NCBI RefSeq assembly: GCF_000377765.1
Contig: NZ_KB898665.1
Location: 62,001 to 126,000 of the forward strand
From: Gracilibacillus lacisalsi DSM 19029
Lineage (GTDB): Bacteria > Bacillota > Bacilli > Bacillales > Amphibacillaceae
Reading direction: 5' to 3'
Length of the DNA stretch: 64,000 nt
The position numbers and the translations under genes were made by a program. Shown here one piece after another: positions 1 through 64,000 of this stretch. The stretch's first letter is position 1, and every line of letters begins with the position of its first letter. The notes under the pieces were generated by a model. It saw nothing but the letters and a program-made list of their open reading frames with translations. It was not told the origin of the DNA and made no database searches.

Positions 1-66
1 CGGACACACTGTTGTACATTCGCCAGATTTTTCTGTTTCACATGGTTCTGTTATTACAAATGCCAT
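1..66 (-). CDS. Ferredoxin, N-terminal fragment (cut by window edge)
   Basis: Only the first 22 codons lie in the window, read leftward from ATG at 66. They give MAFVITEPC followed by two more cysteines, ending in CTTVCP, which matches the start of small bacterial [3Fe-4S]/[4Fe-4S] ferredoxins (MAFVI..PC...C...CP). An AGGAGG ribosome binding site lies at 74-79 with good spacing. These proteins carry low-potential electrons in the cytoplasm. The cluster type cannot be decided because the rest of the protein is outside the window. Confidence 0.75.
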   Translation of the reverse strand, partial: MAFVITEPCETEKSGECTTVCP

Positions 67-202
67 CTTGCATCCTCCTAGATGTTTATCAATCTGTTAT
101 TTACGATACATCATGTCCGACTAAAATTGCAAGTGTCTGATAAGAAAAGCGCAAAGCGTCCGCTTAAAACAAGAGCGAATCTAACAATTAGAATAAGAGG
201 TT

Positions 203-235
203 TTCCGCGTAAGAAGTTACCGTGTGATAGTCCGT
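203..235. repeat. Short dispersed repeat, copy 1 (similar to 15296-15331)
   Basis: The segment starting TTCCGCGTAAGA and ending TGATAG.CC recurs at 15296-15331 with a few substitutions. An AAGAGGT/ACCTCTT pair flanks the copy here, so it may fold as a hairpin. The rest of 80-390 shows no gene. The repeat family is not recognised. Confidence 0.4.
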
Positions 236-390
236 ACCTCTTTTAAAGAGATAGTTTTTTATTATGCAGCTGTCTATTGCGAAATGGGACTTGTTTATTG
301 CGAAACACTGCTTCTTTATAATAAAAAAACGTTGATCAACCATTGCATTTTAAATAATAGAAGAGCAAGTTTTCTCGTCCCCATTAAACA

Positions 391-419
391 AGAACCCGCT
401 TCACTTAGAAACGGGTTCT
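391..419 (-). terminator. Terminator of the aldo/keto reductase gene
   Basis: An 8-bp perfect stem (AGAACCCG at 391-398 with its complement at 412-419) lies just after the reductase stop codon. It is followed, reading leftward, by a short T-rich stretch. Confidence 0.65.
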
Positions 420-430
420 CATTTTAAAAA

Positions 431-1270
431 TTATCGCTTATTAAATTCGTCCGGGTCTGGACCGACATGCTCATCTTTATTCATATCTTGAATTAACTTC
501 ATTTCCTCTTCTGTTAATTCAAAATCAAATACATCTGCATTATCTTGAATACGATGTTGTTTTACTGATTTTGGAATAGTCACAACCTCTTGTTGTAGAT
601 CCCAACGCAAAATAACTTGAGCTGTTGATTTACCATGACGTTTTGCAATATCTGTTAATGTTGGATCATCTAATATTTTCCCTTGTTTCAGTGGAGACCA
701 CGCTTCTAGCTGAATATTATGTTGTTTACAGAATTCATGTAAACTACGTTGTTGTAAATGTGGATGATATTCAACCTGGTTTACCATTGGTGCTACTTGT
801 GCTTCACTCATCAAATCTTCTAGATGGTGCTCCTTAAAGTTACTTACACCGATCGCGCGGATTTTTCCATCGTTATATAATTTCTCCATCGCCTTCCAGG
901 ACTCTTTATATTTATTTAGTTCTGGAACTGGCCAATGAATTAAATATAAATCTAAATATTCCAGCCCCAGTTTATTTAAGCTTGTTTCGAAAGCTTGAAG
1001 AGTTTCATCGTAGCCTTGATCTCCATTCCAAAGCTTAGAAGTAATAAATAATTCTTTACGAGGAATACCAGAATCTTTGATTGCTTTTCCTACACCTTCT
1101 TCATTACCATAAACGGCTGCTGTATCGATACTTTTATAGCCGTGTTCAAGTGCCCACTTAACAGAATTATAAACTTCTTCTCCTTCTTCCACTAAGAAAA
1201 CACCTAGACCAAACCATGGCATCTTTACACCATTATGTAGTGTAGTAGTTGCTTGCAAACTATTTACCAT
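431..1270 (-). CDS. yvgN: Aldo/keto reductase, YvgN-like (glyoxal/methylglyoxal reductase)
   Basis: An NADPH-dependent cytoplasmic reductase of 279 aa that would reduce small aldehydes such as methylglyoxal. The family tetrad is visible: Asp and Tyr in SIDTAAVYGNE, Lys in ITSKLWN and His in LIHWP. The NADP-binding IPKS motif is near residue 235. Length and sequence closely resemble Bacillus subtilis YvgN. The start ATG at 1270 is preceded by an AGGAGG site. It lies downstream of helD on the same strand, and B. subtilis yvgN and helD (yvgS) are also near neighbours. The exact substrate is inferred from family. Confidence 0.88.
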   Translation of the reverse strand: MVNSLQATTTLHNGVKMPWFGLGVFLVEEGEEVYNSVKWALEHGYKSIDTAAVYGNEEGVGKAIKDSGIPRKELFITSKLWNGDQGYDETLQAFETSLNKLGLEYLDLYLIHWPVPELNKYKESWKAMEKLYNDGKIRAIGVSNFKEHHLEDLMSEAQVAPMVNQVEYHPHLQQRSLHEFCKQHNIQLEAWSPLKQGKILDDPTLTDIAKRHGKSTAQVILRWDLQQEVVTIPKSVKQHRIQDNADVFDFELTEEEMKLIQDMNKDEHVGPDPDEFNKR

Positions 1271-1353
1271 CTCAAATTCCTCCTTTGTTCATTGTCTATA
1301 CTATCTTGCCACAATCTACAAAAAATGAAAAATATTGTGCTCATAAGAAGAAC

Positions 1354-1378
1354 AAGGTGAATTTCTCTCGTTCACCCT
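1354..1378 (-). terminator. Possible helD terminator
   Basis: AAGGTGAA at 1354-1361 pairs with TTCACCCT at 1371-1378 with one wobble. The stem overlaps the helD stop codon and is followed leftward by a T-rich run. Moderate hairpin only. Confidence 0.4.
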
Positions 1379-3744
1379 GTCCCTTTGTCCCAAATTTGAT
1401 GGACTTTATAATGGCGATATTTCTGTTTAGGAATATTTTCGATAAAGTGAGTGGGCTTGCCGATCGTAAATAGAGCTAGTTGGTGCATCGCTCGCGTGCA
1501 AGCTGTATAAAATAAGTTTCGTTCTAATTCATCATAAAAATTGTTATTAGATGCATCGGCAATGATAACCGCATCGAATTCAATTCCTTTAGCCAAGTAA
1601 GCAGGAATGACGACAATACCTTTTTCAAAAATATGTGCTTCCTGTGTCATTAAATGAATGTCGATACGATTTTTTAATCGCTCATATATGTCCACACATT
1701 CTTGCATCGTTTTTCCGATTAATGCAATGGTTTCATGGCCTTCATGTTCATATTCATTTATTTGATCGAGCACTTTTTCAATTAAAACATCACGTTGCTC
1801 CAATTCCATCACGACCGGTGTCTCTCCATCACGTTCAAACGGTTCAATTAGATCACCATTTGGCATAAATGATTTAGTGAATTCAACAATCGGTGCTGTA
1901 GAACGATAGCTTCTCGTCAATACGATTCTTTCATGTTTTTCCTGCCATTTCTCAGATAATAAAGTCTCTTCTCTTAATGCATGTGCATAAATCGCTTGAT
2001 TTATATCACCTAACAAAGTCATGCGACTAACCGGGAACATCTTCTTCATCAATGCAAACTGAAACGGTGTATAGTCCTGCGCTTCATCGATAAACAAGTG
2101 TTGAATTGCACGCTGCGCATCAAATCCTAACAAGCTTTTTTCAAAATAAATATAAGCAGGTGCATCTTCCCATGTTAAATATCTGTGTTTTAAATAGTCT
2201 TCCGTAATTCTACATATTTCCTGCCACTGATTTGGAAGTGTAACTTCTGTATCTGCAATTCGTCCTTTGCTTGTAAACAACTGACGAAACGATTTAAGCG
2301 GATCAACAAACGCGAGTTGCTTTACTTTTTTTCGTAGTGGACGTAATCGCCAAGCAACTACTCGTTTGCGTAACATTTCCTCTTCACGGTCATAATCATC
2401 AAATGTATCTTCTGAAAATCGATTTTCTTCTTGTAATGTTTGATGAACATCGACATAATCAGCCTTTTCCAATAGTTCGCTTTCCTCTAGTACCCAATCT
2501 TTCTCTCGTTCAATCTTCTCCAGTTTTTTCAATTGGTACAAAATCCAATTGGCTACTTTTTCTAAACGGTCTGGTATGGCTAAAGAACTTTCTGTTTGAT
2601 AAAAGTATTTTTCAACCATTTGTTTTGGAATAACGGTTTGCCCTCTAAATGTAATATTGCGAAAAACAAGTCCTTGATTAGCCAATCGGTCTAAAAAGCG
2701 ATCAATTAACTCTTTATAATCTAGGCTTGCTTTGTAATGCATAGCTTCAACTCTTGCCTCGTAATTTTCTGCTCTTTTTTGTAAATAAAACTCCATTTGT
2801 TCGAAAGGTGTTTCCAATTGAAAGCTATCATCTAATTGACGGTGTAAATATTGATAAAAGGTCATCTGCTGCATATTATCTTCACCAAGCTCCGGCAGTA
2901 CGGTTGCTACATAACTGTTGAATAATGGATTTGGTGAAAATAGTACAATTTGCTCTGACGTTAATGTTTCGCGGTAACGATACAATAAATAGGCTACACG
3001 CTGTAATGCTGCTGACGTTTTGCCACTACCAGCAACACCTTGCACAATTAGCACTCTTGCTTTTTCATTCCGGATAATTTGGTTCTGTTCTTTTTGAATG
3101 GTTGAGACAATACTTTTCATTTTCGTGCTTGCCTGATTTCCGAGTACAGATTGCAATAAATGATCACCTATTGTCAGCCCCGTGTCGAACATTCCCTGTA
3201 GTTCGCCATTACGAATCATATATTGTCGTTTTAACGTTATTTCCCCGGAAATATTTCCTTGAACGGTGTCATAACTTGCCGGACCTGGTGGATAATCATA
3301 GTACATGCTCGAAATAGGTGCTCTCCAGTCATATACTAGAAAATTCTCTTCCGCTTCATCCATCACAGAAGCTAAACCTATATAAATGGACTGTTCGTCG
3401 GTTTGCCCATCTTCTTGAAAGTCAATCCGCCCAAAATAAGGTTTATCCTTTAATCGGTGCAGGATGTCTAAACGTTCACTTACCTGTCCATGGCTTCTTT
3501 CACGTTCCGACAGAAATTCCGCTTGCTGCTTAATACTCGCTTCTGTTTCAATTTTATCGTCCATTTCTTCTATATTAACTGTTACGTCTTCCCAAAAATC
3601 ACGTCTGATATCAATGACATCTTCTTTTAAACCTTTGACTCTCGATTGTAAGGTTGTGATTTTCTTATCAATTTCTTCCACTACATCTGTTACTCTTTGC
3701 TTTTCCTGTTGCCATTCTTGATCATCTCGCTCGTCTGCTGCCAC
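1372..3744 (-). CDS. helD: RNA polymerase recycling motor ATPase HelD
   Basis: A UvrD/PcrA-like superfamily 1 ATPase of about 790 aa that removes stalled RNA polymerase from DNA in Firmicutes. An N-terminal coiled coil (about residues 10-75) corresponds to the arm that enters the polymerase secondary channel. Walker A GVAGSGKT is near residue 236, DEAQD is the Walker B/motif II, and TRSYRS is a later helicase motif. B. subtilis HelD (YvgS, 774 aa) has the same design. Two in-frame GTG codons compete as start. The one at 3753 lies inside the GGAGG site, so GTG at 3744, eight bases after it, is preferred. Confidence 0.9.
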   Translation of the reverse strand: MAADERDDQEWQQEKQRVTDVVEEIDKKITTLQSRVKGLKEDVIDIRRDFWEDVTVNIEEMDDKIETEASIKQQAEFLSERERSHGQVSERLDILHRLKDKPYFGRIDFQEDGQTDEQSIYIGLASVMDEAEENFLVYDWRAPISSMYYDYPPGPASYDTVQGNISGEITLKRQYMIRNGELQGMFDTGLTIGDHLLQSVLGNQASTKMKSIVSTIQKEQNQIIRNEKARVLIVQGVAGSGKTSAALQRVAYLLYRYRETLTSEQIVLFSPNPLFNSYVATVLPELGEDNMQQMTFYQYLHRQLDDSFQLETPFEQMEFYLQKRAENYEARVEAMHYKASLDYKELIDRFLDRLANQGLVFRNITFRGQTVIPKQMVEKYFYQTESSLAIPDRLEKVANWILYQLKKLEKIEREKDWVLEESELLEKADYVDVHQTLQEENRFSEDTFDDYDREEEMLRKRVVAWRLRPLRKKVKQLAFVDPLKSFRQLFTSKGRIADTEVTLPNQWQEICRITEDYLKHRYLTWEDAPAYIYFEKSLLGFDAQRAIQHLFIDEAQDYTPFQFALMKKMFPVSRMTLLGDINQAIYAHALREETLLSEKWQEKHERIVLTRSYRSTAPIVEFTKSFMPNGDLIEPFERDGETPVVMELEQRDVLIEKVLDQINEYEHEGHETIALIGKTMQECVDIYERLKNRIDIHLMTQEAHIFEKGIVVIPAYLAKGIEFDAVIIADASNNNFYDELERNLFYTACTRAMHQLALFTIGKPTHFIENIPKQKYRHYKVHQIWDKGTG

Positions 3745-3780
3745 TGATTCCACCTCCGTGACGTTGATTTTGTCATCTTT

Positions 3781-3915
3781 TTTATCGCGTTCGTAAGACC
3801 CCCTCTTCCATCTTGAACCATTGTTTAGAAGTTAAGCAGGGGGAACGGACGCTAACACCCTGATAAGTTTCGTTATCCCTCATGGGTAAAAACTACCCAC
3901 TGATGGAGGTCTCAC
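3781..3915. repeat. Palindromic intergenic element between the exporter operon and helD
   Basis: TGGGTA at 3883-3888 pairs with TACCCA at 3894-3899, enclosed by further CCTC/GAGG pairing. CCCCCT near 3800 can pair with AGGGGG near 3838. The element sits just after the exporter stop codon and may end that transcript. Its left-reading start (GTGAGACCTCC, then TTTTTACCC) resembles the start of the mgtE leader at 13570, which suggests a shared repeat family. Confidence 0.4.
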
Positions 3916-3941
3916 TATATTATATTCCAACTAAACTTGTA

Positions 3942-5753
3942 TCAATCATAAACAGTTTGTGTTGTGACTAGATTAGCATAAAAACCTTTTTCTTTCATTA
4001 AAGATGAATGGGTACCTTTTTCAATTATTTTTCCTTCCTTTAGAACAAGTATCATATCAGCCTTCTCGATCGTATTCAAGCGATGTGCAATCACAAAACT
4101 AGTTTTCCCTTCCATTAAGGTTTCTAATGCATCTGTTATTTTTAATTCGGTTATCGTATCAATACTACTTGTCGCCTCATCTAATATTAAAATCGAAGGG
4201 TTAGCCAATATTGCTCTTGCTATTACAATTAGTTGCCGTTGACCCTGGCTTATTCCTTGTCCATTGCCTTCAAGCACCGTATCATATTGGTTTGGCAGTT
4301 GTTCAATAAAAGTATGAGCATTTGCCATTTTTGCAGCCTCTTCCACTTCCTGATCCGTAGTATTTAACTTTCCGTACCTAATATTTTCTCTAATCGTCGT
4401 ATCAAATAAATAAGCATCCTGTAACACCATACCTAATTGACTTCGAATACTTTTATTAGTTAGATTCTTCATCGAATAGCCATCTAATAAAATATCTCCC
4501 GCTTGTTCTTCAAAAAATCTGGCCAACAAAGAAATGATCGTTGTTTTTCCCGCTCCTGTGGGGCCAACTAATGCTACCGTTTGACCTGGCTTTACATGAA
4601 AGGAAATATTGTGCAGGACATGTTCGTCTGTATGATAAGAAAATGAAACATCACGAAAGACCACATCTCCTTTTACCTTGTCAATATCTTGCTTTTGTTG
4701 GTTTGTTTCTTCTTGCTCCTGATCGATTACTTCAAATGCTCGCTCGGCACCTGCAACAGCAGACAGAATCGTATTAAATTGATTGGCTAAATCATTCAAT
4801 GGACGAGTAAATTGGCGTGCATATGTCGTAAATGTTACGATAACCCCAATTGTAATAGCAGTTGCATTGGTAGCAAGGACTATCCAGCCACCAACTCCAA
4901 CGATAATGGCAAAACCAAAGTTATTTAAGCCATTCATTAACTTCGGAATGAAGCCAGAATAGACTTGCGCCCAATACCCTACTTTTCTTAATTGTTCATT
5001 ATGTTTTCGATACTGCTCAATTACACGGTGCTCTTGGTGAAATAGTTTTACCATCGAATGGCCTGAAAATGTTTCTTCTAAAAAACCAGTCATTTCACCA
5101 AGTTCGCGCTGTTGTTCCTTAAAATAATAACCCGTTCTATTCGTAATCCATTTCATCCCAAGATACATCAATGGAACGATCGTTACGGTCATCAATGTCA
5201 GTAAGGGACTAAGTAAAAGCATTACAATTAATGTACCAACAAGTGTTAATAGGCTTGTCGTCACTTGGATAACAGCTGTATTTAGTGTTCTGCTGACATT
5301 TTCAATATCATTTGTCAGCCGACTCATTAAATCCCCACTTTGGGACTCTTGAAATTGCATGATTGGCAAACGTAGTACATGCTCAAAAAGATCTTTCCGC
5401 ATTGCAAAAACGGTATTTTGTGAAATATCAATCATCCAATAATTTTGTAATGCCAACGCTACAGATTGCAAAACAAATATTAGTGCTAGCAGAATAAGCA
5501 GCATTTCAAATGACAGAACGAATGCTGCACCTGTCATTACATCTACTGCCACTCCAATCAAATATGGACCGAGCAAGGACAATAGAGCGCCTAAAAACAC
5601 CATTACTAAAACAAGCCAAAACATCAGCTTATCCACTTTCATATAGCTCCAAATTCGTGACAAAGTTGCAGGCAAGTTTTTTACTTTTGGTTTTTTTCCT
5701 ACCATTGGGTGATGCCTTGAGGGGGGCTGAACTTCTATCTTTTTGTTAGCCAT
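3942..5753 (-). CDS. yfiC: ABC exporter half-transporter, catalytically complete subunit (YfiC-like)
   Basis: A fused membrane-plus-ATPase protein of 603 aa, probably one half of a heterodimeric drug or lipid exporter. About six membrane helices span residues 38-330. Walker A is GPTGAGKTT, Walker B is ILILDEATSS with the catalytic Glu, and the switch His is present in IAHRL. The signature reads ISQGQ rather than LSGGQ. It overlaps the partner gene by 8 bp, so the two are translationally coupled. Lengths match B. subtilis YfiC (604) and YfiB (573). BmrCD is the alternative relative. The substrate is unknown. Confidence 0.85.
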   Translation of the reverse strand: MANKKIEVQPPSRHHPMVGKKPKVKNLPATLSRIWSYMKVDKLMFWLVLVMVFLGALLSLLGPYLIGVAVDVMTGAAFVLSFEMLLILLALIFVLQSVALALQNYWMIDISQNTVFAMRKDLFEHVLRLPIMQFQESQSGDLMSRLTNDIENVSRTLNTAVIQVTTSLLTLVGTLIVMLLLSPLLTLMTVTIVPLMYLGMKWITNRTGYYFKEQQRELGEMTGFLEETFSGHSMVKLFHQEHRVIEQYRKHNEQLRKVGYWAQVYSGFIPKLMNGLNNFGFAIIVGVGGWIVLATNATAITIGVIVTFTTYARQFTRPLNDLANQFNTILSAVAGAERAFEVIDQEQEETNQQKQDIDKVKGDVVFRDVSFSYHTDEHVLHNISFHVKPGQTVALVGPTGAGKTTIISLLARFFEEQAGDILLDGYSMKNLTNKSIRSQLGMVLQDAYLFDTTIRENIRYGKLNTTDQEVEEAAKMANAHTFIEQLPNQYDTVLEGNGQGISQGQRQLIVIARAILANPSILILDEATSSIDTITELKITDALETLMEGKTSFVIAHRLNTIEKADMILVLKEGKIIEKGTHSSLMKEKGFYANLVTTQTVYD

Positions 5754-7467
5754 CCAATGTCACCCCTTCCCTTCGCTGCGTACGCCACATAGTTTGATAC
5801 AAAGCATTCGTTTGTAGTAATTGCTGATGTGTTCCTAGTCCGGCAATACTTCCTTTTTCTAACAAAATAATCTGATCAGCATCTTTGACAGAGCTGATTT
5901 TTTGCGAAACGATAAACGTAGTACATCGTCTCTTTCTAATCGCCTCTAAAACACGTGATTCTGTTGTGGCATCTAGTGCACTTGTACTATCATCAAGCAG
6001 TAATACACGTGGGGTATCTGCTAGTGCCCTAGCAATCGATAACCTTTGTTTTTGACCTCCTGACAGATTTACACCTCGTTGACCAATCAGTGTCTGATAA
6101 GTATCTGGCAAAGTCATGATAAAGTCATGAAGTTGGGCTTCTTTCGCTACTTTTTCCGCTTGTTCTTGCGTGAGGTGTTCATTTCCCCATGTGATATTAT
6201 CGAGAATCGTCCCTGAAAATAGAAACCCTTCCTGTGGAACTAATGTTATATCGTACCTTACTTGATTGCCTAATTGTTCGATCGGTTGACCATCCAGATA
6301 AATAGTCCCTGCTGAAGGATGATACAGATATGGAATTAGATGTAATAATGTTGTCTTTCCTGATCCAGTTTCACCTAAAATACCTACCTTCTCTCCTGGC
6401 TTAACATGAAAATGAATATTCCGTAGTATTTCCTGACTTGTATCAGGATAGGTAAAGGAAACATGTTCAAAGCTAATCTCCCCTTTAATACGAGCTCTTT
6501 CTTGCTGTTCGATAACCTCATCATCTGCAGTCTGTCCAAGAATATCATCAATGCGCTTTGCGGAAGCTCGACCTCTTGACAGGTTCATAAGTAAAAAGGA
6601 GAATACACCAAAGGAAGCCAGCATTCTTGTGGCATAGTTAATTACCCCTACTACTTCACCAGCTCTAGCAGACCCGGTTTCAAGTTGTATAAAACCAAAC
6701 CATAACAAGCCGATCATTGCGATATTCATAATGAGCATGACAATCGGCATGACAACTTCCATTACCCATAACGCTTGTCTATTTTTATCCTTCAGACTTT
6801 TATTCACTTTTGAGAATCGGTTATTTTCAAACGTCAGACGATGAAAAGCTTTCACTAGTTTGATCGCCAACAAGTTTTCGCCGATTACATTATTAATTTG
6901 ATCAATTCGTTCCTGAACATGTCGAAACAACCGCATTCCTTTTATCATCAACCAAAACATAACTACAAATAAGACCGGAATCGTAGCTAGTAAAATCAAA
7001 GCTAAAGGTATGTTTAATGTAAAGGACATCACAATTCCAAAGATGATAAACAAAGGTGCGCGCAACATAATCCGCATAAAGGCGAATAATAAATTTTGGA
7101 CTTGTATGACGTCATTCGTCATTCTAGTCAATAAAGCTGATGTGGCGAATTGCTGTATCTTCATCGCAGAAAACATTTGAATATTACGAAACATATCATT
7201 CCGCATATCATGTCCTACACCTTGACTCACTTCTGCCGCAAAGAAAGAACTTGTAATACCTGCTGCAAATGCTAATAAGGTCATTGCCAATAGTATAGCT
7301 CCATAAAAATAGATAATCGACATATCTTCAGCGACAATGCCTTCGTCAATTATTTTTGCCATAATGATCGGCTGCACAAGTTCTACGATTAACTCTACGA
7401 TCATTAGGAAAAGTGCTAGAATCATTGCTTTTCTATATGTATCTGCATATTTGAAAATAATTTTCAT
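5746..7467 (-). CDS. yfiB: ABC exporter half-transporter, degenerate-site subunit (YfiB-like)
   Basis: The 573-aa partner of the downstream exporter gene. The membrane domain covers residues 1-310. The ATPase domain has Walker A GETGSGKTT and a perfect LSGGQ. Walker B ends in LLLDDS, so the catalytic Glu is replaced by Asp, and the switch His is replaced by Gln in IVSQKI. Together with the ISQGQ signature of the partner, this builds one degenerate and one active ATP site, as known for TM287/288 and BmrCD. The gene is divergent from phnD. No drug-responsive leader was recognised in the 283-bp gap. Confidence 0.85.
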   Translation of the reverse strand: MKIIFKYADTYRKAMILALFLMIVELIVELVQPIIMAKIIDEGIVAEDMSIIYFYGAILLAMTLLAFAAGITSSFFAAEVSQGVGHDMRNDMFRNIQMFSAMKIQQFATSALLTRMTNDVIQVQNLLFAFMRIMLRAPLFIIFGIVMSFTLNIPLALILLATIPVLFVVMFWLMIKGMRLFRHVQERIDQINNVIGENLLAIKLVKAFHRLTFENNRFSKVNKSLKDKNRQALWVMEVVMPIVMLIMNIAMIGLLWFGFIQLETGSARAGEVVGVINYATRMLASFGVFSFLLMNLSRGRASAKRIDDILGQTADDEVIEQQERARIKGEISFEHVSFTYPDTSQEILRNIHFHVKPGEKVGILGETGSGKTTLLHLIPYLYHPSAGTIYLDGQPIEQLGNQVRYDITLVPQEGFLFSGTILDNITWGNEHLTQEQAEKVAKEAQLHDFIMTLPDTYQTLIGQRGVNLSGGQKQRLSIARALADTPRVLLLDDSTSALDATTESRVLEAIRKRRCTTFIVSQKISSVKDADQIILLEKGSIAGLGTHQQLLQTNALYQTMWRTQRREGVTLDG

Positions 7468-7750
7468 CGTTTGCCTCCATTATCTCTCTATCTCTATATT
7501 ATAACGAAGATAAAGCGCTTCCTCCATTGATACTGATTAAGAAAGTGTAAATTTTGTAAAGCTATCGATAAAATTGTTATATTTCGGTAAATCATATAGA
7601 TTTTTTACAGCTTTCGATAGATAATGACATTGCAAGAAGTACTATGGAATACAAAGATACTGTCAGTTTTTTTACCACTACAATAGATTTTATTGGTTAA
7701 TCCATAGACAATATTCTTGTAATATTAAGATTTTTAAGGGGGAATTAGAG

Positions 7751-8743
7751 ATGAAAAAATGGCTTTTATTGTTAGTTGCATTGTTAACAATGTTTGTCAT
7801 CTCTGCTTGTGGGTCTAGTGATGATACAAATGGAAGCAGCGATGAAGACAGTGAGAACACAGAAGAGAATTCGAACGAGGATGCAGAAGAAACAGAAGGT
7901 AATGAAGCTGAAGCTAGTGAAGAAGGAGACACTCCAGATCAACTTGTTATGGGGTTTGTTCCATCACAAGATTCTGACACTATTGCAGATACCGTTGAAC
8001 CTTTAGCGGACAGGCTATCTGAAGAACTAGGCATTCCTGTCGAAGGAAAAGTTATGACAAACTACACAGCATTAGTAGAAGCGATGGGGACAAATGAAGT
8101 TCAAATCGGATTTATTCCTGCCTTTGCTTATGTATTAGCGAACGAAAAACATGGTGTGGAAGTTCTCTTAAAATCTGAACGTTATGGCAGCGGAACATAT
8201 GTAGCACAATATCTTGTCAGCGCTGACTCTGATTACGAAGAATTAGCTGATTTAGAAGGTGCCGTTTGGGCTTATGGTGACCCAACATCTACGAGTGGAT
8301 ACTTATTCCCGGCAGCACAAATTATGGATGAGTTTGGTGTAGATGATCCACAAACAGAATTTTTCTCTGAAGCATATCAAACTGGTGGACACGACAACTC
8401 AGCGATTGAAGTTTACCAAGGAAATGCTGATGTAGCAACAACATTCGATGATGTTCGTACCAATTTAGAAGAAGAATATCCGGATATCATGGAAAAAACA
8501 AGAGTACTTGGATACACAGACGAAATTCCTAACGATACTATTTCTGTAACGAAAGAATTAAGTGATGAGCTTGTACAAACGATTAAAGATTCTTTTCTTT
8601 CATTTAACGATGATGAGGATATGATTCAAATCATGAATGAAGTGTACAGCTGGGATGCAATCATTGAAGCTGAAGACAGCGAATATGACGTTGTCCGCAG
8701 TACTTACGAGAAATTCGGTGACGATATTAGCTTAGATGAATAA
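7751..8743 (+). CDS. phnD: Phosphonate-type ABC transporter substrate-binding lipoprotein
   Basis: A 330-aa surface lipoprotein of the PhnD (phosphate/phosphite/phosphonate) family. The signal peptide ends in the lipobox ISAC, so the mature protein starts at Cys20. A very acidic Ser/Glu/Asp linker of about 35 residues follows, then the binding domain (LVMGFVPSQD onward). The conserved TSTSGYLFP segment near residue 180 contacts the phosphonate group in this family. Start ATG 7751 follows AAGGGGGAATTAG. It begins a four-gene import operon. No C-P lyase or phosphonatase is in the window, so the ligand is unresolved. Confidence 0.87.
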   Translation: MKKWLLLLVALLTMFVISACGSSDDTNGSSDEDSENTEENSNEDAEETEGNEAEASEEGDTPDQLVMGFVPSQDSDTIADTVEPLADRLSEELGIPVEGKVMTNYTALVEAMGTNEVQIGFIPAFAYVLANEKHGVEVLLKSERYGSGTYVAQYLVSADSDYEELADLEGAVWAYGDPTSTSGYLFPAAQIMDEFGVDDPQTEFFSEAYQTGGHDNSAIEVYQGNADVATTFDDVRTNLEEEYPDIMEKTRVLGYTDEIPNDTISVTKELSDELVQTIKDSFLSFNDDEDMIQIMNEVYSWDAIIEAEDSEYDVVRSTYEKFGDDISLDE

Positions 8744-8752
8744 GACAAGTTG

Positions 8753-8780
8753 AACAGGAGAGAGCTTGCTCTCTCCTGTT
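8753..8780 (+). terminator. Intercistronic hairpin after phnD
   Basis: A perfect 13-bp stem (AACAGGAGAGAGC at 8753-8765, complement at 8768-8780) with a 2-nt loop. No U-run follows, so it looks like an mRNA-protecting or attenuating hairpin. It would leave more binding-protein mRNA than transporter mRNA. Confidence 0.7.
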
Positions 8781-8806
8781 TCGATATGAAGGAAAGGGGC
8801 TAGAGC

Positions 8807-9583
8807 ATGATTGAGTTTAATGATGTCTCACTTGTCTATCCAAATGGGACAGAAGGATTAAAAAATATAAATGTAAAAATCAATGAAGGAGAATTTGTTG
8901 TTATTGTCGGTCTTTCCGGTGCAGGTAAATCTACTTTTATCCGTAGTATTAACCGACTTGTAACACCTACTAGTGGTTCTTTAATAGTAGATGATGAGGA
9001 TATATTAAAAGCAAAAGGCAAAGGTTTACGAAAACTCCGTACTAAAATCGGGATGATTTTCCAAAGCTATAACCTTGTTAAGCGATCGACCGTGATCAAA
9101 AATGTTATTTCAGGTCGCTTAGGTTATACAGGTACATTTAAAAGTATCATGAACCTTTTTTCTAAAGAAGATAAATTATTAGCTTATGAAAATTTGAAAC
9201 GTGTCAACATAGAAGATAAATTATATAACCGTGCTGATGAATTAAGTGGCGGGCAGCAACAACGTGTTAGTATCGCTCGTGTACTGACACAACAACCGAA
9301 GTTAATCTTAGCAGATGAACCGGTAGCAAGCCTTGACCCACCAACTTCTCATCAGGTAATGAAGTATTTAAAACAGATTAATCGTGAAGATAAAATCACT
9401 ACGATTGTAAATCTTCACTTCATTGATATGGCAATGGAATATGCCGACCGAATTATTGGTATGCGCGCTGGTGAGGTGGTTTTTGATGGACCTGCAAGTG
9501 AAGTAACGGAACAAACATTTGAAGAAATCTATGGTCGTTCGATTCGAGATGAAGACCGTCGAGGAGGGGTGGAGGATGAGTAA
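8807..9583 (+). CDS. phnC: Phosphonate-type ABC transporter ATPase
   Basis: A 258-aa cytoplasmic ATPase that energises the PhnE permeases. Walker A is GLSGAGKST near residue 34, the signature is LSGGQQQR and Walker B is LILADEP, with a downstream His in VNLHF. Length fits PhnC. The start ATG at 8807 follows a GGAAAGGGG site. The end overlaps phnE1 by 8 bp, which indicates coupling. Confidence 0.9.
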   Translation: MIEFNDVSLVYPNGTEGLKNINVKINEGEFVVIVGLSGAGKSTFIRSINRLVTPTSGSLIVDDEDILKAKGKGLRKLRTKIGMIFQSYNLVKRSTVIKNVISGRLGYTGTFKSIMNLFSKEDKLLAYENLKRVNIEDKLYNRADELSGGQQQRVSIARVLTQQPKLILADEPVASLDPPTSHQVMKYLKQINREDKITTIVNLHFIDMAMEYADRIIGMRAGEVVFDGPASEVTEQTFEEIYGRSIRDEDRRGGVEDE

Positions 9584-10376
9584 AGAATCTTCCTTCGTTC
9601 CAAGAGGATTATATCCTTTTAAGACTAAGTTGATCATTACGATCTCTTTAATTGTAGTCCTCGGCTTTTATTTACTTAGCTCGATCAAAACGGAATCATT
9701 TATTGTCCACTTTTTTGTAAAGATACCGAATGTTTTCGGGTTAATTGGTGATTTCTTTCCTCCTGATTGGGGTTATGTCAACCAAGTTTGGCCGAAACTG
9801 TTTGAAACGATACATATCGCTATTATTGCAACTACTGTTGCAGTGATTATCAGTATACCTTTCTCATTATTAACTGCTAATAATGTGACAACCAATTCCT
9901 GGATCTATCAAGGGATGCGCTTGATCTTAAACATCATCCGTACTATTCCAGATATTATTTTAGCAGTTGTGTTTGTCGGATTGTTTGGTATCGGTGCTTT
10001 TTCCGGGATTATTGCCTTAATTATTTTCGCTGTCGGGATTCTAGTAAAACTGATGAGTGAAGTCATTGAAACAATTGATATGAACCCAACCGAGGCAATT
10101 CGGGCATCAGGTGGGAACGGGCTGCAGACGATTAGTTTTGCGATTGTGCCACAAGTACTGCCGCAATTTATTTCATTCAGTCTATATGTTTTTGAAATTA
10201 ACATCCGTGCCTCACTCGTATTAGGATTGGTTGGTGCCGGTGGTATCGGGCAATTGTTAAACACACAGATCAACTTCATGAACTACCCGGCTGTTAGCAC
10301 CATTATTATTATTGTATTTGCCGTTGTAGTTGTGATTGATATTATTAGTGGTAAGTTAAGGGAGGGACTCGTATAA
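9576..10376 (+). CDS. phnE: Phosphonate-type ABC transporter permease 1
   Basis: A 266-aa inner-membrane permease of the PhnE family with about six helices. The coupling loop is EAIRASGGNG near residue 170. ATG 9576 is preferred over an earlier in-frame ATG because GAGGAGG at 9561-9567 precedes it, and the protein then begins MSKESSFVPRG. It is followed by a second, different PhnE with stop and start overlapping by one base. Two unfused PhnE subunits probably form a heterodimer. Confidence 0.88.
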   Translation: MSKESSFVPRGLYPFKTKLIITISLIVVLGFYLLSSIKTESFIVHFFVKIPNVFGLIGDFFPPDWGYVNQVWPKLFETIHIAIIATTVAVIISIPFSLLTANNVTTNSWIYQGMRLILNIIRTIPDIILAVVFVGLFGIGAFSGIIALIIFAVGILVKLMSEVIETIDMNPTEAIRASGGNGLQTISFAIVPQVLPQFISFSLYVFEINIRASLVLGLVGAGGIGQLLNTQINFMNYPAVSTIIIIVFAVVVVIDIISGKLREGLV

Positions 10377-11179
10377 TGGCAGAACAATTGACCCTTCCAG
10401 AAAAACCAAAAAGTAAGCTTACATTAGTTAAACGAATTTTCATTTTTATCATCATTGTGCTGATTTATATTTGGACATTTACAAGTATTGAAATACGTTG
10501 GGATAATATCTTCAGTGAACGAACATTGGCTAATTTCGATCGGATCATACCGAAATTCTTCCAGCCAGCAGTTGAAGAAACTGGAAGTATAATGGAGAAG
10601 ATGTTCGAAACACTGTTTATCGCCTATACCGGGTCCTTAGCAGCAGCCATCATTGCCATACCACTTGCGTTTTTATGTGCGTCGAATATGGTGCGCAACA
10701 AATTTCTTAATAATATCGGCATGTGGATTTTAGGTGCGGTTCGTGCCTTTCCTGAAATTGTGCTTGCGATTATTTTTGTGGCAGCTGTTGGACCGAATCC
10801 TTTTGCAGGTGTCTTAGCGATTGCGATTGGCTCAACCGGGATGCTTGGAAAATTATATTCCGAAGTCATTGAATCGATTGATATGAATGTTATTGAAGCT
10901 TTGGAAGCCAGTGGTGCAAATAAATTTCAAATTTTATTTTACGGGATCTTTCCACAAGTATTACCTGAATTTATGTCTTATGCGATCTATCGATTCGAAA
11001 TCGACGTTCGTGCTTCATCCGTCTTAGGGATAGTAGGTGCGGGTGGTATTGGTACATTGATTACCTTTGCCTATATGAATCGAAATTGGGAAGAAGTTGG
11101 GATGATTCTGTTAGTAATTATTATTACAGTTACCATTATTGATCAAATATCAGGGTTTATTCGTAAAAGATTGGTTTAG
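10376..11179 (+). CDS. phnE2: Phosphonate-type ABC transporter permease 2
   Basis: A 267-aa second PhnE-type permease. It has an N-terminal helix (about 17-38), a periplasmic-side segment, then five helices with the EALEASGANK coupling loop near residue 178. The TAATG overlap with phnE1 shows translational coupling. The operon ends at a strong terminator 20 bp after the stop. Confidence 0.88.
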   Translation: MAEQLTLPEKPKSKLTLVKRIFIFIIIVLIYIWTFTSIEIRWDNIFSERTLANFDRIIPKFFQPAVEETGSIMEKMFETLFIAYTGSLAAAIIAIPLAFLCASNMVRNKFLNNIGMWILGAVRAFPEIVLAIIFVAAVGPNPFAGVLAIAIGSTGMLGKLYSEVIESIDMNVIEALEASGANKFQILFYGIFPQVLPEFMSYAIYRFEIDVRASSVLGIVGAGGIGTLITFAYMNRNWEEVGMILLVIIITVTIIDQISGFIRKRLV

Positions 11180-11200
11180 AGTCTATAACTTTGGTTTATT

Positions 11201-11229
11201 AGAGTGAGCTCAGTGGGCTCACTCTTTTT
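11201..11229 (+). terminator. Rho-independent terminator of the phn operon
   Basis: AGAGTGAGC at 11201-11209 pairs perfectly with 11217-11225 and is followed by a T run ending at 11229. Confidence 0.9.
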
Positions 11230-11298
11230 GAATTTATCAAACATAAAAAATGCGCAGTAAATACCTCCAATCCAACTGCCTACTTTTTCTTTCCATAC

Positions 11299-11338
11299 GA
11301 ACTAAACCGCCATCGTAAAAACAATGACGGTTTAGTTC
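11299..11338 (-). terminator. Probable terminator of the ypuA-like gene
   Basis: An 11-bp stem (GAACTAAACCG at 11299-11309, complement at 11328-11338) extended by CAT/ATG pairing. It lies 19 bp past the stop codon. The U-run is weak. Confidence 0.55.
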
Positions 11339-11356
11339 TATTGATCTTCACTAATT

Positions 11357-12259
11357 TTAATTGAATAAGCCTCTGATCGAGTCAAGAAGGTTTTGGAAGA
11401 AGTCCTTGACTGACTGCCAAAATCCTTCCGTGTCGCCTCCAGTAACTTCATCTAACTTACCTTTCAAATCACCAACAATTGATTCCAGTTGGTCGGTAAC
11501 TTTTCCAAAATCGATATTCAAGTCACGCATTTTCTCGAAAAGATTGGTTAGCATCTCTCTGTCTTCAGGACTCAATTCAATGTTTAATTGATCCAGTTGC
11601 TCACTGACAATACGTTCGACATCTTCTTTTGTTGCTGGGTTTTGTTCCGAGATTTCTCGTTTTATTTCACTTAAAAGCTCACTTACTTTTTCTTTATCAA
11701 TGCCTGCATCTTCTGCTAAATCTGTAGCTACATCTAATTCTTCATTTGCTACTTCCATTCGGTCTTGATCTAGTGATTCACCATCGACATTAAAAGCCTT
11801 ATAGATACCAGTTAAAGCTGAATGTCCTGTAACCTTTATTGGAGACGCTACTTCAATCACTGCATTTTCCACGCCCGCTGTTAATAAGGCATTAGCGTAC
11901 ATTTCATTCGTTACTTCTGTAATGTTTTCCGGATTGACAACATTAACAACTACTCCGCCATCATCTTTCCGAGTAATTTTGGCAGAGGAGTACATATTAG
12001 AACCTGGATCGCCACCGATAAAATTGACGAGATCCTCAGCCGTAACAGTGTATTCATCTACTTGATCAGGATTTGTTGCATTCAATAAATTTCTGACTGT
12101 ATCTTGTTGTGAATCTGACAGAGCCTCACCAAGCACTAATTTCGGTTTACCATATTTCTCATCAATGACATTATCATCGCCATCACTTGCAAAAGCAAAA
12201 GGCGCGATAGCTAGTCCAATGAAGGTCACTACAATAAGCATCCATGTTATTCTTTTCAT
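11357..12259 (-). CDS. ypuA: Secreted DUF1002 protein, YpuA-like
   Basis: A 300-aa exported protein of unknown function, of the DUF1002 family (B. subtilis YpuA, about 290 aa). A Sec signal peptide ends after FAFA near residue 24. A compact domain (about 40-170) contains VTGHSALTGIYKAF. It is followed by a charged helical region and a C-terminal amphipathic end (FWQSVKDFFQNLLDSIRG). The start ATG at 12259 follows AAAAGGAG. It appears monocistronic. Confidence 0.8.
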   Translation of the reverse strand: MKRITWMLIVVTFIGLAIAPFAFASDGDDNVIDEKYGKPKLVLGEALSDSQQDTVRNLLNATNPDQVDEYTVTAEDLVNFIGGDPGSNMYSSAKITRKDDGGVVVNVVNPENITEVTNEMYANALLTAGVENAVIEVASPIKVTGHSALTGIYKAFNVDGESLDQDRMEVANEELDVATDLAEDAGIDKEKVSELLSEIKREISEQNPATKEDVERIVSEQLDQLNIELSPEDREMLTNLFEKMRDLNIDFGKVTDQLESIVGDLKGKLDEVTGGDTEGFWQSVKDFFQNLLDSIRGLFN

Positions 12260-12642
12260 AGATTAACTCCTTTTCACCAAAGTACTTACTCTTATATTAT
12301 GATAGATTTTTATAATTATGGAAAGAAATTTATGCCTTTTTCTATACTTTTTCCTAAAACGAAAGCGGTTAAACCTATAAAATGTGTTTTCCCTCTCTAG
12401 GGGTTAGCTAAACAATTTCTTTGATAGTGGGGATTACAAAAGATTTAGCAACGTGTTATAAGAATAACTAAGCAAAAAACACTCGGAAAAGTGTATATCA
12501 GGTCAAACAATTTCCATAAGAGTTGAAGTGGGCGACCTACACGACAACATATGTATGTCAGAGCTAGTAGCTGGGTTATTATCCAGTGGTACCTATCATC
12601 ACTTCACAATACTTTGGTATCACGGTTTCTTCCCTGGAAATT
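12260..12642. other. Intergenic stretch without a recognisable gene
   Basis: About 380 bp between ypuA and the ridA terminator. It holds the ypuA promoter region and AT-rich sequence. No reading frame with a ribosome binding site and no recognisable repeat end was found. Confidence 0.4.
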
Positions 12643-12677
12643 AAAAACTCCCAGCCTAATAGAAGGACTGGAAGTTT
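12643..12677 (-). terminator. Terminator of ridA
   Basis: Read leftward, AAACT-CCAG-CCT pairs with AGG-CTGG-AGTTT around a six-base loop and ends in TTTTT. It lies immediately past the ridA stop. Confidence 0.75.
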
Positions 12678-12684
12678 CTTTCGG

Positions 12685-13062
12685 TTATTTTTTTGCAATA
12701 ACATCCATTTCGACGCCGACACCTTTAGGTAACTTGCTAACCTCTACAGTAGCTCTTGCGGGATATGGTTCCTCTAAAAATTTCGCATACGCTTCATTTA
12801 TAGTAGCGAAGTCATCCATATTGGTAATATAAATCGTGAACTTTACAACATTGGCAAACGTTAAGCCTGCTTCTGTTAAAATTGCCGCTAAATTATTCAT
12901 TACTTGATTTGTCTGAGCGGCAATATCCCCCTCTACTACTTCCATTGTTTCCGGATTAAGCGGGATTTGTCCTGAAACGAAGACTAAGTCTTCCGCATCA
13001 ATCGCTTGTGAATAAGGACCAATTGCTTGTGGTGCTTTATTTGTATGTATTGCTTTAACCAT
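12685..13062 (-). CDS. ridA: RidA family enamine/imine deaminase
   Basis: A 125-aa cytoplasmic protein that hydrolyses reactive enamines such as 2-aminoacrylate from PLP enzymes. Family marks are GPYSQAI near the start, the Arg in PARATVEV and the terminal EMDVIA. Length equals B. subtilis YabJ. ATG 13062 aligns with the usual N-terminus (MVKAIHT). An in-frame GTG at 13068 is closer to the GGAAAGGATG site and remains possible. Confidence 0.9.
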   Translation of the reverse strand: MVKAIHTNKAPQAIGPYSQAIDAEDLVFVSGQIPLNPETMEVVEGDIAAQTNQVMNNLAAILTEAGLTFANVVKFTIYITNMDDFATINEAYAKFLEEPYPARATVEVSKLPKGVGVEMDVIAKK

Positions 13063-13166
13063 TTTCACTACATCCTTTCCATACTTGTATTTACAGAAAA
13101 TTTTAACATATAATTAATTTTTAGTAGAATATTTATAACACAATATTTTTAGGAAGGATGATGATA

Positions 13167-13568
13167 ATGGAAAAGACGTTTTCTTTAAAAACGATTCACC
13201 ATGATCAAATGGTTGATATTACCTCAGAGGTTGCCCAATACCTTCGTGAGCAAAATGTTTCAGATGGTATTGTAATTGTTTCATCTTTGCACACAACAGC
13301 AGGAATTACCGTAAATGAAAATGCTGATCCAGACGTAAAAACGGACTTTTTGCGTAGGTTACGTGAAGTTTATCCATGGGAGCACCCGGAGGATTTACAT
13401 ATGGAGGGAAATACCGCTGCACATTTGAAGGTGAGCACTGTTGGTCATAATCAAACAATGGTTGTTTCCAATGGAAGGCTTGTCTTGGGAACATGGCAAG
13501 GAATTTATTTCTGTGAATTCGATGGACCGCGTCATCGGAAATTCCACGTCAAAGTGATGGAAGGATAA
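13167..13568 (+). CDS. yjbQ: YjbQ family protein (UPF0047)
   Basis: A 133-aa protein of the conserved YjbQ family, whose members can show weak thiamine-phosphate synthase activity. The true role is unsettled. Conserved blocks are [26 protein letters not shown] and [15 protein letters not shown], which hold the metal-site His and acidic residues. ATG 13167 is chosen because the AGGAAGG site abuts the earlier ATGs at 13158 and 13161. It is followed by the mgtE leader and may be co-transcribed. Confidence 0.88.
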
Positions 13569-13575
13569 AGTGAAA

Positions 13576-13692
13576 CTCCCTTAGGGTTTTTACCCCGCTA
13601 AGTTGTTCGAGAAAGTGCGAACTTGCTATCAACAAATTGTTTACATATCTGCTATTCTCGGTGGAATCCTAAAGGAAAGGGAGGGTTTTTAA
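13576..13692 (+). promoter_or_regulatory. Structured leader able to sequester the mgtE ribosome binding site
   Basis: CTCCCTTAGG at 13576-13585 is complementary to CCTAA (13668-13672) plus GGGAG (13679-13683). The latter is the mgtE Shine-Dalgarno region, eight bases before ATG 13693. Inside this outer stem, GGTTTTTACC can pair with the CGGTGGAATCC segment, and GTTCG...CGAAC near 13604-13621 forms a hairpin. The arrangement resembles a translation-controlling riboswitch. It does not show the M-box (ykoK) consensus known for mgtE. Its start also resembles the element at 3781-3915, so it may be a repeat. Confidence 0.45.
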
Positions 13693-15051
13693 ATGTCGTT
13701 AAACATGACTGAAAATGAGATCTCATTGGCAATTATTCAAGCAATAAAAGATGGAAAGAAAGCAGTATTCCAAGAATTGATCGATGAACTACAGCCATAC
13801 GATATGGCACAACAATATCACAACCTTCCGGTAAAACATCGAAATAAATTTCTTCTCTATTTGTCGATCGAACAACTAACAGACCTTTTACAGGAGCTAG
13901 ATAAAGAAGAGCAGTTAGAAGTTATCTATAAATTAGGGATCGAAAAATCCTCCAAAGTGTTAGACCTGATGCAAAACGATGACTTAGCCTCTCTTCTTAC
14001 CGATTTAGAACCAGAAAAGATAGAAGAATTGTTATCGGAAATGCAAGAGGAAGAATCAAAAATAGTCCAAGGTCTGATGAATTATCCGCTCGAAACAGCT
14101 GGTAGACTCATGAACAACCGCTATGTGTGGATTCCGCAGCATTACACCATTCGTGAGGCTGTTGATAAATTAAAACACTTTGCAGAGTTAGCTGAATATT
14201 TGAACTATCTCTACGTCATTGATGAAGATAAAAAGCTAGTAGGTGTCGTATCGTATAAAGACCTGCTTTTAGCTGATTTACAAGATAAAGTAAAAGAGGT
14301 TATGTATCGCAGAGTGGTAAAGGCGGATGTACATACAGATCAGGAAGAGGTTGCCAAACTGATTAGCCGCTATGATTTCGTATCCTTACCTATTGTTGAA
14401 AGTGATAATACATTAGTCGGTGTGGTTACTGTTGATGACGTCATCGATGTTGTTATGCAGGAAGCGAATGAAGACATTGAAAAATTATCAGCTTCCGGTA
14501 AAGCGATCGGTTTCAACACAAAACCTTTTGTTGCAGCTTATAAAAGGCTTCCTTGGTTAATCTTATTACTATTTATTGGACTTATATCAGGCAGTATTAT
14601 TAGTAGCTTTGAAGAAACTTTAGAATCTGTTGTTGCCTTAGCATTTTTTATGCCACTCATTGCCGGCATGACGGGAAATACCGGGACACAATCATTAGCA
14701 GTGGTTGTTCGTGGATTAGTATCGGAAGACTTGAATTTCAAACAAGTACTGAAGCTGATTCTCCGTGAACTATGGGTCGGCATTATTATCGGGGTGACCT
14801 GTGGTCTTATGATTGCGGTGATTGCTTATTTATGGAGAGGGAATATGACGCTAGGATTAGTCGTAGGCAGTTCCTTATTGATTACCTTAATTATTGGGAC
14901 ATTGGCTGGTACGATCATTCCATTAATTCTATATAAACTGAAGATAGATCCTGCTGTTGCTTCTGGCCCGCTCATTACAACCATTAACGATATTTTTTCC
15001 TTATTGATTTACTTCGGCATTGCAACGGCATTTATTACAAGACTAATGTGA
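13693..15051 (+). CDS. mgtE: Magnesium transporter MgtE
   Basis: A 452-aa Mg2+ channel/transporter of the plasma membrane. An N-terminal helical MgtE_N domain (about 1-130) is followed by two CBS domains (about 137-262, ending VGVVTVDDVID). Five membrane helices then run from about residue 285. The pore motif AGMTGNTGTQS is near residue 320. Cytoplasmic Mg2+ gates the channel through the N and CBS domains in this family. The start ATG follows a strong AAAGGAAAGGGAGG site embedded in the leader. Confidence 0.95.
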   Translation: MSLNMTENEISLAIIQAIKDGKKAVFQELIDELQPYDMAQQYHNLPVKHRNKFLLYLSIEQLTDLLQELDKEEQLEVIYKLGIEKSSKVLDLMQNDDLASLLTDLEPEKIEELLSEMQEEESKIVQGLMNYPLETAGRLMNNRYVWIPQHYTIREAVDKLKHFAELAEYLNYLYVIDEDKKLVGVVSYKDLLLADLQDKVKEVMYRRVVKADVHTDQEEVAKLISRYDFVSLPIVESDNTLVGVVTVDDVIDVVMQEANEDIEKLSASGKAIGFNTKPFVAAYKRLPWLILLLFIGLISGSIISSFEETLESVVALAFFMPLIAGMTGNTGTQSLAVVVRGLVSEDLNFKQVLKLILRELWVGIIIGVTCGLMIAVIAYLWRGNMTLGLVVGSSLLITLIIGTLAGTIIPLILYKLKIDPAVASGPLITTINDIFSLLIYFGIATAFITRLM

Positions 15052-15182
15052 TGTGCAGAGCTGTTGATGAAATGCTCGTTGAACCAGCCGTCTAATAAGA
15101 CATATTTAATCATAAGAAAAACTTAGTGCGCCCGACTAGAAATGTAGCGAACTGAGTTTCACGAGAAAAACTGCTAAATAAA

Positions 15183-15230
15183 ATTGTAAGATTTCCTTGT
15201 AAAGTTAGATTAACAAGGAAATCTTACAAT
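15183..15230. terminator. Perfect 18-bp inverted repeat after mgtE
   Basis: ATTGTAAGATTTCCTTGT (15183-15200) is exactly complementary to 15213-15230 around a 12-nt loop. It lies between convergent mgtE and uxaC. A T-run is lacking, so it may act as a bidirectional end structure or be a small repeat. Confidence 0.5.
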
Positions 15231-15295
15231 GAAAATGAACAGTTTTCCCCGTAAACATATAATTACCGGGAAATCCATCAAATAAAATGACCGGT

Positions 15296-15331
15296 ATTCC
15301 GCGTAAGATGTTAGTCTATGATAGCCCCGCT
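15296..15331. repeat. Short dispersed repeat, copy 2
   Basis: Shares TTCCGCGTAAGA, GTTA and TGATAG.CC with 203-235. It is followed by the palindrome CGCTAATTAGCG at 15328-15339, which may serve as the uxaC terminator stem. Confidence 0.4.
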
Positions 15332-15346
15332 AATTAGCGCTCCATT

Positions 15347-16750
15347 TTAAAAGTCAAAGTATTCTTTTGCGTTGTAATAGGAGATGTTTTGTACAATCTC
15401 CGCTAGTGTTTCTTCATCATTTGGATATTCACCATTTTCTACCCACTCGCCGACTAGGTTACACATAATACGGCGGAAGTATTCATGACGTGTGTAGGAT
15501 AAAAAGCTACGTGAATCCGTAAGCATACCAATAAAACGACTAAACACACCAATATCAGCGAGTGTCTCCATTTGATTGATCATACCTAGCTTCGTATCAT
15601 TAAACCACCATGCTGTACCGAATTGCATTTTTCCTGGTATGCCTCCACCTTGGAAGCTACCAATAATCGTGGCAATCGTTACATTATCTCTTGGATTTAA
15701 TGAATACAAAATCGTTTTCGGTAAAGCATCTGCTTTATCTAATGAATCCAGTAATTTTACCAATGGTTGTGCTAATAAACTATCATTCATCGAGTCAAAT
15801 CCAGTATCTGGACCAAGCTCATTAAACATACGAGCGTTATTGTTACGGTGAGCGTTAATATGATATTGCATCGCCCAGCCTTTTTCATGATATGCTTTTC
15901 CTAAAAAGGTAAGTGTGAATGACTTATATTTTTTCTCTTCTTCGATAGATACTTTTTCACCTTTTAATGCCTTAGCAAAGATGCTACTAACTTCTTCTTC
16001 TGTTGCCTCTTCATACATCATTTCGTCTAATGCATGATCGGAAACTCTGCCACCAATTTCATGGAAGAAGTCAATTCGTTTTTGTAGCGCTTGCAAGAAA
16101 GCATCATAAGATTCAATTGCAACACCTGAAACATCCGCTAGTTTTTCTACCCAGCTTGTAAAACCGTCGCGGTTAATCTCCAACCCTTTATCTGGACGGT
16201 AGCTCGGCAATACTTTTACATTAAAATCAGAATCCGCTTTAATTTTTTCATGATATTCCAAAGAGTCAGTTGGATCATCTGTTGTGCAAATAACTTCTAC
16301 TCCAGATTTCACGATGAAGTCTCGAACATTCCATTCTCCGCTGTTCAAAAGCTTATTAACCTTTTCCCAAATAGCAGGTGCTGTATTTTCATTGAGTGTT
16401 TCTTCCACACCGAAATAGCGTTTTAATTCTAAATGTGTCCAATGATAAAGTGGATTTCCGATCAGCTGAGGTACTGTTTTTGCCCATGCTAAGAACTTAT
16501 CGTAATCACTTGCATCGCCTGTCACATATTTTTCTTCTATACCGTTTGCTCTCATTGCCCGCCATTTATAATGATCTCCGTATAACCATACTTTAGTAAT
16601 GTTTTCAAATTGCGTATTCTCATAAATTTCTTGCGGGCTTAAATGACAGTGGTAATCGATAATAGGTAAATCTTTCGCATACTTGTGATACAATGTTTCA
16701 GCAGTCTTATTCGTCAATACAAAATTATCATCCATAAAGGACTTCATCAT
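15347..16750 (-). CDS. uxaC: Glucuronate (uronate) isomerase
   Basis: A 467-aa amidohydrolase-fold enzyme that converts D-galacturonate to D-tagaturonate and D-glucuronate to D-fructuronate. The metal-binding HxH is in IDYHCHLSP near residue 35. The family segments NPRDNVTIATIIGSFQ and LTDSRSFLSY.RHEYFRR are clear. Length fits UxaC. Two adjacent ATGs (16750 and 16747) are possible. It is second in an operon behind uxaE, 66 bp downstream, so both halves of the galacturonate-to-fructuronate route are made together. Confidence 0.95.
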   Translation of the reverse strand: MMKSFMDDNFVLTNKTAETLYHKYAKDLPIIDYHCHLSPQEIYENTQFENITKVWLYGDHYKWRAMRANGIEEKYVTGDASDYDKFLAWAKTVPQLIGNPLYHWTHLELKRYFGVEETLNENTAPAIWEKVNKLLNSGEWNVRDFIVKSGVEVICTTDDPTDSLEYHEKIKADSDFNVKVLPSYRPDKGLEINRDGFTSWVEKLADVSGVAIESYDAFLQALQKRIDFFHEIGGRVSDHALDEMMYEEATEEEVSSIFAKALKGEKVSIEEEKKYKSFTLTFLGKAYHEKGWAMQYHINAHRNNNARMFNELGPDTGFDSMNDSLLAQPLVKLLDSLDKADALPKTILYSLNPRDNVTIATIIGSFQGGGIPGKMQFGTAWWFNDTKLGMINQMETLADIGVFSRFIGMLTDSRSFLSYTRHEYFRRIMCNLVGEWVENGEYPNDEETLAEIVQNISYYNAKEYFDF

Positions 16751-16816
16751 ATCCCCACTTTCCTTAAATTTTCAGGTGCTATTATCATATTATCATAGCT
16801 TCATAGTTTACAGATA

Positions 16817-18307
16817 TTATAAACCTAGTAAATCCAAGTGTCGTCCGATATGTTTTACTAATGCTTGTCGATACGCGTCTTCATTCTTCATTAATGTTTC
16901 GAAGAATTCTGTTCTAAACAAATCTGCACCAGCGTCATCTTTAGCAGTTAGTAAAATGCCATAAGTAACATGGAATAATTGACGTGACGCATCATGATCC
17001 ATATATGTTGGTAGATTCGCACCTTCTGTTTCATTTAATGGAGCTACACTTTCTAAGTCTGGCGTAACGTGATAATACTTCAATGTTTCTTCAAAATGCT
17101 CCTCCGCATAGACATGCATACGACGATAAAGGTCTGGGTTTACCTGTGCAATGACGCGGACTGCTTCTAGCCAGTTCGTACCTGCTGTTTTAATATGCAG
17201 TAATCCTTCTGTATACTTTCCAATAATCGGGAAGACACTGAATTTATCACTACCAGAGTGGATACTTAACTTGTAACTAAAGTATTTAGCGATTTCCGCA
17301 TGCTCCTGCAATTCTTTCTCAAATTGTGTAAGGTCACCGATGTAATCAATTCCTTTTTGGAACTCACCACAGAATCTTGGAGCTAAACTTTGAACTGTAA
17401 CACCTCTTCTGCGGAGTTCTTCTGCTACGAAAAAGTGAGCTTCCGGAGCCGTAACGGTTTCTGTTTCATCAATGGAGATTTCAAAATCGATCGCTTTCTC
17501 AGCTTTGGAAATATACTCGTTATACACATGCTCCATAAAATCAATCGCTTCACCATAAACAAGTACATTCTTATGAAGACTTGCTTCATCAAATGATATA
17601 TCCAACCCTTGTACGGTAAATGTTTTGTTTAGATAATGGCTGTTAAAGTATTCTTTACGATCTACAGGTAAATCAGCATATTCTTTATTAATATCATCTT
17701 CTACCATACCTTCGACATCATTGCGAATCTGTTCAGAACAGTCCAATGTAATGAAAGAGAAACCTAAATCTAACGCATACTCAATATCCTTTTCTAATTT
17801 AATATGATCGGCATCTGCACCATACCCATCTTTATAGCCTTCTTGGAAAACAGCAAAAGTTGCCGCATCTAAAATATCTGTCATGGTTCGGTTTAGTAGG
17901 GTTAATTCACGAACACTTTGCTGCGCGAGAATTGGCTTTACTTTTCTCCCTTTGACGGTTTCAATATGTCCAGGTGAAGCTATACCTAAACGATCACCAA
18001 GTCCCATTGTCGCAATTTCTGTACCAAAAGCTTGTGGTTTCGTATAGTCGAAGAACTGGTTCAATACTTTACTATTGGCGTGTGTTAAGGAACACACTTT
18101 TCCGTTTGCTACTACGGCCCCTTGTAAAGCATCATATAAAGGACCTTCCCCTGCTGCTATCAAGTATTTCGTTGTATCCGCCTTTACCATCACAACAGAA
18201 GTATTTTCTTTCTTCTCAAATGACTGATCATATACTTGTATTGCTTCCGATGACTTCGGTAATTCTCCCGCCTGCAATGCTTCCACTACTGATTGAAATT
18301 GTTCCAT
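16817..18307 (-). CDS. uxaE: Tagaturonate epimerase UxaE
   Basis: A cytoplasmic 496-aa protein resembling the UxaE family, known from Thermotoga maritima. UxaE epimerises D-tagaturonate to D-fructuronate and merges galacturonate into the glucuronate branch without UxaB/UxaA. The sequence shows the family-like blocks GLGDRLGIASPGHIE, LDCSEQIRN, HFFVAEELRRRGV and KLSIHSGSDKFSVFPIIGK. ATG 18307, nine bases after AGGAG, is preferred to an upstream GTG at 18316. Being paired with uxaC and under a LacI-type operator supports the role. Confidence 0.85.
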   Translation of the reverse strand: MEQFQSVVEALQAGELPKSSEAIQVYDQSFEKKENTSVVMVKADTTKYLIAAGEGPLYDALQGAVVANGKVCSLTHANSKVLNQFFDYTKPQAFGTEIATMGLGDRLGIASPGHIETVKGRKVKPILAQQSVRELTLLNRTMTDILDAATFAVFQEGYKDGYGADADHIKLEKDIEYALDLGFSFITLDCSEQIRNDVEGMVEDDINKEYADLPVDRKEYFNSHYLNKTFTVQGLDISFDEASLHKNVLVYGEAIDFMEHVYNEYISKAEKAIDFEISIDETETVTAPEAHFFVAEELRRRGVTVQSLAPRFCGEFQKGIDYIGDLTQFEKELQEHAEIAKYFSYKLSIHSGSDKFSVFPIIGKYTEGLLHIKTAGTNWLEAVRVIAQVNPDLYRRMHVYAEEHFEETLKYYHVTPDLESVAPLNETEGANLPTYMDHDASRQLFHVTYGILLTAKDDAGADLFRTEFFETLMKNEDAYRQALVKHIGRHLDLLGL

Positions 18308-18354
18308 TATCTCCACTCCTTTTTTGTTAACGGTTCCATTGTTTTAATAAAATT

Positions 18355-18372
18355 AATAACAACGTTGTTATT
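18355..18372. promoter_or_regulatory. Operator for the LacI-type uronate regulator
   Basis: AATAACAACGTTGTTATT is a perfect 18-bp palindrome with the central CG typical of LacI-family operators. It lies just downstream of the uxaE promoter, in the gap shared with the divergent regulator gene. It probably represses uxaE-uxaC and possibly autoregulates. Confidence 0.8.
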
Positions 18373-18375
18373 TTT

Positions 18376-18404
18376 ATGATATACTATTTAAAAATAGAAC
18401 ACAA
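18376..18404 (-). promoter_or_regulatory. Promoter of the uxaE-uxaC operon
   Basis: Read leftward, -35 TTGTGT (18399-18404) and -10 TATCAT (18376-18381) are separated by 17 bp. The palindromic operator starts four bases after the -10 box and would cover the transcription start. Confidence 0.55.
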
Positions 18405-18445
18405 CTATAAATGATAAATTTTTCAGAAAGATAAAGGTGATTATG

Positions 18446-19423
18446 ATGAATGTGACCATTAAAGATATTGCAAAAGAAGCGAATGTTAGCTACTCCACTG
18501 TCTCCAAAGCATTAAATAACAGTCCGCTTGTAAAAGAAGTGACAAAACAAAAAATACTGCGTGTCGCAAAAGAAATGGGCTATGAACCAAATTTAGCCGC
18601 CAAACAATTAGTCCGAAAAAAGACCGAAGTGGTCGGCTTAATTTGGCCTACCATTGAAAGAATTGTACTCGCAACATTAGTAACCAATATTAGTAAAGCA
18701 TTTGAATCCACTCGCTATTCGATGATTTTATCTGTCGACTCAACAGATACAGCGATGGAAACCTTTAAAAAATTCCAAGTGGATGGCATGATTGTTTTCG
18801 CCGAATCAGAGCAAATGATTCCTGAGGAAAATATTCCGCTTGTTGCCTATGGTGTATCAGGAAAACGTGAGGTAACGTATCCAATCATTGATGCCAATCA
18901 TGAACAGGCGATGGAAAAAGCAGTACAATATTTATATGATTTAGGACACCGAAATATTGCTTATGTCGGGTTAATGAATACAGATGATGCCTTACAAAAT
19001 GAGAAAGTGGAAGGGTATCAAAAAGCCATGAAAAAAATAGGGCTTACGGAGCAAAGTATTGCAACAAATGGATTAGATTGGTTTGACGGTTACTTAGCAG
19101 TAGATGATGTATTACAATTAGGAAAACGACCAACAGCTATCATAGGTAGCAGTTATGATATTAGTGGTGGTATATTACGATCCTTACAAGAAAAAGGATT
19201 AGGTGTACCAGATGACATCTCTTTAATCAGCTATGATAATATTCCGCAAATGGAAACAACAGAAATTCCGATGACATGTATCGGGGTACCAGTTGATGAG
19301 CTTGCCGAAGAAATTGTCCAGGCGGTTATTCAACGGATTGAGTCAGAAGAACAACCTGTTGTAAGGAAGTTAAATCCATCCCTAACAGAACGGCAAAGTA
19401 CTGGACCAGTACTGGAAGGTTGA
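18446..19423 (+). CDS. LacI family transcriptional regulator of uronate genes (KdgR/ExuR-like)
   Basis: A 325-aa repressor. The N-terminal helix-turn-helix reads VTIKDIAKEANVSYSTVSKALN, with the hinge helix NLAAKQLVRKK. A periplasmic-binding-protein-like sensor domain runs from about residue 58. Divergent from uxaE across an 18-bp palindrome that it probably binds. ATG codons at 18443 and 18446 are both usable after AAAGGTGA, and the second has the better spacing. The effector is likely a uronate or a 2-keto-3-deoxygluconate-type intermediate (inference). No copy of the operator was seen in the pectin operon. Confidence 0.85.
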   Translation: MNVTIKDIAKEANVSYSTVSKALNNSPLVKEVTKQKILRVAKEMGYEPNLAAKQLVRKKTEVVGLIWPTIERIVLATLVTNISKAFESTRYSMILSVDSTDTAMETFKKFQVDGMIVFAESEQMIPEENIPLVAYGVSGKREVTYPIIDANHEQAMEKAVQYLYDLGHRNIAYVGLMNTDDALQNEKVEGYQKAMKKIGLTEQSIATNGLDWFDGYLAVDDVLQLGKRPTAIIGSSYDISGGILRSLQEKGLGVPDDISLISYDNIPQMETTEIPMTCIGVPVDELAEEIVQAVIQRIESEEQPVVRKLNPSLTERQSTGPVLEG

Positions 19424-19442
19424 CTTCTAGTTTTTTTAAAAA

Positions 19443-19680
19443 AGGACAGGGACAAAACTAAATAGAATAAAGGAGAATCCGAACAATTTAAACTAGCGGA
19501 GGCAAAATAAGCAGACTCCTACAGAAAAGCACGAGCTGAAGATACACTGTTTGAAGTGGTTTTCTTCACACAGTTAGCTGAAGTGCCCGCGGAAAGCGAA
19601 GCATTTTGACGGAGCGTTAAGTCAGCTCATGTTTAAATGTTCGGCTTTTTCCTATCTCATTACTCTTTTGTCCTGGGCCT
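19443..19680. repeat. Bacillaceae palindromic intergenic repeat
   Basis: An imperfect long inverted repeat. CCGAACAATTTAAAC (19479-19493) faces GTTTAAATGTTCGG (19631-19644), with outer GGACAGGGACAAAA/TTTTGTCCTGGG. The interior carries family phrases also found at 43.8-44.4 and 56.3-56.6 kb (GCGGAGGC, GACTCCTAC, GCACGAGCTGAAGA, GTGCCCGCGGAAAGCGAAGC, GACGGAGCG). No gene lies inside. Confidence 0.7.
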
Positions 19681-19699
19681 CAATGGCTTGGATAATCAC

Positions 19700-19921
19700 T
19701 TATTCCAAATCAAATGCACCTGAACAAATAAAATGCATTCGTTTCTCAAGATAGTGTTTCAGTGGTATTAGGGCTTCGTTGTTGATTAATTCTACTTCAT
19801 CTTGATAATATACAAACGTTTTACCAACCAATCTATCCAACACTCGAATGGAACGTTGCTGCATACCTTCCTCGAAAAAAGTTTCAATTTTATATCGTTC
19901 TTTCTTTTTGGTCATTATCAT
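19700..19921 (-). CDS. Small hypothetical protein
   Basis: A 73-aa soluble, charged protein that is not recognised. It begins MIMTKKKERYKIETFFEEG and ends HFICSGAFDLE, with no signal peptide or membrane segment. A strong AAGGAGAGG site eight bases before ATG 19921 supports that it is translated. Flanked by a palindromic repeat and a 500-bp non-coding stretch, so it appears monocistronic. Confidence 0.6.
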   Translation of the reverse strand: MIMTKKKERYKIETFFEEGMQQRSIRVLDRLVGKTFVYYQDEVELINNEALIPLKHYLEKRMHFICSGAFDLE

Positions 19922-20104
19922 TATTGCCTCTCCTTACACCTATAATAAAAGAATCATTTATAATCTTTGATTTTTCCATACACTAAGTGGGGGTCTTATG
20001 GAAATTGATTACCATGTTCATAAAACAGAAAAACTTATTGTGACAATAATTTGATAATAATGCTGGCACTGTCAAAAACTCACTTTAAAAAGTGTGTCAC
20101 CTTC

Positions 20105-20284
20105 CTAGACTATGTATGGAACGGGTACTTTTAGATATTGACCAAGCTTAAGTTCAGCAGAAAATAATTGATTCAGATTCGCGATTTTCTCAAGTATTGT
20201 GTCGAACTTTTTGCCCGATTTTACTAAGGTATCTTCTTGTTGAACTGTATAGGACTCAGCGCTAACTGTTTCATGAAAGGTAAG
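20105..20284 (-). pseudogene. LysM domain relic
   Basis: Read leftward after an in-frame TAA at 20285-20287, the frame encodes SYTVQQEDTLVKSGKKF, then TILEKIANLNQ, then LKLGQYLKVPVP and a stop at 20105-20107. That matches the LysM peptidoglycan-binding pattern (YTV..GDTL..IA.KF...V..I..LN......GQ.L.VP). There is no start codon or upstream coding sequence, so it is the surviving C-terminal end of a lost cell-wall protein. The flanking 19922-20385 holds no other gene. Confidence 0.6.
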
Positions 20285-20385
20285 TTAAACTTAGTTTAGC
20301 ATCGCGTTGATGACATCCTCCCTAGCAGCTTATAAATTAATATTCGATAGAATTATAATTTTTTGATGGTTGCTGGCTTTTCTTA

Positions 20386-20416
20386 CAAAAAAACAGTGGA
20401 GATTCATCCCCACTGG
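20386..20416 (-). terminator. Terminator of the PepSY gene
   Basis: CAGTGG (20394-20399) pairs with CCACTG (20410-20415), extended inward, followed leftward by seven T residues. Confidence 0.85.
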
Positions 20417-20426
20417 TTCTGCAAGA

Positions 20427-21194
20427 TTAATCGTCATATTCTACTTTCATGATCTCTCCATTACTTGCATCTATCTCTAATTCTAATTCCCCTTTATCTG
20501 TTCTCATTTCAAGTTCATACATATATCGGCCATCATCTTCATCTAATTCAAACTCTTGAATGGTTCCTTCGTATTTTTCTTTTGCAATGGAGCGCGCTTC
20601 ATCTGCTGAAATCGTAACTTCTGATGAGAGTTTGTTGTCTTCATCTACTGAAATATAAACCATTTCTCCTGATCTTGCATTTATTTTTAAGTCCACTTCC
20701 CCTTTATCAGTCCATATTTCCATTTCATAATAATAACTTCCATCGTCTTCATCAAGCTCCGCTTCTACAACAGTGCCAGAGTATTTTTCCGTAGCGATTG
20801 TTTTTGCTTCTTCCATTGTAACGAAAGAACTTTCTTGGTTTTCGGCATCATGTTTACTATCTGTCTGGTTATCAGAAAGTGATACTGTTGTAACTTCTTG
20901 ATCCTTATCATTTTTTCGTTCGGACTCTTCCAAACTAATGATTTCACCAGTTTCAGCATCTACTTTCAATTCATATTCGCGATCTGTTTCCTCTAATTCC
21001 ACTTCGTAAATTTTCTCATTATCATCCAATTCAAACTCTACAATTTCTCCTGAGAACTTAGCAGCGACTTTATCCTTTGCCTCTTCTTTTGAAAGTTCAG
21101 CACTGGCTGAAGTTGGTGAGAACTGTAATGCTGCTAGCACCACTCCAGTTGTAATCAATCCTGATACAATAATAAAAAAAGTTTTGTTTTTCAT
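20427..21194 (-). CDS. Exported or membrane-anchored triple PepSY-domain protein
   Basis: A 255-aa protein with an N-terminal signal/anchor (about 5-32, ending SPTSASA). Three PepSY repeats follow at about 34-92, 128-186 and 196-254. Each has the pattern EAK..A..K..G.I.E.ELDE......YE.E....G...LKI.A..GE. PepSY modules are thought to inhibit or bind extracellular peptidases. The repeats are strongly acidic. Start ATG 21194 follows a GGAGG site. The role here is unknown. Confidence 0.8.
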   Translation of the reverse strand: MKNKTFFIIVSGLITTGVVLAALQFSPTSASAELSKEEAKDKVAAKFSGEIVEFELDDNEKIYEVELEETDREYELKVDAETGEIISLEESERKNDKDQEVTTVSLSDNQTDSKHDAENQESSFVTMEEAKTIATEKYSGTVVEAELDEDDGSYYYEMEIWTDKGEVDLKINARSGEMVYISVDEDNKLSSEVTISADEARSIAKEKYEGTIQEFELDEDDGRYMYELEMRTDKGELELEIDASNGEIMKVEYDD

Positions 21195-21305
21195 TTTTTA
21201 TTCCTCCTTGTTGTTGTTACTTCTATCATAGCCAAGGAAGATGAGGATACCCTGAGAGAAAAATGAGAAAACAGTGAGAAAAAGTTAGCTACATTTTCAC
21301 ACAAC

Positions 21306-21339
21306 TAAAAACCCGCTTCGAAACCTTTCCGAAGCGGGC
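21306..21339 (-). terminator. Terminator of azoR
   Basis: CCCGCTTCG (21312-21320) pairs perfectly with 21330-21338. Reading leftward, a TTTTT run follows. Confidence 0.9.
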
Positions 21340-21356
21340 TGATTTATATCATATTG

Positions 21357-22001
21357 TTACACTTTTATAGTAAGATCTGCTAAACGGTGTGCAGATGCTT
21401 TTACTTCTTCTATTCCTTTAGCAATGATTTCGTCCCTTTTATCTGGCATCGCGTTATGTCCTTCGATAATTACTTCATCGATTATTTCCATACCGAATAT
21501 TCCTCCGAATACATTGCGCATATAGTTCACAGCCATTTCCATAGGAGCCGCCTCAGGTGTGGAGTAAACCCCTCCGCGAGCGTTTAGGAAAATAGCCTTT
21601 TTGTCTGTCATTAAGGGAATTAAGTTACCTTCAGCACCATATTTAAATGAGAACCCTGCAGCATATACATAATCAATAAATGTTTGTAATTTTGCTGGAA
21701 TGGTCAAATTCCATAGTGGGAAAGTGAATACAACTACATCTGCAGCAGAAAAAGCATCCATTGCTTTTTGCTTTGCAGCTAACAGTCGTGATTCCACATC
21801 TGTTAATTCCTCTTCATTTTCTACTTTACCGAAAGCATTGAACAGGTCCTGTCCAAAGAACGGTGTATCTTCTTCGTACACATCATAGGTAGTTAAATTT
21901 AAGTCTTTACCTTCCAATTCAGCCATGAAAGTTTCATACATTTTACTGGAAATTGCTTCTGTTGAAGGACGATTATTTGCTTTTACTACTAATACATTCA
22001 T
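21357..22001 (-). CDS. azoR: FMN-dependent NADH-azoreductase
   Basis: A 214-aa flavodoxin-fold NAD(P)H:quinone/azo-compound reductase, cytoplasmic and probably dimeric. Visible marks are the N-terminal VLVVKANNRP segment, the FMN-contacting FPLWNLTIPAKLQTFIDY near residue 105 and the ARGGVYS segment. ATG 22001 (MNVLVVK) is preceded by AAAGGAG with nine-base spacing. A longer in-frame extension to 22031 lacks a site. Monocistronic with its own terminator. Confidence 0.88.
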   Translation of the reverse strand: MNVLVVKANNRPSTEAISSKMYETFMAELEGKDLNLTTYDVYEEDTPFFGQDLFNAFGKVENEEELTDVESRLLAAKQKAMDAFSAADVVVFTFPLWNLTIPAKLQTFIDYVYAAGFSFKYGAEGNLIPLMTDKKAIFLNARGGVYSTPEAAPMEMAVNYMRNVFGGIFGMEIIDEVIIEGHNAMPDKRDEIIAKGIEEVKASAHRLADLTIKV

Positions 22002-22129
22002 GTTATAACGCTCCTTTGTTGCTATTTTCATAGGTTGATATGCTCATTTGTGAGCATGTTAATGTTGTCCTCACACTTACGCTAATTATACTCGATAATA
22101 GGTATAATCGATAGTACGCACTTTAAAGT

Positions 22130-22157
22130 GCCATAGTATCAAAAAGGATACTATGGC
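22130..22157 (-). terminator. Hairpin after the larC2 gene
   Basis: A perfect 11-bp stem (GCCATAGTATC at 22130-22140, complement at 22147-22157) ten bases past the stop codon. Confidence 0.6.
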
Positions 22158-22166
22158 AACTCTTAT

Positions 22167-22631
22167 TTAGTTTAATAGTTTCCAAACCGATTGATATACA
22201 TTTTTAAGTGGTATGTTGTGCAGCTCCGCAATCTTTTTACAATCCTCATATTCAGGAGAAGCTTTGACAACTTTACCTTCCTGTAATCCTTCTTTCACAG
22301 TGACAGGTCCCCACTCTGTTTCGATTATTCTTATGCTCCGTTCCATCCGATAAACGGTCAACGGATAATAGCGAAATCCTAAGGTGGTCGTTTCAGACAA
22401 AAGGATATCCTTCATAGCTGAAAGCAAAGCTTCACTGCATAAAAGTTGTAATTGAACGGCTGGACGATTCTTTTTCATATAAATCGGTGTGTAATACACA
22501 TCGTTTGCCCCTGCATCGAACAACTTGTCCATCACATAGCCAAGCCATTCACCCGGCGTATCATCCAAATTCACTTCTATCTTCATCATATTTTGATCCG
22601 TATGTTCGTAATCTGGCGGGTGTTTGCTCAT
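22167..22631 (-). CDS. larC2: LarC C-terminal half (nickel-pincer cofactor maturation)
   Basis: A 154-aa protein matching only the C-terminal, CTP-using metal-insertion half of LarC, the enzyme that puts nickel into the lactate-racemase pincer cofactor. Family blocks are IEVNLDDTPGEWLGYVMDKLF, the TPIYMKKNRPAVQL stretch and the TLGFRYYPL...R segment. In lactobacilli LarC is made from larC1 and larC2 by ribosomal frameshifting. Here the two halves are free-standing genes about 20 kb apart (partner at 42676-43452). ATG 22631 follows GAGGTGAAGG. LarB, LarE and LarA are not in the window. Confidence 0.85.
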   Translation of the reverse strand: MSKHPPDYEHTDQNMMKIEVNLDDTPGEWLGYVMDKLFDAGANDVYYTPIYMKKNRPAVQLQLLCSEALLSAMKDILLSETTTLGFRYYPLTVYRMERSIRIIETEWGPVTVKEGLQEGKVVKASPEYEDCKKIAELHNIPLKNVYQSVWKLLN

Positions 22632-22739
22632 TACCTTCACCTCAGAATTTTTCTTTTACAGTAACCACTACAGTGAAGAAATCTTAGTATAGTTTACTGT
22701 TTTTAACTCTTTTTAGCAGAAGTCTAGATATCCCACTCA

Positions 22740-22940
22740 GGTAAGACGGACTGAGACCGGACATTTGTTCCGTTAATTATGACCAAAAGCGGCGAATTTT
22801 TGTCCCTTAGGACATCTATTCCGTTATTGATCGCAAAAAGTACTATTTTTTTACCGAAAGTAAGCGAATAAGGGATTAAATGTCCGCTATCTGCGAAAAA
22901 TCGGTATATTTCCTTTAAATAGCACACTAAATGTCCACTA
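22740..22940. repeat. Imperfect repeats of a GGACAT...TTCCGTTA motif
   Basis: GGACATTTGTTCCGTTA and GGACATCTATTCCGTTA recur with about 60-bp spacing, each followed by an A-rich stretch. Further ATGTCC halves follow near 22882 and 22932. The 378-bp gap between larC2 and tcyC holds this and no credible gene. Confidence 0.55.
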
Positions 22941-22991
22941 AGAAAAGGCTATCGCCATATCCTAGCACTCTATGTTGAAGAACGTCATTTA

Positions 22992-23016
22992 GAAAATGAG
23001 ACTGATCATCGTCTCG
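22992..23016 (-). terminator. Terminator of the tcy operon
   Basis: GAGAC (22998-23002) pairs with GTCTC (23011-23015) just past the tcyC stop, followed leftward by ATTTTC. Confidence 0.55.
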
Positions 23017-23018
23017 CT

Positions 23019-23768
23019 TTATACTTCTGGTAAAATTCGTTTTAAGAATTGCTTTGTTCTCGGTTCTTGCGGTTGCTCCAGTACGTCTTTAGGATTACCT
23101 TGTTCCACAATATAGCCACCGTCCATAAAAATGACATGGTCGGAAACATGCTTAGCGAACGAGACCTCATGGGTTACGACGACCATTGTCCAACCTTCAT
23201 TTGCTAAATCTTTAATAACCCCCAGCACGTCGCCAATCAACTCCGGATCTAGTGCAGACGTCGGTTCATCAAACAACATTAATTCCGGCTCGATCGCAAG
23301 GGCACGTGCAATACCAACTCGCTGTTGTTGACCACCTGATAGCTGATGTGGATATAAATCCATCTTATCCTCTAATCCTACTTTTGATAGTAATTGTTTC
23401 GCATGGCTAATTGCCGATTGCTTATCTTTTTTCTGTACAATAACAGGACCTTCAATTACGTTTTCCAATGCCGTTTTATGCGGGAATAGATTATAGGATT
23501 GAAAAACCATTCCTGATTTCCTTCTTAATTGAAGCATCTCTTTCTTGCTCAGCTTCTGGTTAAAATCTAATGTAAAGCCGTCGTGAAATTGATAGTAGCC
23601 TTGATTAGGGATTTCTAGTCCATTTAAGCACCGCAATAATGTCGTCTTACCGGAACCTGATGGCCCCATAATCGTCACGACTTTACCTTTTCCTACATCT
23701 AAGTCAATATCTTTTAGAACAGCTAATTCACCAAAGCTTTTTTGAAGTCCTTGAATTGATAAAAGCAT
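23019..23768 (-). CDS. tcyC: Cystine ABC transporter ATPase
   Basis: A 249-aa polar amino-acid ATPase with Walker [10 protein letters not shown] near residue 32, LSGGQQQR signature and [12 protein letters not shown] Walker B. Third gene of an operon whose other two members match B. subtilis TcyA and TcyB closely, so cystine is the likely substrate. The ATG at 23768 follows the permease by 12 bp. Confidence 0.88.
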
Positions 23769-23780
23769 GATATCCCCCCT

Positions 23781-24485
23781 CTACTTCGCTATATAACGTT
23801 CCAGTCTACGCTCAATGATTTCTTGTACAATCGATAATAAAAAGCAAATAATCCAATATAAGACCGCAGCTTCTGTATATAAAAGCAGAAAATCAAACGT
23901 ATTTGCTGCAATTTCCTGTGCTTTTCGAAATAATTCCGTTACTAAAATCAATGAGGCTAGTGATGTATCCTTGACTAAACTAATAAACGTGTTTGATAGA
24001 GGTGGGATGGAAACCCTTGTTGCTTGCGGCAAGATAATTCGACGCAAAGTGGTCCCATATGTCATACCAACTGTATAGCCAGCTTCCCATTGTCCTTTTG
24101 GAATCGAAGAAATCGACGCACGAATCACTTCTGATGCATATGCCCCGACGTTTAATGAGAAAGCTATGACTGCACTTGGTAATGGATCAATTGTTAATCC
24201 AATCGATGGTAACCCGTAAAACACGATAAATAATTGTACTAATAATGGTGTACCTCTAATTGCTGATACATAAAAAACAGCAGGTGCACGTACAATCGCA
24301 ACTGAAGACAAGCGCATAACGGCTGTAAGTAGAGCAATCATGAGACCAATCAAAAATGAAACAAGTGCAAGGGGAATCGTATATTTGATTGCCCCTTCCA
24401 CCATTGGCCAGAGTGCTCGCACAATTAAATCCCAATTACCTGAACCATTTGTGACAGTAAATAGCAGGTTACTGACTAGAAACAT
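23781..24485 (-). CDS. tcyB: Cystine ABC transporter permease
   Basis: A 234-aa permease with about five helices. The stretches SAIRGTPLLVQLFIVFYGLP and SLVKDTSLASLI, and the WIICFLLSIVQ end, follow B. subtilis TcyB nearly residue for residue. ATG 24485 (MFLVSN) is chosen, with upstream TTG and GTG codons possible. The start overlaps the end of tcyA, so translation is coupled. Confidence 0.88.
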   Translation of the reverse strand: MFLVSNLLFTVTNGSGNWDLIVRALWPMVEGAIKYTIPLALVSFLIGLMIALLTAVMRLSSVAIVRAPAVFYVSAIRGTPLLVQLFIVFYGLPSIGLTIDPLPSAVIAFSLNVGAYASEVIRASISSIPKGQWEAGYTVGMTYGTTLRRIILPQATRVSIPPLSNTFISLVKDTSLASLILVTELFRKAQEIAANTFDFLLLYTEAAVLYWIICFLLSIVQEIIERRLERYIAK

Positions 24486-25314
24486 CTTCACCAAACCATT
24501 CCTCGGAAATTTCCGCTAATGTACCGTCTTCTTTCATTTCTGCTAATGCTTCGTTAAACGCTTCTACCAGCTCTTCATTTCCTTTACGGAATGCAAATGC
24601 TGTCTTGGAAACATTATCTTCTTCTGCTGCAATTTTGACTGATTCGTCTTCCGTTTGATTGATATATTCCAATACTGCTAACCTGTCATTCACTGTTAAG
24701 TCAACACGACCCAATTTAATATTTTCAATCGCTTGAGCCAGTCCTTCTACACCGATAACTTCTGCTCCATTTTCTTCGGCAATATCATTAAAGTTACTTG
24801 TTAAAGATTGTGCAGATTGTTTACCTTCAATATCTTCAAATGATGTAACTTCTTCATTATCTGCAGGGACTACTACTACTGCACCTGTATAAGTATATGG
24901 TTCTGAGAAGTCATAATTCTCTAAACGCTCTTCATTAATCCCCACCTGGTTAGCAATCACATCGAATCGTTCTGCATTTAAACCAGCAAACATGGAATCC
25001 CATTGTGTTTCATTAAATTCTACTTCCACTCCAAGACGAGACGCAACTTCGCGCATTACTTCCACATCATAACCTGTTAAATTATCTTCTTCATCATGGA
25101 AAGTAAATGGTGCATATGTCCCTTCCGTACCTACTGTAATCACACCATCTTCTTGAATTTGTTCATATAAATTCGTGTTTGCATCTTCCTGCGTATCCTC
25201 ATTTGTTGCATCTTGCTCATCTTCTGTATTTTGTTCTTCTTGATCAGCAGCTCCACATGCTGACAGTACAGCAAATAAACCAATGATCAGAGTAAAAAGT
25301 TGTATTTTTTTCAT
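24469..25314 (-). CDS. tcyA: Cystine-binding lipoprotein
   Basis: A 281-aa type-3 solute-binding protein. The lipobox is LSAC, with mature Cys20. A Glu/Asp-rich linker (about 21-48) is followed by VGTEGTYAPFTFHD and ETQWDSMFAGLNAERFDV, typical of TcyA. The terminal KEDGTLAEISEEWFGEDVS matches B. subtilis TcyA closely. It heads the tcyABC operon. No S-box or T-box structure was recognised in its leader. Confidence 0.88.
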   Translation of the reverse strand: MKKIQLFTLIIGLFAVLSACGAADQEEQNTEDEQDATNEDTQEDANTNLYEQIQEDGVITVGTEGTYAPFTFHDEEDNLTGYDVEVMREVASRLGVEVEFNETQWDSMFAGLNAERFDVIANQVGINEERLENYDFSEPYTYTGAVVVVPADNEEVTSFEDIEGKQSAQSLTSNFNDIAEENGAEVIGVEGLAQAIENIKLGRVDLTVNDRLAVLEYINQTEDESVKIAAEEDNVSKTAFAFRKGNEELVEAFNEALAEMKEDGTLAEISEEWFGEDVSSQ

Positions 25315-25360
25315 ATTGATAACCCCCAGTAATGTTGTCGGTTTTAAACTTTCTTTGCTG

Positions 25361-25389
25361 ATTATACATGACGCCTTATTTAAAGTAAA
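25361..25389 (-). promoter_or_regulatory. Promoter of tcyABC
   Basis: Read leftward, TTTACT (25384-25389) and a perfect TATAAT (25361-25366) are 17 bp apart, 47 bp before the tcyA start codon. Confidence 0.45.
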
Positions 25390-25392
25390 ACA

Positions 25393-25432
25393 AAAGAGAA
25401 GAGACGAATCAATATATTAGTCTCTTCTCTTT
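25393..25432 (-). terminator. Terminator of the pectin operon (after kduD)
   Basis: AAAGAGAAGAGAC (25393-25405) is perfectly complementary to 25420-25432. A T-rich TTTTGTTTTAC stretch follows leftward. Confidence 0.8.
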
Positions 25433-25565
25433 CCTATTAAATATGCTTAGGCTTACTAATATTTTGGCTGTAGATACTCCGTGCTATCATCCAACGAGAA
25501 TTTCCTAAACACCGTTTCATTACATTATAATACTTACTCCAATCAAGACTGTCACTGTTGTTTAC

Positions 25566-26348
25566 TTATCTTGCTAACCAGCCGCCGTCTACTGCTAAGA
25601 TATGGCCGTTCATGTAGTCTGATGCTTTGCTTGCTAGATATACTATTGTTCCCATCAAATCACTCGGATCTGCCCAATAACCAGCTGGAATTCTCGATAA
25701 GATTTCTGCGTTGCGCTTTTCATCGGAACGGATTGGCGCAGTATTCTTCGTTGCAAAATAACCTGGTGCAATGGCATTTACTTGTACCCCATGTTCCGCC
25801 AACTCATTCGCAAAAGATTTGGTTAACCCAGCCACAGCATGCTTACTAGCGGTATATGGCGGAATAAATTTTCCACCTTGGAAGGAAAGCATGGATGCAA
25901 TATTAATAATCTTTCCAGATCCTTTGTCGACCATCACTTTTGCTGCGGCCTGACTTAAGAAGTAAACAGCATCAAGATTTAATGCGATAACGTCATCCCA
26001 ATCCTGATCTTTAAATTCAAGAAGGGGATTCCGGCGAATGGTACCAGCATTATTGACGAGTATATCGACTGTACCAAAAGCATCAACACAAGCTGGAACA
26101 ACCTTTTGTAATTGTTCACGGTCCGATAGATCAGCTTGGAAGAATTCAGCATTTCCTTCCATATTATTCAGAAATCCTTTTGTTTCATCCCAATTGGTAC
26201 CATGTGTTACGACAAATACATCGGCACCAGCCTTAGCCAACGCAACGGTATATGCCTGGCCAAGACCAGTGTTCCCACCGGTAATAAGCGCAGTTTTACC
26301 TTTCAATGAGAAATAATCTAGTGAAAAATCTTGTAAACCTTCACCCAT
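25566..26348 (-). CDS. kduD: 2-dehydro-3-deoxy-D-gluconate 5-dehydrogenase
   Basis: A 260-aa short-chain dehydrogenase that reduces the diketo product of KduI to 2-keto-3-deoxygluconate with NAD(P)H. The nucleotide motif is GGNTGLGQA (about residue 22), NNAG follows, and catalytic Ser is in NIASMLSFQGG with YTASK. Length fits KduD. ATG 26348 follows AGGAGG, 11 bp after kduI. Last gene of the pectin operon. Confidence 0.93.
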   Translation of the reverse strand: MGEGLQDFSLDYFSLKGKTALITGGNTGLGQAYTVALAKAGADVFVVTHGTNWDETKGFLNNMEGNAEFFQADLSDREQLQKVVPACVDAFGTVDILVNNAGTIRRNPLLEFKDQDWDDVIALNLDAVYFLSQAAAKVMVDKGSGKIINIASMLSFQGGKFIPPYTASKHAVAGLTKSFANELAEHGVQVNAIAPGYFATKNTAPIRSDEKRNAEILSRIPAGYWADPSDLMGTIVYLASKASDYMNGHILAVDGGWLAR

Positions 26349-26359
26349 GACGCTTCCTC

Positions 26360-27190
26360 CTAGCGTAATTGATCCATGCTGATATGATCCATATCACTAT
26401 ACGTAATGTTCTCGCCGCACATCCCCCAAATAAATGTATAATTACTTGTAGCCGTTCCAGAGTGAATCGACCAACTTGGAGAAATCACAGCTTGTTCATT
26501 CTTCAATACTAAATGTCTTGTTTCACTTGGCTCACCCATAAAATGAAAGACACGAGTATCTTCTTCCATATCAAAATACAGATACACTTCACTACGGCGG
26601 TCATGAGTATGTGCTGGCATTGTATTCCATACGCTACCAGGTTGCAACATCGTTAAGCCCATCTGTAGCTGGCAGCTTTCACATACATTAGGGTGAATAT
26701 ATTGATGGATTTTTCTTTCATTTAAAGTCTCTAATTGACCAAGCTCCAATGGCTTAATGTCTTTCATATCAATTTTTACTGTTGGATAAGTATTGTGTGC
26801 TGGTGATGATAACATATAAAATTTCGCTGGGGTGACTGGATCATTGGAACCGAACCATACTTCCTTCGTCCCCCGGCTTACATACAATCCATCATGGCGC
26901 TTCATGTCATAACGCTCACCGTCTAATATGACATAGCCGTCATTACCGATATTGATTATTCCTAGTTCTCGGCGTTCTAGGAAATAGCTAACACCCAATT
27001 GCTTATCAAGATTAATCGTCAACTCGTCAGATGCAGGTGTTACACCACCAAAGATCATTCGGTCCACATGTGTATAGGTTAAGTGAACTTTTCCTGGTTC
27101 GAATAATTTCTCGACTAGAAACTTTTCACGTAACTCGTCGGTATTGTATCTTCTAATTTCATTCGGGTGGTTGGCATAACGTACTTCCAT
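26360..27190 (-). CDS. kduI: 5-dehydro-4-deoxy-D-glucuronate isomerase
   Basis: A 276-aa zinc cupin that isomerises 5-keto-4-deoxyuronate to 2,5-diketo-3-deoxygluconate. The metal ligands appear as PAHTHDRRSEVYLYF (two His and Glu, near residues 195-205) and the later His in SIHSGTA. Length matches KduI. ATG 27190 follows a GGAGGGG site. Sits between the acetylesterase and kduD. Confidence 0.94.
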   Translation of the reverse strand: MEVRYANHPNEIRRYNTDELREKFLVEKLFEPGKVHLTYTHVDRMIFGGVTPASDELTINLDKQLGVSYFLERRELGIINIGNDGYVILDGERYDMKRHDGLYVSRGTKEVWFGSNDPVTPAKFYMLSSPAHNTYPTVKIDMKDIKPLELGQLETLNERKIHQYIHPNVCESCQLQMGLTMLQPGSVWNTMPAHTHDRRSEVYLYFDMEEDTRVFHFMGEPSETRHLVLKNEQAVISPSWSIHSGTATSNYTFIWGMCGENITYSDMDHISMDQLR

Positions 27191-27255
27191 TTGTATTCCC
27201 CCTCGTAATGTTATCAGCTAATTTCTTCATTCACACATTTACTAAGTGGTTCCAA

Positions 27256-27954
27256 TTACTCAGCAAATAGACTAAATTCTGATTTTACATAAGAAGCTAA
27301 AGGATGATTCAAGCTAATTAATGCTTTCACAAATAAAAGACAATGCTGGTGGGCACCTCTTTCATGCAAATGAGTATCATCTTTTAGACCATCAGGATAA
27401 GTCGAATATTCACCAGGTTCTAGCCTCATAAACCATTTTTTTGTTTGATCTTTTCCCAGTTCTTGCAACGCTTCTCTAGTTAGTGCGAGCATATCGACAC
27501 AGACAACATCCTCTTTTTCTGCAAGTTCTCTTACAGCTTGCGGATAATCACCATGCGTTTCTTTTAATCCACCATAATCATCAAAATGCCTACGAGCTAT
27601 CGATGTTAAAAGAATTGGGGTAACACCGAAAGCTTGTGAACGCTGAATAAAAAATCGTAAATTATCCTGGTAACTTGTAAAAGGTTTCGTTGCGCGTTCC
27701 TCATCTGGTTTTTGATCATTATGACCAAACTGGATGAGAACATAATCCCCTTCTTGAAACTCCTTTTCGATCGCATCCCATCGCCCTTCTGCTATAAATG
27801 ATTTGGTGCTACGACCCGATGCCGCATGATTACGAACAACGAGGTCTTTAGAGAAATATTGATCGAGAATTTGTCCCCAACCCATTTGTGGATATCTTGA
27901 CTCATCAAAAGTAGCCATTGTAGAGTCTCCTGCTAAAAATAAATGTGTTGGCAT
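27256..27954 (-). CDS. rhgT: Rhamnogalacturonan acetylesterase (SGNH hydrolase)
   Basis: A 232-aa SGNH esterase predicted to remove acetyl groups from rhamnogalacturonan fragments. The GDSTM block holds the catalytic Ser near residue 10, QFGHNDQKP carries the Asn block, and DDTHLHERG carries Asp and His of the triad. Length equals B. subtilis YesT/RhgT. No signal peptide, so it acts on imported oligosaccharides. Confidence 0.9.
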   Translation of the reverse strand: MPTHLFLAGDSTMATFDESRYPQMGWGQILDQYFSKDLVVRNHAASGRSTKSFIAEGRWDAIEKEFQEGDYVLIQFGHNDQKPDEERATKPFTSYQDNLRFFIQRSQAFGVTPILLTSIARRHFDDYGGLKETHGDYPQAVRELAEKEDVVCVDMLALTREALQELGKDQTKKWFMRLEPGEYSTYPDGLKDDTHLHERGAHQHCLLFVKALISLNHPLASYVKSEFSLFAE

Positions 27955-27991
27955 TAACTTTCCTCTTCTCCTATTTTAAGTTGCATACTAC

Positions 27992-29560
27992 TTACTCCTC
28001 TAACCCATGATATTCAAACCAATCAAAATCTGCATAATTTGTTGATTCCTTTCCATTTCCAGAACAATACATACCGATATATGCCCCAACAAATCCACCA
28101 GCAATATCTGTACTTAGAATTCTGCCATCGGCATTTTCCGCTAAAATCTGCCAATCAAACGGCTTAGTCGTATAGAAGAATGAGTAGTCTTGACCATAAG
28201 CTTCTACTTTTAAATACACCGTATGCTTATCAACCTCTTCTTTTGCAATGACTTTATCTTCACCTGCTTCTCTTCTTACTAAGCGTACAAAGGTTTGACT
28301 TCCTTCTAACAAAACTTCTACACGGAATTGATAATGATGATTTTGTAGTAGAACCAGCCCTGCCGTTTCATGTTCCGTTTTCGCTTCAAATTCGATAACT
28401 GTCTGAGCGAAGAAGTTAAGGTGCTGCTGCCTTCTGCCGACAAAAGCAGGATTTTCTTCTTCCATGATTGTTTCCGGTTTTGCTTTAAGCCGTAAGAAGC
28501 CAGGACGTTCGCTTAAAGACCAGAAATCCCCTCGTGGTGTTCGGATAAAGTTCCATCTATCATCTAATTGCTCAGATTCAAACGAATCGGCATGAGGCAG
28601 TGCAGGCCATTTATGTTCTGGTAAATTGGGAAATTTCATTTCTTGTTCGATGATGCCTTTTCCAGGATTAACAATCGGCCAGCCATCTTCCCATATAAAT
28701 GGCACAAGGAATGTTTCACGACCAAGATTACGGTAATAGCCGCCGTATGGACGAGAAGCCAGTGCAACCATCCACCAATCACCATTTTGTGTTTCTACGA
28801 TATCAGCATGGCCAACATTTACGATCGGATGATTGTTACCTAAATGGCGATGGGTTAGGATCGGATTGGTTTCCGTCATTTCGTATGGCCCTGTTACCTC
28901 TTTACTTCTAGCAATCGTAACGGCATGTGTATGGCCGGTTCCACCTTCTGCTATGATTAAGTAATACCAGCCATCGATTTTATATAAATGTGGAGCTTCT
29001 TGTGCATGGGCATTCTTTAACGCACCATCCCACAAGCTGTACTTCGGACCAACTAATTGTTTCTTCTCTGAATCTAATTCTTGTAGCCAAATTTCATTAT
29101 GCTTTTTATACTGTTGACCTGACGGCGGCTTCCGATTTCCTGTGTAATAGACTTTGCCATCATCATCAAATAGTAGGGATGGATCAATTCCTGGTGCATC
29201 TTCTAACCAATTGGGATCAGACCATGGCCCTCTTGGATCTGTAGCGGTTACATAAAAATTACGCCTTGCCCCAGTCTTACTTACCACAAAGGTTGTAATC
29301 ATATAAAAGACTCCATCATGATAACGAATGGTTGGTGCATAAATACCTCTTGAATTGGGTGTTTGATCTAAGTTAAGTTGTTCCGGTCGTTCGAGTACAT
29401 GACCGATTTGCTTCCAATTTACAAGGTCTTTACTATGAAAAATCGGAACACCGGGAAAATATTCAAAACTTGAAGTGACAAGGTAATAATCTTCCCCTAC
29501 CCGACAGACAGAAGGGTCCGGATAAAACCCTGGAATAATTGGATTTTTAAATATTTTCAC
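27992..29560 (-). CDS. GH43 beta-xylosidase/alpha-L-arabinofuranosidase-type hydrolase
   Basis: A 522-aa intracellular glycosidase. The N-terminal five-bladed propeller has the GH43 acids Asp15 (FYPDPS), Asp126 (GIDPSLLFDDDG) and Glu188 (QEAPHLYKIDG). A beta-sandwich C-terminal domain from about residue 325 is as in XynB-type enzymes. A GTG start at 29560 overlaps the GH28 stop region, with an AGGTG site. In this operon it probably removes arabinose or a similar side-chain sugar from pectin fragments. Xylosidase activity cannot be excluded. Confidence 0.85.
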   Translation of the reverse strand: MKIFKNPIIPGFYPDPSVCRVGEDYYLVTSSFEYFPGVPIFHSKDLVNWKQIGHVLERPEQLNLDQTPNSRGIYAPTIRYHDGVFYMITTFVVSKTGARRNFYVTATDPRGPWSDPNWLEDAPGIDPSLLFDDDGKVYYTGNRKPPSGQQYKKHNEIWLQELDSEKKQLVGPKYSLWDGALKNAHAQEAPHLYKIDGWYYLIIAEGGTGHTHAVTIARSKEVTGPYEMTETNPILTHRHLGNNHPIVNVGHADIVETQNGDWWMVALASRPYGGYYRNLGRETFLVPFIWEDGWPIVNPGKGIIEQEMKFPNLPEHKWPALPHADSFESEQLDDRWNFIRTPRGDFWSLSERPGFLRLKAKPETIMEEENPAFVGRRQQHLNFFAQTVIEFEAKTEHETAGLVLLQNHHYQFRVEVLLEGSQTFVRLVRREAGEDKVIAKEEVDKHTVYLKVEAYGQDYSFFYTTKPFDWQILAENADGRILSTDIAGGFVGAYIGMYCSGNGKESTNYADFDWFEYHGLEE

Positions 29561-31044
29561 TATCTTTCACCTACTTTTTGTAGATTACTTTCATTTCCAA
29601 CAATGTGCAGTTCTTCTGTATCTTTATATACAAGAACCGATTCATGTTCACTTTGGTTTGTGGAGGTTAATTCCTCAATCTTAATCCGCTTCGCATTATA
29701 TAATTGAAGTGCTGGTCCTTTTCTAGCCTTCACTTCTACATGGTGGAGACGAAGATCCTCGACATACTTTGTATAAATACCTTCACCAGCCATTTCAATC
29801 ACCTCACGGACCATATCAGGCTCACCACCTGGAACAGCTTCGTCCTGAGTCATCTCTAATGTGACATGTTCTAAGCTTACTTTTCTAACTGGCATTTCTG
29901 GTAATCCGTAGATAAATCCTGCTGCGGCACGACAGTTTCTTGCCGTAATATGACTGATGTTAATCTGTTCCACTACAGGTGTTTTTTCTGTCACAGCTAT
30001 CGGTGCAGCATCGAGTAACTCTGGGTTGCTTTTACTTACACCATGACGATAAAACGAATTGATGGCTATCGGGCATAGAACGTTGTCCATCATAATATTT
30101 TGCACCAAAATATTGCGGATATAACTTCCTCGCTCGCGGTTCGTTTTAATCCTGATCCCACGATCGGTACCATCAAATATACAATTGGAAACAGTAATAT
30201 TTTCAATTCCACCAGAATTTTCACTACCAAATACAACACCGCCATGTCCATGATGCATCGTACAGTTAGCTACTGTCACATTTTTAGTAGGCACACCATA
30301 ATTTCGACCATCTTGATTAATCCCTGACTTTAAAACGACACAATCATCTCCGACATCAAAATGACAATCTGTTACTCTGACGTTCTGACAGGAGTCAATA
30401 TCCAAACCATCGCCATTCGGTGTATCAGAAGGATTCTGAAATGTCACATTTTGAATCGAGACATTATGACAAAACACCAAGTGTGTATTCCAGAATGGCG
30501 AATTCTTCACAGTAACTCCCGAAATGGTAATATGCTCTGCTTCAAAAAATTGAATAAGTGGTGGTCGTAAAAATTGTGATGACCATTCTACTAAATTAGT
30601 ATCTGCCGGTTCCGTGAAATCTTTGTTTGCTTCGGCTATTTCTGCTGTTATAGGAGATTGATATGTTTCTCCGTTTCTTAATTGCTTATTTACCTGCCAC
30701 CATGCACTCCCATTTCCATCGATTATTCCGTCACCTTTAATGGCTACATTTGTTACATTGGAAGCAAAAATTAGTGGCATAAAGCCCTGACATACATAGC
30801 CGGACCAACGGGTTTTTACGACTGGATAACGTTCAAAATCATCGGTGAAACTTAGAACTGTACCAGCATCAAGGTACAATGTCATGTTACTTTTTAATTC
30901 AATTGGACCTGTATGATAGGTTCCTGATGGAAGATATACAGTACCACCACCAGCGTTTTCACAATCATCAACGGCTTGTTGAATTGCTCTCGTACTATCG
31001 GTATCTTCTTGTACTTGATAATCTTTGACATTGAATAAACTCAT
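29560..31044 (-). CDS. GH28 polygalacturonase-family hydrolase, intracellular
   Basis: A 494-aa right-handed beta-helix enzyme without a signal peptide. The GH28 active site is visible: Asp212 in PNGDGLDID, Asp233-Asp234 in VGDDCVVLKSG, His267 in HGHGGVVFGSE and the RIKT motif near 298. The family includes exo-polygalacturonases and rhamnogalacturonan hydrolases. Being cytoplasmic suggests exo-action on imported oligogalacturonides or rhamnogalacturonan fragments. Coupled to the GH43 gene downstream. Confidence 0.9.
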   Translation of the reverse strand: MSLFNVKDYQVQEDTDSTRAIQQAVDDCENAGGGTVYLPSGTYHTGPIELKSNMTLYLDAGTVLSFTDDFERYPVVKTRWSGYVCQGFMPLIFASNVTNVAIKGDGIIDGNGSAWWQVNKQLRNGETYQSPITAEIAEANKDFTEPADTNLVEWSSQFLRPPLIQFFEAEHITISGVTVKNSPFWNTHLVFCHNVSIQNVTFQNPSDTPNGDGLDIDSCQNVRVTDCHFDVGDDCVVLKSGINQDGRNYGVPTKNVTVANCTMHHGHGGVVFGSENSGGIENITVSNCIFDGTDRGIRIKTNRERGSYIRNILVQNIMMDNVLCPIAINSFYRHGVSKSNPELLDAAPIAVTEKTPVVEQINISHITARNCRAAAGFIYGLPEMPVRKVSLEHVTLEMTQDEAVPGGEPDMVREVIEMAGEGIYTKYVEDLRLHHVEVKARKGPALQLYNAKRIKIEELTSTNQSEHESVLVYKDTEELHIVGNESNLQKVGER

Positions 31045-31056
31045 TGTCTCACACCT

Positions 31057-31371
31057 CTAATCTAGTAAATCTTCTCTTAACGGAGTAAATACATCTAATA
31101 GTTTACTTTTCGTTAATGCTTTAACACCGTGTACTGCATCGGAAGGTATCCTTAACGACTCTCCTTGTTCGACGATGACTTCTTTTCCATCGACATGAAA
31201 AGCTAGTTTACCAGCTAAACAATACGTTAATTGTTCATGTGGATGACTATGTGCTGAACCTTCTGCTCCCTCTTCAAATGAAACTTCCATCATCATTAAC
31301 TGATCACCTGGTTCATGTATTTTTCTTGTTACTCCTGGCTCTGCTTGTTCCCACTTGTTAACAGCCATCAT
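31057..31371 (-). CDS. kdgF: KdgF cupin: unsaturated uronate ring-opening enzyme
   Basis: A 104-aa single-domain cupin. The metal motif AHSHPHEQLTYC and later DAVHGV match KdgF, which converts 4,5-unsaturated galacturonate into 5-keto-4-deoxyuronate for KduI. The ends RKIHEPGDQLMMMEVSFEEGA and FTPLREDLL also match KdgF. ATG 31371 overlaps the MFS stop by four bases after a GGAGGAATC site. Its presence with kduI/kduD implies unsaturated monouronates are a real intermediate. Confidence 0.9.
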   Translation of the reverse strand: MMAVNKWEQAEPGVTRKIHEPGDQLMMMEVSFEEGAEGSAHSHPHEQLTYCLAGKLAFHVDGKEVIVEQGESLRIPSDAVHGVKALTKSKLLDVFTPLREDLLD

Positions 31372-32579
31372 GATTCCTCCTTTAATTTTGTTATAATTGG
31401 TAATATGAACTGAATTGCCATCGCTAACATAATGACATAGGCAACCGTGTTCGTATCAATTTCATTAGAAAATAACATAAACACCACAATTCCTAGCCCT
31501 CGACCAATATTAATAATGGTTTCTCTCAAAACGACTGACTCAACACGAAACTCTGATCCTAATGGAATCCGATCAATCCATTGAAAATAGTAGGCTGCAT
31601 AAGCATTTGCTTGTAGCGGTTTAAACATATTTTGCGTTACCATAAACAAGATGACACTCCACATCGCAATTTCCCAAGTTAAAAAGGAGCCAGATACAAA
31701 GAAGCCAATAGCAGCTACCCATAGGTATTTTTTCGTTTGTTCAATATTGGCAAATCGGGAAATGACATAACTTGCTAGTATCGATACAGCGAGAAAACCT
31801 GCATTTAAGTATCCAACAACACCTTCATCTTCAAAAATGCTATAGATTAAAATCGGCGGGATATACATCAAAATTCCCTGGGGAAAACCAATAATAAACC
31901 ACCCTGCTAAAGCATTTCGGAATGCTTTTCTCCGCTCGATAATCTGACCTAAATATTTCATATAATAATTGCGATGACGAATGGATTCTTTCTTGATTCG
32001 AAAACTGCCAACCGTCGCAGCTAAAAACATTAGAAAAGCGATTGAGAATACAATGAGATATCCCGACAACCCTGTAAATGAGCCAATAATAAAACCTGCT
32101 AAAGCTGGTGCTGTAAGGTTAGCAGACCCCATCACGATCTGATTCCAACCTAAATAGCGATGTCGATTTTGATCTGATGATACTTCATGGACTATGGTAA
32201 AATAAGCTACCCAATAAAGGCCCTGTGCTATTCCACGCAAAAGCGCAAATAAATAAAAGTAATGAACAATCTCTTCTTGTACAATAACAATCAGTAAATA
32301 AAAAATAGCAGTCATCAATATCCCGTAACGATATATTGTTGTTCTGCCTTTTTTCTTTGATATTTTTCCAATAAAGAAGGTTGTTGCCGCTTGTGATAGA
32401 ATAGCAACTAAATTATATAGACCATTTACCCACAGACTGTTGGTCAGCCTCCATAAATATAAGTTCACAAAGATAATCGATAGTGATCCACCAAATTGAA
32501 AGATCGCATGATTAATTAAAATATTGATAGCATGTGATGATAAACGCTTTTCCTTGTTAAGTTTCATCGATCGAATCAA
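31368..32579 (-). CDS. MFS transporter in the pectin operon
   Basis: A 403-aa major facilitator with about 11-12 helices; KISKKKGRTTIYRYG is the loop between helices 2 and 3. The start is uncertain: TTG 32579 has weak upstream pairing (AAAGAAG) and ATG 32567 has none. It lies between the helical protein and kdgF and overlaps kdgF, so it is part of the pathway. It may carry galacturonate, unsaturated uronates or an acidic disaccharide (inference). Not a known ExuT or KdgT relative by eye. Confidence 0.8.
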   Translation of the reverse strand: MIRSMKLNKEKRLSSHAINILINHAIFQFGGSLSIIFVNLYLWRLTNSLWVNGLYNLVAILSQAATTFFIGKISKKKGRTTIYRYGILMTAIFYLLIVIVQEEIVHYFYLFALLRGIAQGLYWVAYFTIVHEVSSDQNRHRYLGWNQIVMGSANLTAPALAGFIIGSFTGLSGYLIVFSIAFLMFLAATVGSFRIKKESIRHRNYYMKYLGQIIERRKAFRNALAGWFIIGFPQGILMYIPPILIYSIFEDEGVVGYLNAGFLAVSILASYVISRFANIEQTKKYLWVAAIGFFVSGSFLTWEIAMWSVILFMVTQNMFKPLQANAYAAYYFQWIDRIPLGSEFRVESVVLRETIINIGRGLGIVVFMLFSNEIDTNTVAYVIMLAMAIQFILPIITKLKEES

Positions 32580-32582
32580 GCT

Positions 32583-33710
32583 TTACACTTCTTTCTGTTC
32601 GCATATTTTGCCTTCTGCCTCACCTTCCCAGAAATTAGTGGGAATAGGTTTCGGTTTTATTTGCCAAAGGTGGTGTAGCTGTTTTCGAATAAGTGTTGCT
32701 TGTGTCGTTGCATTCATATCGCCTTCTTTTAATCCAAGTCCTAGTTCCACTGCCTCAGGCATATTCGGATAAGATTCTCCTTGCTTAACCTGAGCGACAT
32801 TTGGTGCCTTCGGTGAAGTAGTTAACTCTCGTGAAAAGGCACCATCTTCCTGTTTTAATCTCTTCATATTGTTAATGGTTATTTCTGATATTTCTCTCAG
32901 TTCTGTCTCTAAAAAATTCGGCTCGATATAACTTAACAGGTCAATCGGGTTGCGGATATAGCACATATCTACCGCTTCTTCTGTTCTTAAGCACTTTAAG
33001 ATAGTCTGGTAAATCCGGTCTTGATTCGGCATCGAGATTTGATATCTCCGGTAAAAGGTATGTAATTTAAACGTACCAGATATTTGTACATATAAAGATC
33101 CCTCACCCCATAAACCTGTTTCCGGATTTTGCTTTTCTGCTAGATACTCAGTGAAAGCATCAACATATTTTCGTTGTGTTACTTCATCCATTTGTGCAAA
33201 ATATACGGTCGAAGAAGCAAGCAAGTCACAGCCCCTCCAGCTATTACGTAAGTCAATGCTGTCCCATTTTTCCCGGTAAGAAGATAAGGATTGGGTGTAA
33301 TCAGGAGCCACCTGATTTTCTACAGGCAATGGATAAAATGGTGATGCCCCCAATCGCTTGAGGCTATTCCATGAATAATAGAGTGCTCGGTGCACCATCA
33401 CTTCATCTTTTTTCATCTTGGGATCATGATCATAAAAATAACCTGTGGCAGGATCTTGCCTCATTTGATAAAAAGCAATCATTTTTTCTTTCATCGTTTG
33501 CGGCATATTATGTAAGAGCAGATGTCTGCGTAAAATATTGATTGCTTGGGAAGTAGACTCGATGTCCGGTGTAAACCGATCATCGAGCACAGAACTTCTT
33601 GCATAATAAAATCCGCCTGTAAGTGGATCAAATTGTTCTAATAACCAGGAGAATACACCATCAAACAAATCATCCAGCCTATCGCTTTCTGTCTCACGCC
33701 AATTCTTCAT
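32583..33710 (-). CDS. Uncharacterised alpha/alpha-toroid-like protein in the pectin operon
   Basis: A 375-aa soluble protein not assigned to a family here. It has no signal peptide. Repeated turns read FDPLTGGFYY (about 27), QDPATGYFYD (about 87), QNPETGLWG (about 196) and KQEDGAFS (about 305). They are spaced among amphipathic helices, a pattern of alpha-helical toroids (terpene-cyclase, GH88/GH105 or lyase-like folds). The length is close to GH105 unsaturated uronyl hydrolases, but their sequence motifs are not seen. Operon position, four bases before the MFS gene, points to a catabolic enzyme for pectin fragments. Confidence 0.6.
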   Translation of the reverse strand: MKNWRETESDRLDDLFDGVFSWLLEQFDPLTGGFYYARSSVLDDRFTPDIESTSQAINILRRHLLLHNMPQTMKEKMIAFYQMRQDPATGYFYDHDPKMKKDEVMVHRALYYSWNSLKRLGASPFYPLPVENQVAPDYTQSLSSYREKWDSIDLRNSWRGCDLLASSTVYFAQMDEVTQRKYVDAFTEYLAEKQNPETGLWGEGSLYVQISGTFKLHTFYRRYQISMPNQDRIYQTILKCLRTEEAVDMCYIRNPIDLLSYIEPNFLETELREISEITINNMKRLKQEDGAFSRELTTSPKAPNVAQVKQGESYPNMPEAVELGLGLKEGDMNATTQATLIRKQLHHLWQIKPKPIPTNFWEGEAEGKICEQKEV

Positions 33711-33734
33711 GAAAACTACCCCTCTTGAATAGAA

Positions 33735-34613
33735 TTATCCCTTTACAGAACCTAACAGCGCACCTTTAGCAAAGTACTTCTGTAAGAACGGGTATACTAA
33801 TAGAACTGGAACCGTTGCAACGACGATCGTTGCCATTTTCACCGTTACTTCTGGCGGCGGAACATCTGTGTATGCTTCGGCATCATAGTTCATACCACTA
33901 GCTAATACTACAATTTGTCTCAGTAGTACTTGTACCGGCCATTTATCTGCATCTGCTAAATAAAGAATCGCATGCATATAAGTATTCCAGTATGTTACCG
34001 CATAGAATAGGGAAATTGTCGCAATTGCTGGTAACGAAATCGGGATGACGATACGAAACAGAATACTAAAATCATTGGCACCATCAATTTTCGCCGATTC
34101 TTCTAAACCTTGCGGTAAGTTTAGGAAGAAGCTTCGTAAAATGATCATGTTAAAAGCATTAATCGTTACCGGAACAATAAGCGCCCATAAGGAATCTAAT
34201 AAACCAGTTTGTTGAACAACTAAGAATGTCGGGATCATCCCACCATTGAACAGAAGGGTAAATACGATTAAGAAGTTAATTACCCGTCGTCCAACAAGAT
34301 CTCTACGTGATAGACCATATGCTGTTAAAGTGGAGAAGAACATACTCCACAATGTTCCTCCTACCGTTACAATGACAGATACTCCTAAAGCTCTAAAAAT
34401 GGTATCGGTGGAGAAAATATATTTATACGCTTGTAATGAAAACTCAGTTGGAAAAAGTAAAAATTTCGTTCTAGCAATTTCCGCACTTGTGGCAAAGGAA
34501 CTACCGACAACGTGAATAAATGGAAGTACGGTAATTAATGCTAAAAGTGCTAATAAAAAATAATTAAAAAAATCAAAGACCCTGCTACCTGCAGAAATTC
34601 GTTGTTGTGCCAT
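33735..34613 (-). CDS. ytcP: CUT1 sugar ABC permease, YtcP/LplC-like
   Basis: A 292-aa permease with six helices and the coupling loop EESAKIDGANDFSILFRIVIP near residue 185. It closely follows the YtcP/LplC type used for rhamnogalacturonan oligosaccharides. ATG 34613 follows AGGTG. A GTG at 34622 overlaps the site and is less likely. Pairs with the next permease. No ATPase gene is present, so an MsmX-type ATPase elsewhere is expected. Confidence 0.88.
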   Translation of the reverse strand: MAQQRISAGSRVFDFFNYFLLALLALITVLPFIHVVGSSFATSAEIARTKFLLFPTEFSLQAYKYIFSTDTIFRALGVSVIVTVGGTLWSMFFSTLTAYGLSRRDLVGRRVINFLIVFTLLFNGGMIPTFLVVQQTGLLDSLWALIVPVTINAFNMIILRSFFLNLPQGLEESAKIDGANDFSILFRIVIPISLPAIATISLFYAVTYWNTYMHAILYLADADKWPVQVLLRQIVVLASGMNYDAEAYTDVPPPEVTVKMATIVVATVPVLLVYPFLQKYFAKGALLGSVKG

Positions 34614-34642
34614 TTTTTTCACCTCACCTATTGTTGTCTATC

Positions 34643-35605
34643 TTAATAAATACCTTCTTCATTGAATCTTTTCGCTAACCAGTTAGCAAAGACAACCATT
34701 ACAAGTCCTACCGCCCCTTTAAAGAAACCGACTGCGGTACTGTAACTAAATTGTCCTTGTTGCAGACCGGCAACATATACATACGTATCAAAAATTTCAG
34801 CTACATTCCGGTTTGATGAGTTCAGTAATAGATAAACATGTTCGAAACCTAACTCTAAAACATCCCCGATTTTCAAAATGAGCAGGACAATAATTACATT
34901 ACGGATCGCCGGCAACGTAATATGCCACATTTGACGGAAACGGTTGGCACCATCCATTCTGGCAGCTTCATATAATTGCGGATCAACCGCTGTGATCGCT
35001 GCTAAGAAGATAATCGTTCCCCAGCCAGCTTCCCGCCAGATTACTTGTAAAATATACATCGGGCGGAACCAGTCATCATTTAGAAGGAAATTAACCTTTT
35101 GAAAGCCAAGTGTTTCTAAGATAGCGTTTACAATACCGCCATCTAAAGTTAACATTACATAACTAATCGATACGATAACTACCCATGACATAAAGTGCGG
35201 GATATAGATAAGCGTTTGAACACCTCGTTTAAAGAAGCTATGTCTTACTTCATTAAGCATAAGCGAAATAATAATCGGAATCGGAAAATAAATAAATATT
35301 TGTAATCCAAATAAAACGAGTGTATTCTTAAAAATCATCCAAAATTCTGAACTCGTAAATAAGCGATTGAAGTGTTCGAGCCCGACCCATTCACTTCCAA
35401 AAATCCCTAGATATGGCTTATAGTCTTGAAAGGAAATAATTAATCCGTACATCGGTAAATATTTATAAATAAGGAAGTAAATTAAGCCTGGAAGAATCAT
35501 TAAATAGATCATCTTGTTCCGTTTGACTCTTCGCCATGTTTCGGAACGTTTCATTTTTTTAACTTGTTTCGCTTCTTCTTTTGCAGTTAGTGTCGTCGTT
35601 TCCAT
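34643..35605 (-). CDS. yteP: CUT1 sugar ABC permease, YteP/LplB-like
   Basis: A 320-aa permease. A charged N-terminal tail (residues 1-32) is followed by six helices and the coupling loop YEAARMDGANRFRQMWHITLP near residue 215. Length fits YteP (321) and LplB (318). ATG 35605 is preceded by AAAGGA with eight-base spacing. An upstream ATG at 35656 lacks a site. A conserved 32-bp element lies about 70 bp upstream. Confidence 0.88.
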   Translation of the reverse strand: METTTLTAKEEAKQVKKMKRSETWRRVKRNKMIYLMILPGLIYFLIYKYLPMYGLIISFQDYKPYLGIFGSEWVGLEHFNRLFTSSEFWMIFKNTLVLFGLQIFIYFPIPIIISLMLNEVRHSFFKRGVQTLIYIPHFMSWVVIVSISYVMLTLDGGIVNAILETLGFQKVNFLLNDDWFRPMYILQVIWREAGWGTIIFLAAITAVDPQLYEAARMDGANRFRQMWHITLPAIRNVIIVLLILKIGDVLELGFEHVYLLLNSSNRNVAEIFDTYVYVAGLQQGQFSYSTAVGFFKGAVGLVMVVFANWLAKRFNEEGIY

Positions 35606-35676
35606 AAGCAGAATCCTTTCTTTTAAAATTCGATTATGAATAATTGTCTTTAACAAAAGACTACGTTATTGGTTAT

Positions 35677-35708
35677 ATAACGTAAATAATCATTATCTTA
35701 CGAGTTAC
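35677..35708. repeat. 32-bp direct repeat, copy A (near-palindromic element)
   Basis: Identical to 37467-37498. It contains GTAAATAATCATTATCTTAC, a near-perfect inverted repeat. A second shared block occurs about 45 bp to the right in each copy (35754-35784 and 37544-37574). Positioned upstream of the yteP gene, where it could serve as operator or internal promoter region. Confidence 0.75.
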
Positions 35709-35811
35709 TATCTATCATGGTGAACAGATCTTTCCCATATAAATGTTTCACATAAGCAACTAACATAACATAATGATCATCTCCTATTCCTATAACCTGA
35801 TAGATATAGTT

Positions 35812-35841
35812 GGGCTCTTAAATGTTTCTCTTTAAGAGCCC
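35812..35841 (-). terminator. Intercistronic hairpin after the second binding-protein gene
   Basis: GGGCTCTTAA (35812-35821) pairs perfectly with 35832-35841, 11 bp past the stop codon and without a U-run. Probably stabilises the upstream mRNA. Confidence 0.7.
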
Positions 35842-35852
35842 CTATACTACGA

Positions 35853-37349
35853 TTACTCAGATGCGTTAAACTCTTCGATAATCGCTTCTCCACCTTGTGA
35901 TTTCCAATCTTCTATTGCATCAGCAAATCCTGCTTCATCAATTTGGCCAATTATATAATTATAGGTTGCGTCCGTAATAATTTCCTGAAGTCTAGCACCA
36001 TCATCAACATATGTCTCTGAATATAGTGGCACCGTAGGGTCTTCAATTAAATATTCTTCATTTTCTTTGGTTAACTCTTCTGCTTTTTCTTTGATATCAT
36101 AGTCAAATTTAGATTCATATCGACCATTTGTTTCTGGCTCGCCTATCCCGATAGACATATATGGTTTCACTTCTCTATCTGTTAATGCTTTATCATCAGA
36201 CGGTAAAGCACGGTCATCTTCTACTTCATAATGTTCTCCTTCAATACCCCAATATGATAGGTTTGCTATTTCAGGTGTCATCATTTGGTCGAAGAAGTCT
36301 AAAATATTCAGTAAATCTTCTTCTGTTTCAACAGCGCTTTTTGGGAACATTACTAAACTTCCATAACCAGGAATCGACCAAACTCCGTATTCCCCATCAG
36401 GCCCTTTGATTTTGTTTTGTACATCAAACTCCACATCTGGGTTAATGGCTACTGCGTCATTGTTAATACTAACTACATCGCCCATGGACCCGACATACAT
36501 ACCAGCTGTACCATTTTTAAAGAACTCTTGCTGATCTGTTTTACTTGTTACCGGAAAATCCTGATTAATATAACCGTTGTCATACATTTCCTTAAAGAAA
36601 TCCATGGTTTGTTTATATTCATCAAACATAAACTCTGGCTGCAGTTGGCCATCTTGTTCGCCCCAGTTATTCGGCGTACCAAACCAGGAAGAAACTGTTT
36701 TAAAGGCACCATAAATCAAATCACTACGGTCTGTTAAACCAAAAGTATCGTCTTCTCCATTTCCATCTGGATCATCTTCTGTAAATGCTCTTGCCATTTC
36801 CATAAATTCATCCGTTGTAGTAGGTTCCTCTAACCCGAGATTATTTGCCCAATCCTTGCGATAGATTAGACCTTGACTTGATAATGGGCGACCTTGGTAT
36901 AACGTATACAATTTTCCATTTATCCGCGTGTTATCTAAGACCGTGTCCTTTAATTTCGACAAGTTTTCAAATTGATCTAAATACTGTCCAACTTCCCAGA
37001 ACTGTTCATCTTCAATTGCATCACGGAATTGAATGAATGATGATTGATTTTTTAAGAAAACTGCTTCAGGTAAGGAGTTAGTAGCAAACGCAGTATTTAA
37101 TCGATCTTCGTAGTTGTTATCTGGTACCCATTGAATTTCAATTTCCTTATTTGTTTCCTCTTCTATTTTCTCTAAGATTTTATCGTTTGGTACTTCTGGT
37201 GTATGCAAGTTAGCCATAATGGCAAATGAGTCACCAGACCCCGAACCACCAGCACCTTCACTTGATGCACTATCACCACTACAACCAACAAAAACTAAAA
37301 GCGATAAAAGTATTATCGTAGTTAGCTTCCATTTTTTCCGATTTAGCAA
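35853..37349 (-). CDS. Oligosaccharide-binding lipoprotein, copy 2 (YtcQ/LplA-like)
   Basis: A 498-aa CUT1 solute-binding lipoprotein, the length of B. subtilis YtcQ. The lipobox is VFVGC near residue 24, followed by a short Gly/Ser linker and the binding domain (FAIMANLHTPEVPNDKI onward). Start TTG 37349 is preferred, five bases after AAGGGTGG and parallel to the TTG of copy 1. A GTG at 37358 overlaps that site. Most of the mature sequence is shared with copy 1, so this is a tandem duplicate. The likely ligand is a rhamnogalacturonan or pectin oligosaccharide. Confidence 0.88.
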   Translation of the reverse strand: MLNRKKWKLTTIILLSLLVFVGCSGDSASSEGAGGSGSGDSFAIMANLHTPEVPNDKILEKIEEETNKEIEIQWVPDNNYEDRLNTAFATNSLPEAVFLKNQSSFIQFRDAIEDEQFWEVGQYLDQFENLSKLKDTVLDNTRINGKLYTLYQGRPLSSQGLIYRKDWANNLGLEEPTTTDEFMEMARAFTEDDPDGNGEDDTFGLTDRSDLIYGAFKTVSSWFGTPNNWGEQDGQLQPEFMFDEYKQTMDFFKEMYDNGYINQDFPVTSKTDQQEFFKNGTAGMYVGSMGDVVSINNDAVAINPDVEFDVQNKIKGPDGEYGVWSIPGYGSLVMFPKSAVETEEDLLNILDFFDQMMTPEIANLSYWGIEGEHYEVEDDRALPSDDKALTDREVKPYMSIGIGEPETNGRYESKFDYDIKEKAEELTKENEEYLIEDPTVPLYSETYVDDGARLQEIITDATYNYIIGQIDEAGFADAIEDWKSQGGEAIIEEFNASE

Positions 37350-37466
37350 GTAAACCACCCTTTACTATGAGTCTTGTTGTACAACAATGTCTCGAACAGT
37401 GCTCTTATCTTTTTTTGTTTGACCAAGCATTGTTGCCTTGAAAGAAATCTTACTTCAATGATTCGA

Positions 37467-37498
37467 TAACGTAAATAATCATTATCTTACGAGTTACT
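37467..37498. repeat. 32-bp direct repeat, copy B
   Basis: Identical to 35677-35708. Lies about 120 bp upstream of the second binding-protein gene. Between the two lies a perfect 14-bp palindrome TTGTTGTACAACAA at 37374-37387, close to the TTG start. Confidence 0.75.
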
Positions 37499-37602
37499 TT
37501 CTGCACTGATAGAAAGGACTTTCTTATTATACTTGTTTAGCTAAAGCAACTAACATAACATAATGATCATCTCCGAGGTTATGCGTCGTTGAGATATAGA
37601 TC

Positions 37603-37632
37603 GGGCTCTTAAAATATCCATTTTAAGAGCCC
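37603..37632 (-). terminator. Intercistronic hairpin after the first binding-protein gene
   Basis: GGGCTCTTAAAAT (37603-37615) pairs perfectly with 37620-37632. Same sequence core as the hairpin at 35812-35841, so it was part of the duplicated unit. Confidence 0.75.
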
Positions 37633-37643
37633 CTTTACTATGA

Positions 37644-39188
37644 TTACTCTGATGCGTTAAATTCTTCGATAATCGCATCTCCACCTTGCGATTTCCAGTT
37701 TTCCACCGCATCATCAAAACCTGCTTCATCAATTTGACCAATGATATAGTTATAGGTTGCATCTGTAATAATCTCTTGAAGTCTAGCACCGTCATCAACG
37801 TATGTCTCAGAATAAAGAGGTACCGTAGGATTTTCAATTAAATAGTTTTCATTGTCTTTAAACAATTCTTCCGATTTAGCTTTTACTTCATAATCGAAAT
37901 AACCTTCATAACGGCCGTTTGTTTCCGGCTCACCAATTTCAATAGCTTGGTAAGGTTTTACTTCTCGATCAAACAAGGATTGATCATCTGTTGGTAATGC
38001 ACGATCCTCTACTACTTCATAATGCTCACCTTCGATACCCCAGTAAGCATAATTCATTACTTCTGGTGTCATTAATTGATCAAAGAATCCTAAAATTTTA
38101 AGTAGATCTTCTTCTGTTTCAACAGAACTTTTCGGAAACATTACTAAACTACCATAACCAGGAATTGCCCATACACCAAATTCTCCGTCTGGACCTTCAA
38201 TATGGTTATGCACATCAAATTCTACATCTGGATTAATTGCTTCTGCATCATTATAAAGACTGCCAACATCACCCATAGAACCTACATACATACCTGCAGT
38301 ACCATTCTTAAAGAATTCTTGTTGATCTGGTTTACTAGTTACAGGAAAGTCTTGATTAATGTATCCGTTTTCATGCATTTCCTTAAAGAAATCCATTGTT
38401 TGTTTATATTCGTCAAACATAAACTCCGGTAATAGCTGACCATCTTGTTCGCCCCATTCATTCGGAGTTCCGAACCAAGACGATACTGTTTTGAATGCGC
38501 CATAAACTAAGTCACTACGGTCTGTTACACCAAATGTATCATCTTCCCCATTGCCATCTGGATCATCTTCGGTAAAGGCTCTAGCCATTTCCATAAACTC
38601 GTCTGTTGTAGTCGGCGCTTCTAATCCAAGATTATCTGCCCAATCTTTACGATATATCAAACCTTGTCTTGATAGTGGACGACCTTGATACAATGTGTAT
38701 AAATTCCCATTAACTCTCGTATTATCCAGTACATTGTCTTTTAAGTTAGACAAATTCTCAAATTGATCTAAATACTGTCCCACTTCCCAGAATTGTTCAT
38801 CTTCCATCGCATCACGGAATTGAATGAATGTTGTCTGGTTTTTTAAGAATACTGCCTCAGGTAAAGAATTAGTCGCAAAAGCTGTGTTTAATCGATCCTC
38901 ATAGTTATTATCCGGTACCCATTGAATTTCAATATCCGTATTAGTTGCTTCCTCAATTTGTTCTAATACTTTTTCATTAGGTACTTCTGGTGTGTGTAAG
39001 TTTGCCATAATCGTGAAGGCATACGGCTCATCAGAATCTGCCCCTTCTTCTTCATTTGTTTCTTCAGAAGAGTCATCATCTCCACCGCTATTGTCTCCAC
39101 CTTCTGTTGTACTATCACTACTACATGCTGCTAATAAAACAAATAATAGTAATAACATGATGCCCATAAGTTTTTTCCAATTACTCAA
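37644..39188 (-). CDS. Oligosaccharide-binding lipoprotein, copy 1 (YtcQ/LplA-like)
   Basis: A 514-aa solute-binding lipoprotein. The lipobox is LLAAC, then an acidic linker of about 30 residues, longer than in copy 2, then the same binding domain (FTIMANLHTPEVPNEKV onward). TTG 39188 is chosen as start because GGAGGGTGG lies nine bases upstream. An earlier in-frame ATG at 39224 has no site. First gene of the pectin operon, divergent from the YesL/YesS pair, hence probably the best expressed. Confidence 0.88.
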   Translation of the reverse strand: MSNWKKLMGIMLLLLFVLLAACSSDSTTEGGDNSGGDDDSSEETNEEEGADSDEPYAFTIMANLHTPEVPNEKVLEQIEEATNTDIEIQWVPDNNYEDRLNTAFATNSLPEAVFLKNQTTFIQFRDAMEDEQFWEVGQYLDQFENLSNLKDNVLDNTRVNGNLYTLYQGRPLSRQGLIYRKDWADNLGLEAPTTTDEFMEMARAFTEDDPDGNGEDDTFGVTDRSDLVYGAFKTVSSWFGTPNEWGEQDGQLLPEFMFDEYKQTMDFFKEMHENGYINQDFPVTSKPDQQEFFKNGTAGMYVGSMGDVGSLYNDAEAINPDVEFDVHNHIEGPDGEFGVWAIPGYGSLVMFPKSSVETEEDLLKILGFFDQLMTPEVMNYAYWGIEGEHYEVVEDRALPTDDQSLFDREVKPYQAIEIGEPETNGRYEGYFDYEVKAKSEELFKDNENYLIENPTVPLYSETYVDDGARLQEIITDATYNYIIGQIDEAGFDDAVENWKSQGGDAIIEEFNASE

Positions 39189-39294
39189 ATTAACCACCCT
39201 CCAGAATCTAATTTTGTACAGCAATGTTTGCCGTGTACAATCTAATAGTAAGAAACAAATAAGTATTTGTATATAATCACTTCTTCACAGCTGT

Positions 39295-39308
39295 TGGAAA
39301 CGCTTACT
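39295..39308. promoter_or_regulatory. Candidate cre site (CcpA)
   Basis: TGGAAACGCTTACT matches the catabolite-responsive consensus TGNAARCGNWWWCA at all positions but the last. Upstream of the pectin operon. Confidence 0.45.
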
Positions 39309-39459
39309 GTAAAAAGAAAAAAATATTGACTTTCTTGAAAAATGATCATCTTTTCGTGCCGAGTAAAATAATATTAAAAAATGATTATTTTACTGATTGT
39401 AACCGTCCAAATCCCTTTATGGACATAGGTTTATACCTCCTTACAAGATGATTATAACG

Positions 39460-39474
39460 TGTAAGCGCTTTACA
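39460..39474. promoter_or_regulatory. cre-like palindrome upstream of yesL
   Basis: TGTAAGCGCTTTACA has the AAGCGCTT core of cre sites but one extra base in the right arm. About 80 bp upstream of yesL. Confidence 0.35.
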
Positions 39475-39550
39475 TTCACTATTTACGGCAGAGCAATAAC
39501 AAGGTATCCTATATATATTAGCATTCATTTTACAGAATTAGGTGGTTTTT

Positions 39551-40210
39551 ATGATGGAACTTTCAGGAATCTGGGCTGGATTTTACCGTATAAGTGTATG
39601 GGTTACCCGATTTGCATGGTTGAATATGCTATGGATCGCCTTTACCTTACTAGGTTTAATTTTCTTCGGAATCATGCCAGCAACAATCGCGATGTTTGCC
39701 GTCGTTCGAAAATGGGTTTTAAAAGAATATGATATCCCTGTTTTTGAAACCTTCTTCAAACAATATAAATCTAATTTCCTTCGTGCTAACCTATTCGGCT
39801 TAGTCATTTACATTATCGGTTATTTTTTATCTGTCTTTTTAAAGTATACAGGACTAATGAATCATTCAAGTTTATACCCGGTATTGCTCGGAATTTTTGT
39901 TATAGCAGCATTCCTTTACGTAATGCTAGTATTGTACATTGCACCAGTTTATGTTCACTATCAACTTCGTTTTTGGCAATATATTCGTTATGCGGTATCA
40001 ATTGGTGCCGTGAACTTGCACTACTCTATATGTGCTATTACAGTTTTAGCCGGGATATATTTTGCATCTTTGAAATTCCCTGGTATTACACTTTTTTTTA
40101 GCTTTAGTGTTAGCGCTTACGTAGCGATGTTTATTATTCACATCGGTTTTAGTCAATTGCTAAAAAAACAACAAGAACAATTGGAACAAGCACCTATATC
40201 CACTTCCTAG
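39551..40210 (+). CDS. yesL: DUF624 membrane protein, YesL-like
   Basis: A 219-aa membrane protein with about five helices, of the DUF624 (YesL/YteU) family that accompanies plant-polysaccharide loci in Bacillus. The N-terminal MELSGIWAGFYRISVW and FFGIMPATIAMFAVVRKWV stretches closely follow YesL. Function unknown. ATG 39551 (or 39554) follows AGGTGG. First of two genes with yesS, divergent from the pectin operon. Confidence 0.85.
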   Translation: MMELSGIWAGFYRISVWVTRFAWLNMLWIAFTLLGLIFFGIMPATIAMFAVVRKWVLKEYDIPVFETFFKQYKSNFLRANLFGLVIYIIGYFLSVFLKYTGLMNHSSLYPVLLGIFVIAAFLYVMLVLYIAPVYVHYQLRFWQYIRYAVSIGAVNLHYSICAITVLAGIYFASLKFPGITLFFSFSVSAYVAMFIIHIGFSQLLKKQQEQLEQAPISTS

Positions 40211-40254
40211 CGCTATACATTTGTTTAAAATATAACGATTAAGGAAGTATGTCT

Positions 40255-42558
40255 ATGAAAAAATTATCTACTCAACACTATTTTAAACTGATCGCATTTT
40301 TAGTTATTTTAAGCACCGTACCTGTTATTATTACTGGTGGATTATCTTATTGGCAATCGTCTAATGCAATTGTGGATTATTCCAATGATGAAAAAAAGCA
40401 AAATATTTATCAAATACAAACCAACGTAGAGCAAGTATTAAGGTACATTGATTTATCTACAACTTATTTTGTACGCTCAGCTCAAACACAAGAATTTTTA
40501 AAAGAAGATATGAACGGGAGATCCTTTAATGATTTTCATAAATTAAGAAAAGATTTAAACCATTTACAAACCATTGAGACTGGCATAGAAGATGTGATAT
40601 TAGTAAGTTTCGATAAAAGATGGCTAATTAATAACGATGGTTTAGTACACCTTGATAATCAAGCCTATGAACAAATAAACACCAATTATTTACGGATACC
40701 TGAGAAATCTGTTTGGTTGATGGAAGAAGCAAGCCAAATAAATTTACCGAATGCGACGAAAAAGAGCTGTTCTCATTATATTAATTTAGTGAAGAAATTG
40801 CCGCTCTTATCGTCTCAACCGGATGGTCTTATATCTGTTATCGTTCCTACTTGTGAATTAACTGAAATCATGGCACAGAGCAATGATAGTGAGTCATTTA
40901 TTATTTTAGATGAAAATAATCAAACAATTGCCCATAGTAATACGGAATACACAGGTGAAGACGGGTATATCCCCAATAATTTATTTGAGAGGATTGACCG
41001 AGACGAATTAGAGGGTCAATTCGAGTATCAAATTAATAATACGGATTTCAAAGTCTCCTATCAAACTTCAGAATATAATGACTGGACTTATCTTTCATTA
41101 GTGAAATTAAGTGACTTGCATATGAAATCAAGCTCTATCGGTTGGTTAACCGTCTTAATTGTTTCGATATTATTAATTCTTTCATTATGTATTGCTTTTA
41201 TTGGTAGCAAGATTTTATATAAACCTGTCAAAAAATTAAAAAGTGTGATAGCTTCTTCAGATGACGGTAAGTCCGCAGCGGAAAAAGCCACAAATGAATT
41301 CGATTTAATCGAGACACATATCGAAAAATTGTTAAATCAAAATCATCTGTTGGAAAAACGGGTTCAAAGCCAAGTTACACAGTTAAAACAGCTTTTCATG
41401 ATTCGATTATTACAGGGGAAAGTAACAAGCAGTGAATTACCACTAAAAGTGAAGTCATTCAATTATAACCAGGATTGGACCGAATTAACGGTATTTTCAT
41501 TAAAATTAGATGAAATAGACCAAAAGAAATTTAATGAAAATGATCAAGATCTGATTCTTTTTGCTATCAACAATTTAATTGAGGATCTTATTCCAAGCGA
41601 AGAGCGATTTACTCCAGTAGTAATTAACGATGCCCAATCCACTTTAGTTATTACAAAGTGCAACAATCAATCAGATTATACACATATCATAAATCAGAAG
41701 GTAAAACTAATCCAAACAAAAGTGATGGAGTTATTTCACTTATCAGTCAGCATTGGTATCAGTAACCGTTACTATGAATTAGAAGATTCCAATATTGCTT
41801 TTAAAGAAAGTAAGGAAGCACTAAAATATCGTCTGAAAATGGGCGAGTCTTCGATCATTTTTTACGAAAACTTAAACAGACGCTACTCTAGTGTTGCTCC
41901 TTACCCGACAGCAATTAAGAATAAGATTTTTGATGCGATTAAATTAAGTGATAAGGAACAAGCGTTATCTGAGCTCTCGAAGTTTTTTGATTATTTGGAT
42001 AGAAACGATATTCATCATCAACAGCTGGAAATTATCTTATCAAGGTTCTTATATGAATTATATGAATTAAAAGAATTGCTTGGGGCAAATGTAGAAGACT
42101 TTCAATCAACGGATATGATTACCTATTATCAAAACTTGAACTCAATTGAAGCGATCCATGATTGGGTAAGCCAGCAAATTATCATTCCATTAATCGATAG
42201 TATCGATGCCAAAGACGATTCAAAGAATAAGAAAATCTCTGATAAAATGATTCGGATTATCCATGAAGATTATGATAAAGACATTTCACTAGATGTGATC
42301 GCTGCTGAGTTACACTATAACCCGAATTATTTAAGCAGTATTTTTCAAAAGGAAACAGGATACTCTTTTAGTGAATATTTACTTCGTTACCGTCTCAACA
42401 AAGCAAAAGAATGGCTCACGACAACTAATATGTCTGTAAAGGAGATTGCTGAAAAGCTGCAATATAACAATTCTCAAAACTTTATTCGGTCATTTAGAAA
42501 AATGGAAGAAATCACCCCTGGTAAATACCGGGCACAATATAAAAGTAAAGAAGCATGA
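40255..42558 (+). CDS. yesS: Membrane-anchored AraC family regulator, YesS-like
   Basis: A 767-aa one-component sensor-regulator. Helix 1 is at about residues 8-30 and an extracellular sensor domain covers about 31-294. Helix 2 lies at about 295-320, followed by a long cytoplasmic linker. The C-terminal AraC DNA-binding domain (about 662-765) has two helix-turn-helices (SLDVIAAELHYNPNYLSSIF and VKEIAEKLQY). B. subtilis YesS (761 aa) has this design and activates rhamnogalacturonan genes. ATG 40255 has better spacing from AAGGAAG than the ATG at 40249. It probably activates the divergent operon. Confidence 0.87.
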   Translation: MKKLSTQHYFKLIAFLVILSTVPVIITGGLSYWQSSNAIVDYSNDEKKQNIYQIQTNVEQVLRYIDLSTTYFVRSAQTQEFLKEDMNGRSFNDFHKLRKDLNHLQTIETGIEDVILVSFDKRWLINNDGLVHLDNQAYEQINTNYLRIPEKSVWLMEEASQINLPNATKKSCSHYINLVKKLPLLSSQPDGLISVIVPTCELTEIMAQSNDSESFIILDENNQTIAHSNTEYTGEDGYIPNNLFERIDRDELEGQFEYQINNTDFKVSYQTSEYNDWTYLSLVKLSDLHMKSSSIGWLTVLIVSILLILSLCIAFIGSKILYKPVKKLKSVIASSDDGKSAAEKATNEFDLIETHIEKLLNQNHLLEKRVQSQVTQLKQLFMIRLLQGKVTSSELPLKVKSFNYNQDWTELTVFSLKLDEIDQKKFNENDQDLILFAINNLIEDLIPSEERFTPVVINDAQSTLVITKCNNQSDYTHIINQKVKLIQTKVMELFHLSVSIGISNRYYELEDSNIAFKESKEALKYRLKMGESSIIFYENLNRRYSSVAPYPTAIKNKIFDAIKLSDKEQALSELSKFFDYLDRNDIHHQQLEIILSRFLYELYELKELLGANVEDFQSTDMITYYQNLNSIEAIHDWVSQQIIIPLIDSIDAKDDSKNKKISDKMIRIIHEDYDKDISLDVIAAELHYNPNYLSSIFQKETGYSFSEYLLRYRLNKAKEWLTTTNMSVKEIAEKLQYNNSQNFIRSFRKMEEITPGKYRAQYKSKEA

Positions 42559-42560
42559 GA

Positions 42561-42606
42561 GACTGTCCCATAAGTTAACGCAAAGAACTTATGGGCAGTC
42601 TTTTTT
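42561..42606 (+). terminator. Terminator of yesL-yesS
   Basis: GACTGTCCCATAAGTT pairs with AACTTATGGG.AGTC, followed by TTTTTT, directly after the yesS stop. Confidence 0.92.
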
Positions 42607-42675
42607 CTATAACACTTTTTACGGGGGCTACCACTATTTACAGTTTTGCAGGTTCTCTGAATTAGATGAACGAGG

Positions 42676-43452
42676 TCACTGTTCACTTTCACCGATGATG
42701 ACTCTTAATACATTTGGGTGATTTTCAAATGTTTTCGTACCAGCACCATAGCCAATTGTATCTACTGTGATGTTTGGCATCGCCGAGAAATCCGTTGCTA
42801 ATGTCTTAATGATGGCAGCTCCAGTAGGGGTTGTTAATTCCCCCTTTACAGCGCTTTCTTTTAATGGAATACCCTTTAATACTTCTAATGTAGCTGGGGC
42901 AGGCACCGGATAAACTCCATGATCAATATGAATGTGACCAGATCCAACTGGAATTGGAGAAGATATAATTCGATCAATCTCTAATTTATCTATTAATATG
43001 GCAGTACCAACAATATCAATAATTGAATCTATGGCACCAACTTCATGAAAATGAACATTTTCCAGATTCATTCCATGTATTTTTGCTTCCGCTTCACCGA
43101 TCACACGGAACATTTCTAAAGACATTTTTTTTACCGATGCGTTTAGTTCACTATTCTCAATAAGATGGACAATATCTTTATAATGTCGATGATGATGAGA
43201 ATGACCGTGATGATGACTATCATCATGGCGATGGTCGTGATGATGCTCCTCTTCATATATCACATCAAACTTATTACTATGTATACCGTTTTTCACAGTT
43301 TTACTAAGCTGTAATTGATACTCTTTTTCTAAATGTAAGGCTTTAAGCTGTTTCTCCAACCACTCTAAAGATATACCTGTATCCAATAAAGAGGCAATGG
43401 TCATATCCCCACTTATCCCGGAAAAACAGTCAAAATACAACGTTTTTGTCAT
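42676..43452 (-). CDS. larC1: LarC N-terminal half (nickel-pincer cofactor maturation)
   Basis: A 258-aa protein matching the N-terminal half of LarC. It starts with LYFDCFSGISGDM, then has a nickel-binding His-rich loop (about residues 70-92, over ten His). FHEVGAIDSIIDIVG and PVPAPATLEVLKG follow, and it ends NHPNVLRVIIGE. A stop codon follows directly and no C-terminal half lies downstream. The matching half is at 22167-22631. ATG 43452 follows GGAGG with nine-base spacing. It is a lone gene between yesS and a repeat-rich gap. Confidence 0.88.
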   Translation of the reverse strand: MTKTLYFDCFSGISGDMTIASLLDTGISLEWLEKQLKALHLEKEYQLQLSKTVKNGIHSNKFDVIYEEEHHHDHRHDDSHHHGHSHHHRHYKDIVHLIENSELNASVKKMSLEMFRVIGEAEAKIHGMNLENVHFHEVGAIDSIIDIVGTAILIDKLEIDRIISSPIPVGSGHIHIDHGVYPVPAPATLEVLKGIPLKESAVKGELTTPTGAAIIKTLATDFSAMPNITVDTIGYGAGTKTFENHPNVLRVIIGESEQ

Positions 43453-43540
43453 CCTTTTTCTCCTCCATTTTTTGTCTTCTTATTTGCATTTTATCCTACG
43501 TATATTAATTAACACAACACATAATCATTTATTATGAAAA

Positions 43541-43800
43541 ACTGAGCAAAATTCGCTCAGCCCTTGTGACTAAAATGCTAAAGGTTTACCATTTCTCTAG
43601 CATCCATTTTGAAATATTTGAACAGCCTTCGTTAAGATCTTCTCTACAACACTAGCAAGAAGTAACACAGCTGCTTTTATACTCACGGATAGCGGTCCAA
43701 TTAAGAAAAACCGGGAAAGGCCACCCGGTCCTTTTCATTGGCCAAAATAATATATCGATAGTATAAAGTAATTATTTTGAGATAGATATTGGGCGTAACA
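43541..43800. other. Intergenic hairpins upstream of larC1
   Basis: CTGAGC/GCTCAG flank a short loop near 43541-43560. ACCGGG (43710-43715) pairs with CCCGGT (43724-43729), with a leftward TTTTT run, looking like a terminator. No credible gene lies between. Confidence 0.4.
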
Positions 43801-44395
43801 ACCGCTACGGCTTGCCCACTTCGCTTTCCGTGGGGCGGGTCTTCAGCTAACTTTTGTAAAGAAGATCGCTTTACAAAAGTGGATCTTCAGATCACGCTGA
43901 TCCCACAGGAGTCGAAGTGGACGCCTACGCTCATTCATGCTCTACAATGAATGTACTCGCTGACATTCCAATTTTATTAAACAGGTTAAGAAAGCTCGAG
44001 CAGTTAGCAGTCACAAACGTTGTAGAACAGTTTCATAGCGGAGGCCGTCCACTTCCACTCCTACGGGATGATTTTCGACTAAGATCCACTTTGATAAGCG
44101 CTCTTTGCTTACCAAAGTTAGCTTAGGCGAAAATCCCGTGGAAAGGGAAGTGGACAGCCGCAGCGATGGTTTCCTGTACAAGCTATTTCAAAATGGCTAC
44201 TCTGCTTACAAATACGTTGATACCGCGGATTATATACTTTCCTATATTAGTAAAAAAGGGCAACCTATTCTTATGACAGAATTGTTGGACCCGCTAATAG
44301 CGGAGACTAATTACAGAGACTCCTTCGGAAATAGCGCGAGTCGAAAATCCACTTCGCAATGTTAGTTGAGGGCATGCCCGTGGAAAGCTAGACTA
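43800..44395. repeat. Cluster of Bacillaceae palindromic repeats
   Basis: At least three degenerate copies in about 600 bp. One is leftward (about 43800-43925, with CTTTACAAAAGT/ACTTTTGTAAAG arms). Two are rightward (about 44035-44165 and 44285-44390). They share the phrases ACTCCTACGGGA, GTGGAAAG, GCGGAGGC and CACTTCG with the 19.5 and 56.5 kb copies. Only chance frames are present. Confidence 0.65.
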
Positions 44396-44421
44396 ATACC
44401 AAAGTTTTATTCTTTCTCAAG

Positions 44422-44454
44422 AAAAAAGCCGATAAGGTTAACCTTACCGACTTT
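44422..44454 (-). terminator. Terminator of the abfA-abf2 operon
   Basis: Read leftward, AAGTCGGTAAGG pairs with CCTTATCGGCTT around TTAA and ends in TTTTTT. Confidence 0.9.
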
Positions 44455-44464
44455 AATAGTTCTA

Positions 44465-45943
44465 TTATTTAATTGTAATACTTAAAACTGATTTCGATGG
44501 TAATGTTAGTGTTAGTTCACTGCCACTTGTCTGAAAGTCATCAAACGCGACTGGTTTTACATTGTCTGGATTCTCAAACGTATTATGAGCATCCATTTCA
44601 TCCGCAGTAATGATACGACCGGACACATTGGCAAGATCTTTACCACGTAAATCTACTGCTAAATCTGCAGTTTTCGCTTTATCTAAGTTACATAAAGTAA
44701 TGGTAACAGAGCCATCTGCCGCTTTCGAAGCAGAAGCGGAAACCTGTGGGATTTCCTTATCTCCGACTTTAATAGAATCACTTTCGATGTTAAGATCTAA
44801 ACGTTCTGCATCTTGGTGTGCTTTATACATTTCAAACACATGATAAGTAGGAGTTAAAATCATTTTTTCCTTATCTGTTAAGATCATTGATTGAATAACG
44901 TTGATCGTTTGCGCAATATTTGCCATTTGAACACGATCATTGTGTTCATTAAAGATATTAAGTGAAATACCTGCAACTAATGCATCACGGATCGTGTTTT
45001 GCTGATATAAGAAACCTGGATTTGTGCCTGGTTCTACATCATACCACGCACCCCATTCATCAAAAATGATCGCAATACGTTTTTCAGGATCGTATTTATC
45101 CATAATTGTACTATGCTTTTCTATAAGCTCTTCCGTATATACTGTTTTTTGCATCGTAATATCCCAAACCTCTTCGGAAAAACCAGTTGCTGGTCCTTTG
45201 TTCCAGAAACCGCCTGGATGTACGTAATAGTGAAGACTTAAACCGTCCATAAATGGAGCAGCTTCACGCATTAACACTTCTGTCCAATTATAGTCATCTA
45301 CATTGGCACCACCAGCGATACGGAAGATTTTATTATCTCCGTAATCCCTTACATATGTCTGGAAGCGTCGGTATAAATCAGCATAATATTGTGGGCGCAT
45401 GTTACCGCCACAACCCCAGTTTTCATTACCTACGCCAAAGTATTTTAACTTCCAAGGCTCTTCTTTGCCATTTTCTTTACGCCAGTTAGCCATTGGAGAC
45501 TCACCGTTGAATGTCATATATTCTACCCATTCTGACATCTCTTGAACAGTACCACTTCCGACATTTCCATTAATATATGGTTCTGTGTCGAGCATATCAC
45601 ATAGCATATAAAATTCATGAGTACCGAAATGGTTATTTTCGATTACACCACCCCAGTGTGTATTAACCATACGCTTCCGATTTTCTCTCGGACCAATACC
45701 ATCTTTCCAATGGTATTCATCAGCAAAACAGCCACCAGGCCAACGAAGTACTGGAATATTTAGATTACGCAATGCTTCGACAACATCATTGCGAATCCCA
45801 TTTGTGTTTGGGATATCAGAATCTTCACCAACCCAGAAACCTTCATAAATACATCGACCTAAATGTTCTGCAAAGTGTCCATAAATATTTTTGTTAATTG
45901 TGCCTTTTCCGACATCAGCGTTGACAATTACTTTTTTCGTCAT
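44465..45943 (-). CDS. abf2: GH51 alpha-L-arabinofuranosidase (Abf2-like)
   Basis: A 492-aa cytoplasmic enzyme releasing terminal arabinofuranose from imported arabino-oligosaccharides. The GH51 acid/base is Glu174 in [11 protein letters not shown] and the nucleophile Glu296 in IFDEWGAWY. The N-terminal [18 protein letters not shown] is typical of the Abf2/XsaA group. ATG 45943 follows GAGGTGATAAGT. It lies 123 bp after the other GH51 gene and probably shares its promoter. Confidence 0.92.
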
Positions 45944-46066
45944 ACTTATCACCTCATTATAAATTTAATCGTATTTCTTTAAGACGGTGCTACTGTTCCT
46001 TGAAATCCCCACTTCAAGGTTCAAGTAAATCACTAACCCACAGTAGGAAAGGATGTCACAACTCTG

Positions 46067-47599
<1,533 letters not shown>

Positions 47600-47625
47600 T
47601 TAGACAATTTCTATATTCTCTTTAA

Positions 47626-47639
47626 TTAATACGCTTACA
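47626..47639. promoter_or_regulatory. cre site upstream of abfA
   Basis: Read leftward, TGTAAGCGTATTAA differs from the consensus TGNAARCGNWWWCA at one position. Downstream of the abfA promoter, where CcpA would act as a roadblock. Confidence 0.55.
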
Positions 47640-47677
47640 CAAAATATTGCACGCACATAATTTAGAATTCTTGCTAA

Positions 47678-47693
47678 ACATGTACGTACATTT
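47678..47693. promoter_or_regulatory. AraR operator of abfA
   Basis: AACATGTACGTACATT contains the perfect palindrome ATGTACGTACAT and matches the AraR box ATTTGTACGTACAAAT core. It starts right at the -10 region. A weaker half site (TTGCACGCACAT) lies 32 bp closer to the gene. Confidence 0.8.
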
Positions 47694-47695
47694 AG

Positions 47696-47722
47696 ATTAT
47701 GGTATATTTAATAGTTTGTCAA
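47696..47722 (-). promoter_or_regulatory. Promoter of abfA
   Basis: Read leftward, a perfect TTGACA (47717-47722) is followed 15 bp later by CATAAT (47696-47701). The spacing is short but both hexamers are good. Confidence 0.55.
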
Positions 47723-47859
47723 GTTAAGAACAAGCAGAATGAATCAATATATTAAATAGGGAAAAACTAAGCTATCACATCACGGTAATATCTTCTATTC
47801 AACTGACTGAGACACTTTCCAGTTCTTCTTACGCGATCGATAATTGATTTGTAAACGCT

Positions 47860-47940
47860 GATGGATAATTTGCGAAAAGTAAAATTCTTTGTTGTCTACA
47901 GCCATTTTGGTTTTTACTGTTCTTGTAGCATCTCTTTCAT
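47860..47940 (-). pseudogene. Relic of an abfA-type 5' end
   Basis: Read leftward from ATG 47940, the sequence repeats the abfA start: ATGAAAGAGATG, then, after a frameshift, codons for TVKTKMAVDNKEF compared with [12 protein letters not shown] in AbfA. Stops in the first frame and loss of similarity after about 25 codons show that it is a dead fragment. The rest of 47723-48023 holds nothing else recognisable. Confidence 0.6.
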
Positions 47941-48023
47941 CCACTTATGTATTATGAGTCATGTTTAAATAAGTACGATTTAATTTAACTGTTAAAATCT
48001 TTGTAGTAACTAATATATTCTCT

Positions 48024-48452
48024 TTAATTGTTTATTGCTTCTTCGACTTTGGGATTAGAAAGTCTAATAGCTTTATTTTTTGCCACATAAATTATAAAGG
48101 CAATCATATATACTAAAAATCCGAGTATATCCATGGATAAAAGCTGTATAACAGTCCAAATTCCAACCCATATCATCACTTTCTTCTGAATCTCGTTATC
48201 TCTTAACTTTACAGCAACAAAAAAACTTATTAAGGCACCTATTAATGTAAACAAACCAAAGATAAAAATAATGCTAGAAATATTATTAACCATCTGTGAA
48301 CCGGCTATCATCGTTTCCATATCAGCGTTTTTTAATTGTTGTTCACCTTGACGATTAAACCAGGAATTATAGCTAAAAATGGTTAACAATGCTGTAATTA
48401 GATTCCAAATAGCACCTGTTATTAACAACTTTCTTTCTAATCCTCTTTTCAT
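48024..48452 (-). CDS. Small four-helix membrane protein (DUF4064-like)
   Basis: A 142-aa membrane protein with four hydrophobic helices (about 9-28, 55-80, 92-106 and 108-124) and a short soluble loop after the first. It resembles the DUF4064 type, but the assignment is by general pattern only. Last gene of the arabino-oligosaccharide importer operon, 31 bp after the permease. Function unknown. Confidence 0.6.
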   Translation of the reverse strand: MKRGLERKLLITGAIWNLITALLTIFSYNSWFNRQGEQQLKNADMETMIAGSQMVNNISSIIFIFGLFTLIGALISFFVAVKLRDNEIQKKVMIWVGIWTVIQLLSMDILGFLVYMIAFIIYVAKNKAIRLSNPKVEEAINN

Positions 48453-48483
48453 TTTCTCGCCTCATTTCTATCTTGGTTTTTGT

Positions 48484-49329
48484 TTACCCTTTAATACCGG
48501 AATTTAAGTTAATTGCTGAAACAAAATATTTCTGCGCAAAGAAAAATAATAACAAGGTTGGTATGATCGCCAAGATGGCCGACCCCATTAATTGCCCTAT
48601 CATACGATAGTTGCCATATACATCCTGTAATAACAATAAACCAGCTGTAACCGGCATCTTATTAACATCTGTATATACGATTACAGGCCACAAAAAATCG
48701 TTCCATGAACCAGTAAAAGAAAACAAACCACAAACAATTAACACTGGTCGAATTAATGGTAAGATAATCCTGGAAAAGATTTTAAAGTCACTTGCTCCAT
48801 CCACTCTGGCTGATTCATCCAATTCCATTGGAATCCCTTTCATGAATTGTCTAACTAGAAAGATATTCCCCATACCTGCTAGTCCAGGGACAATCATTGC
48901 CCAAGGAGTATTTACCCATCCTAGTATATCAATAATTTTATAAGAAGGGATTAAATTTACAACATTAGGAAAGAAAGAAATTCCTAACAATGTGAAAAAT
49001 AACAAATCTCTTCCCTTAAATTTCATACGAGAATAACCGTATCCTGTAATGGAAATAACAACAACCACAAGCAGCGTATGCATCGTCGCAATAAATATAG
49101 AATTCCAAAGCCATTGCATAATTGGAGCTGTGGATGTATTTTCTAATATGTTTACATAATTCTCAACAATCCAGTTTACAGGTAATAATCTAAACCCTTC
49201 ATTAACTACTTCTGTCTGCGACCTAAAGGAAGTTACAATACCAAATAATACAGGTATCGCCCAAATAGCACTGACAATGATTAAGAAAAGGTACGCTAAA
49301 TATTTCGAAACTTTTATCTTTTCAAACAT
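48484..49329 (-). CDS. araQ: Arabino-oligosaccharide-type ABC permease, AraQ-like
   Basis: A 281-aa CUT1 permease with six helices and the coupling loop DESARVDGASDFKIFSRIILP near residue 187. Length equals B. subtilis AraQ. ATG 49329 follows a GGGGTGG site. The location inside an AraR-controlled cluster suggests arabinan oligosaccharides. Confidence 0.82.
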   Translation of the reverse strand: MFEKIKVSKYLAYLFLIIVSAIWAIPVLFGIVTSFRSQTEVVNEGFRLLPVNWIVENYVNILENTSTAPIMQWLWNSIFIATMHTLLVVVVISITGYGYSRMKFKGRDLLFFTLLGISFFPNVVNLIPSYKIIDILGWVNTPWAMIVPGLAGMGNIFLVRQFMKGIPMELDESARVDGASDFKIFSRIILPLIRPVLIVCGLFSFTGSWNDFLWPVIVYTDVNKMPVTAGLLLLQDVYGNYRMIGQLMGSAILAIIPTLLLFFFAQKYFVSAINLNSGIKG

Positions 49330-49367
49330 ATTACCACCCCTACCCTTTAAATTCCATTAATCCTTTA

Positions 49368-50249
49368 TTATGTCGTTGCATTTTTATTCATGATGTAATA
49401 TTGAATAGCTGAAATAACAAGTAGTACCAGCCCTAGCATTACCGCCATTGCAGAAGCCACACCTGCAATTGATTCACCATGACTAAATGCTAAATCACGT
49501 ATATACATCATTAACACTGTAGTGCTTTGACGCGGTCCGCCATCTGTCATCATTAATGGTTGGGCAAATACATTGAAAGCGCCGGCAGTAGTCATGACCA
49601 TTGTGTAAATTAGTGGAAATTTAATGGATGGTAACGTAACATTCCAAAACTTACGGATTGGCCCCGCACCATCAATTTCAGCCGATTCATATAGATCCTT
49701 AGAGACTCCATTAATACCAGCTCGATAAATAATCATATTTCCACCAATACCAGCCCAAACAGTAATAATAATGATTGTTATCCAAGCATATGGTTGAGTT
49801 GCCGTCCATACTTGCTCCGAACCAAACATATTGTTAACTACACCTAGTTGCTTATTAAAGATTAATGACCATATTAAGGCTGCTGCTGAGATAGAAACTA
49901 ATCCCGGAATATAAATCAATGTTTGGAATAGACTTGTAAATTTCACTTCCTTATGTTCTAAAGCTACAGCAATCATTAAAGGTATAACAATCATTAATGG
50001 AACACTTAATCCAACAAAAATCAAGGTGTTCTTCATCCCGTTGAAAAATTGACTGTAAAAAGTAGAATCACTGTTCGCTAATATTGTTTTATAATTATCC
50101 AGTCCTACCCATTCAGGACTGCCAACCAAATTCCAATTCGTAAATGAAGCATATATACCATAGATGGATGGTATTAAAATAAATACGATAAACAAGATAA
50201 TGTGTGGCCCAACAAAGAACAGCGGAGCAAATTTACCATGTTCTTTCAT
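49368..50249 (-). CDS. araP: Arabino-oligosaccharide-type ABC permease, AraP-like
   Basis: A 293-aa CUT1 permease with six helices and the coupling loop YESAEIDGAGPIRKFWNVTLP near residue 190. Partner of the next permease. ATG 50249 follows AAGGAGGTC. The operon has no ATPase gene. Confidence 0.82.
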   Translation of the reverse strand: MKEHGKFAPLFFVGPHIILFIVFILIPSIYGIYASFTNWNLVGSPEWVGLDNYKTILANSDSTFYSQFFNGMKNTLIFVGLSVPLMIVIPLMIAVALEHKEVKFTSLFQTLIYIPGLVSISAAALIWSLIFNKQLGVVNNMFGSEQVWTATQPYAWITIIIITVWAGIGGNMIIYRAGINGVSKDLYESAEIDGAGPIRKFWNVTLPSIKFPLIYTMVMTTAGAFNVFAQPLMMTDGGPRQSTTVLMMYIRDLAFSHGESIAGVASAMAVMLGLVLLVISAIQYYIMNKNATT

Positions 50250-50270
50250 TCATATGACCTCCTTTGTTAA

Positions 50271-50302
50271 AAGTAATGTGTCAAAAAGCTGACACATTAC
50301 TT
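50271..50302 (-). terminator. Intercistronic hairpin after the binding-protein gene
   Basis: AAGTAATGTGTCA (50271-50283) is perfectly complementary to 50290-50302, directly past the stop codon, with no long U-run. Likely stabilises binding-protein mRNA. Confidence 0.75.
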
Positions 50303-50309
50303 ATTTGGA

Positions 50310-51590
50310 TTATTCTTCAGATAATTCTTCTTCTAGTTCATCTTCGTCTAAGAGTTCTGTATTCTCCATATCCAACGAACCTTCAGCTACTTTGTCTTCT
50401 ACAAATTTTTGCATTTCTTCTAGCCCTGTATTAATATCCATTTCACCATGTACAAGGTCTGCTACATAGTTGTCCATAGCTTCTTGTACATAGGGGTAGT
50501 GCTCGTAGGTATAAATATAAAGGGAATCCTCTTGTTCCTGAGTTGAAGTAAAGAATGATTGCATGTAATTTTCATATTCAGGACTTTCAATTACATCTTG
50601 ACTCGCTACAATCTGTCCTGCTTCTGCCCATTCAATTGAATTTTCACGGACAAACTCTAAAAAGTCTGCAATTCCCTGCTCTTTCTCTTCTGATCTCTCT
50701 TCATTACTTAACATGGCAAACAAGTGAGCTGAAGATCGATTATGGAAAGTATCCGGTTCAAAAGCATATATATTTGTTACACCAAAGTTGAGATCTTCTA
50801 CTTGTGCATGCCCTGTTGAACTCCAAGTACCGTCAGTGGAGAATAAGACATTACCTGATTGGAACATTAAATACCCATCTTCCCCGTATGGTGTCATTAA
50901 TCCTGCATCATTTAGCTCTTTCACCGCTTCTATAGATTCCCGCATTGCATCCGTATTAACTGCCGGCTCACCGTTTTCTTGAATGTCTCCACCTAAATTT
51001 TGTATTTGAGCTAATAAAACCCAGCTTAATAGTGCATCATTTAATACATAGTCACCTTCCTCTAATTGACCTTGTAAGGAAAGCATTTCGTCAAATGTTA
51101 CTACGTTGTCGTCAAGCCAATGTTCGACATCATACTTTTCTAATAAGTCTTGATTATAATACATTGCACTACCGTGAATATCTAACGGGATAGTATACTG
51201 TGTACCGTCCACTTCTCCAGCAGACCAAGCTTCTTCAATATAATTATCTGCGTTCAATTCTGGTTGCGCTTCCATTATTTCTGTCACAGGCTCTAACAAA
51301 TCTTGTTTCACAAAGCTCGGTACACGGTCCGCATGTATAATAGATAAATCCGGAATACCATTTCCTGAGTTCAATACAGTATACATCTTCGTGTACATAT
51401 CTGATGTGATAATGTGTTTCACTTCTATTTCAGGTTCTGTTGCATTATAATCTTCAACAAGTTGGTCCATATATGCACCATCATCCCCTGTTAATGGTGT
51501 CCAAAATTGAATAGTATTTTCATCATTTCCTCCACACGCCGCTAAGAATACCGCCACTAAAGTTAACATCACCATTAATAATTTCTTCAC
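50310..51590 (-). CDS. Sugar-binding lipoprotein of the arabino-oligosaccharide importer
   Basis: A 426-aa CUT1 binding lipoprotein. The lipobox is FLAAC near residue 19, followed by a domain beginning TIQFWTPLTGDDGAYM and an acidic C-terminal tail. GTG 51590 follows GGAGGGG with seven-base spacing. An ATG at 51632 has no site. By eye it is not a close AraN homologue, so the arabino-oligosaccharide ligand is inferred from the AraR box and neighbours. Confidence 0.82.
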   Translation of the reverse strand: MKKLLMVMLTLVAVFLAACGGNDENTIQFWTPLTGDDGAYMDQLVEDYNATEPEIEVKHIITSDMYTKMYTVLNSGNGIPDLSIIHADRVPSFVKQDLLEPVTEIMEAQPELNADNYIEEAWSAGEVDGTQYTIPLDIHGSAMYYNQDLLEKYDVEHWLDDNVVTFDEMLSLQGQLEEGDYVLNDALLSWVLLAQIQNLGGDIQENGEPAVNTDAMRESIEAVKELNDAGLMTPYGEDGYLMFQSGNVLFSTDGTWSSTGHAQVEDLNFGVTNIYAFEPDTFHNRSSAHLFAMLSNEERSEEKEQGIADFLEFVRENSIEWAEAGQIVASQDVIESPEYENYMQSFFTSTQEQEDSLYIYTYEHYPYVQEAMDNYVADLVHGEMDINTGLEEMQKFVEDKVAEGSLDMENTELLDEDELEEELSEE

Positions 51591-51763
51591 ATTTACCCCT
51601 CCATTTATCGAATGATTAACAAAAACATTCATCTCATAACCCGCATAATCAAGCGCTTACATTTTTCGCCTCCTTTGCAATATTCAAAAAAGACACCAGT
51701 TAAACTTGCTCATACCAACAGTTTTATTGCCGTATACGCGGACGTATTGGGCACTTTCAAAAA

Positions 51764-51777
51764 ATTGTACGTATGAG
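51764..51777. promoter_or_regulatory. AraR operator of the importer operon
   Basis: ATTGTACGTATGAG carries the GTACGTA core of AraR boxes and lies 14 bp downstream of the -10 box. A weaker CGGACGTATT lies 27 bp nearer the gene. Confidence 0.65.
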
Positions 51778-51790
51778 ATAACTTGACTTC

Positions 51791-51819
51791 AGTATATCCG
51801 ATGCCTATTGTTTTTTCAA
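51791..51819 (-). promoter_or_regulatory. Promoter of the importer operon
   Basis: Read leftward, TTGAAA (51814-51819) and TATACT (51791-51796) are exactly 17 bp apart. The leader then runs about 200 bp to the GTG start and contains a cre-like AAGCGCTTACA at 51651-51661. Confidence 0.65.
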
Positions 51820-51832
51820 TACTTTTTTATTA

Positions 51833-52222
51833 ATGTAAATAATTATTTTTTGGTGTTATTCAACATAATTGTTAAATAAAATGAATAAAATAGATACTTA
51901 TGACAAGGTAAGATTTTTATTTAGCATACACAGTTTATACCGGAGAACAGATGATATGAAGAAGGTAGGATTTTAGATCAATGTTCATCACTGAACGTGG
52001 CTAACCTTAGGGACACTCCTTGAAAAGCGAAGTATTAGTTGGAGCGTTGCAAATACATTAAACATTTCCAAATAACTACTTCGCTTAACGCAGTCATTGC
52101 ACTTTTTAACTTATAAGAAAAGCGAACCAATGATGACTTATCGTAGGGCGATTCGTGAAGTCGCCTAGTTTTTGGGCGCACGGAGCTAGACATCTGCGCA
52201 AATTTTATGCTTTCCTTATATA
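51833..52222. other. Intergenic stretch with a decayed repeat
   Basis: About 390 bp between the importer promoter and the GH43 terminator. The part at 51990-52200 has scattered fragments of the Bacillaceae repeat (GACACTCCTTGAAAAGCGAAG, TTGGAGCG) but no intact ends. No credible gene. Confidence 0.4.
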
Positions 52223-52223
52223 T

Positions 52224-52262
52224 AAAAAAAGGCAATAACCAGTACAGGTTCATTACCTTTTG
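52224..52262 (-). terminator. Terminator of the GH43 arabinanase gene
   Basis: Read leftward, AAAGG.AAT..ACC pairs with GGTTATT.CCTTT and ends in TTTTTTT. Confidence 0.8.
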
Positions 52263-52280
52263 CTCCTTGATAATTTCTAT

Positions 52281-53567
52281 TCATTTTATTTTTTTCGCTA
52301 TTGAAACGATACCTTCCTTGTTTTTCCCCATGAAAACAACCGTTTCATTCCAATTTTCCCAATCCCAAGCTTTCATTACCAGACCATTAACGACTTCATC
52401 TTTAAGTTGTACAGTATAATTATCTTCACTTAAAGAAATCCAATGTTTCCTTGTTAATAAGAAAAGAGATGCATGATCTTGACCATCATTATAAGGATCG
52501 ACAGTCATCCATTCCCATTCTCCCTCAAGGTCTACTACATCAGGTTGATCAGATTCTTCACCTGCAAACCTTTCCGGAGAGACAAGTGGCCAACCATCAT
52601 TCGTCCAACCAATTTTTCTAATGTGTAAATAATGCCAACGTTTATCTTTGGGTGCACGAATATGGTGGCAAATATAATGTTGACCTTCGTCTGTTAACAC
52701 CGAATTATGTCCTGGAGCAACCCAACCATCATCCCCAAGAAATTGGTATCCTCCTAGAAGCTTCATCCCTATCTCGTACTGCGGAGATTCAAGATCCGTC
52801 ATCTTATTCCCCATAAAATCATAGTAAGGACCTTCTATTAATTTCGAACGGGCGACACGAATATTGTAATTAGAAAACAACGAATCATAAGATACAAATA
52901 AATAATAATATTGAAACACAGGGTGATATAAAATATAAGGGCCTTCTAGAGCCCTATCGACACTTTTATTACGCTGGGCAATTAATCTACCTCGACCAGA
53001 GTGTTTTAGCTTACCAGTTTTAGGATTGATTTCTGCAACATATAATCCTCCAAAGAAAGAACCATAAACCATCCATGGTGTACCGTCCTCATCAAATGTA
53101 ATATTAGGATCAATAGCATTAGGACCGTCTGTACCCTGTTCTGATTTATATACTTCTCCTAGATCTTGATAAGGACCCTCGATATCCTTACTTGTTGCAA
53201 CGCCGATAAAAGATTGCGTCTTGCCAAACTGACTTGCAGCATAATACATAAAATATGTATCGTCATATTTGACAACTTCTGGCGCCCATAAACCTTTAGC
53301 ACCTGTCCATTGTTTAGCTTCTTCCGGGACCCCTTCTGAGAAAGCCCTGCCGACCCATTGCCAATTAATTAAGTCTTCCGATTTCCGTATTTGAATGCCA
53401 GCTTTAAATTCACCACCAAATTGAGCATCTGTTGAAAAAACATAGTACCAATCACCCACTCTAATAATGGCAGGGTCATGAACATTATTAGTCGTCCATT
53501 TTGATTCATCATTAAGAACTGATTCATTGTATAAGGAATCTTTTGGTATATTAGTGGCGTTAATCAT
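52281..53567 (-). CDS. GH43 endo-1,5-alpha-L-arabinanase-type enzyme, cytoplasmic
   Basis: A 428-aa GH43 enzyme. The catalytic acids are Asp31 (NNVHDPAI), Asp153 (NAIDPNITFDEDG) and Glu208 (RALEGPYI). A His in APGHNSV corresponds to the metal site of arabinanases. A C-terminal beta domain starts near residue 340, as in Abn2-type proteins. No signal peptide is present, unlike B. subtilis AbnA/Abn2, so it cuts imported arabino-oligosaccharides. ATG 53567 follows AGGAG with seven-base spacing. Confidence 0.87.
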   Translation of the reverse strand: MINATNIPKDSLYNESVLNDESKWTTNNVHDPAIIRVGDWYYVFSTDAQFGGEFKAGIQIRKSEDLINWQWVGRAFSEGVPEEAKQWTGAKGLWAPEVVKYDDTYFMYYAASQFGKTQSFIGVATSKDIEGPYQDLGEVYKSEQGTDGPNAIDPNITFDEDGTPWMVYGSFFGGLYVAEINPKTGKLKHSGRGRLIAQRNKSVDRALEGPYILYHPVFQYYYLFVSYDSLFSNYNIRVARSKLIEGPYYDFMGNKMTDLESPQYEIGMKLLGGYQFLGDDGWVAPGHNSVLTDEGQHYICHHIRAPKDKRWHYLHIRKIGWTNDGWPLVSPERFAGEESDQPDVVDLEGEWEWMTVDPYNDGQDHASLFLLTRKHWISLSEDNYTVQLKDEVVNGLVMKAWDWENWNETVVFMGKNKEGIVSIAKKIK

Positions 53568-53605
53568 GCTAACACTCCTATCTATCAACATATTGATTGT
53601 ACATT

Positions 53606-53619
53606 AGTGCAAACGTTTA
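53606..53619. promoter_or_regulatory. Weak cre-like site before the GH43 gene
   Basis: TGCAAACGTTTATC carries the cre left half and CG centre, with two mismatches at the right end. Located between the araR paralogue and the GH43 gene. Confidence 0.3.
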
Positions 53620-53628
53620 TCTCCATAC

Positions 53629-54744
53629 TTAAGTCGTTATCTTTGGATTTGTAGTAGACTGCCTTACAACCAACTCAGGCTTATATAGTTTGGATAATGG
53701 ATCAAAGGTTTGATTCACTTCTTTCCCCTTAATCATTTGGATAATTGCTTTTGCAGCATCTAGACCTAATTGATTTTTGGGATGCTTAACAGACGTCAGT
53801 TTAACCTCTGAAATTTCAACTAGCAAAGAATCATCGAATCCGATCAAGGATAATTGATCAGGAATTTTAATACCTGCTTCTCTTACTTCATCCATTAATT
53901 GCAGTACTAATTGGTCATTGTAACAGACAATTGCCGTTGGTTTTTCTTCTTTTAACTTAAACAATCGTTGTAATTCCTTTTTCGGTTTTGTCAATTGGTC
54001 TTCTGAGTTGTACGTCACAATATTTCTAGTGTCCAAAGGAATATTTAATTCTCTATGGGCCTTAATGAAACCTTTTAATCTTTTTTGACCTTGTGCATCA
54101 TCAGTCTTGTACATACAAGCTATCTTTTGATGACCTAAATCCATTAAATGTCGAGCTTGTAAATAGCCACCTATTACATCATCCACCATAAAGTAAACTG
54201 GTTCCAACTCTTCATAAATGGCGTTAATCATCACATATGGAATGTTAGCTCTTTCTAAATTCAAATAATATTTTAGATTAGGAGTTGCTGAAGCACTATG
54301 TGTAGGCTCAATAATTACTCCATCATAATTACCTGTTAACAATTTACTTAAGATCTTTTGTTCCTGTTCATACTTGTTGTTTGTATTAAAAATACTAACG
54401 TGATACCCTTGTTCACTTAAATAGGCTTCAGCTCCGCGAATGATCGAAGGAAAGATATAATCAGAAATATATGTAGTTACAATTGCAATATTTTTGTTTG
54501 GTAGTATAGTTGAAGAACTTTTTTCTCTCTGCGAACGATCCGCACAGAAAGTACCTGCTCCTTGCTCACGATATAACCATCCGTCATTCACCAATTCCCC
54601 TATCGCCACTCTGACTGTGTGTCTACTAACATCGAACTGTCGCATAAGTTCACTTTCAGAACTAATTTTCTCATGTGGCTGAATTAACCCTTCCAGAATC
54701 TTTGATTTTATCAATTGTTTAATCTTTTTATATTTAGCCTCCAT
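53629..54744 (-). CDS. AraR-type repressor, paralogue 2
   Basis: A 371-aa GntR/LacI hybrid. The N-terminal winged helix (residues 1-70) has recognition segment DVSRHTVRVAIGELV and GWLYREQGAGTFCADRS. A LacI-type sugar-sensing domain starts at about residue 82. It shares the DNA-reading segment almost completely with the next gene, so both may bind the same boxes. ATG 54744 follows AGGGGGA. It precedes the GH43 gene by about 60 bp and may be co-transcribed with it. Confidence 0.85.
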   Translation of the reverse strand: MEAKYKKIKQLIKSKILEGLIQPHEKISSESELMRQFDVSRHTVRVAIGELVNDGWLYREQGAGTFCADRSQREKSSSTILPNKNIAIVTTYISDYIFPSIIRGAEAYLSEQGYHVSIFNTNNKYEQEQKILSKLLTGNYDGVIIEPTHSASATPNLKYYLNLERANIPYVMINAIYEELEPVYFMVDDVIGGYLQARHLMDLGHQKIACMYKTDDAQGQKRLKGFIKAHRELNIPLDTRNIVTYNSEDQLTKPKKELQRLFKLKEEKPTAIVCYNDQLVLQLMDEVREAGIKIPDQLSLIGFDDSLLVEISEVKLTSVKHPKNQLGLDAAKAIIQMIKGKEVNQTFDPLSKLYKPELVVRQSTTNPKITT

Positions 54745-54966
54745 ATTTTCGGATCCCCCTAATCTTCAGTACACAAACAACTACTTACTTCTCCCAACAA
54801 TGAAAGTTTACTGATGATAGCACCATTTAAAAACTTCCTTTATTATAGAAACCAATTATTTTTGTTTAGCAAACGGTTACACTTCAATTTTTAACATATG
54901 CACACACGCACCAACTTCTTAAAATGCGTGTATACATTCGGTAATAATCCAGTATAAAAAAGTCTT

Positions 54967-56085
54967 TTACTTTTTTGTAAGTGGCTTGGTTGAGTTACGG
55001 ATAATCAGCTCAGGATCAAAACGGATTAGATCGTTTTCCATGTTTTGTTGTTTCTTGGAACTTTTATTTCGCTTCACCATGTCTAGAATAACTTTTGCTG
55101 CTAATTCACCCATTTCACTTTTTGGATGGCTTACAGTAGTTAATTTCACTTCCGTTATTTCAGCCATAAATGAATCATCAAATCCTACAATAGAAATATC
55201 TTCTGGTACTTTTAATTGTGATTCTCTTAAAACATCCAATAAATTAATAGCCAACTCATCGTTATAACATACAATTGCTGTTGGACGTTTTTCTTCTGGT
55301 TCACTTAATATCTGTTTTAACACCTCAACTGGTTTGACTGACTTTTCTTCGGTATTATAAGTCACAATATTGTGAGGAAATATTTCGATATGATGCTTAC
55401 GATGTGCTTTTAAATACCCTTTCATTCGTTTCGTTCCTTGGATATCATCATTCTTAAAAAAGCCAACAATATTCTGGTGACCAAGTTCAATTAAGTGCTC
55501 TGTCTGCATAAACCCACCCTTTTCATCATCCACTACAATATGAAAAGGCTCTAATTCGTCATAGTATGCATTGATCATTAAATAAGGAATATTTTCTCGT
55601 TCAAGATTTAAGTAATAATTAATATTAGGATTGCTTATCGCACTTCGGGTTGGTTCAATAATAACACCATCGAAATGTTGCATGAGGATTTTTTCCAAAA
55701 ACTTCCTTTCGTTATCATGATCATTATTTGTACTAAACAGACTTACTTGATAGCCATGCTTACTTAAATATGATTCAGCTCCTCTAATAATTGATGGGAA
55801 AATATAATCGGATAAATACGTTGTAATAAGTGCAATATTTTTCTGATCAACCATCGATTGTGAATTATTCTTTGAACGATCAGCACAAAAAGTACCCGCA
55901 CCCTGTTCCCGGTATAGCCATCCTTGGTTAACGAGATCACCAATTGCTAATCGTACTGTATGTCTGCTTACACCAAATTCCTTCATTAGTTCGCTTTCGG
56001 AACTGATTTTCTGATGTGGTTGATATGTACCATCTAATATTCGGGACTTAATTGCTTCTTTTACTATACTGTATTTTGTCTGCAT
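54967..56085 (-). CDS. araR: AraR-type arabinose repressor, paralogue 1
   Basis: A 372-aa GntR/LacI hybrid repressor like B. subtilis AraR (362 aa), which controls arabinose genes and is released by L-arabinose. The winged helix has GVSRHTVRLAIGDLV and GWLYREQGAGTFCADRS. The sensor domain follows from about residue 80. ATG 56085 has seven-base spacing from GAGGT; an in-frame GTG at 56094 is less likely. Which paralogue is the orthologue cannot be decided by eye. Confidence 0.87.
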   Translation of the reverse strand: MQTKYSIVKEAIKSRILDGTYQPHQKISSESELMKEFGVSRHTVRLAIGDLVNQGWLYREQGAGTFCADRSKNNSQSMVDQKNIALITTYLSDYIFPSIIRGAESYLSKHGYQVSLFSTNNDHDNERKFLEKILMQHFDGVIIEPTRSAISNPNINYYLNLERENIPYLMINAYYDELEPFHIVVDDEKGGFMQTEHLIELGHQNIVGFFKNDDIQGTKRMKGYLKAHRKHHIEIFPHNIVTYNTEEKSVKPVEVLKQILSEPEEKRPTAIVCYNDELAINLLDVLRESQLKVPEDISIVGFDDSFMAEITEVKLTTVSHPKSEMGELAAKVILDMVKRNKSSKKQQNMENDLIRFDPELIIRNSTKPLTKK

Positions 56086-56306
56086 TGCTCGCACCTCATT
56101 TTTTACCTTATCTACTATAAGGATAAAGGTTTAACTAACTGTGTCAAGTTCTTTCGGAATAACAGTATGATCATCAGCTCGATCAAATAGACCTATATTC
56201 CCATAAAAAGCAAATAGGCAGGCAGTTGATACAAACTGCGAAGTTGTGAAAATTTAGAAAAGGGAAGCTTTCTCCCATTCTGATTAATGATGAGTGCTCG
56301 ATCGAC

Positions 56307-56426
56307 GCTGCGGAAAAATACTCCCTTTCCAGGGGCACAGCCTCAGCTAACTTGGTAAGAAAATCACTTTACCAAGTTAGCTGAGGCTCGTGCTATTCCC
56401 CTAGGAGTGTCGCATTTTTCCGCAGC
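56307..56426. repeat. Palindromic repeat element (about 120 bp)
   Basis: Outer arms GCTGCGGAAAAAT (56307-56319) and ATTTTTCCGCAGC (56414-56426) are perfect complements. Inside, GCCTCAGCTAACTTGGTAA (56340-56358) is perfectly complementary to 56369-56387. Nearly the whole element can fold into one long hairpin. Same family phrases as the other Bacillaceae repeats. Confidence 0.85.
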
Positions 56427-56520
56427 TTAGAATAGTGTTCTAATAAAATAACAGGAAATCCAAAGGAAACAGTTCCCTAAGTTCTATTCTTACAATAATC
56501 AGAGCACTAAAATCAGCGTA

Positions 56521-56635
56521 GGCAGAATACGGAGACTCCTATGGGAACTCACGCGAGCTGAAGACCCCGCAGGAAAGCGATTTTTGCTTTCCGAGGAGGC
56601 TGAGGCCGTGCCCATGGAAAGCGCAGTATTCTGCC
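56521..56635. repeat. Bacillaceae palindromic repeat, intact copy
   Basis: Ends GGCAGAATAC (56521-56530) and GTATTCTGCC (56626-56635) are perfect inverted repeats. The central hairpin GGAAAGC/GCTTTCC lies at 56572-56592. Carries GGAGACTCCTATGGGA, GCGAGCTGAAGACCCCGCAGG and GAGGAGGCTGAGGCCGTGCCC. The best-preserved copy in the window. Confidence 0.8.
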
Positions 56636-56739
56636 GGAGCGGTTTGTCAGCACTCCCAAAGGGAAGAATGGAAGAGAGCAAATCAACGGCAACGTTACTT
56701 CGCAGTTTATGTAATCTGTGGTGATACAAAAACTAAAAG

Positions 56740-56780
56740 TATACACGCGTTTCACTTAATGTGGTGGAAACGCGTGTATA
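56740..56780 (-). terminator. Terminator of araD-araA
   Basis: TATACACGCGTTTC (56740-56753) is perfectly complementary to 56767-56780, with T-rich sequence on both sides. Confidence 0.85.
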
Positions 56781-56803
56781 TTTTCAAGCTATCTCATATG
56801 ATC

Positions 56804-58288
56804 TTAGCGATAAACTGCTTCATTCCATTTTAGTTCATTACGGAATTGACGAAGTTTCGTGTCTTTATCAATGACTACACATTCGATTTTTGCCATGTTA
56901 GCAAAATCATATAATTGTTCGGTTGTCACATCAAACGAGAATACGGTATGGTGTGCTCCACCTGCGTAAATCCATGCTTCTGTTGCCTCACTTAGTGATG
57001 GTTCAGGCTTCCACAACACTTTCGCAACAGGTAAGTTTGGTGTTTCAATCTCAGGTTGTTCTGCTTTCACTTCATTAATTACTAGACGATAACGACCTCC
57101 CATTTCAATAAGAGATGCGTTAACAGCATCGCCACCACGTCCATCAAATACAAGACGAGCTGGATCTTCTTTACCACCAATACCTAATGGGTTAACAACG
57201 ATTTTAGGTTTTGTTGCAGATACAGTTGGGCAGATTTCCAACATATGAGAGCCTAAAATCATCTCATTACCTGGTTCAAGGTGATACGTATAATCCTCCA
57301 TAAAGGATGTACCTTCATTACCAGCAATAATTTTCATGAAACGAAGTAAAGCAGCTGTTCTCCAGTCACCTTCCCCAGCAAAGCCGTAACCTTCTGCCAT
57401 TAAACGTTGTGCTGCAAGACCAGGTAATTGTTTCATACCATGTAAGTCTTCAAAGTTTGTCGTGAATGCTGTATAATTCCCTTTTTTCAAGAACGATTTT
57501 AATCCTAACTCAATTTTTCCTTGGTATAAAATAGAGTCACGGATTGGACCTGGTTCACTTGCTTCTGCAGGTAATTCATAAAGCTCTTCGTATTCTTTGT
57601 ATAATGCATTTAATTCTTCATCTGTTACTTGATCCATCTCTTCAACTAGGTCACCAATACCATAGTAATCAACGGTCCAGCCAAATTTGATTTGAGCTTC
57701 GATTTTATCCCCGTCTGTTACAGCAACATTGCGCATATTGTCACCAAAGCGAGCAACACGTATATTGCTTCCTTCAGCAACTGCAACAGCTGTCTTCATC
57801 CAATCTGAAACTTTTGTTGTCACATCTTTGCTTTGCCAATGACCTACTACTACTTTTCGAGAAACATCCATTCGAGTACCAATAAAACCATATTCTCTGT
57901 CACCATGTGCTGCTTGGTTTAAGTTCATGAAATCCATATCAATGCTTTCCCATGGAATATCGCGATTAAACTGTGTATGCAAGTGTAACAAAGGTTTTTG
58001 CAACGCCTTTAGGCCAGCGATCCACATTTTTGCTGGAGAGAATGTGTGCATCCAAGTGATCACACCTGCACAATTTTCATCTGCATTTGCTTTCTGCATT
58101 AAGCTGTGAATATCTGGTGCTGTTGTAAGTACCTCTTTAAATTCTACTTCAAAAGGTAAGTTACCTTCTTTATTTAATCCAGCTACTACCTCTTTTGAAT
58201 TATTTGCTACTTCTTGCAGCGTTTCTTCTCCATATAAATGTTGACTACCTGTTACGAACCAAAATGTATAAGGACGTACTTCTAACAT
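56804..58288 (-). CDS. araA: L-arabinose isomerase
   Basis: A 494-aa Mn2+-dependent enzyme converting L-arabinose to L-ribulose. Metal ligands are visible in AGEGDWRTAA (Glu), SFMEDYTYH (Glu), GSHMLEICP (His) and AGGAHHTVFS (His). Length fits AraA. ATG 58288 follows GAGGAAATATC. Second gene after araD. The usual araB does not follow; a terminator comes instead. Confidence 0.96.
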   Translation of the reverse strand: MLEVRPYTFWFVTGSQHLYGEETLQEVANNSKEVVAGLNKEGNLPFEVEFKEVLTTAPDIHSLMQKANADENCAGVITWMHTFSPAKMWIAGLKALQKPLLHLHTQFNRDIPWESIDMDFMNLNQAAHGDREYGFIGTRMDVSRKVVVGHWQSKDVTTKVSDWMKTAVAVAEGSNIRVARFGDNMRNVAVTDGDKIEAQIKFGWTVDYYGIGDLVEEMDQVTDEELNALYKEYEELYELPAEASEPGPIRDSILYQGKIELGLKSFLKKGNYTAFTTNFEDLHGMKQLPGLAAQRLMAEGYGFAGEGDWRTAALLRFMKIIAGNEGTSFMEDYTYHLEPGNEMILGSHMLEICPTVSATKPKIVVNPLGIGGKEDPARLVFDGRGGDAVNASLIEMGGRYRLVINEVKAEQPEIETPNLPVAKVLWKPEPSLSEATEAWIYAGGAHHTVFSFDVTTEQLYDFANMAKIECVVIDKDTKLRQFRNELKWNEAVYR

Positions 58289-58329
58289 GATATTTCCTCC
58301 TCTATTGTGTTCAAATTCTTGAATATTTT

Positions 58330-59025
58330 TTACTTTTTATCCTGACCATAGTACGCATTGGCACCATGTTTTCTTAAATAATGTTTATCTAACAAAAATT
58401 GGTCCATGTCTTGTGCATGCGGATTAATTTGATACGTATGCAATGCCATCTTGGCAACTTCTTCTAACACTACTGCATTATGAAGTGCCTCATGTGGGTC
58501 TTTTCCCCAATTAAATGGTGCATGACTGTGTACTAACACACTTGGGATTTGCAACGGATCGATGTCCTTGAATGTTTCTACAATCACATTACCTGTTTCC
58601 CATTCATAGTCACCCGTTACTTCTTCTTTCGTCATACGACGTGTACACGGGATAGTGCCATAAAAGTAATCTGCTTGCGTTGTACCAAGCGCCGGGATAC
58701 CTTTACCTGCCTGAGCCCAACTCGTCGCCCATGGTGAATGTGTATGCACAACACCACCTATTCCCGGGAATTTTTGATACAACAAGCGATGGGTTGGAGT
58801 ATCTGAAGATGGCTTCAAGTCACCTTCGACAATATTCCCCTCTAAATCTAATACAACTAAATTATCAGCCTTTAGTTCTTCATATGGTACACCACTAGGC
58901 TTAATGACCATCAAACCAGATTCTTTGTCGTATCCGCTTACATTACCCCAAGTAAATGTAACTAAACCATACTTAGGTAGATCCAGGTTTGCTTCCAATA
59001 CTTGCTGTTTTAATTCTTCAAGCAT
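58330..59025 (-). CDS. araD: L-ribulose-5-phosphate 4-epimerase
   Basis: A 231-aa class II aldolase-type zinc enzyme making D-xylulose 5-phosphate. The metal His pairs are in [12 protein letters not shown] and [11 protein letters not shown], and the substrate loop reads SSDTPTH. ATG 59025 is preceded by AAGGGTGG with eight-base spacing and gives the AraD length. A longer frame to 59100 would run through an AraR box. Order araD-araA without araB differs from B. subtilis araABD. Confidence 0.94.
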
Positions 59026-59058
59026 GCTTACATCCACCCTTTTCTTAATATTCTTTCC

Positions 59059-59071
59059 TTGTACGTATGTG
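59059..59071. promoter_or_regulatory. AraR operator 2 of araDA
   Basis: TTGTACGTATGTG lies downstream of the -10 box, with its centre 43 bp from the other operator. That places both boxes on the same DNA face. Confidence 0.75.
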
Positions 59072-59088
59072 TAAAAGTAATTATTTCT

Positions 59089-59117
59089 ATCATAATACAA
59101 TTCGTACGTACATTCAA
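59089..59117 (-). promoter_or_regulatory. Promoter of araDA
   Basis: Read leftward, TTGAAT (59112-59117) and TATGAT (59089-59094) are 17 bp apart. The first AraR operator fills the spacer. Confidence 0.7.
59101..59114. promoter_or_regulatory. AraR operator 1 of araDA
   Basis: TTCGTACGTACATT carries the GTACGTAC core and lies between the -35 and -10 boxes, so binding would block RNA polymerase. Confidence 0.8.
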
Positions 59118-59235
59118 TAAAAAACTTTTAATTTTATCTATTTTAATATAAAGTACTTACTTTTCCATTTCAAAGATAATCGCGAATTAACTATATCACT
59201 TGGGTTATACAAAGGTGCCTGATTGCTTACAACCA

Positions 59236-59272
59236 AATAAAAGACACCAGGATCGGCATTATTCCTGATGTC
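59236..59272 (-). terminator. Terminator of the YycO-like gene
   Basis: GACACCAGG (59243-59251) pairs with CCTGATGTC (59264-59272) with one wobble. Leftward it continues TCTTTTATTT. Confidence 0.7.
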
Positions 59273-59353
59273 ATGTTATAGATTATATATTCACCTGAAT
59301 CATTGAATGATTCCAGTAATTTTTTACATCGCATTACTGGATTTTATGTTTCT

Positions 59354-60100
59354 TTAGGTATCAATCAAAAACTTGACGTCCTGATGCTGATACACTAGCT
59401 CAAAATCCTGATTTTCCAACAACTGATGGTATAAATCCTCTGGTGAGAACCATAAATGGTCATTTTCAAAAGTATAATCTGCTCCAAAATGATAACAAAT
59501 CCATACTAACTTCGAACAATAGATTTTTTCCCATGGTTCATCTAGTTCCTGAGAAAGGTCAAAAGAAAAGGTAGGCTTGTGAATACCTTTTTCCAAATTA
59601 CTTTTGTATTCCTGGTAATAATCTATTGCATATTGTGCCGCCTTTTCCCCTAATTCAGTTTTTACCGGGCGAAATTGAGCGTGTACTGGATGCTTATCTA
59701 GAAACTGCTGGATTGATTTACGTACAATCGCAGGCTCCAAGCCCGGTGATTCAATTAATTCATTTTCATTAATGGCAAGTGCGGAATGCCCCATGTATCC
59801 AGTTAATTCTGATTTTACATTATCACTGGCCACTAAAATGTCGCCAGCTTGATAGTTACGCTCTCTCGTTGCATAATAAGTTTTTAATGGATATTGTTCT
59901 TTTGCTAATTTATTATCAAACAAGTACTCTATCGTTATTATCGTATTAGGCTTCCGATCACGTAATCGAATCAATACACCATCATCATCAAGCCCGCTAG
60001 CCAGCAATATATCATTTTCATACACCTTAAACCGAACACTTTCTAAACATGGTTTCACATACAATAAACCATTACAAATCCACACATCAAAAAACCCCAT
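59354..60100 (-). CDS. Permuted papain-like hydrolase family protein (YycO/YiiX-like)
   Basis: A 248-aa protein resembling the NlpC/P60-related permuted papain amidases. A GDILVASDN segment is followed by the His motif GYMGHSALAINENELIESPG. The Cys motif IYCSKLVWICYHFGADY comes late, as expected for the permuted order. No clear signal peptide. ATG 60100 has GAGGTGG upstream; earlier in-frame starts lack a site. It may cleave an amide bond in cell-wall or lipid substrates (inference). Isolated gene, divergent from nothing nearby. Confidence 0.68.
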   Translation of the reverse strand: MGFFDVWICNGLLYVKPCLESVRFKVYENDILLASGLDDDGVLIRLRDRKPNTIITIEYLFDNKLAKEQYPLKTYYATRERNYQAGDILVASDNVKSELTGYMGHSALAINENELIESPGLEPAIVRKSIQQFLDKHPVHAQFRPVKTELGEKAAQYAIDYYQEYKSNLEKGIHKPTFSFDLSQELDEPWEKIYCSKLVWICYHFGADYTFENDHLWFSPEDLYHQLLENQDFELVYQHQDVKFLIDT

Positions 60101-60199
60101 TACAAACCACCTCACCATAGGATATGACAAAACCAGGTCAAGGGCACTGCAGAAAGCGCCCATTTTGTTATAAAGCACTAGCAACTGAGGAGACTTTTT

Positions 60200-60331
60200 C
60201 TATCAACTTTTAAGATTTACTATCAACTTCGAGGACTTCTCTATCAACTTTTGGGATTTACTATCAACTTCAGGGACTTCTCTATCAACTTCGGGGGCTT
60301 CTCTATCAACTTTTGGGATTTACTATCAACT
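60200..60331. repeat. Tandem repeat array of 20/21-bp units
   Basis: Six full units start at 60200, 60220, 60241, 60261, 60282 and 60303, plus a 9-bp partial. All begin CTATCAACTT. Two flavours, ending TTGGGATTTA (20 bp) and CGGGGACTTCT (21 bp), mostly alternate. Lies between purU and the YycO-like gene. There are no spacers, so it is not a CRISPR array. Confidence 0.9.
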
Positions 60332-60341
60332 AGCATAAAAA

Positions 60342-60382
60342 ATTAAAAAGCACTCTTACCGCTCTCCACGATAAGAATGCTT
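60342..60382 (-). terminator. Terminator of purU
   Basis: Read leftward, AAAGCATTCTTAT pairs with GTAAGAGTGCTTT and continues into TTAATTT. Confidence 0.8.
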
Positions 60383-60389
60383 TGATCAA

Positions 60390-61289
60390 TTAAAATACGA
60401 TTGTTTTATTTCCATACACGATAATACGGTCTTCGAGGTGCCATTTAATTGCTCTTGCTAGCACACTACGCTCTACAGATTGACCAATTTTTTTCATTGC
60501 TTCGACATTGTCGCGATGATCAACTCGACTGATATCCTGCTCGATAATCGGCCCTTCATCGAGATCGTTGGTAACGTAATGGGAGGTAGCACCGATCAAT
60601 TTTACCCCACGGTGGTAGGCACGTTCATATGGCTTCGCACCAATAAATGCTGGTAAAAAGGAATGGTGAATATTGATAATTTTATTTTTGAATGTCTCCA
60701 CAAAATGAGGTGTCAAAATTTGCATATAGCGTGCTAACACAATCACATCTATTTCATATTCTTGTAGTAATTGAATTTGCTTTTCCTCTACCTGTTTACG
60801 GATATCCTTATTAGCTGGGATATAATAATAGGGAATACCGAGCCGTTCGACAAACTCACGTGATGTTTCATGATTACTGATCACAAGGCTAATATCTGCC
60901 ATTAAGTCTCCGCTTTGCCACTCCCAAAGCAACTCTAACAAGCAATGAGGCTCCTTGGAAACAAAGATTGCCATCTTCTTTATTTGATCGACATATTTAA
61001 ATGTTGCTTCCATATTAAATGCTTCTTTAACTCGTTGAAAATCCGCTTCTAATTTTTCAGCTTGAGCTTTTAAATCATCCATTTCAAATTCAATTCGAAT
61101 AAAGAACTCACCACCATGTGGGTCAGTAGAGTATTGATTGGATTCAATAATATTAGCGTTATGCTCATATAAAAACTGAGACACGGCTGCCACAATACCA
61201 GGTTGATCGGCACAGTTTATTAATAAACGCGCTCTGTTTTTATTTGTTTTCTTAAATGCTTCTATCTTTTCATCTATATAACTTTTCAT
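60390..61289 (-). CDS. purU: Formyltetrahydrofolate deformylase
   Basis: A 299-aa enzyme releasing formate from 10-formyltetrahydrofolate, balancing one-carbon pools. An N-terminal ACT domain (about 18-95, CADQPGIVAAVSQFLYEHN) is followed by a formyltransferase domain. The catalytic Asn-His-Asp are in INIHHSFLPAF and VTNDLDEGPII. Length fits PurU. ATG 61289 follows AGAGGG. Stands alone between the arg genes and the tandem repeat. Confidence 0.94.
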   Translation of the reverse strand: MKSYIDEKIEAFKKTNKNRARLLINCADQPGIVAAVSQFLYEHNANIIESNQYSTDPHGGEFFIRIEFEMDDLKAQAEKLEADFQRVKEAFNMEATFKYVDQIKKMAIFVSKEPHCLLELLWEWQSGDLMADISLVISNHETSREFVERLGIPYYYIPANKDIRKQVEEKQIQLLQEYEIDVIVLARYMQILTPHFVETFKNKIINIHHSFLPAFIGAKPYERAYHRGVKLIGATSHYVTNDLDEGPIIEQDISRVDHRDNVEAMKKIGQSVERSVLARAIKWHLEDRIIVYGNKTIVF

Positions 61290-61355
61290 CTTGATCCCTC
61301 TTTACTATAATCGTTCTTTACTACTTTACCACGTTACAGATGATGGTCAAGAGTC

Positions 61356-62528
61356 TTATGAAAATAATTTATCCATAATGGCTATAAACTGTTCTACTTC
61401 TTCTTGTTTTGCCGTTAAAGGTGGCAGTAAACGAACGATTTGTGGCCCTGCAACTAAAATTAATAATTGATGTTCCTCTCTTGCTTTGTTGACATAGTCA
61501 ATCGCATTACCTTCGACTTCAAGACCGATTAACAAACCTTTACCTCTAACAGACTTTACTTCCTTCTTATCTTCTACTAATTGTTGCAATCCATTCCATA
61601 AATCGTCCGATATTTGATTAGCATGCGCTAATATATCTGTTTGGGTAAGGTGGTTAATGGTTGCCAGCCCTGCTGTTGTTACGATTGGATTCCCCCCAAA
61701 TGTACTTCCGTGTGTACCTGGGGAAAATACTTTTGCGACATGTTCTTTAGCGATGATAGCACCAATTGGAAAACCAGATCCCAGACCTTTTGCCACACTG
61801 ATTACATCTGGCTCAATACCGTAATGCTGATAGGCAAAAAGTTTACCTGTCCGGCCCATACCTGTCTGAATTTCATCAATCATCAATAAAATATGATGTT
61901 CTTTACAGATTGCAGATAGTTTGCTTAGCCATGCAGGATCAGCTGGGATGACCCCTCCTTCACCTTGAACGAGTTCTAATAATACCGCAGCTGGTTTCTG
62001 TTTTGCTAGCTCATCAAGTAAACGATCGTCATTAAAAGGTAAATACGCAAAACCGGGTGTTAAAGGGGTAAATCCGTCTTGGATTTTCTTTTGCCCTGTT
62101 GCCGATAATGTAGCCATTGTCCGGCCATGAAACGAATTGTTAAAAGTGATGATGAGTGGATTATCCTGTTCTAGTACATCATGCCCGTATTTTTTGGCAA
62201 TTTTGATTGCTGCTTCATTCGCTTCAGCACCACTATTACAGAAAAACACTTGATCACCACAACTATTTTCCGTTAAGGCCTGTGCTAATTTTTCCTGAGA
62301 GGGTATATGATAAAGATTGGAACAATGCCATAGCTTCGACAGTTGTTCCTGGACAGCACGCTCCACCACATCTGGCACATGTCCTAAGTTACACGTTGCA
62401 ATACCAGAAGAAAAATCTAAATATTTTGTTCCTTGATCATCCCATACGTGACTTCCTTTCCCTTCAACCAAAGTAATCGGAAAACGTCCGTATGTAGACA
62501 TAACAGGACTTACAGTTTGTTTATACAT
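61356..62528 (-). CDS. argD: Acetylornithine aminotransferase
   Basis: A 390-aa class III PLP aminotransferase of arginine synthesis. NSGAEANEAAIKIAKKYG and the PLP-Lys segment ISVAKGLGSGFPIGA (near residue 240) are clear. The GSTFGGNP motif follows. The ATG at 62528 overlaps the argB stop by 8 bp after an AGGAGGTG site. Last gene of the arg cluster here; argF and carAB do not follow. Confidence 0.93.
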   Translation of the reverse strand: MYKQTVSPVMSTYGRFPITLVEGKGSHVWDDQGTKYLDFSSGIATCNLGHVPDVVERAVQEQLSKLWHCSNLYHIPSQEKLAQALTENSCGDQVFFCNSGAEANEAAIKIAKKYGHDVLEQDNPLIITFNNSFHGRTMATLSATGQKKIQDGFTPLTPGFAYLPFNDDRLLDELAKQKPAAVLLELVQGEGGVIPADPAWLSKLSAICKEHHILLMIDEIQTGMGRTGKLFAYQHYGIEPDVISVAKGLGSGFPIGAIIAKEHVAKVFSPGTHGSTFGGNPIVTTAGLATINHLTQTDILAHANQISDDLWNGLQQLVEDKKEVKSVRGKGLLIGLEVEGNAIDYVNKAREEHQLLILVAGPQIVRLLPPLTAKQEEVEQFIAIMDKLFS

Positions 62529-63324
62529 GCGGCACCTCCTGTTCTAAAGCAATTCTCGTTCCAACTTGTTTCCCTTGCATAAACTCTTCCAAACCATGGT
62601 CTGCTGTACCATCCACAATTGATACTTCCCGTACATTTTTACGCAAAGCAGATAATGCAGATTTTACTTTAGGAATCATTCCACCGAAAATTACTTCTTG
62701 TTGGATCAATTCATCGATTTTCGTTTCATTTAACTGATGGAATACTTGCTTCTCCCCATTTACTTCATGATAAATCCCGGGAATATCACTAATAAAACAT
62801 AACTTTGCTTCTAATGCTTGCGCAACTGCTGATGCCGCCATATCAGCATTTATATTATAGCGTTGTCCTGTTCTATCCTTACCAATTGGTGAAACTACTG
62901 GGATGAGACCTTGCTCGACAAAGCTTTGTACTAAATTTGTATTCACTTGTATCACTTCTCCTACATAACCAAGAGTGGTATCATCCTTCACCGGCTTTGC
63001 TTCTAATAAGTTTCCATCAATTCCACTTACACCAATGGCCTTACCTTCCGCTTCTGCAATTTTACGGACAATGGCTTTATTCATAGAACCACTAAGGGCC
63101 ATTTCGACGACATCTAATACTTCATTTGTGGTTACACGCAATCCGTTAATAAACGTAGTCTTCACACCTGTTTGCTCTAACAATTGTGAAATTAACGGTC
63201 CACCACCATGAACAATAATTGGCTGCCATTTTCCTTTTTGTTGAATCGTCACAATATCTTGATAAAAAGAAGGAGGCAGCTGTTCAAATACACTACCACC
63301 ACATTTAATCACAACATAATTCAC
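62521..63324 (-). CDS. argB: Acetylglutamate kinase
   Basis: A 267-aa amino-acid kinase phosphorylating N-acetylglutamate. VIKCGGSVFEQ at the start and VHGGGPLIS near residue 38 bind ATP and substrate. NINADMAASAVAQ lies near residue 170. The GTG start at 63324 has seven-base spacing to AAGGAGG and overlaps an ATG-TGA. The argJ stop lies inside the same site, so translation is tightly coupled. Confidence 0.93.
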   Translation of the reverse strand: MNYVVIKCGGSVFEQLPPSFYQDIVTIQQKGKWQPIIVHGGGPLISQLLEQTGVKTTFINGLRVTTNEVLDVVEMALSGSMNKAIVRKIAEAEGKAIGVSGIDGNLLEAKPVKDDTTLGYVGEVIQVNTNLVQSFVEQGLIPVVSPIGKDRTGQRYNINADMAASAVAQALEAKLCFISDIPGIYHEVNGEKQVFHQLNETKIDELIQQEVIFGGMIPKVKSALSALRKNVREVSIVDGTADHGLEEFMQGKQVGTRIALEQEVPHV

Positions 63325-63336
63325 ATTCGTTCCTCC

Positions 63337-64000
63337 TTACGTTCGATAAGAAGCGTTTATTCTGACATATTCATAGGAGAGGTCACAACCCCATGCGGTT
63401 GCCTTTCCGTTTGCATCACCCAATTTGGCAAGTATGGTTATTTCATCTTCTAATAAGTATTCTTTTGCCGCATCTTCATCAAATCGATGTGGTACTCCAT
63501 TTTCGACTACTAAAATATCACCTAAATAAATGCTAACTTTATCAGGATCTAAAGATTCGCCACTATAGCCAATGGCCGTAATAATACGTCCCCAATTCGC
63601 ATCAGCACCATGAATAGCTGTTTTTACTAAGTTAGAAGAGATAATGGATTTAGCAATGGCTGTTGCCGATTCATCCGTAAACGCACCTTCCACTTGTACT
63701 TCTACTAATCTGGTAGCACCTTCTCCATCACGGGCAATTTCTTTTGCTAAGTATTCACAAACAAATTGTAAAGCGTCGTAAAACTTTTGCCACTCTCTAT
63801 GTTCTGGTGTTAACGCTTGATTTTCTGCTTTTCCATTTGCTAAAACTAATACCATATCATTCGTACTAGTATCTCCGTCAACCGTAATCATATTGAACGA
63901 CTGGTTCGTAATCGATTTTAATACATCAGATAAATAGGAAGAAGAAATATTAGCATCTGTTGTAACAAAACCAAGCATTGTTGCCATATTCGGATGAATC
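63337..64000 (-). CDS. argJ: Glutamate N-acetyltransferase/amino-acid acetyltransferase, C-terminal part
   Basis: The frame runs past the window edge. The visible 220 residues include [16 protein letters not shown], where ArgJ cleaves itself between Ala and Thr to form its two chains, the Thr being the nucleophile. The entire beta chain is present, with [17 protein letters not shown] and the terminal [10 protein letters not shown]. It transfers acetyl groups between ornithine and glutamate. First visible gene of argJ-argB-argD. Confidence 0.93.

Follow-up and report, generated by a model that had tools for sequence, protein, structure and literature searches.

An alpha/alpha-toroid protein that matches no Pfam or NCBIfam model, encoded in a pectin operon of Gracilibacillus lacisalsi, is a candidate enzyme for pectic oligouronides

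To our knowledge, pectin catabolism in Bacillota is regarded as largely solved. Oligogalacturonate lyase (PL22) converts short oligogalacturonides to an unsaturated or keto monomer. Some alpha/alpha-toroid enzymes can be recognized by catalytic signatures: class II terpene cyclases contain a DxDD acid motif, and the N-acylglucosamine and cellobiose 2-epimerases use catalytic histidines. PL10 is a toroid pectate lyase, according to an excerpt of PMC10992409. Dehydratases of the BcGDH type prepare saturated ends for GH88 and co-occur with GH88/GH105, according to excerpts of PMC12269599, which also list ten inactive BcGDH alanine variants, including those at E74, N176, N177, W178, Y229, and R285. 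In the literature that we searched, judged by titles and the starts of abstracts, no paper describes a protein like the one analyzed here, which we call protein X.

The gene for X lies within a window of 64,000 nucleotides, the whole stretch of DNA analyzed, from the G. lacisalsi DSM 19029 genome. As claimed in the original prediction, it encodes 375 aa and is located inside a pectin operon (Table 1). It begins with an ATG. The operon, a same-strand run, contains genes for solute-binding proteins, two ABC permeases (presumably lplB and lplC types), X, an MFS transporter, a KdgF-type cupin, GH28, GH43, a GDSL-type esterase, KduI, and a probable KduD. A gap of 24 bases separates the upstream permease from X, and 3 bases separate X from the listed start of the MFS gene (32579), which confirms the predicted place of X before the MFS gene and upstream of kdgF. 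The cupin downstream of X matches three pectin degradation/KdgF structures, 5fpz and 5fpx (about 4e-16) and 5fq0 (2e-14), as well as 7zyb (1.1e-21), whose name is simply Cupin. The two solute-binding genes, at 35853-37358 and 37644-39224 (-), are similar to each other and lie in tandem upstream of the permeases. Separate same-strand genes for the N- and C-terminal halves of what we take to be a LarC-like protein, at 42676-43452 (-) and 22167-22640 (-), flank the pectin cluster and lie ~20 kb apart; both halves are matched, fully or partly, at the two ends of two other loci (L037 and L002).

Table 1. Positions of protein X, its candidate residues, and its neighbors in the window
Feature	Position	Strand	Basis
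Protein X, unclassified alpha/alpha-toroid protein, 375 aa	32583..33710	-	ORF, AlphaFold2 models, 32 homologues
Asp331 codon (EGDMNATTQ motif, start of helix 332-348), invariant 32/32	32718..32720	-	conservation, arithmetic from ORF
Asp248 codon (DMCYIRNP motif, start of helix 249-262), invariant 32/32	32967..32969	-	conservation, arithmetic from ORF
Asp162 codon (SWRGCD motif, helix 157-166), invariant 32/32	33225..33227	-	conservation, arithmetic from ORF
Asp49 codon (PDIES motif; Glu51 two codons on), start of helix 50-62, candidate active site	33564..33566	-	conservation, arithmetic from ORF
ABC permease, presumably lplC-type, directly upstream of X	33735..34622	-	ORF; same cluster directly upstream in 19/25 loci
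ABC permease, presumably lplB-type	34643..35656	-	ORF, neighborhood reading
Extracellular solute-binding protein (SBP_bac_1)	35853..37358	-	profile match
MFS transporter, directly downstream of X	31368..32579	-	profile match; 18/25 loci
KdgF-type cupin	31057..31371	-	5fpz E 4.1e-16
GH28, polygalacturonase-like	29560..31044	-	profile match; PglA 305 bits, below its cut-off 600
GH43	27992..29560	-	profile match
GDSL-type esterase	27256..27954	-	profile match; partial match to pectin acetylesterase PaeY, 101 bits, below its cut-off 1000
KduI	26360..27190	-	profile match
Short-chain dehydrogenase, probable KduD	25566..26348	-	profile match; KduD from context

The highest mean Kyte-Doolittle value of X over 19 residues is 0.45; thus, the protein has no membrane or signal stretch, in agreement with the cytoplasmic location that had been proposed for it. 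Comparison with two relatives gives dN/dS values of 0.21 (375 codons) and 0.08 (first 355 codons). Profile and sequence searches with the window protein yielded no Pfam, NCBIfam, or PDB sequence match, and no match was present in the plasmid collection. The BFVD viral library gave none at E <= 0.001; its best match, a giant-virus protein named glucan 1,4-alpha-glucosidase, has an E of 3.7e-3.

Homologues of X were found in 32 distinct genomes: 17 of its own family (its own genome included), 12 elsewhere in the class, and three in family f144. This total merges overlapping genome samples, in which X was present in 17/159 genomes of the family, 13/299 of the order, 3/398 of the phylum, 3/29 of the class of G815, and, with strong scores, 7/398 of the class. 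Each of the 32 genomes has one match, identity to the window protein ranges from 87% down to 43%, and 14 of 17 genomes of the genus carry the gene. An 18th family row (G005; 38% identity over 53 residues, with four stops) and 13 class-level rows with E values of 0.046-0.41 were dropped as chance matches. The copy in G636 (L054:587-1489) is without the first part of the protein; the G846 copy (L149), which is 91% identical to it, is longer (362 aa).

The association of X with pectin loci, which the original prediction drew from one genome, extends across genera. Neighborhoods were read for 25 of the 32 genomes. In 19 of these 25 loci the permease cluster immediately precedes X, and in 18 the MFS gene immediately follows it; 16 have KdgF, and 12 have GH105 within the stretch read. 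In all, 22 loci have at least one gene of the GH28/GDSL, KdgF, GH105, KduI, pectinesterase-type, or PL10 kinds, and the other three (L054, L148, and L149) have no pectin gene within the stretch read. A gene for a PL10 pectate lyase lies 200 bases ahead of X in G815, a distant genome, and two Bacillales copies (L050 and L051) belong to a short set consisting of X, MFS, KdgF, and a TIM-barrel protein. A TIM-barrel protein (PF01261) occurs in eight of the 25 loci (L040, L046, L047, L050, L051, and L054 among them), and six of the eight are without KduI in the stretch read; it may provide another isomerase at the keto-deoxyuronate step.

An alpha/alpha toroid had been guessed from repeated DP.TG.FYY-like turns between helices. 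Four turns of a D..TG.(F/W)-like kind are indeed present, DPLTGGFYY (G at 32), DPATGYFYD (90), NPETGLWGE (199), and QEDGAFSRE (290), and every one precedes a conserved helix in the AlphaFold2 model. Modeling with 17 sequences gave a pLDDT of 88 and a pTM of 0.88; with 32 sequences these values rose to 93 and 0.91, and this confident model is an alpha/alpha toroid, in support of the guess. Its six hairpins were counted from the helix list rather than from coordinates. Foldseek with this model returned several toroid enzymes at a probability of 1.00. The best matches are mixed: MstE, a type II terpene cyclase (E 3.8e-4), GH76 (4.0e-4), and squalene-hopene cyclase (8.3e-4). The glucuronate dehydratase BcGDH (9nwf_B; E 9.1e-4, probability 1.00, TM 0.42, rmsd 9.5 A) is at rank 5, with the GH154 structure 8oi4 next (E 1.7e-3; TM 0.40-0.42 for the pair), and the GH105 4ce7_B is at rank 22 (E 0.015, probability 1.00). 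Since the whole chains superpose badly (TM 0.4-0.5, rmsd about 8-9.5 A), no catalytic residue of X was assigned by superposition. In VIA, protein prenyltransferase chains rank at the top (geranylgeranyltransferase complex chain B: Z 17.7, rmsd 3.6 A, 262 residues), followed by cyclases and 2-epimerases near Z 15, scores to be read with the tool's own note that helical models with no clear counterpart often score as high as Z 14. The best 50 VIA entries include no GH105, PL10, or GH154, an absence that rules out none of these kinships. The fold alone gives X no function.

Profile comparisons place X beside the known toroid families rather than within one. The window protein has no match to PF07470 (Glyco_hydro_88) up to E 1, and none of 29 members has one up to E 10, a range in which the filters of HMMER remove most matches with an E over about 0.1. 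Weak matches were obtained with SQHop_cyclase_C (7/29 members, best E 0.0019; none for the window protein itself) and Prenyltrans (4/29, best E 1.1e-4). By hhalign, X and GH105 score 41.3, above all 100 column shuffles (maximum 27.9) and the reversed alignment (22.0), and X and squalene cyclase (SHC) score 29.7, above 40/40 shuffles (maximum 22.6). These scores and that with the epimerase family (AGE), all above their shuffles, may reflect a remote common origin of the toroids. Control pairs of known families score 17.1 (GH105-SHC), 19.1 (AGE-SHC), 30.1 (PL10-AGE), 32.2 (GH105-AGE), 36.2 (GH105-PL10), and 59.4 (PL10-SHC), with sets that are shallow for SHC (5 sequences) and AGE (9). Because the known families score 17-59 among themselves, X is no nearer to any of them than they are to each other, and kinship with GH105 beyond the shared fold class is weakened accordingly. 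A search for GH154 sequences among the weak GH88 matches found none; eight frames were judged by eye to be GH88, GH105, or other toroids. X looks like a new toroid family, set apart by the Pfam, NCBIfam, and PDB searches and the shallow profile comparisons, and is not filed as GH105, PL10, GH154, or a cyclase. The comparison of its catalytic aspartates with those of GH105/GH88 covered one hairpin (QD..TGLW, 32 columns), which is all that aligns and the whole of the hhalign signal with GH105.

The same comparisons bear on two alternatives. X could, like cellobiose 2-epimerase, epimerize or isomerize a sugar, here an intermediate of the pathway. Its VIA scores with glucose and cellobiose 2-epimerases (Z 15.0-15.2) and an hhalign score of 27.1 with AGE, above 40/40 shuffles (maximum 22.0), speak for such an activity. 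The GlcNAc_2-epim profile gives a weak match to one of 29 members (E 0.051). However, X has no invariant histidine, the best His column reaching 75%, and we regard an epimerase as highly improbable. It is very unlikely that X is a calcium-dependent cytoplasmic lyase of short oligogalacturonides, a distant PL10-like toroid. Such a lyase would fit the toroid fold of PL10, the PL10 gene that precedes X at L053, and the acid-rich conserved positions, but the hhalign score of 18.9 is reached or exceeded by 18/100 shuffles (mean 16.5) and the PL10 profile PF09492 (Pec_lyase) matches none of the 29 members. A kinship with PL10 that had been suggested by eye from GGW...DNDATT motifs was rejected, its hhalign score being at shuffle level.

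In the original prediction, X was to stand in for the GH105 or GH88 enzyme that normally frees unsaturated galacturonate for KdgF. The premise is correct locally: the window genome (4.4 Mb, in a 44-contig assembly) has no PF07470 match. Across the family it does not work as an explanation, and the substitution is not supported: a strong match is present in 24 of the 29 X genomes tested (9/14 in the genus and 15/15 outside it; of the 32, G846, G865, and G1000 were left out). A GH105/GH88 gene in the same regulon, although absent from the window genome, is a feature of most relatives. The nine strong matches in the genus score 398-424 bits and lie 3.2-4.7 kb from X on one strand; outside the genus, GH105 is within 10.3 kb of X on one strand in 11/15 genomes, and in 20 of the 24 genomes with both, the two share a strand and lie no more than 11 kb apart. 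Weak rows were not counted: that of G030 scores 35.5 bits (cut-off 26.6) and was rejected as GH105 because its 362-residue frame (L146) looks unlike GH105 by eye, and those of G022, G023, and G034 are below the cut-off of 26.6. Four of the five genomes without a strong match (G000, G022, G030, G034, and G035) have PL22; the exception is G022, a 95% complete genome that carries X but gives no PL22 match and no strong GH105 match. In the window genome the PL22 match reaches 122.7 bits when its pieces are joined, against a cut-off of 30, so PL22 could supply unsaturated monomer for KdgF there. Within the genus, a strong GH105 or PL22 match is found in 13/14 genomes with X and 0/3 without it. In our reading, X supplements GH105 or PL22 rather than substituting for either. 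That X is the missing unsaturated galacturonyl hydrolase of the window genome would agree with the lack of a PF07470 match there, with a position two genes from KdgF, with the same general fold class, with the hhalign score above its shuffles and reversed alignment, and with the gene content of G022. We consider it quite unlikely, given the many genomes with both genes, the presence of PL22 in most of those without a strong GH105, and an hhalign signal of a single hairpin within the range of different toroid families.

The conserved residues suggest where an active site might be. D49, E51, R108, D162, K215, D248, R253, E329, and D331 are identical in every member, among 32 homologues, that covers them. 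The helices of X alternate in conservation, one set of six having entropies of 0.52-1.08 bits and the other 1.22-2.59. Charged positions conserved at >=90% number 22, two of them near-empty C-terminal columns; 11 of the 22 fall at helix starts of the conserved set (84/375 positions; hypergeometric p 0.003) and none in an equal zone of the less conserved set (83 positions). The inner and outer labels were taken from helix order, not coordinates, and with the conservation already known, so the p value comes from an unblinded comparison. Judged from their places at the helix starts, the conserved charged residues probably share one mouth of the toroid, and such a mouth would suit a sugar acid. 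Other positions vary: the three distant members have substitutions at Asp102 and Arg159, and five members have one at Glu103. Residues from about 305 to 319 (VAQVK...YPNMP) are missing from three distant members (L053, L054, and L149), and this segment is therefore not needed by all of the family.

The strongest rival reading is that X is a uronate dehydratase like the GH154-type BcGDH. Such an enzyme would dehydrate the saturated non-reducing galacturonate left after a GH105 cut, and the new 4,5-unsaturated end would let GH105 cut again. This would explain why X usually occurs alongside GH105/GH88 (24/29 tested genomes), as the dehydratases do in the excerpts of PMC12269599, but it would not account for the five genomes in which X persists with no strong GH105 match. 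BcGDH and 8oi4 follow one another in the Foldseek ranking, and E51, N156, S157, W158, Y207, and R253 of X lie roughly at the spacing of the BcGDH residues named in those excerpts. That correspondence was drawn by eye rather than by superposition, however, and the structural match is distant (TM only 0.42, rmsd 9.5 A). N156 differs in three distant members and Y207 in one, and Y289 and Y354 of BcGDH, as given in the excerpts, have no assigned partner in X. The absence of GH154 from the best 50 VIA entries, a further point on this side, excludes nothing. On balance we consider a dehydratase unlikely.

Our preferred reading, to which we assign a probability of about 50%, is that X is an accessory cytoplasmic toroid enzyme that acts on imported pectic oligouronides, probably as a hydrolase at the non-reducing uronate. 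Catalysis, the end of the substrate, and the type of bond are what we infer. The neighboring ABC importer would bring in pectic oligouronides, on which X would then act. Its acids (Asp49, Glu51, Asp162, Asp248, Glu329, and Asp331), found at or close to where every second helix begins, would line one mouth of the toroid, with the bases Arg108, Lys215, and Arg253 at the same mouth, and the 294-330 loop may serve as a lid. An acid pair would hydrolyze the non-reducing terminal uronate as the basic residues hold its carboxylate, and the resulting monomers or shortened chains would be supplied to KdgF, KduI, KduD, and GH28. A hydrolase is favored because the invariant acids outnumber the other charged residues of the conserved site and the bases could hold a carboxylate. 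Against any carbohydrate enzyme is the lack of a family match to one in Pfam, NCBIfam, or PDB; the weak Pfam matches to SQHop_cyclase_C and Prenyltrans and the prenyltransferases at the top of the VIA ranking also count against it. Since the operon already has GH28 and relatives have GH105, the pathway does not force a step for X. The idea of a new uronide-processing enzyme is plausible, though not as a replacement for GH105/GH88. A broader proposal, rather unlikely in our estimate, is that X founds a new carbohydrate-active family with a reaction that would be new to pectin catabolism: it would convert saturated to unsaturated galacturonate ends in the cytoplasm, so that oligogalacturonides pass wholly through KdgF and KduI and bypass the galacturonate isomerase route. 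X would then be for pectin what the dehydratases of ulvan and chondroitin are for those polymers. Whichever its activity, X is a conserved gene product beside an oligosaccharide importer that matches no Pfam or NCBIfam model. With its 32 members, a good model, residues proposed for the active site, and genomes that differ in having GH105, the family offers biochemists a small direct test, and once defined it would allow pectin degraders to be annotated with a name for the protein.

Compared with the known systems, X shares with GH105/GH88 the toroid fold class, a similar size, the pectin context, and the QD..TGLW hairpin, but differs in having no PF07470 match and in coexisting with GH105 in most tested genomes. 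It resembles BcGDH (9nwf) and 8oi4 in being a toroid whose family accompanies GH105/GH88; unlike them, it gives no PDB profile match, and the catalytic tyrosine pair of BcGDH was not located in it. Type II terpene cyclases and prenyltransferase beta chains give the best structural scores and weak, repeat-level Pfam matches to X, whereas X has no DxDD motif (0/32 sequences) and has conserved charged positions and a pectin context. The cellobiose and glucose 2-epimerases align at a VIA Z of about 15 over about 300 residues, but X is without their histidines at any invariant position. PL10 pectate lyase is, like X, a toroid tied to pectin degradation, with a gene adjacent to X at L053; in contrast to X, the two PL10 pectate lyases that the window genome also has are encoded within long frames (1752 and 1862 codons), and the two families align at shuffle level.
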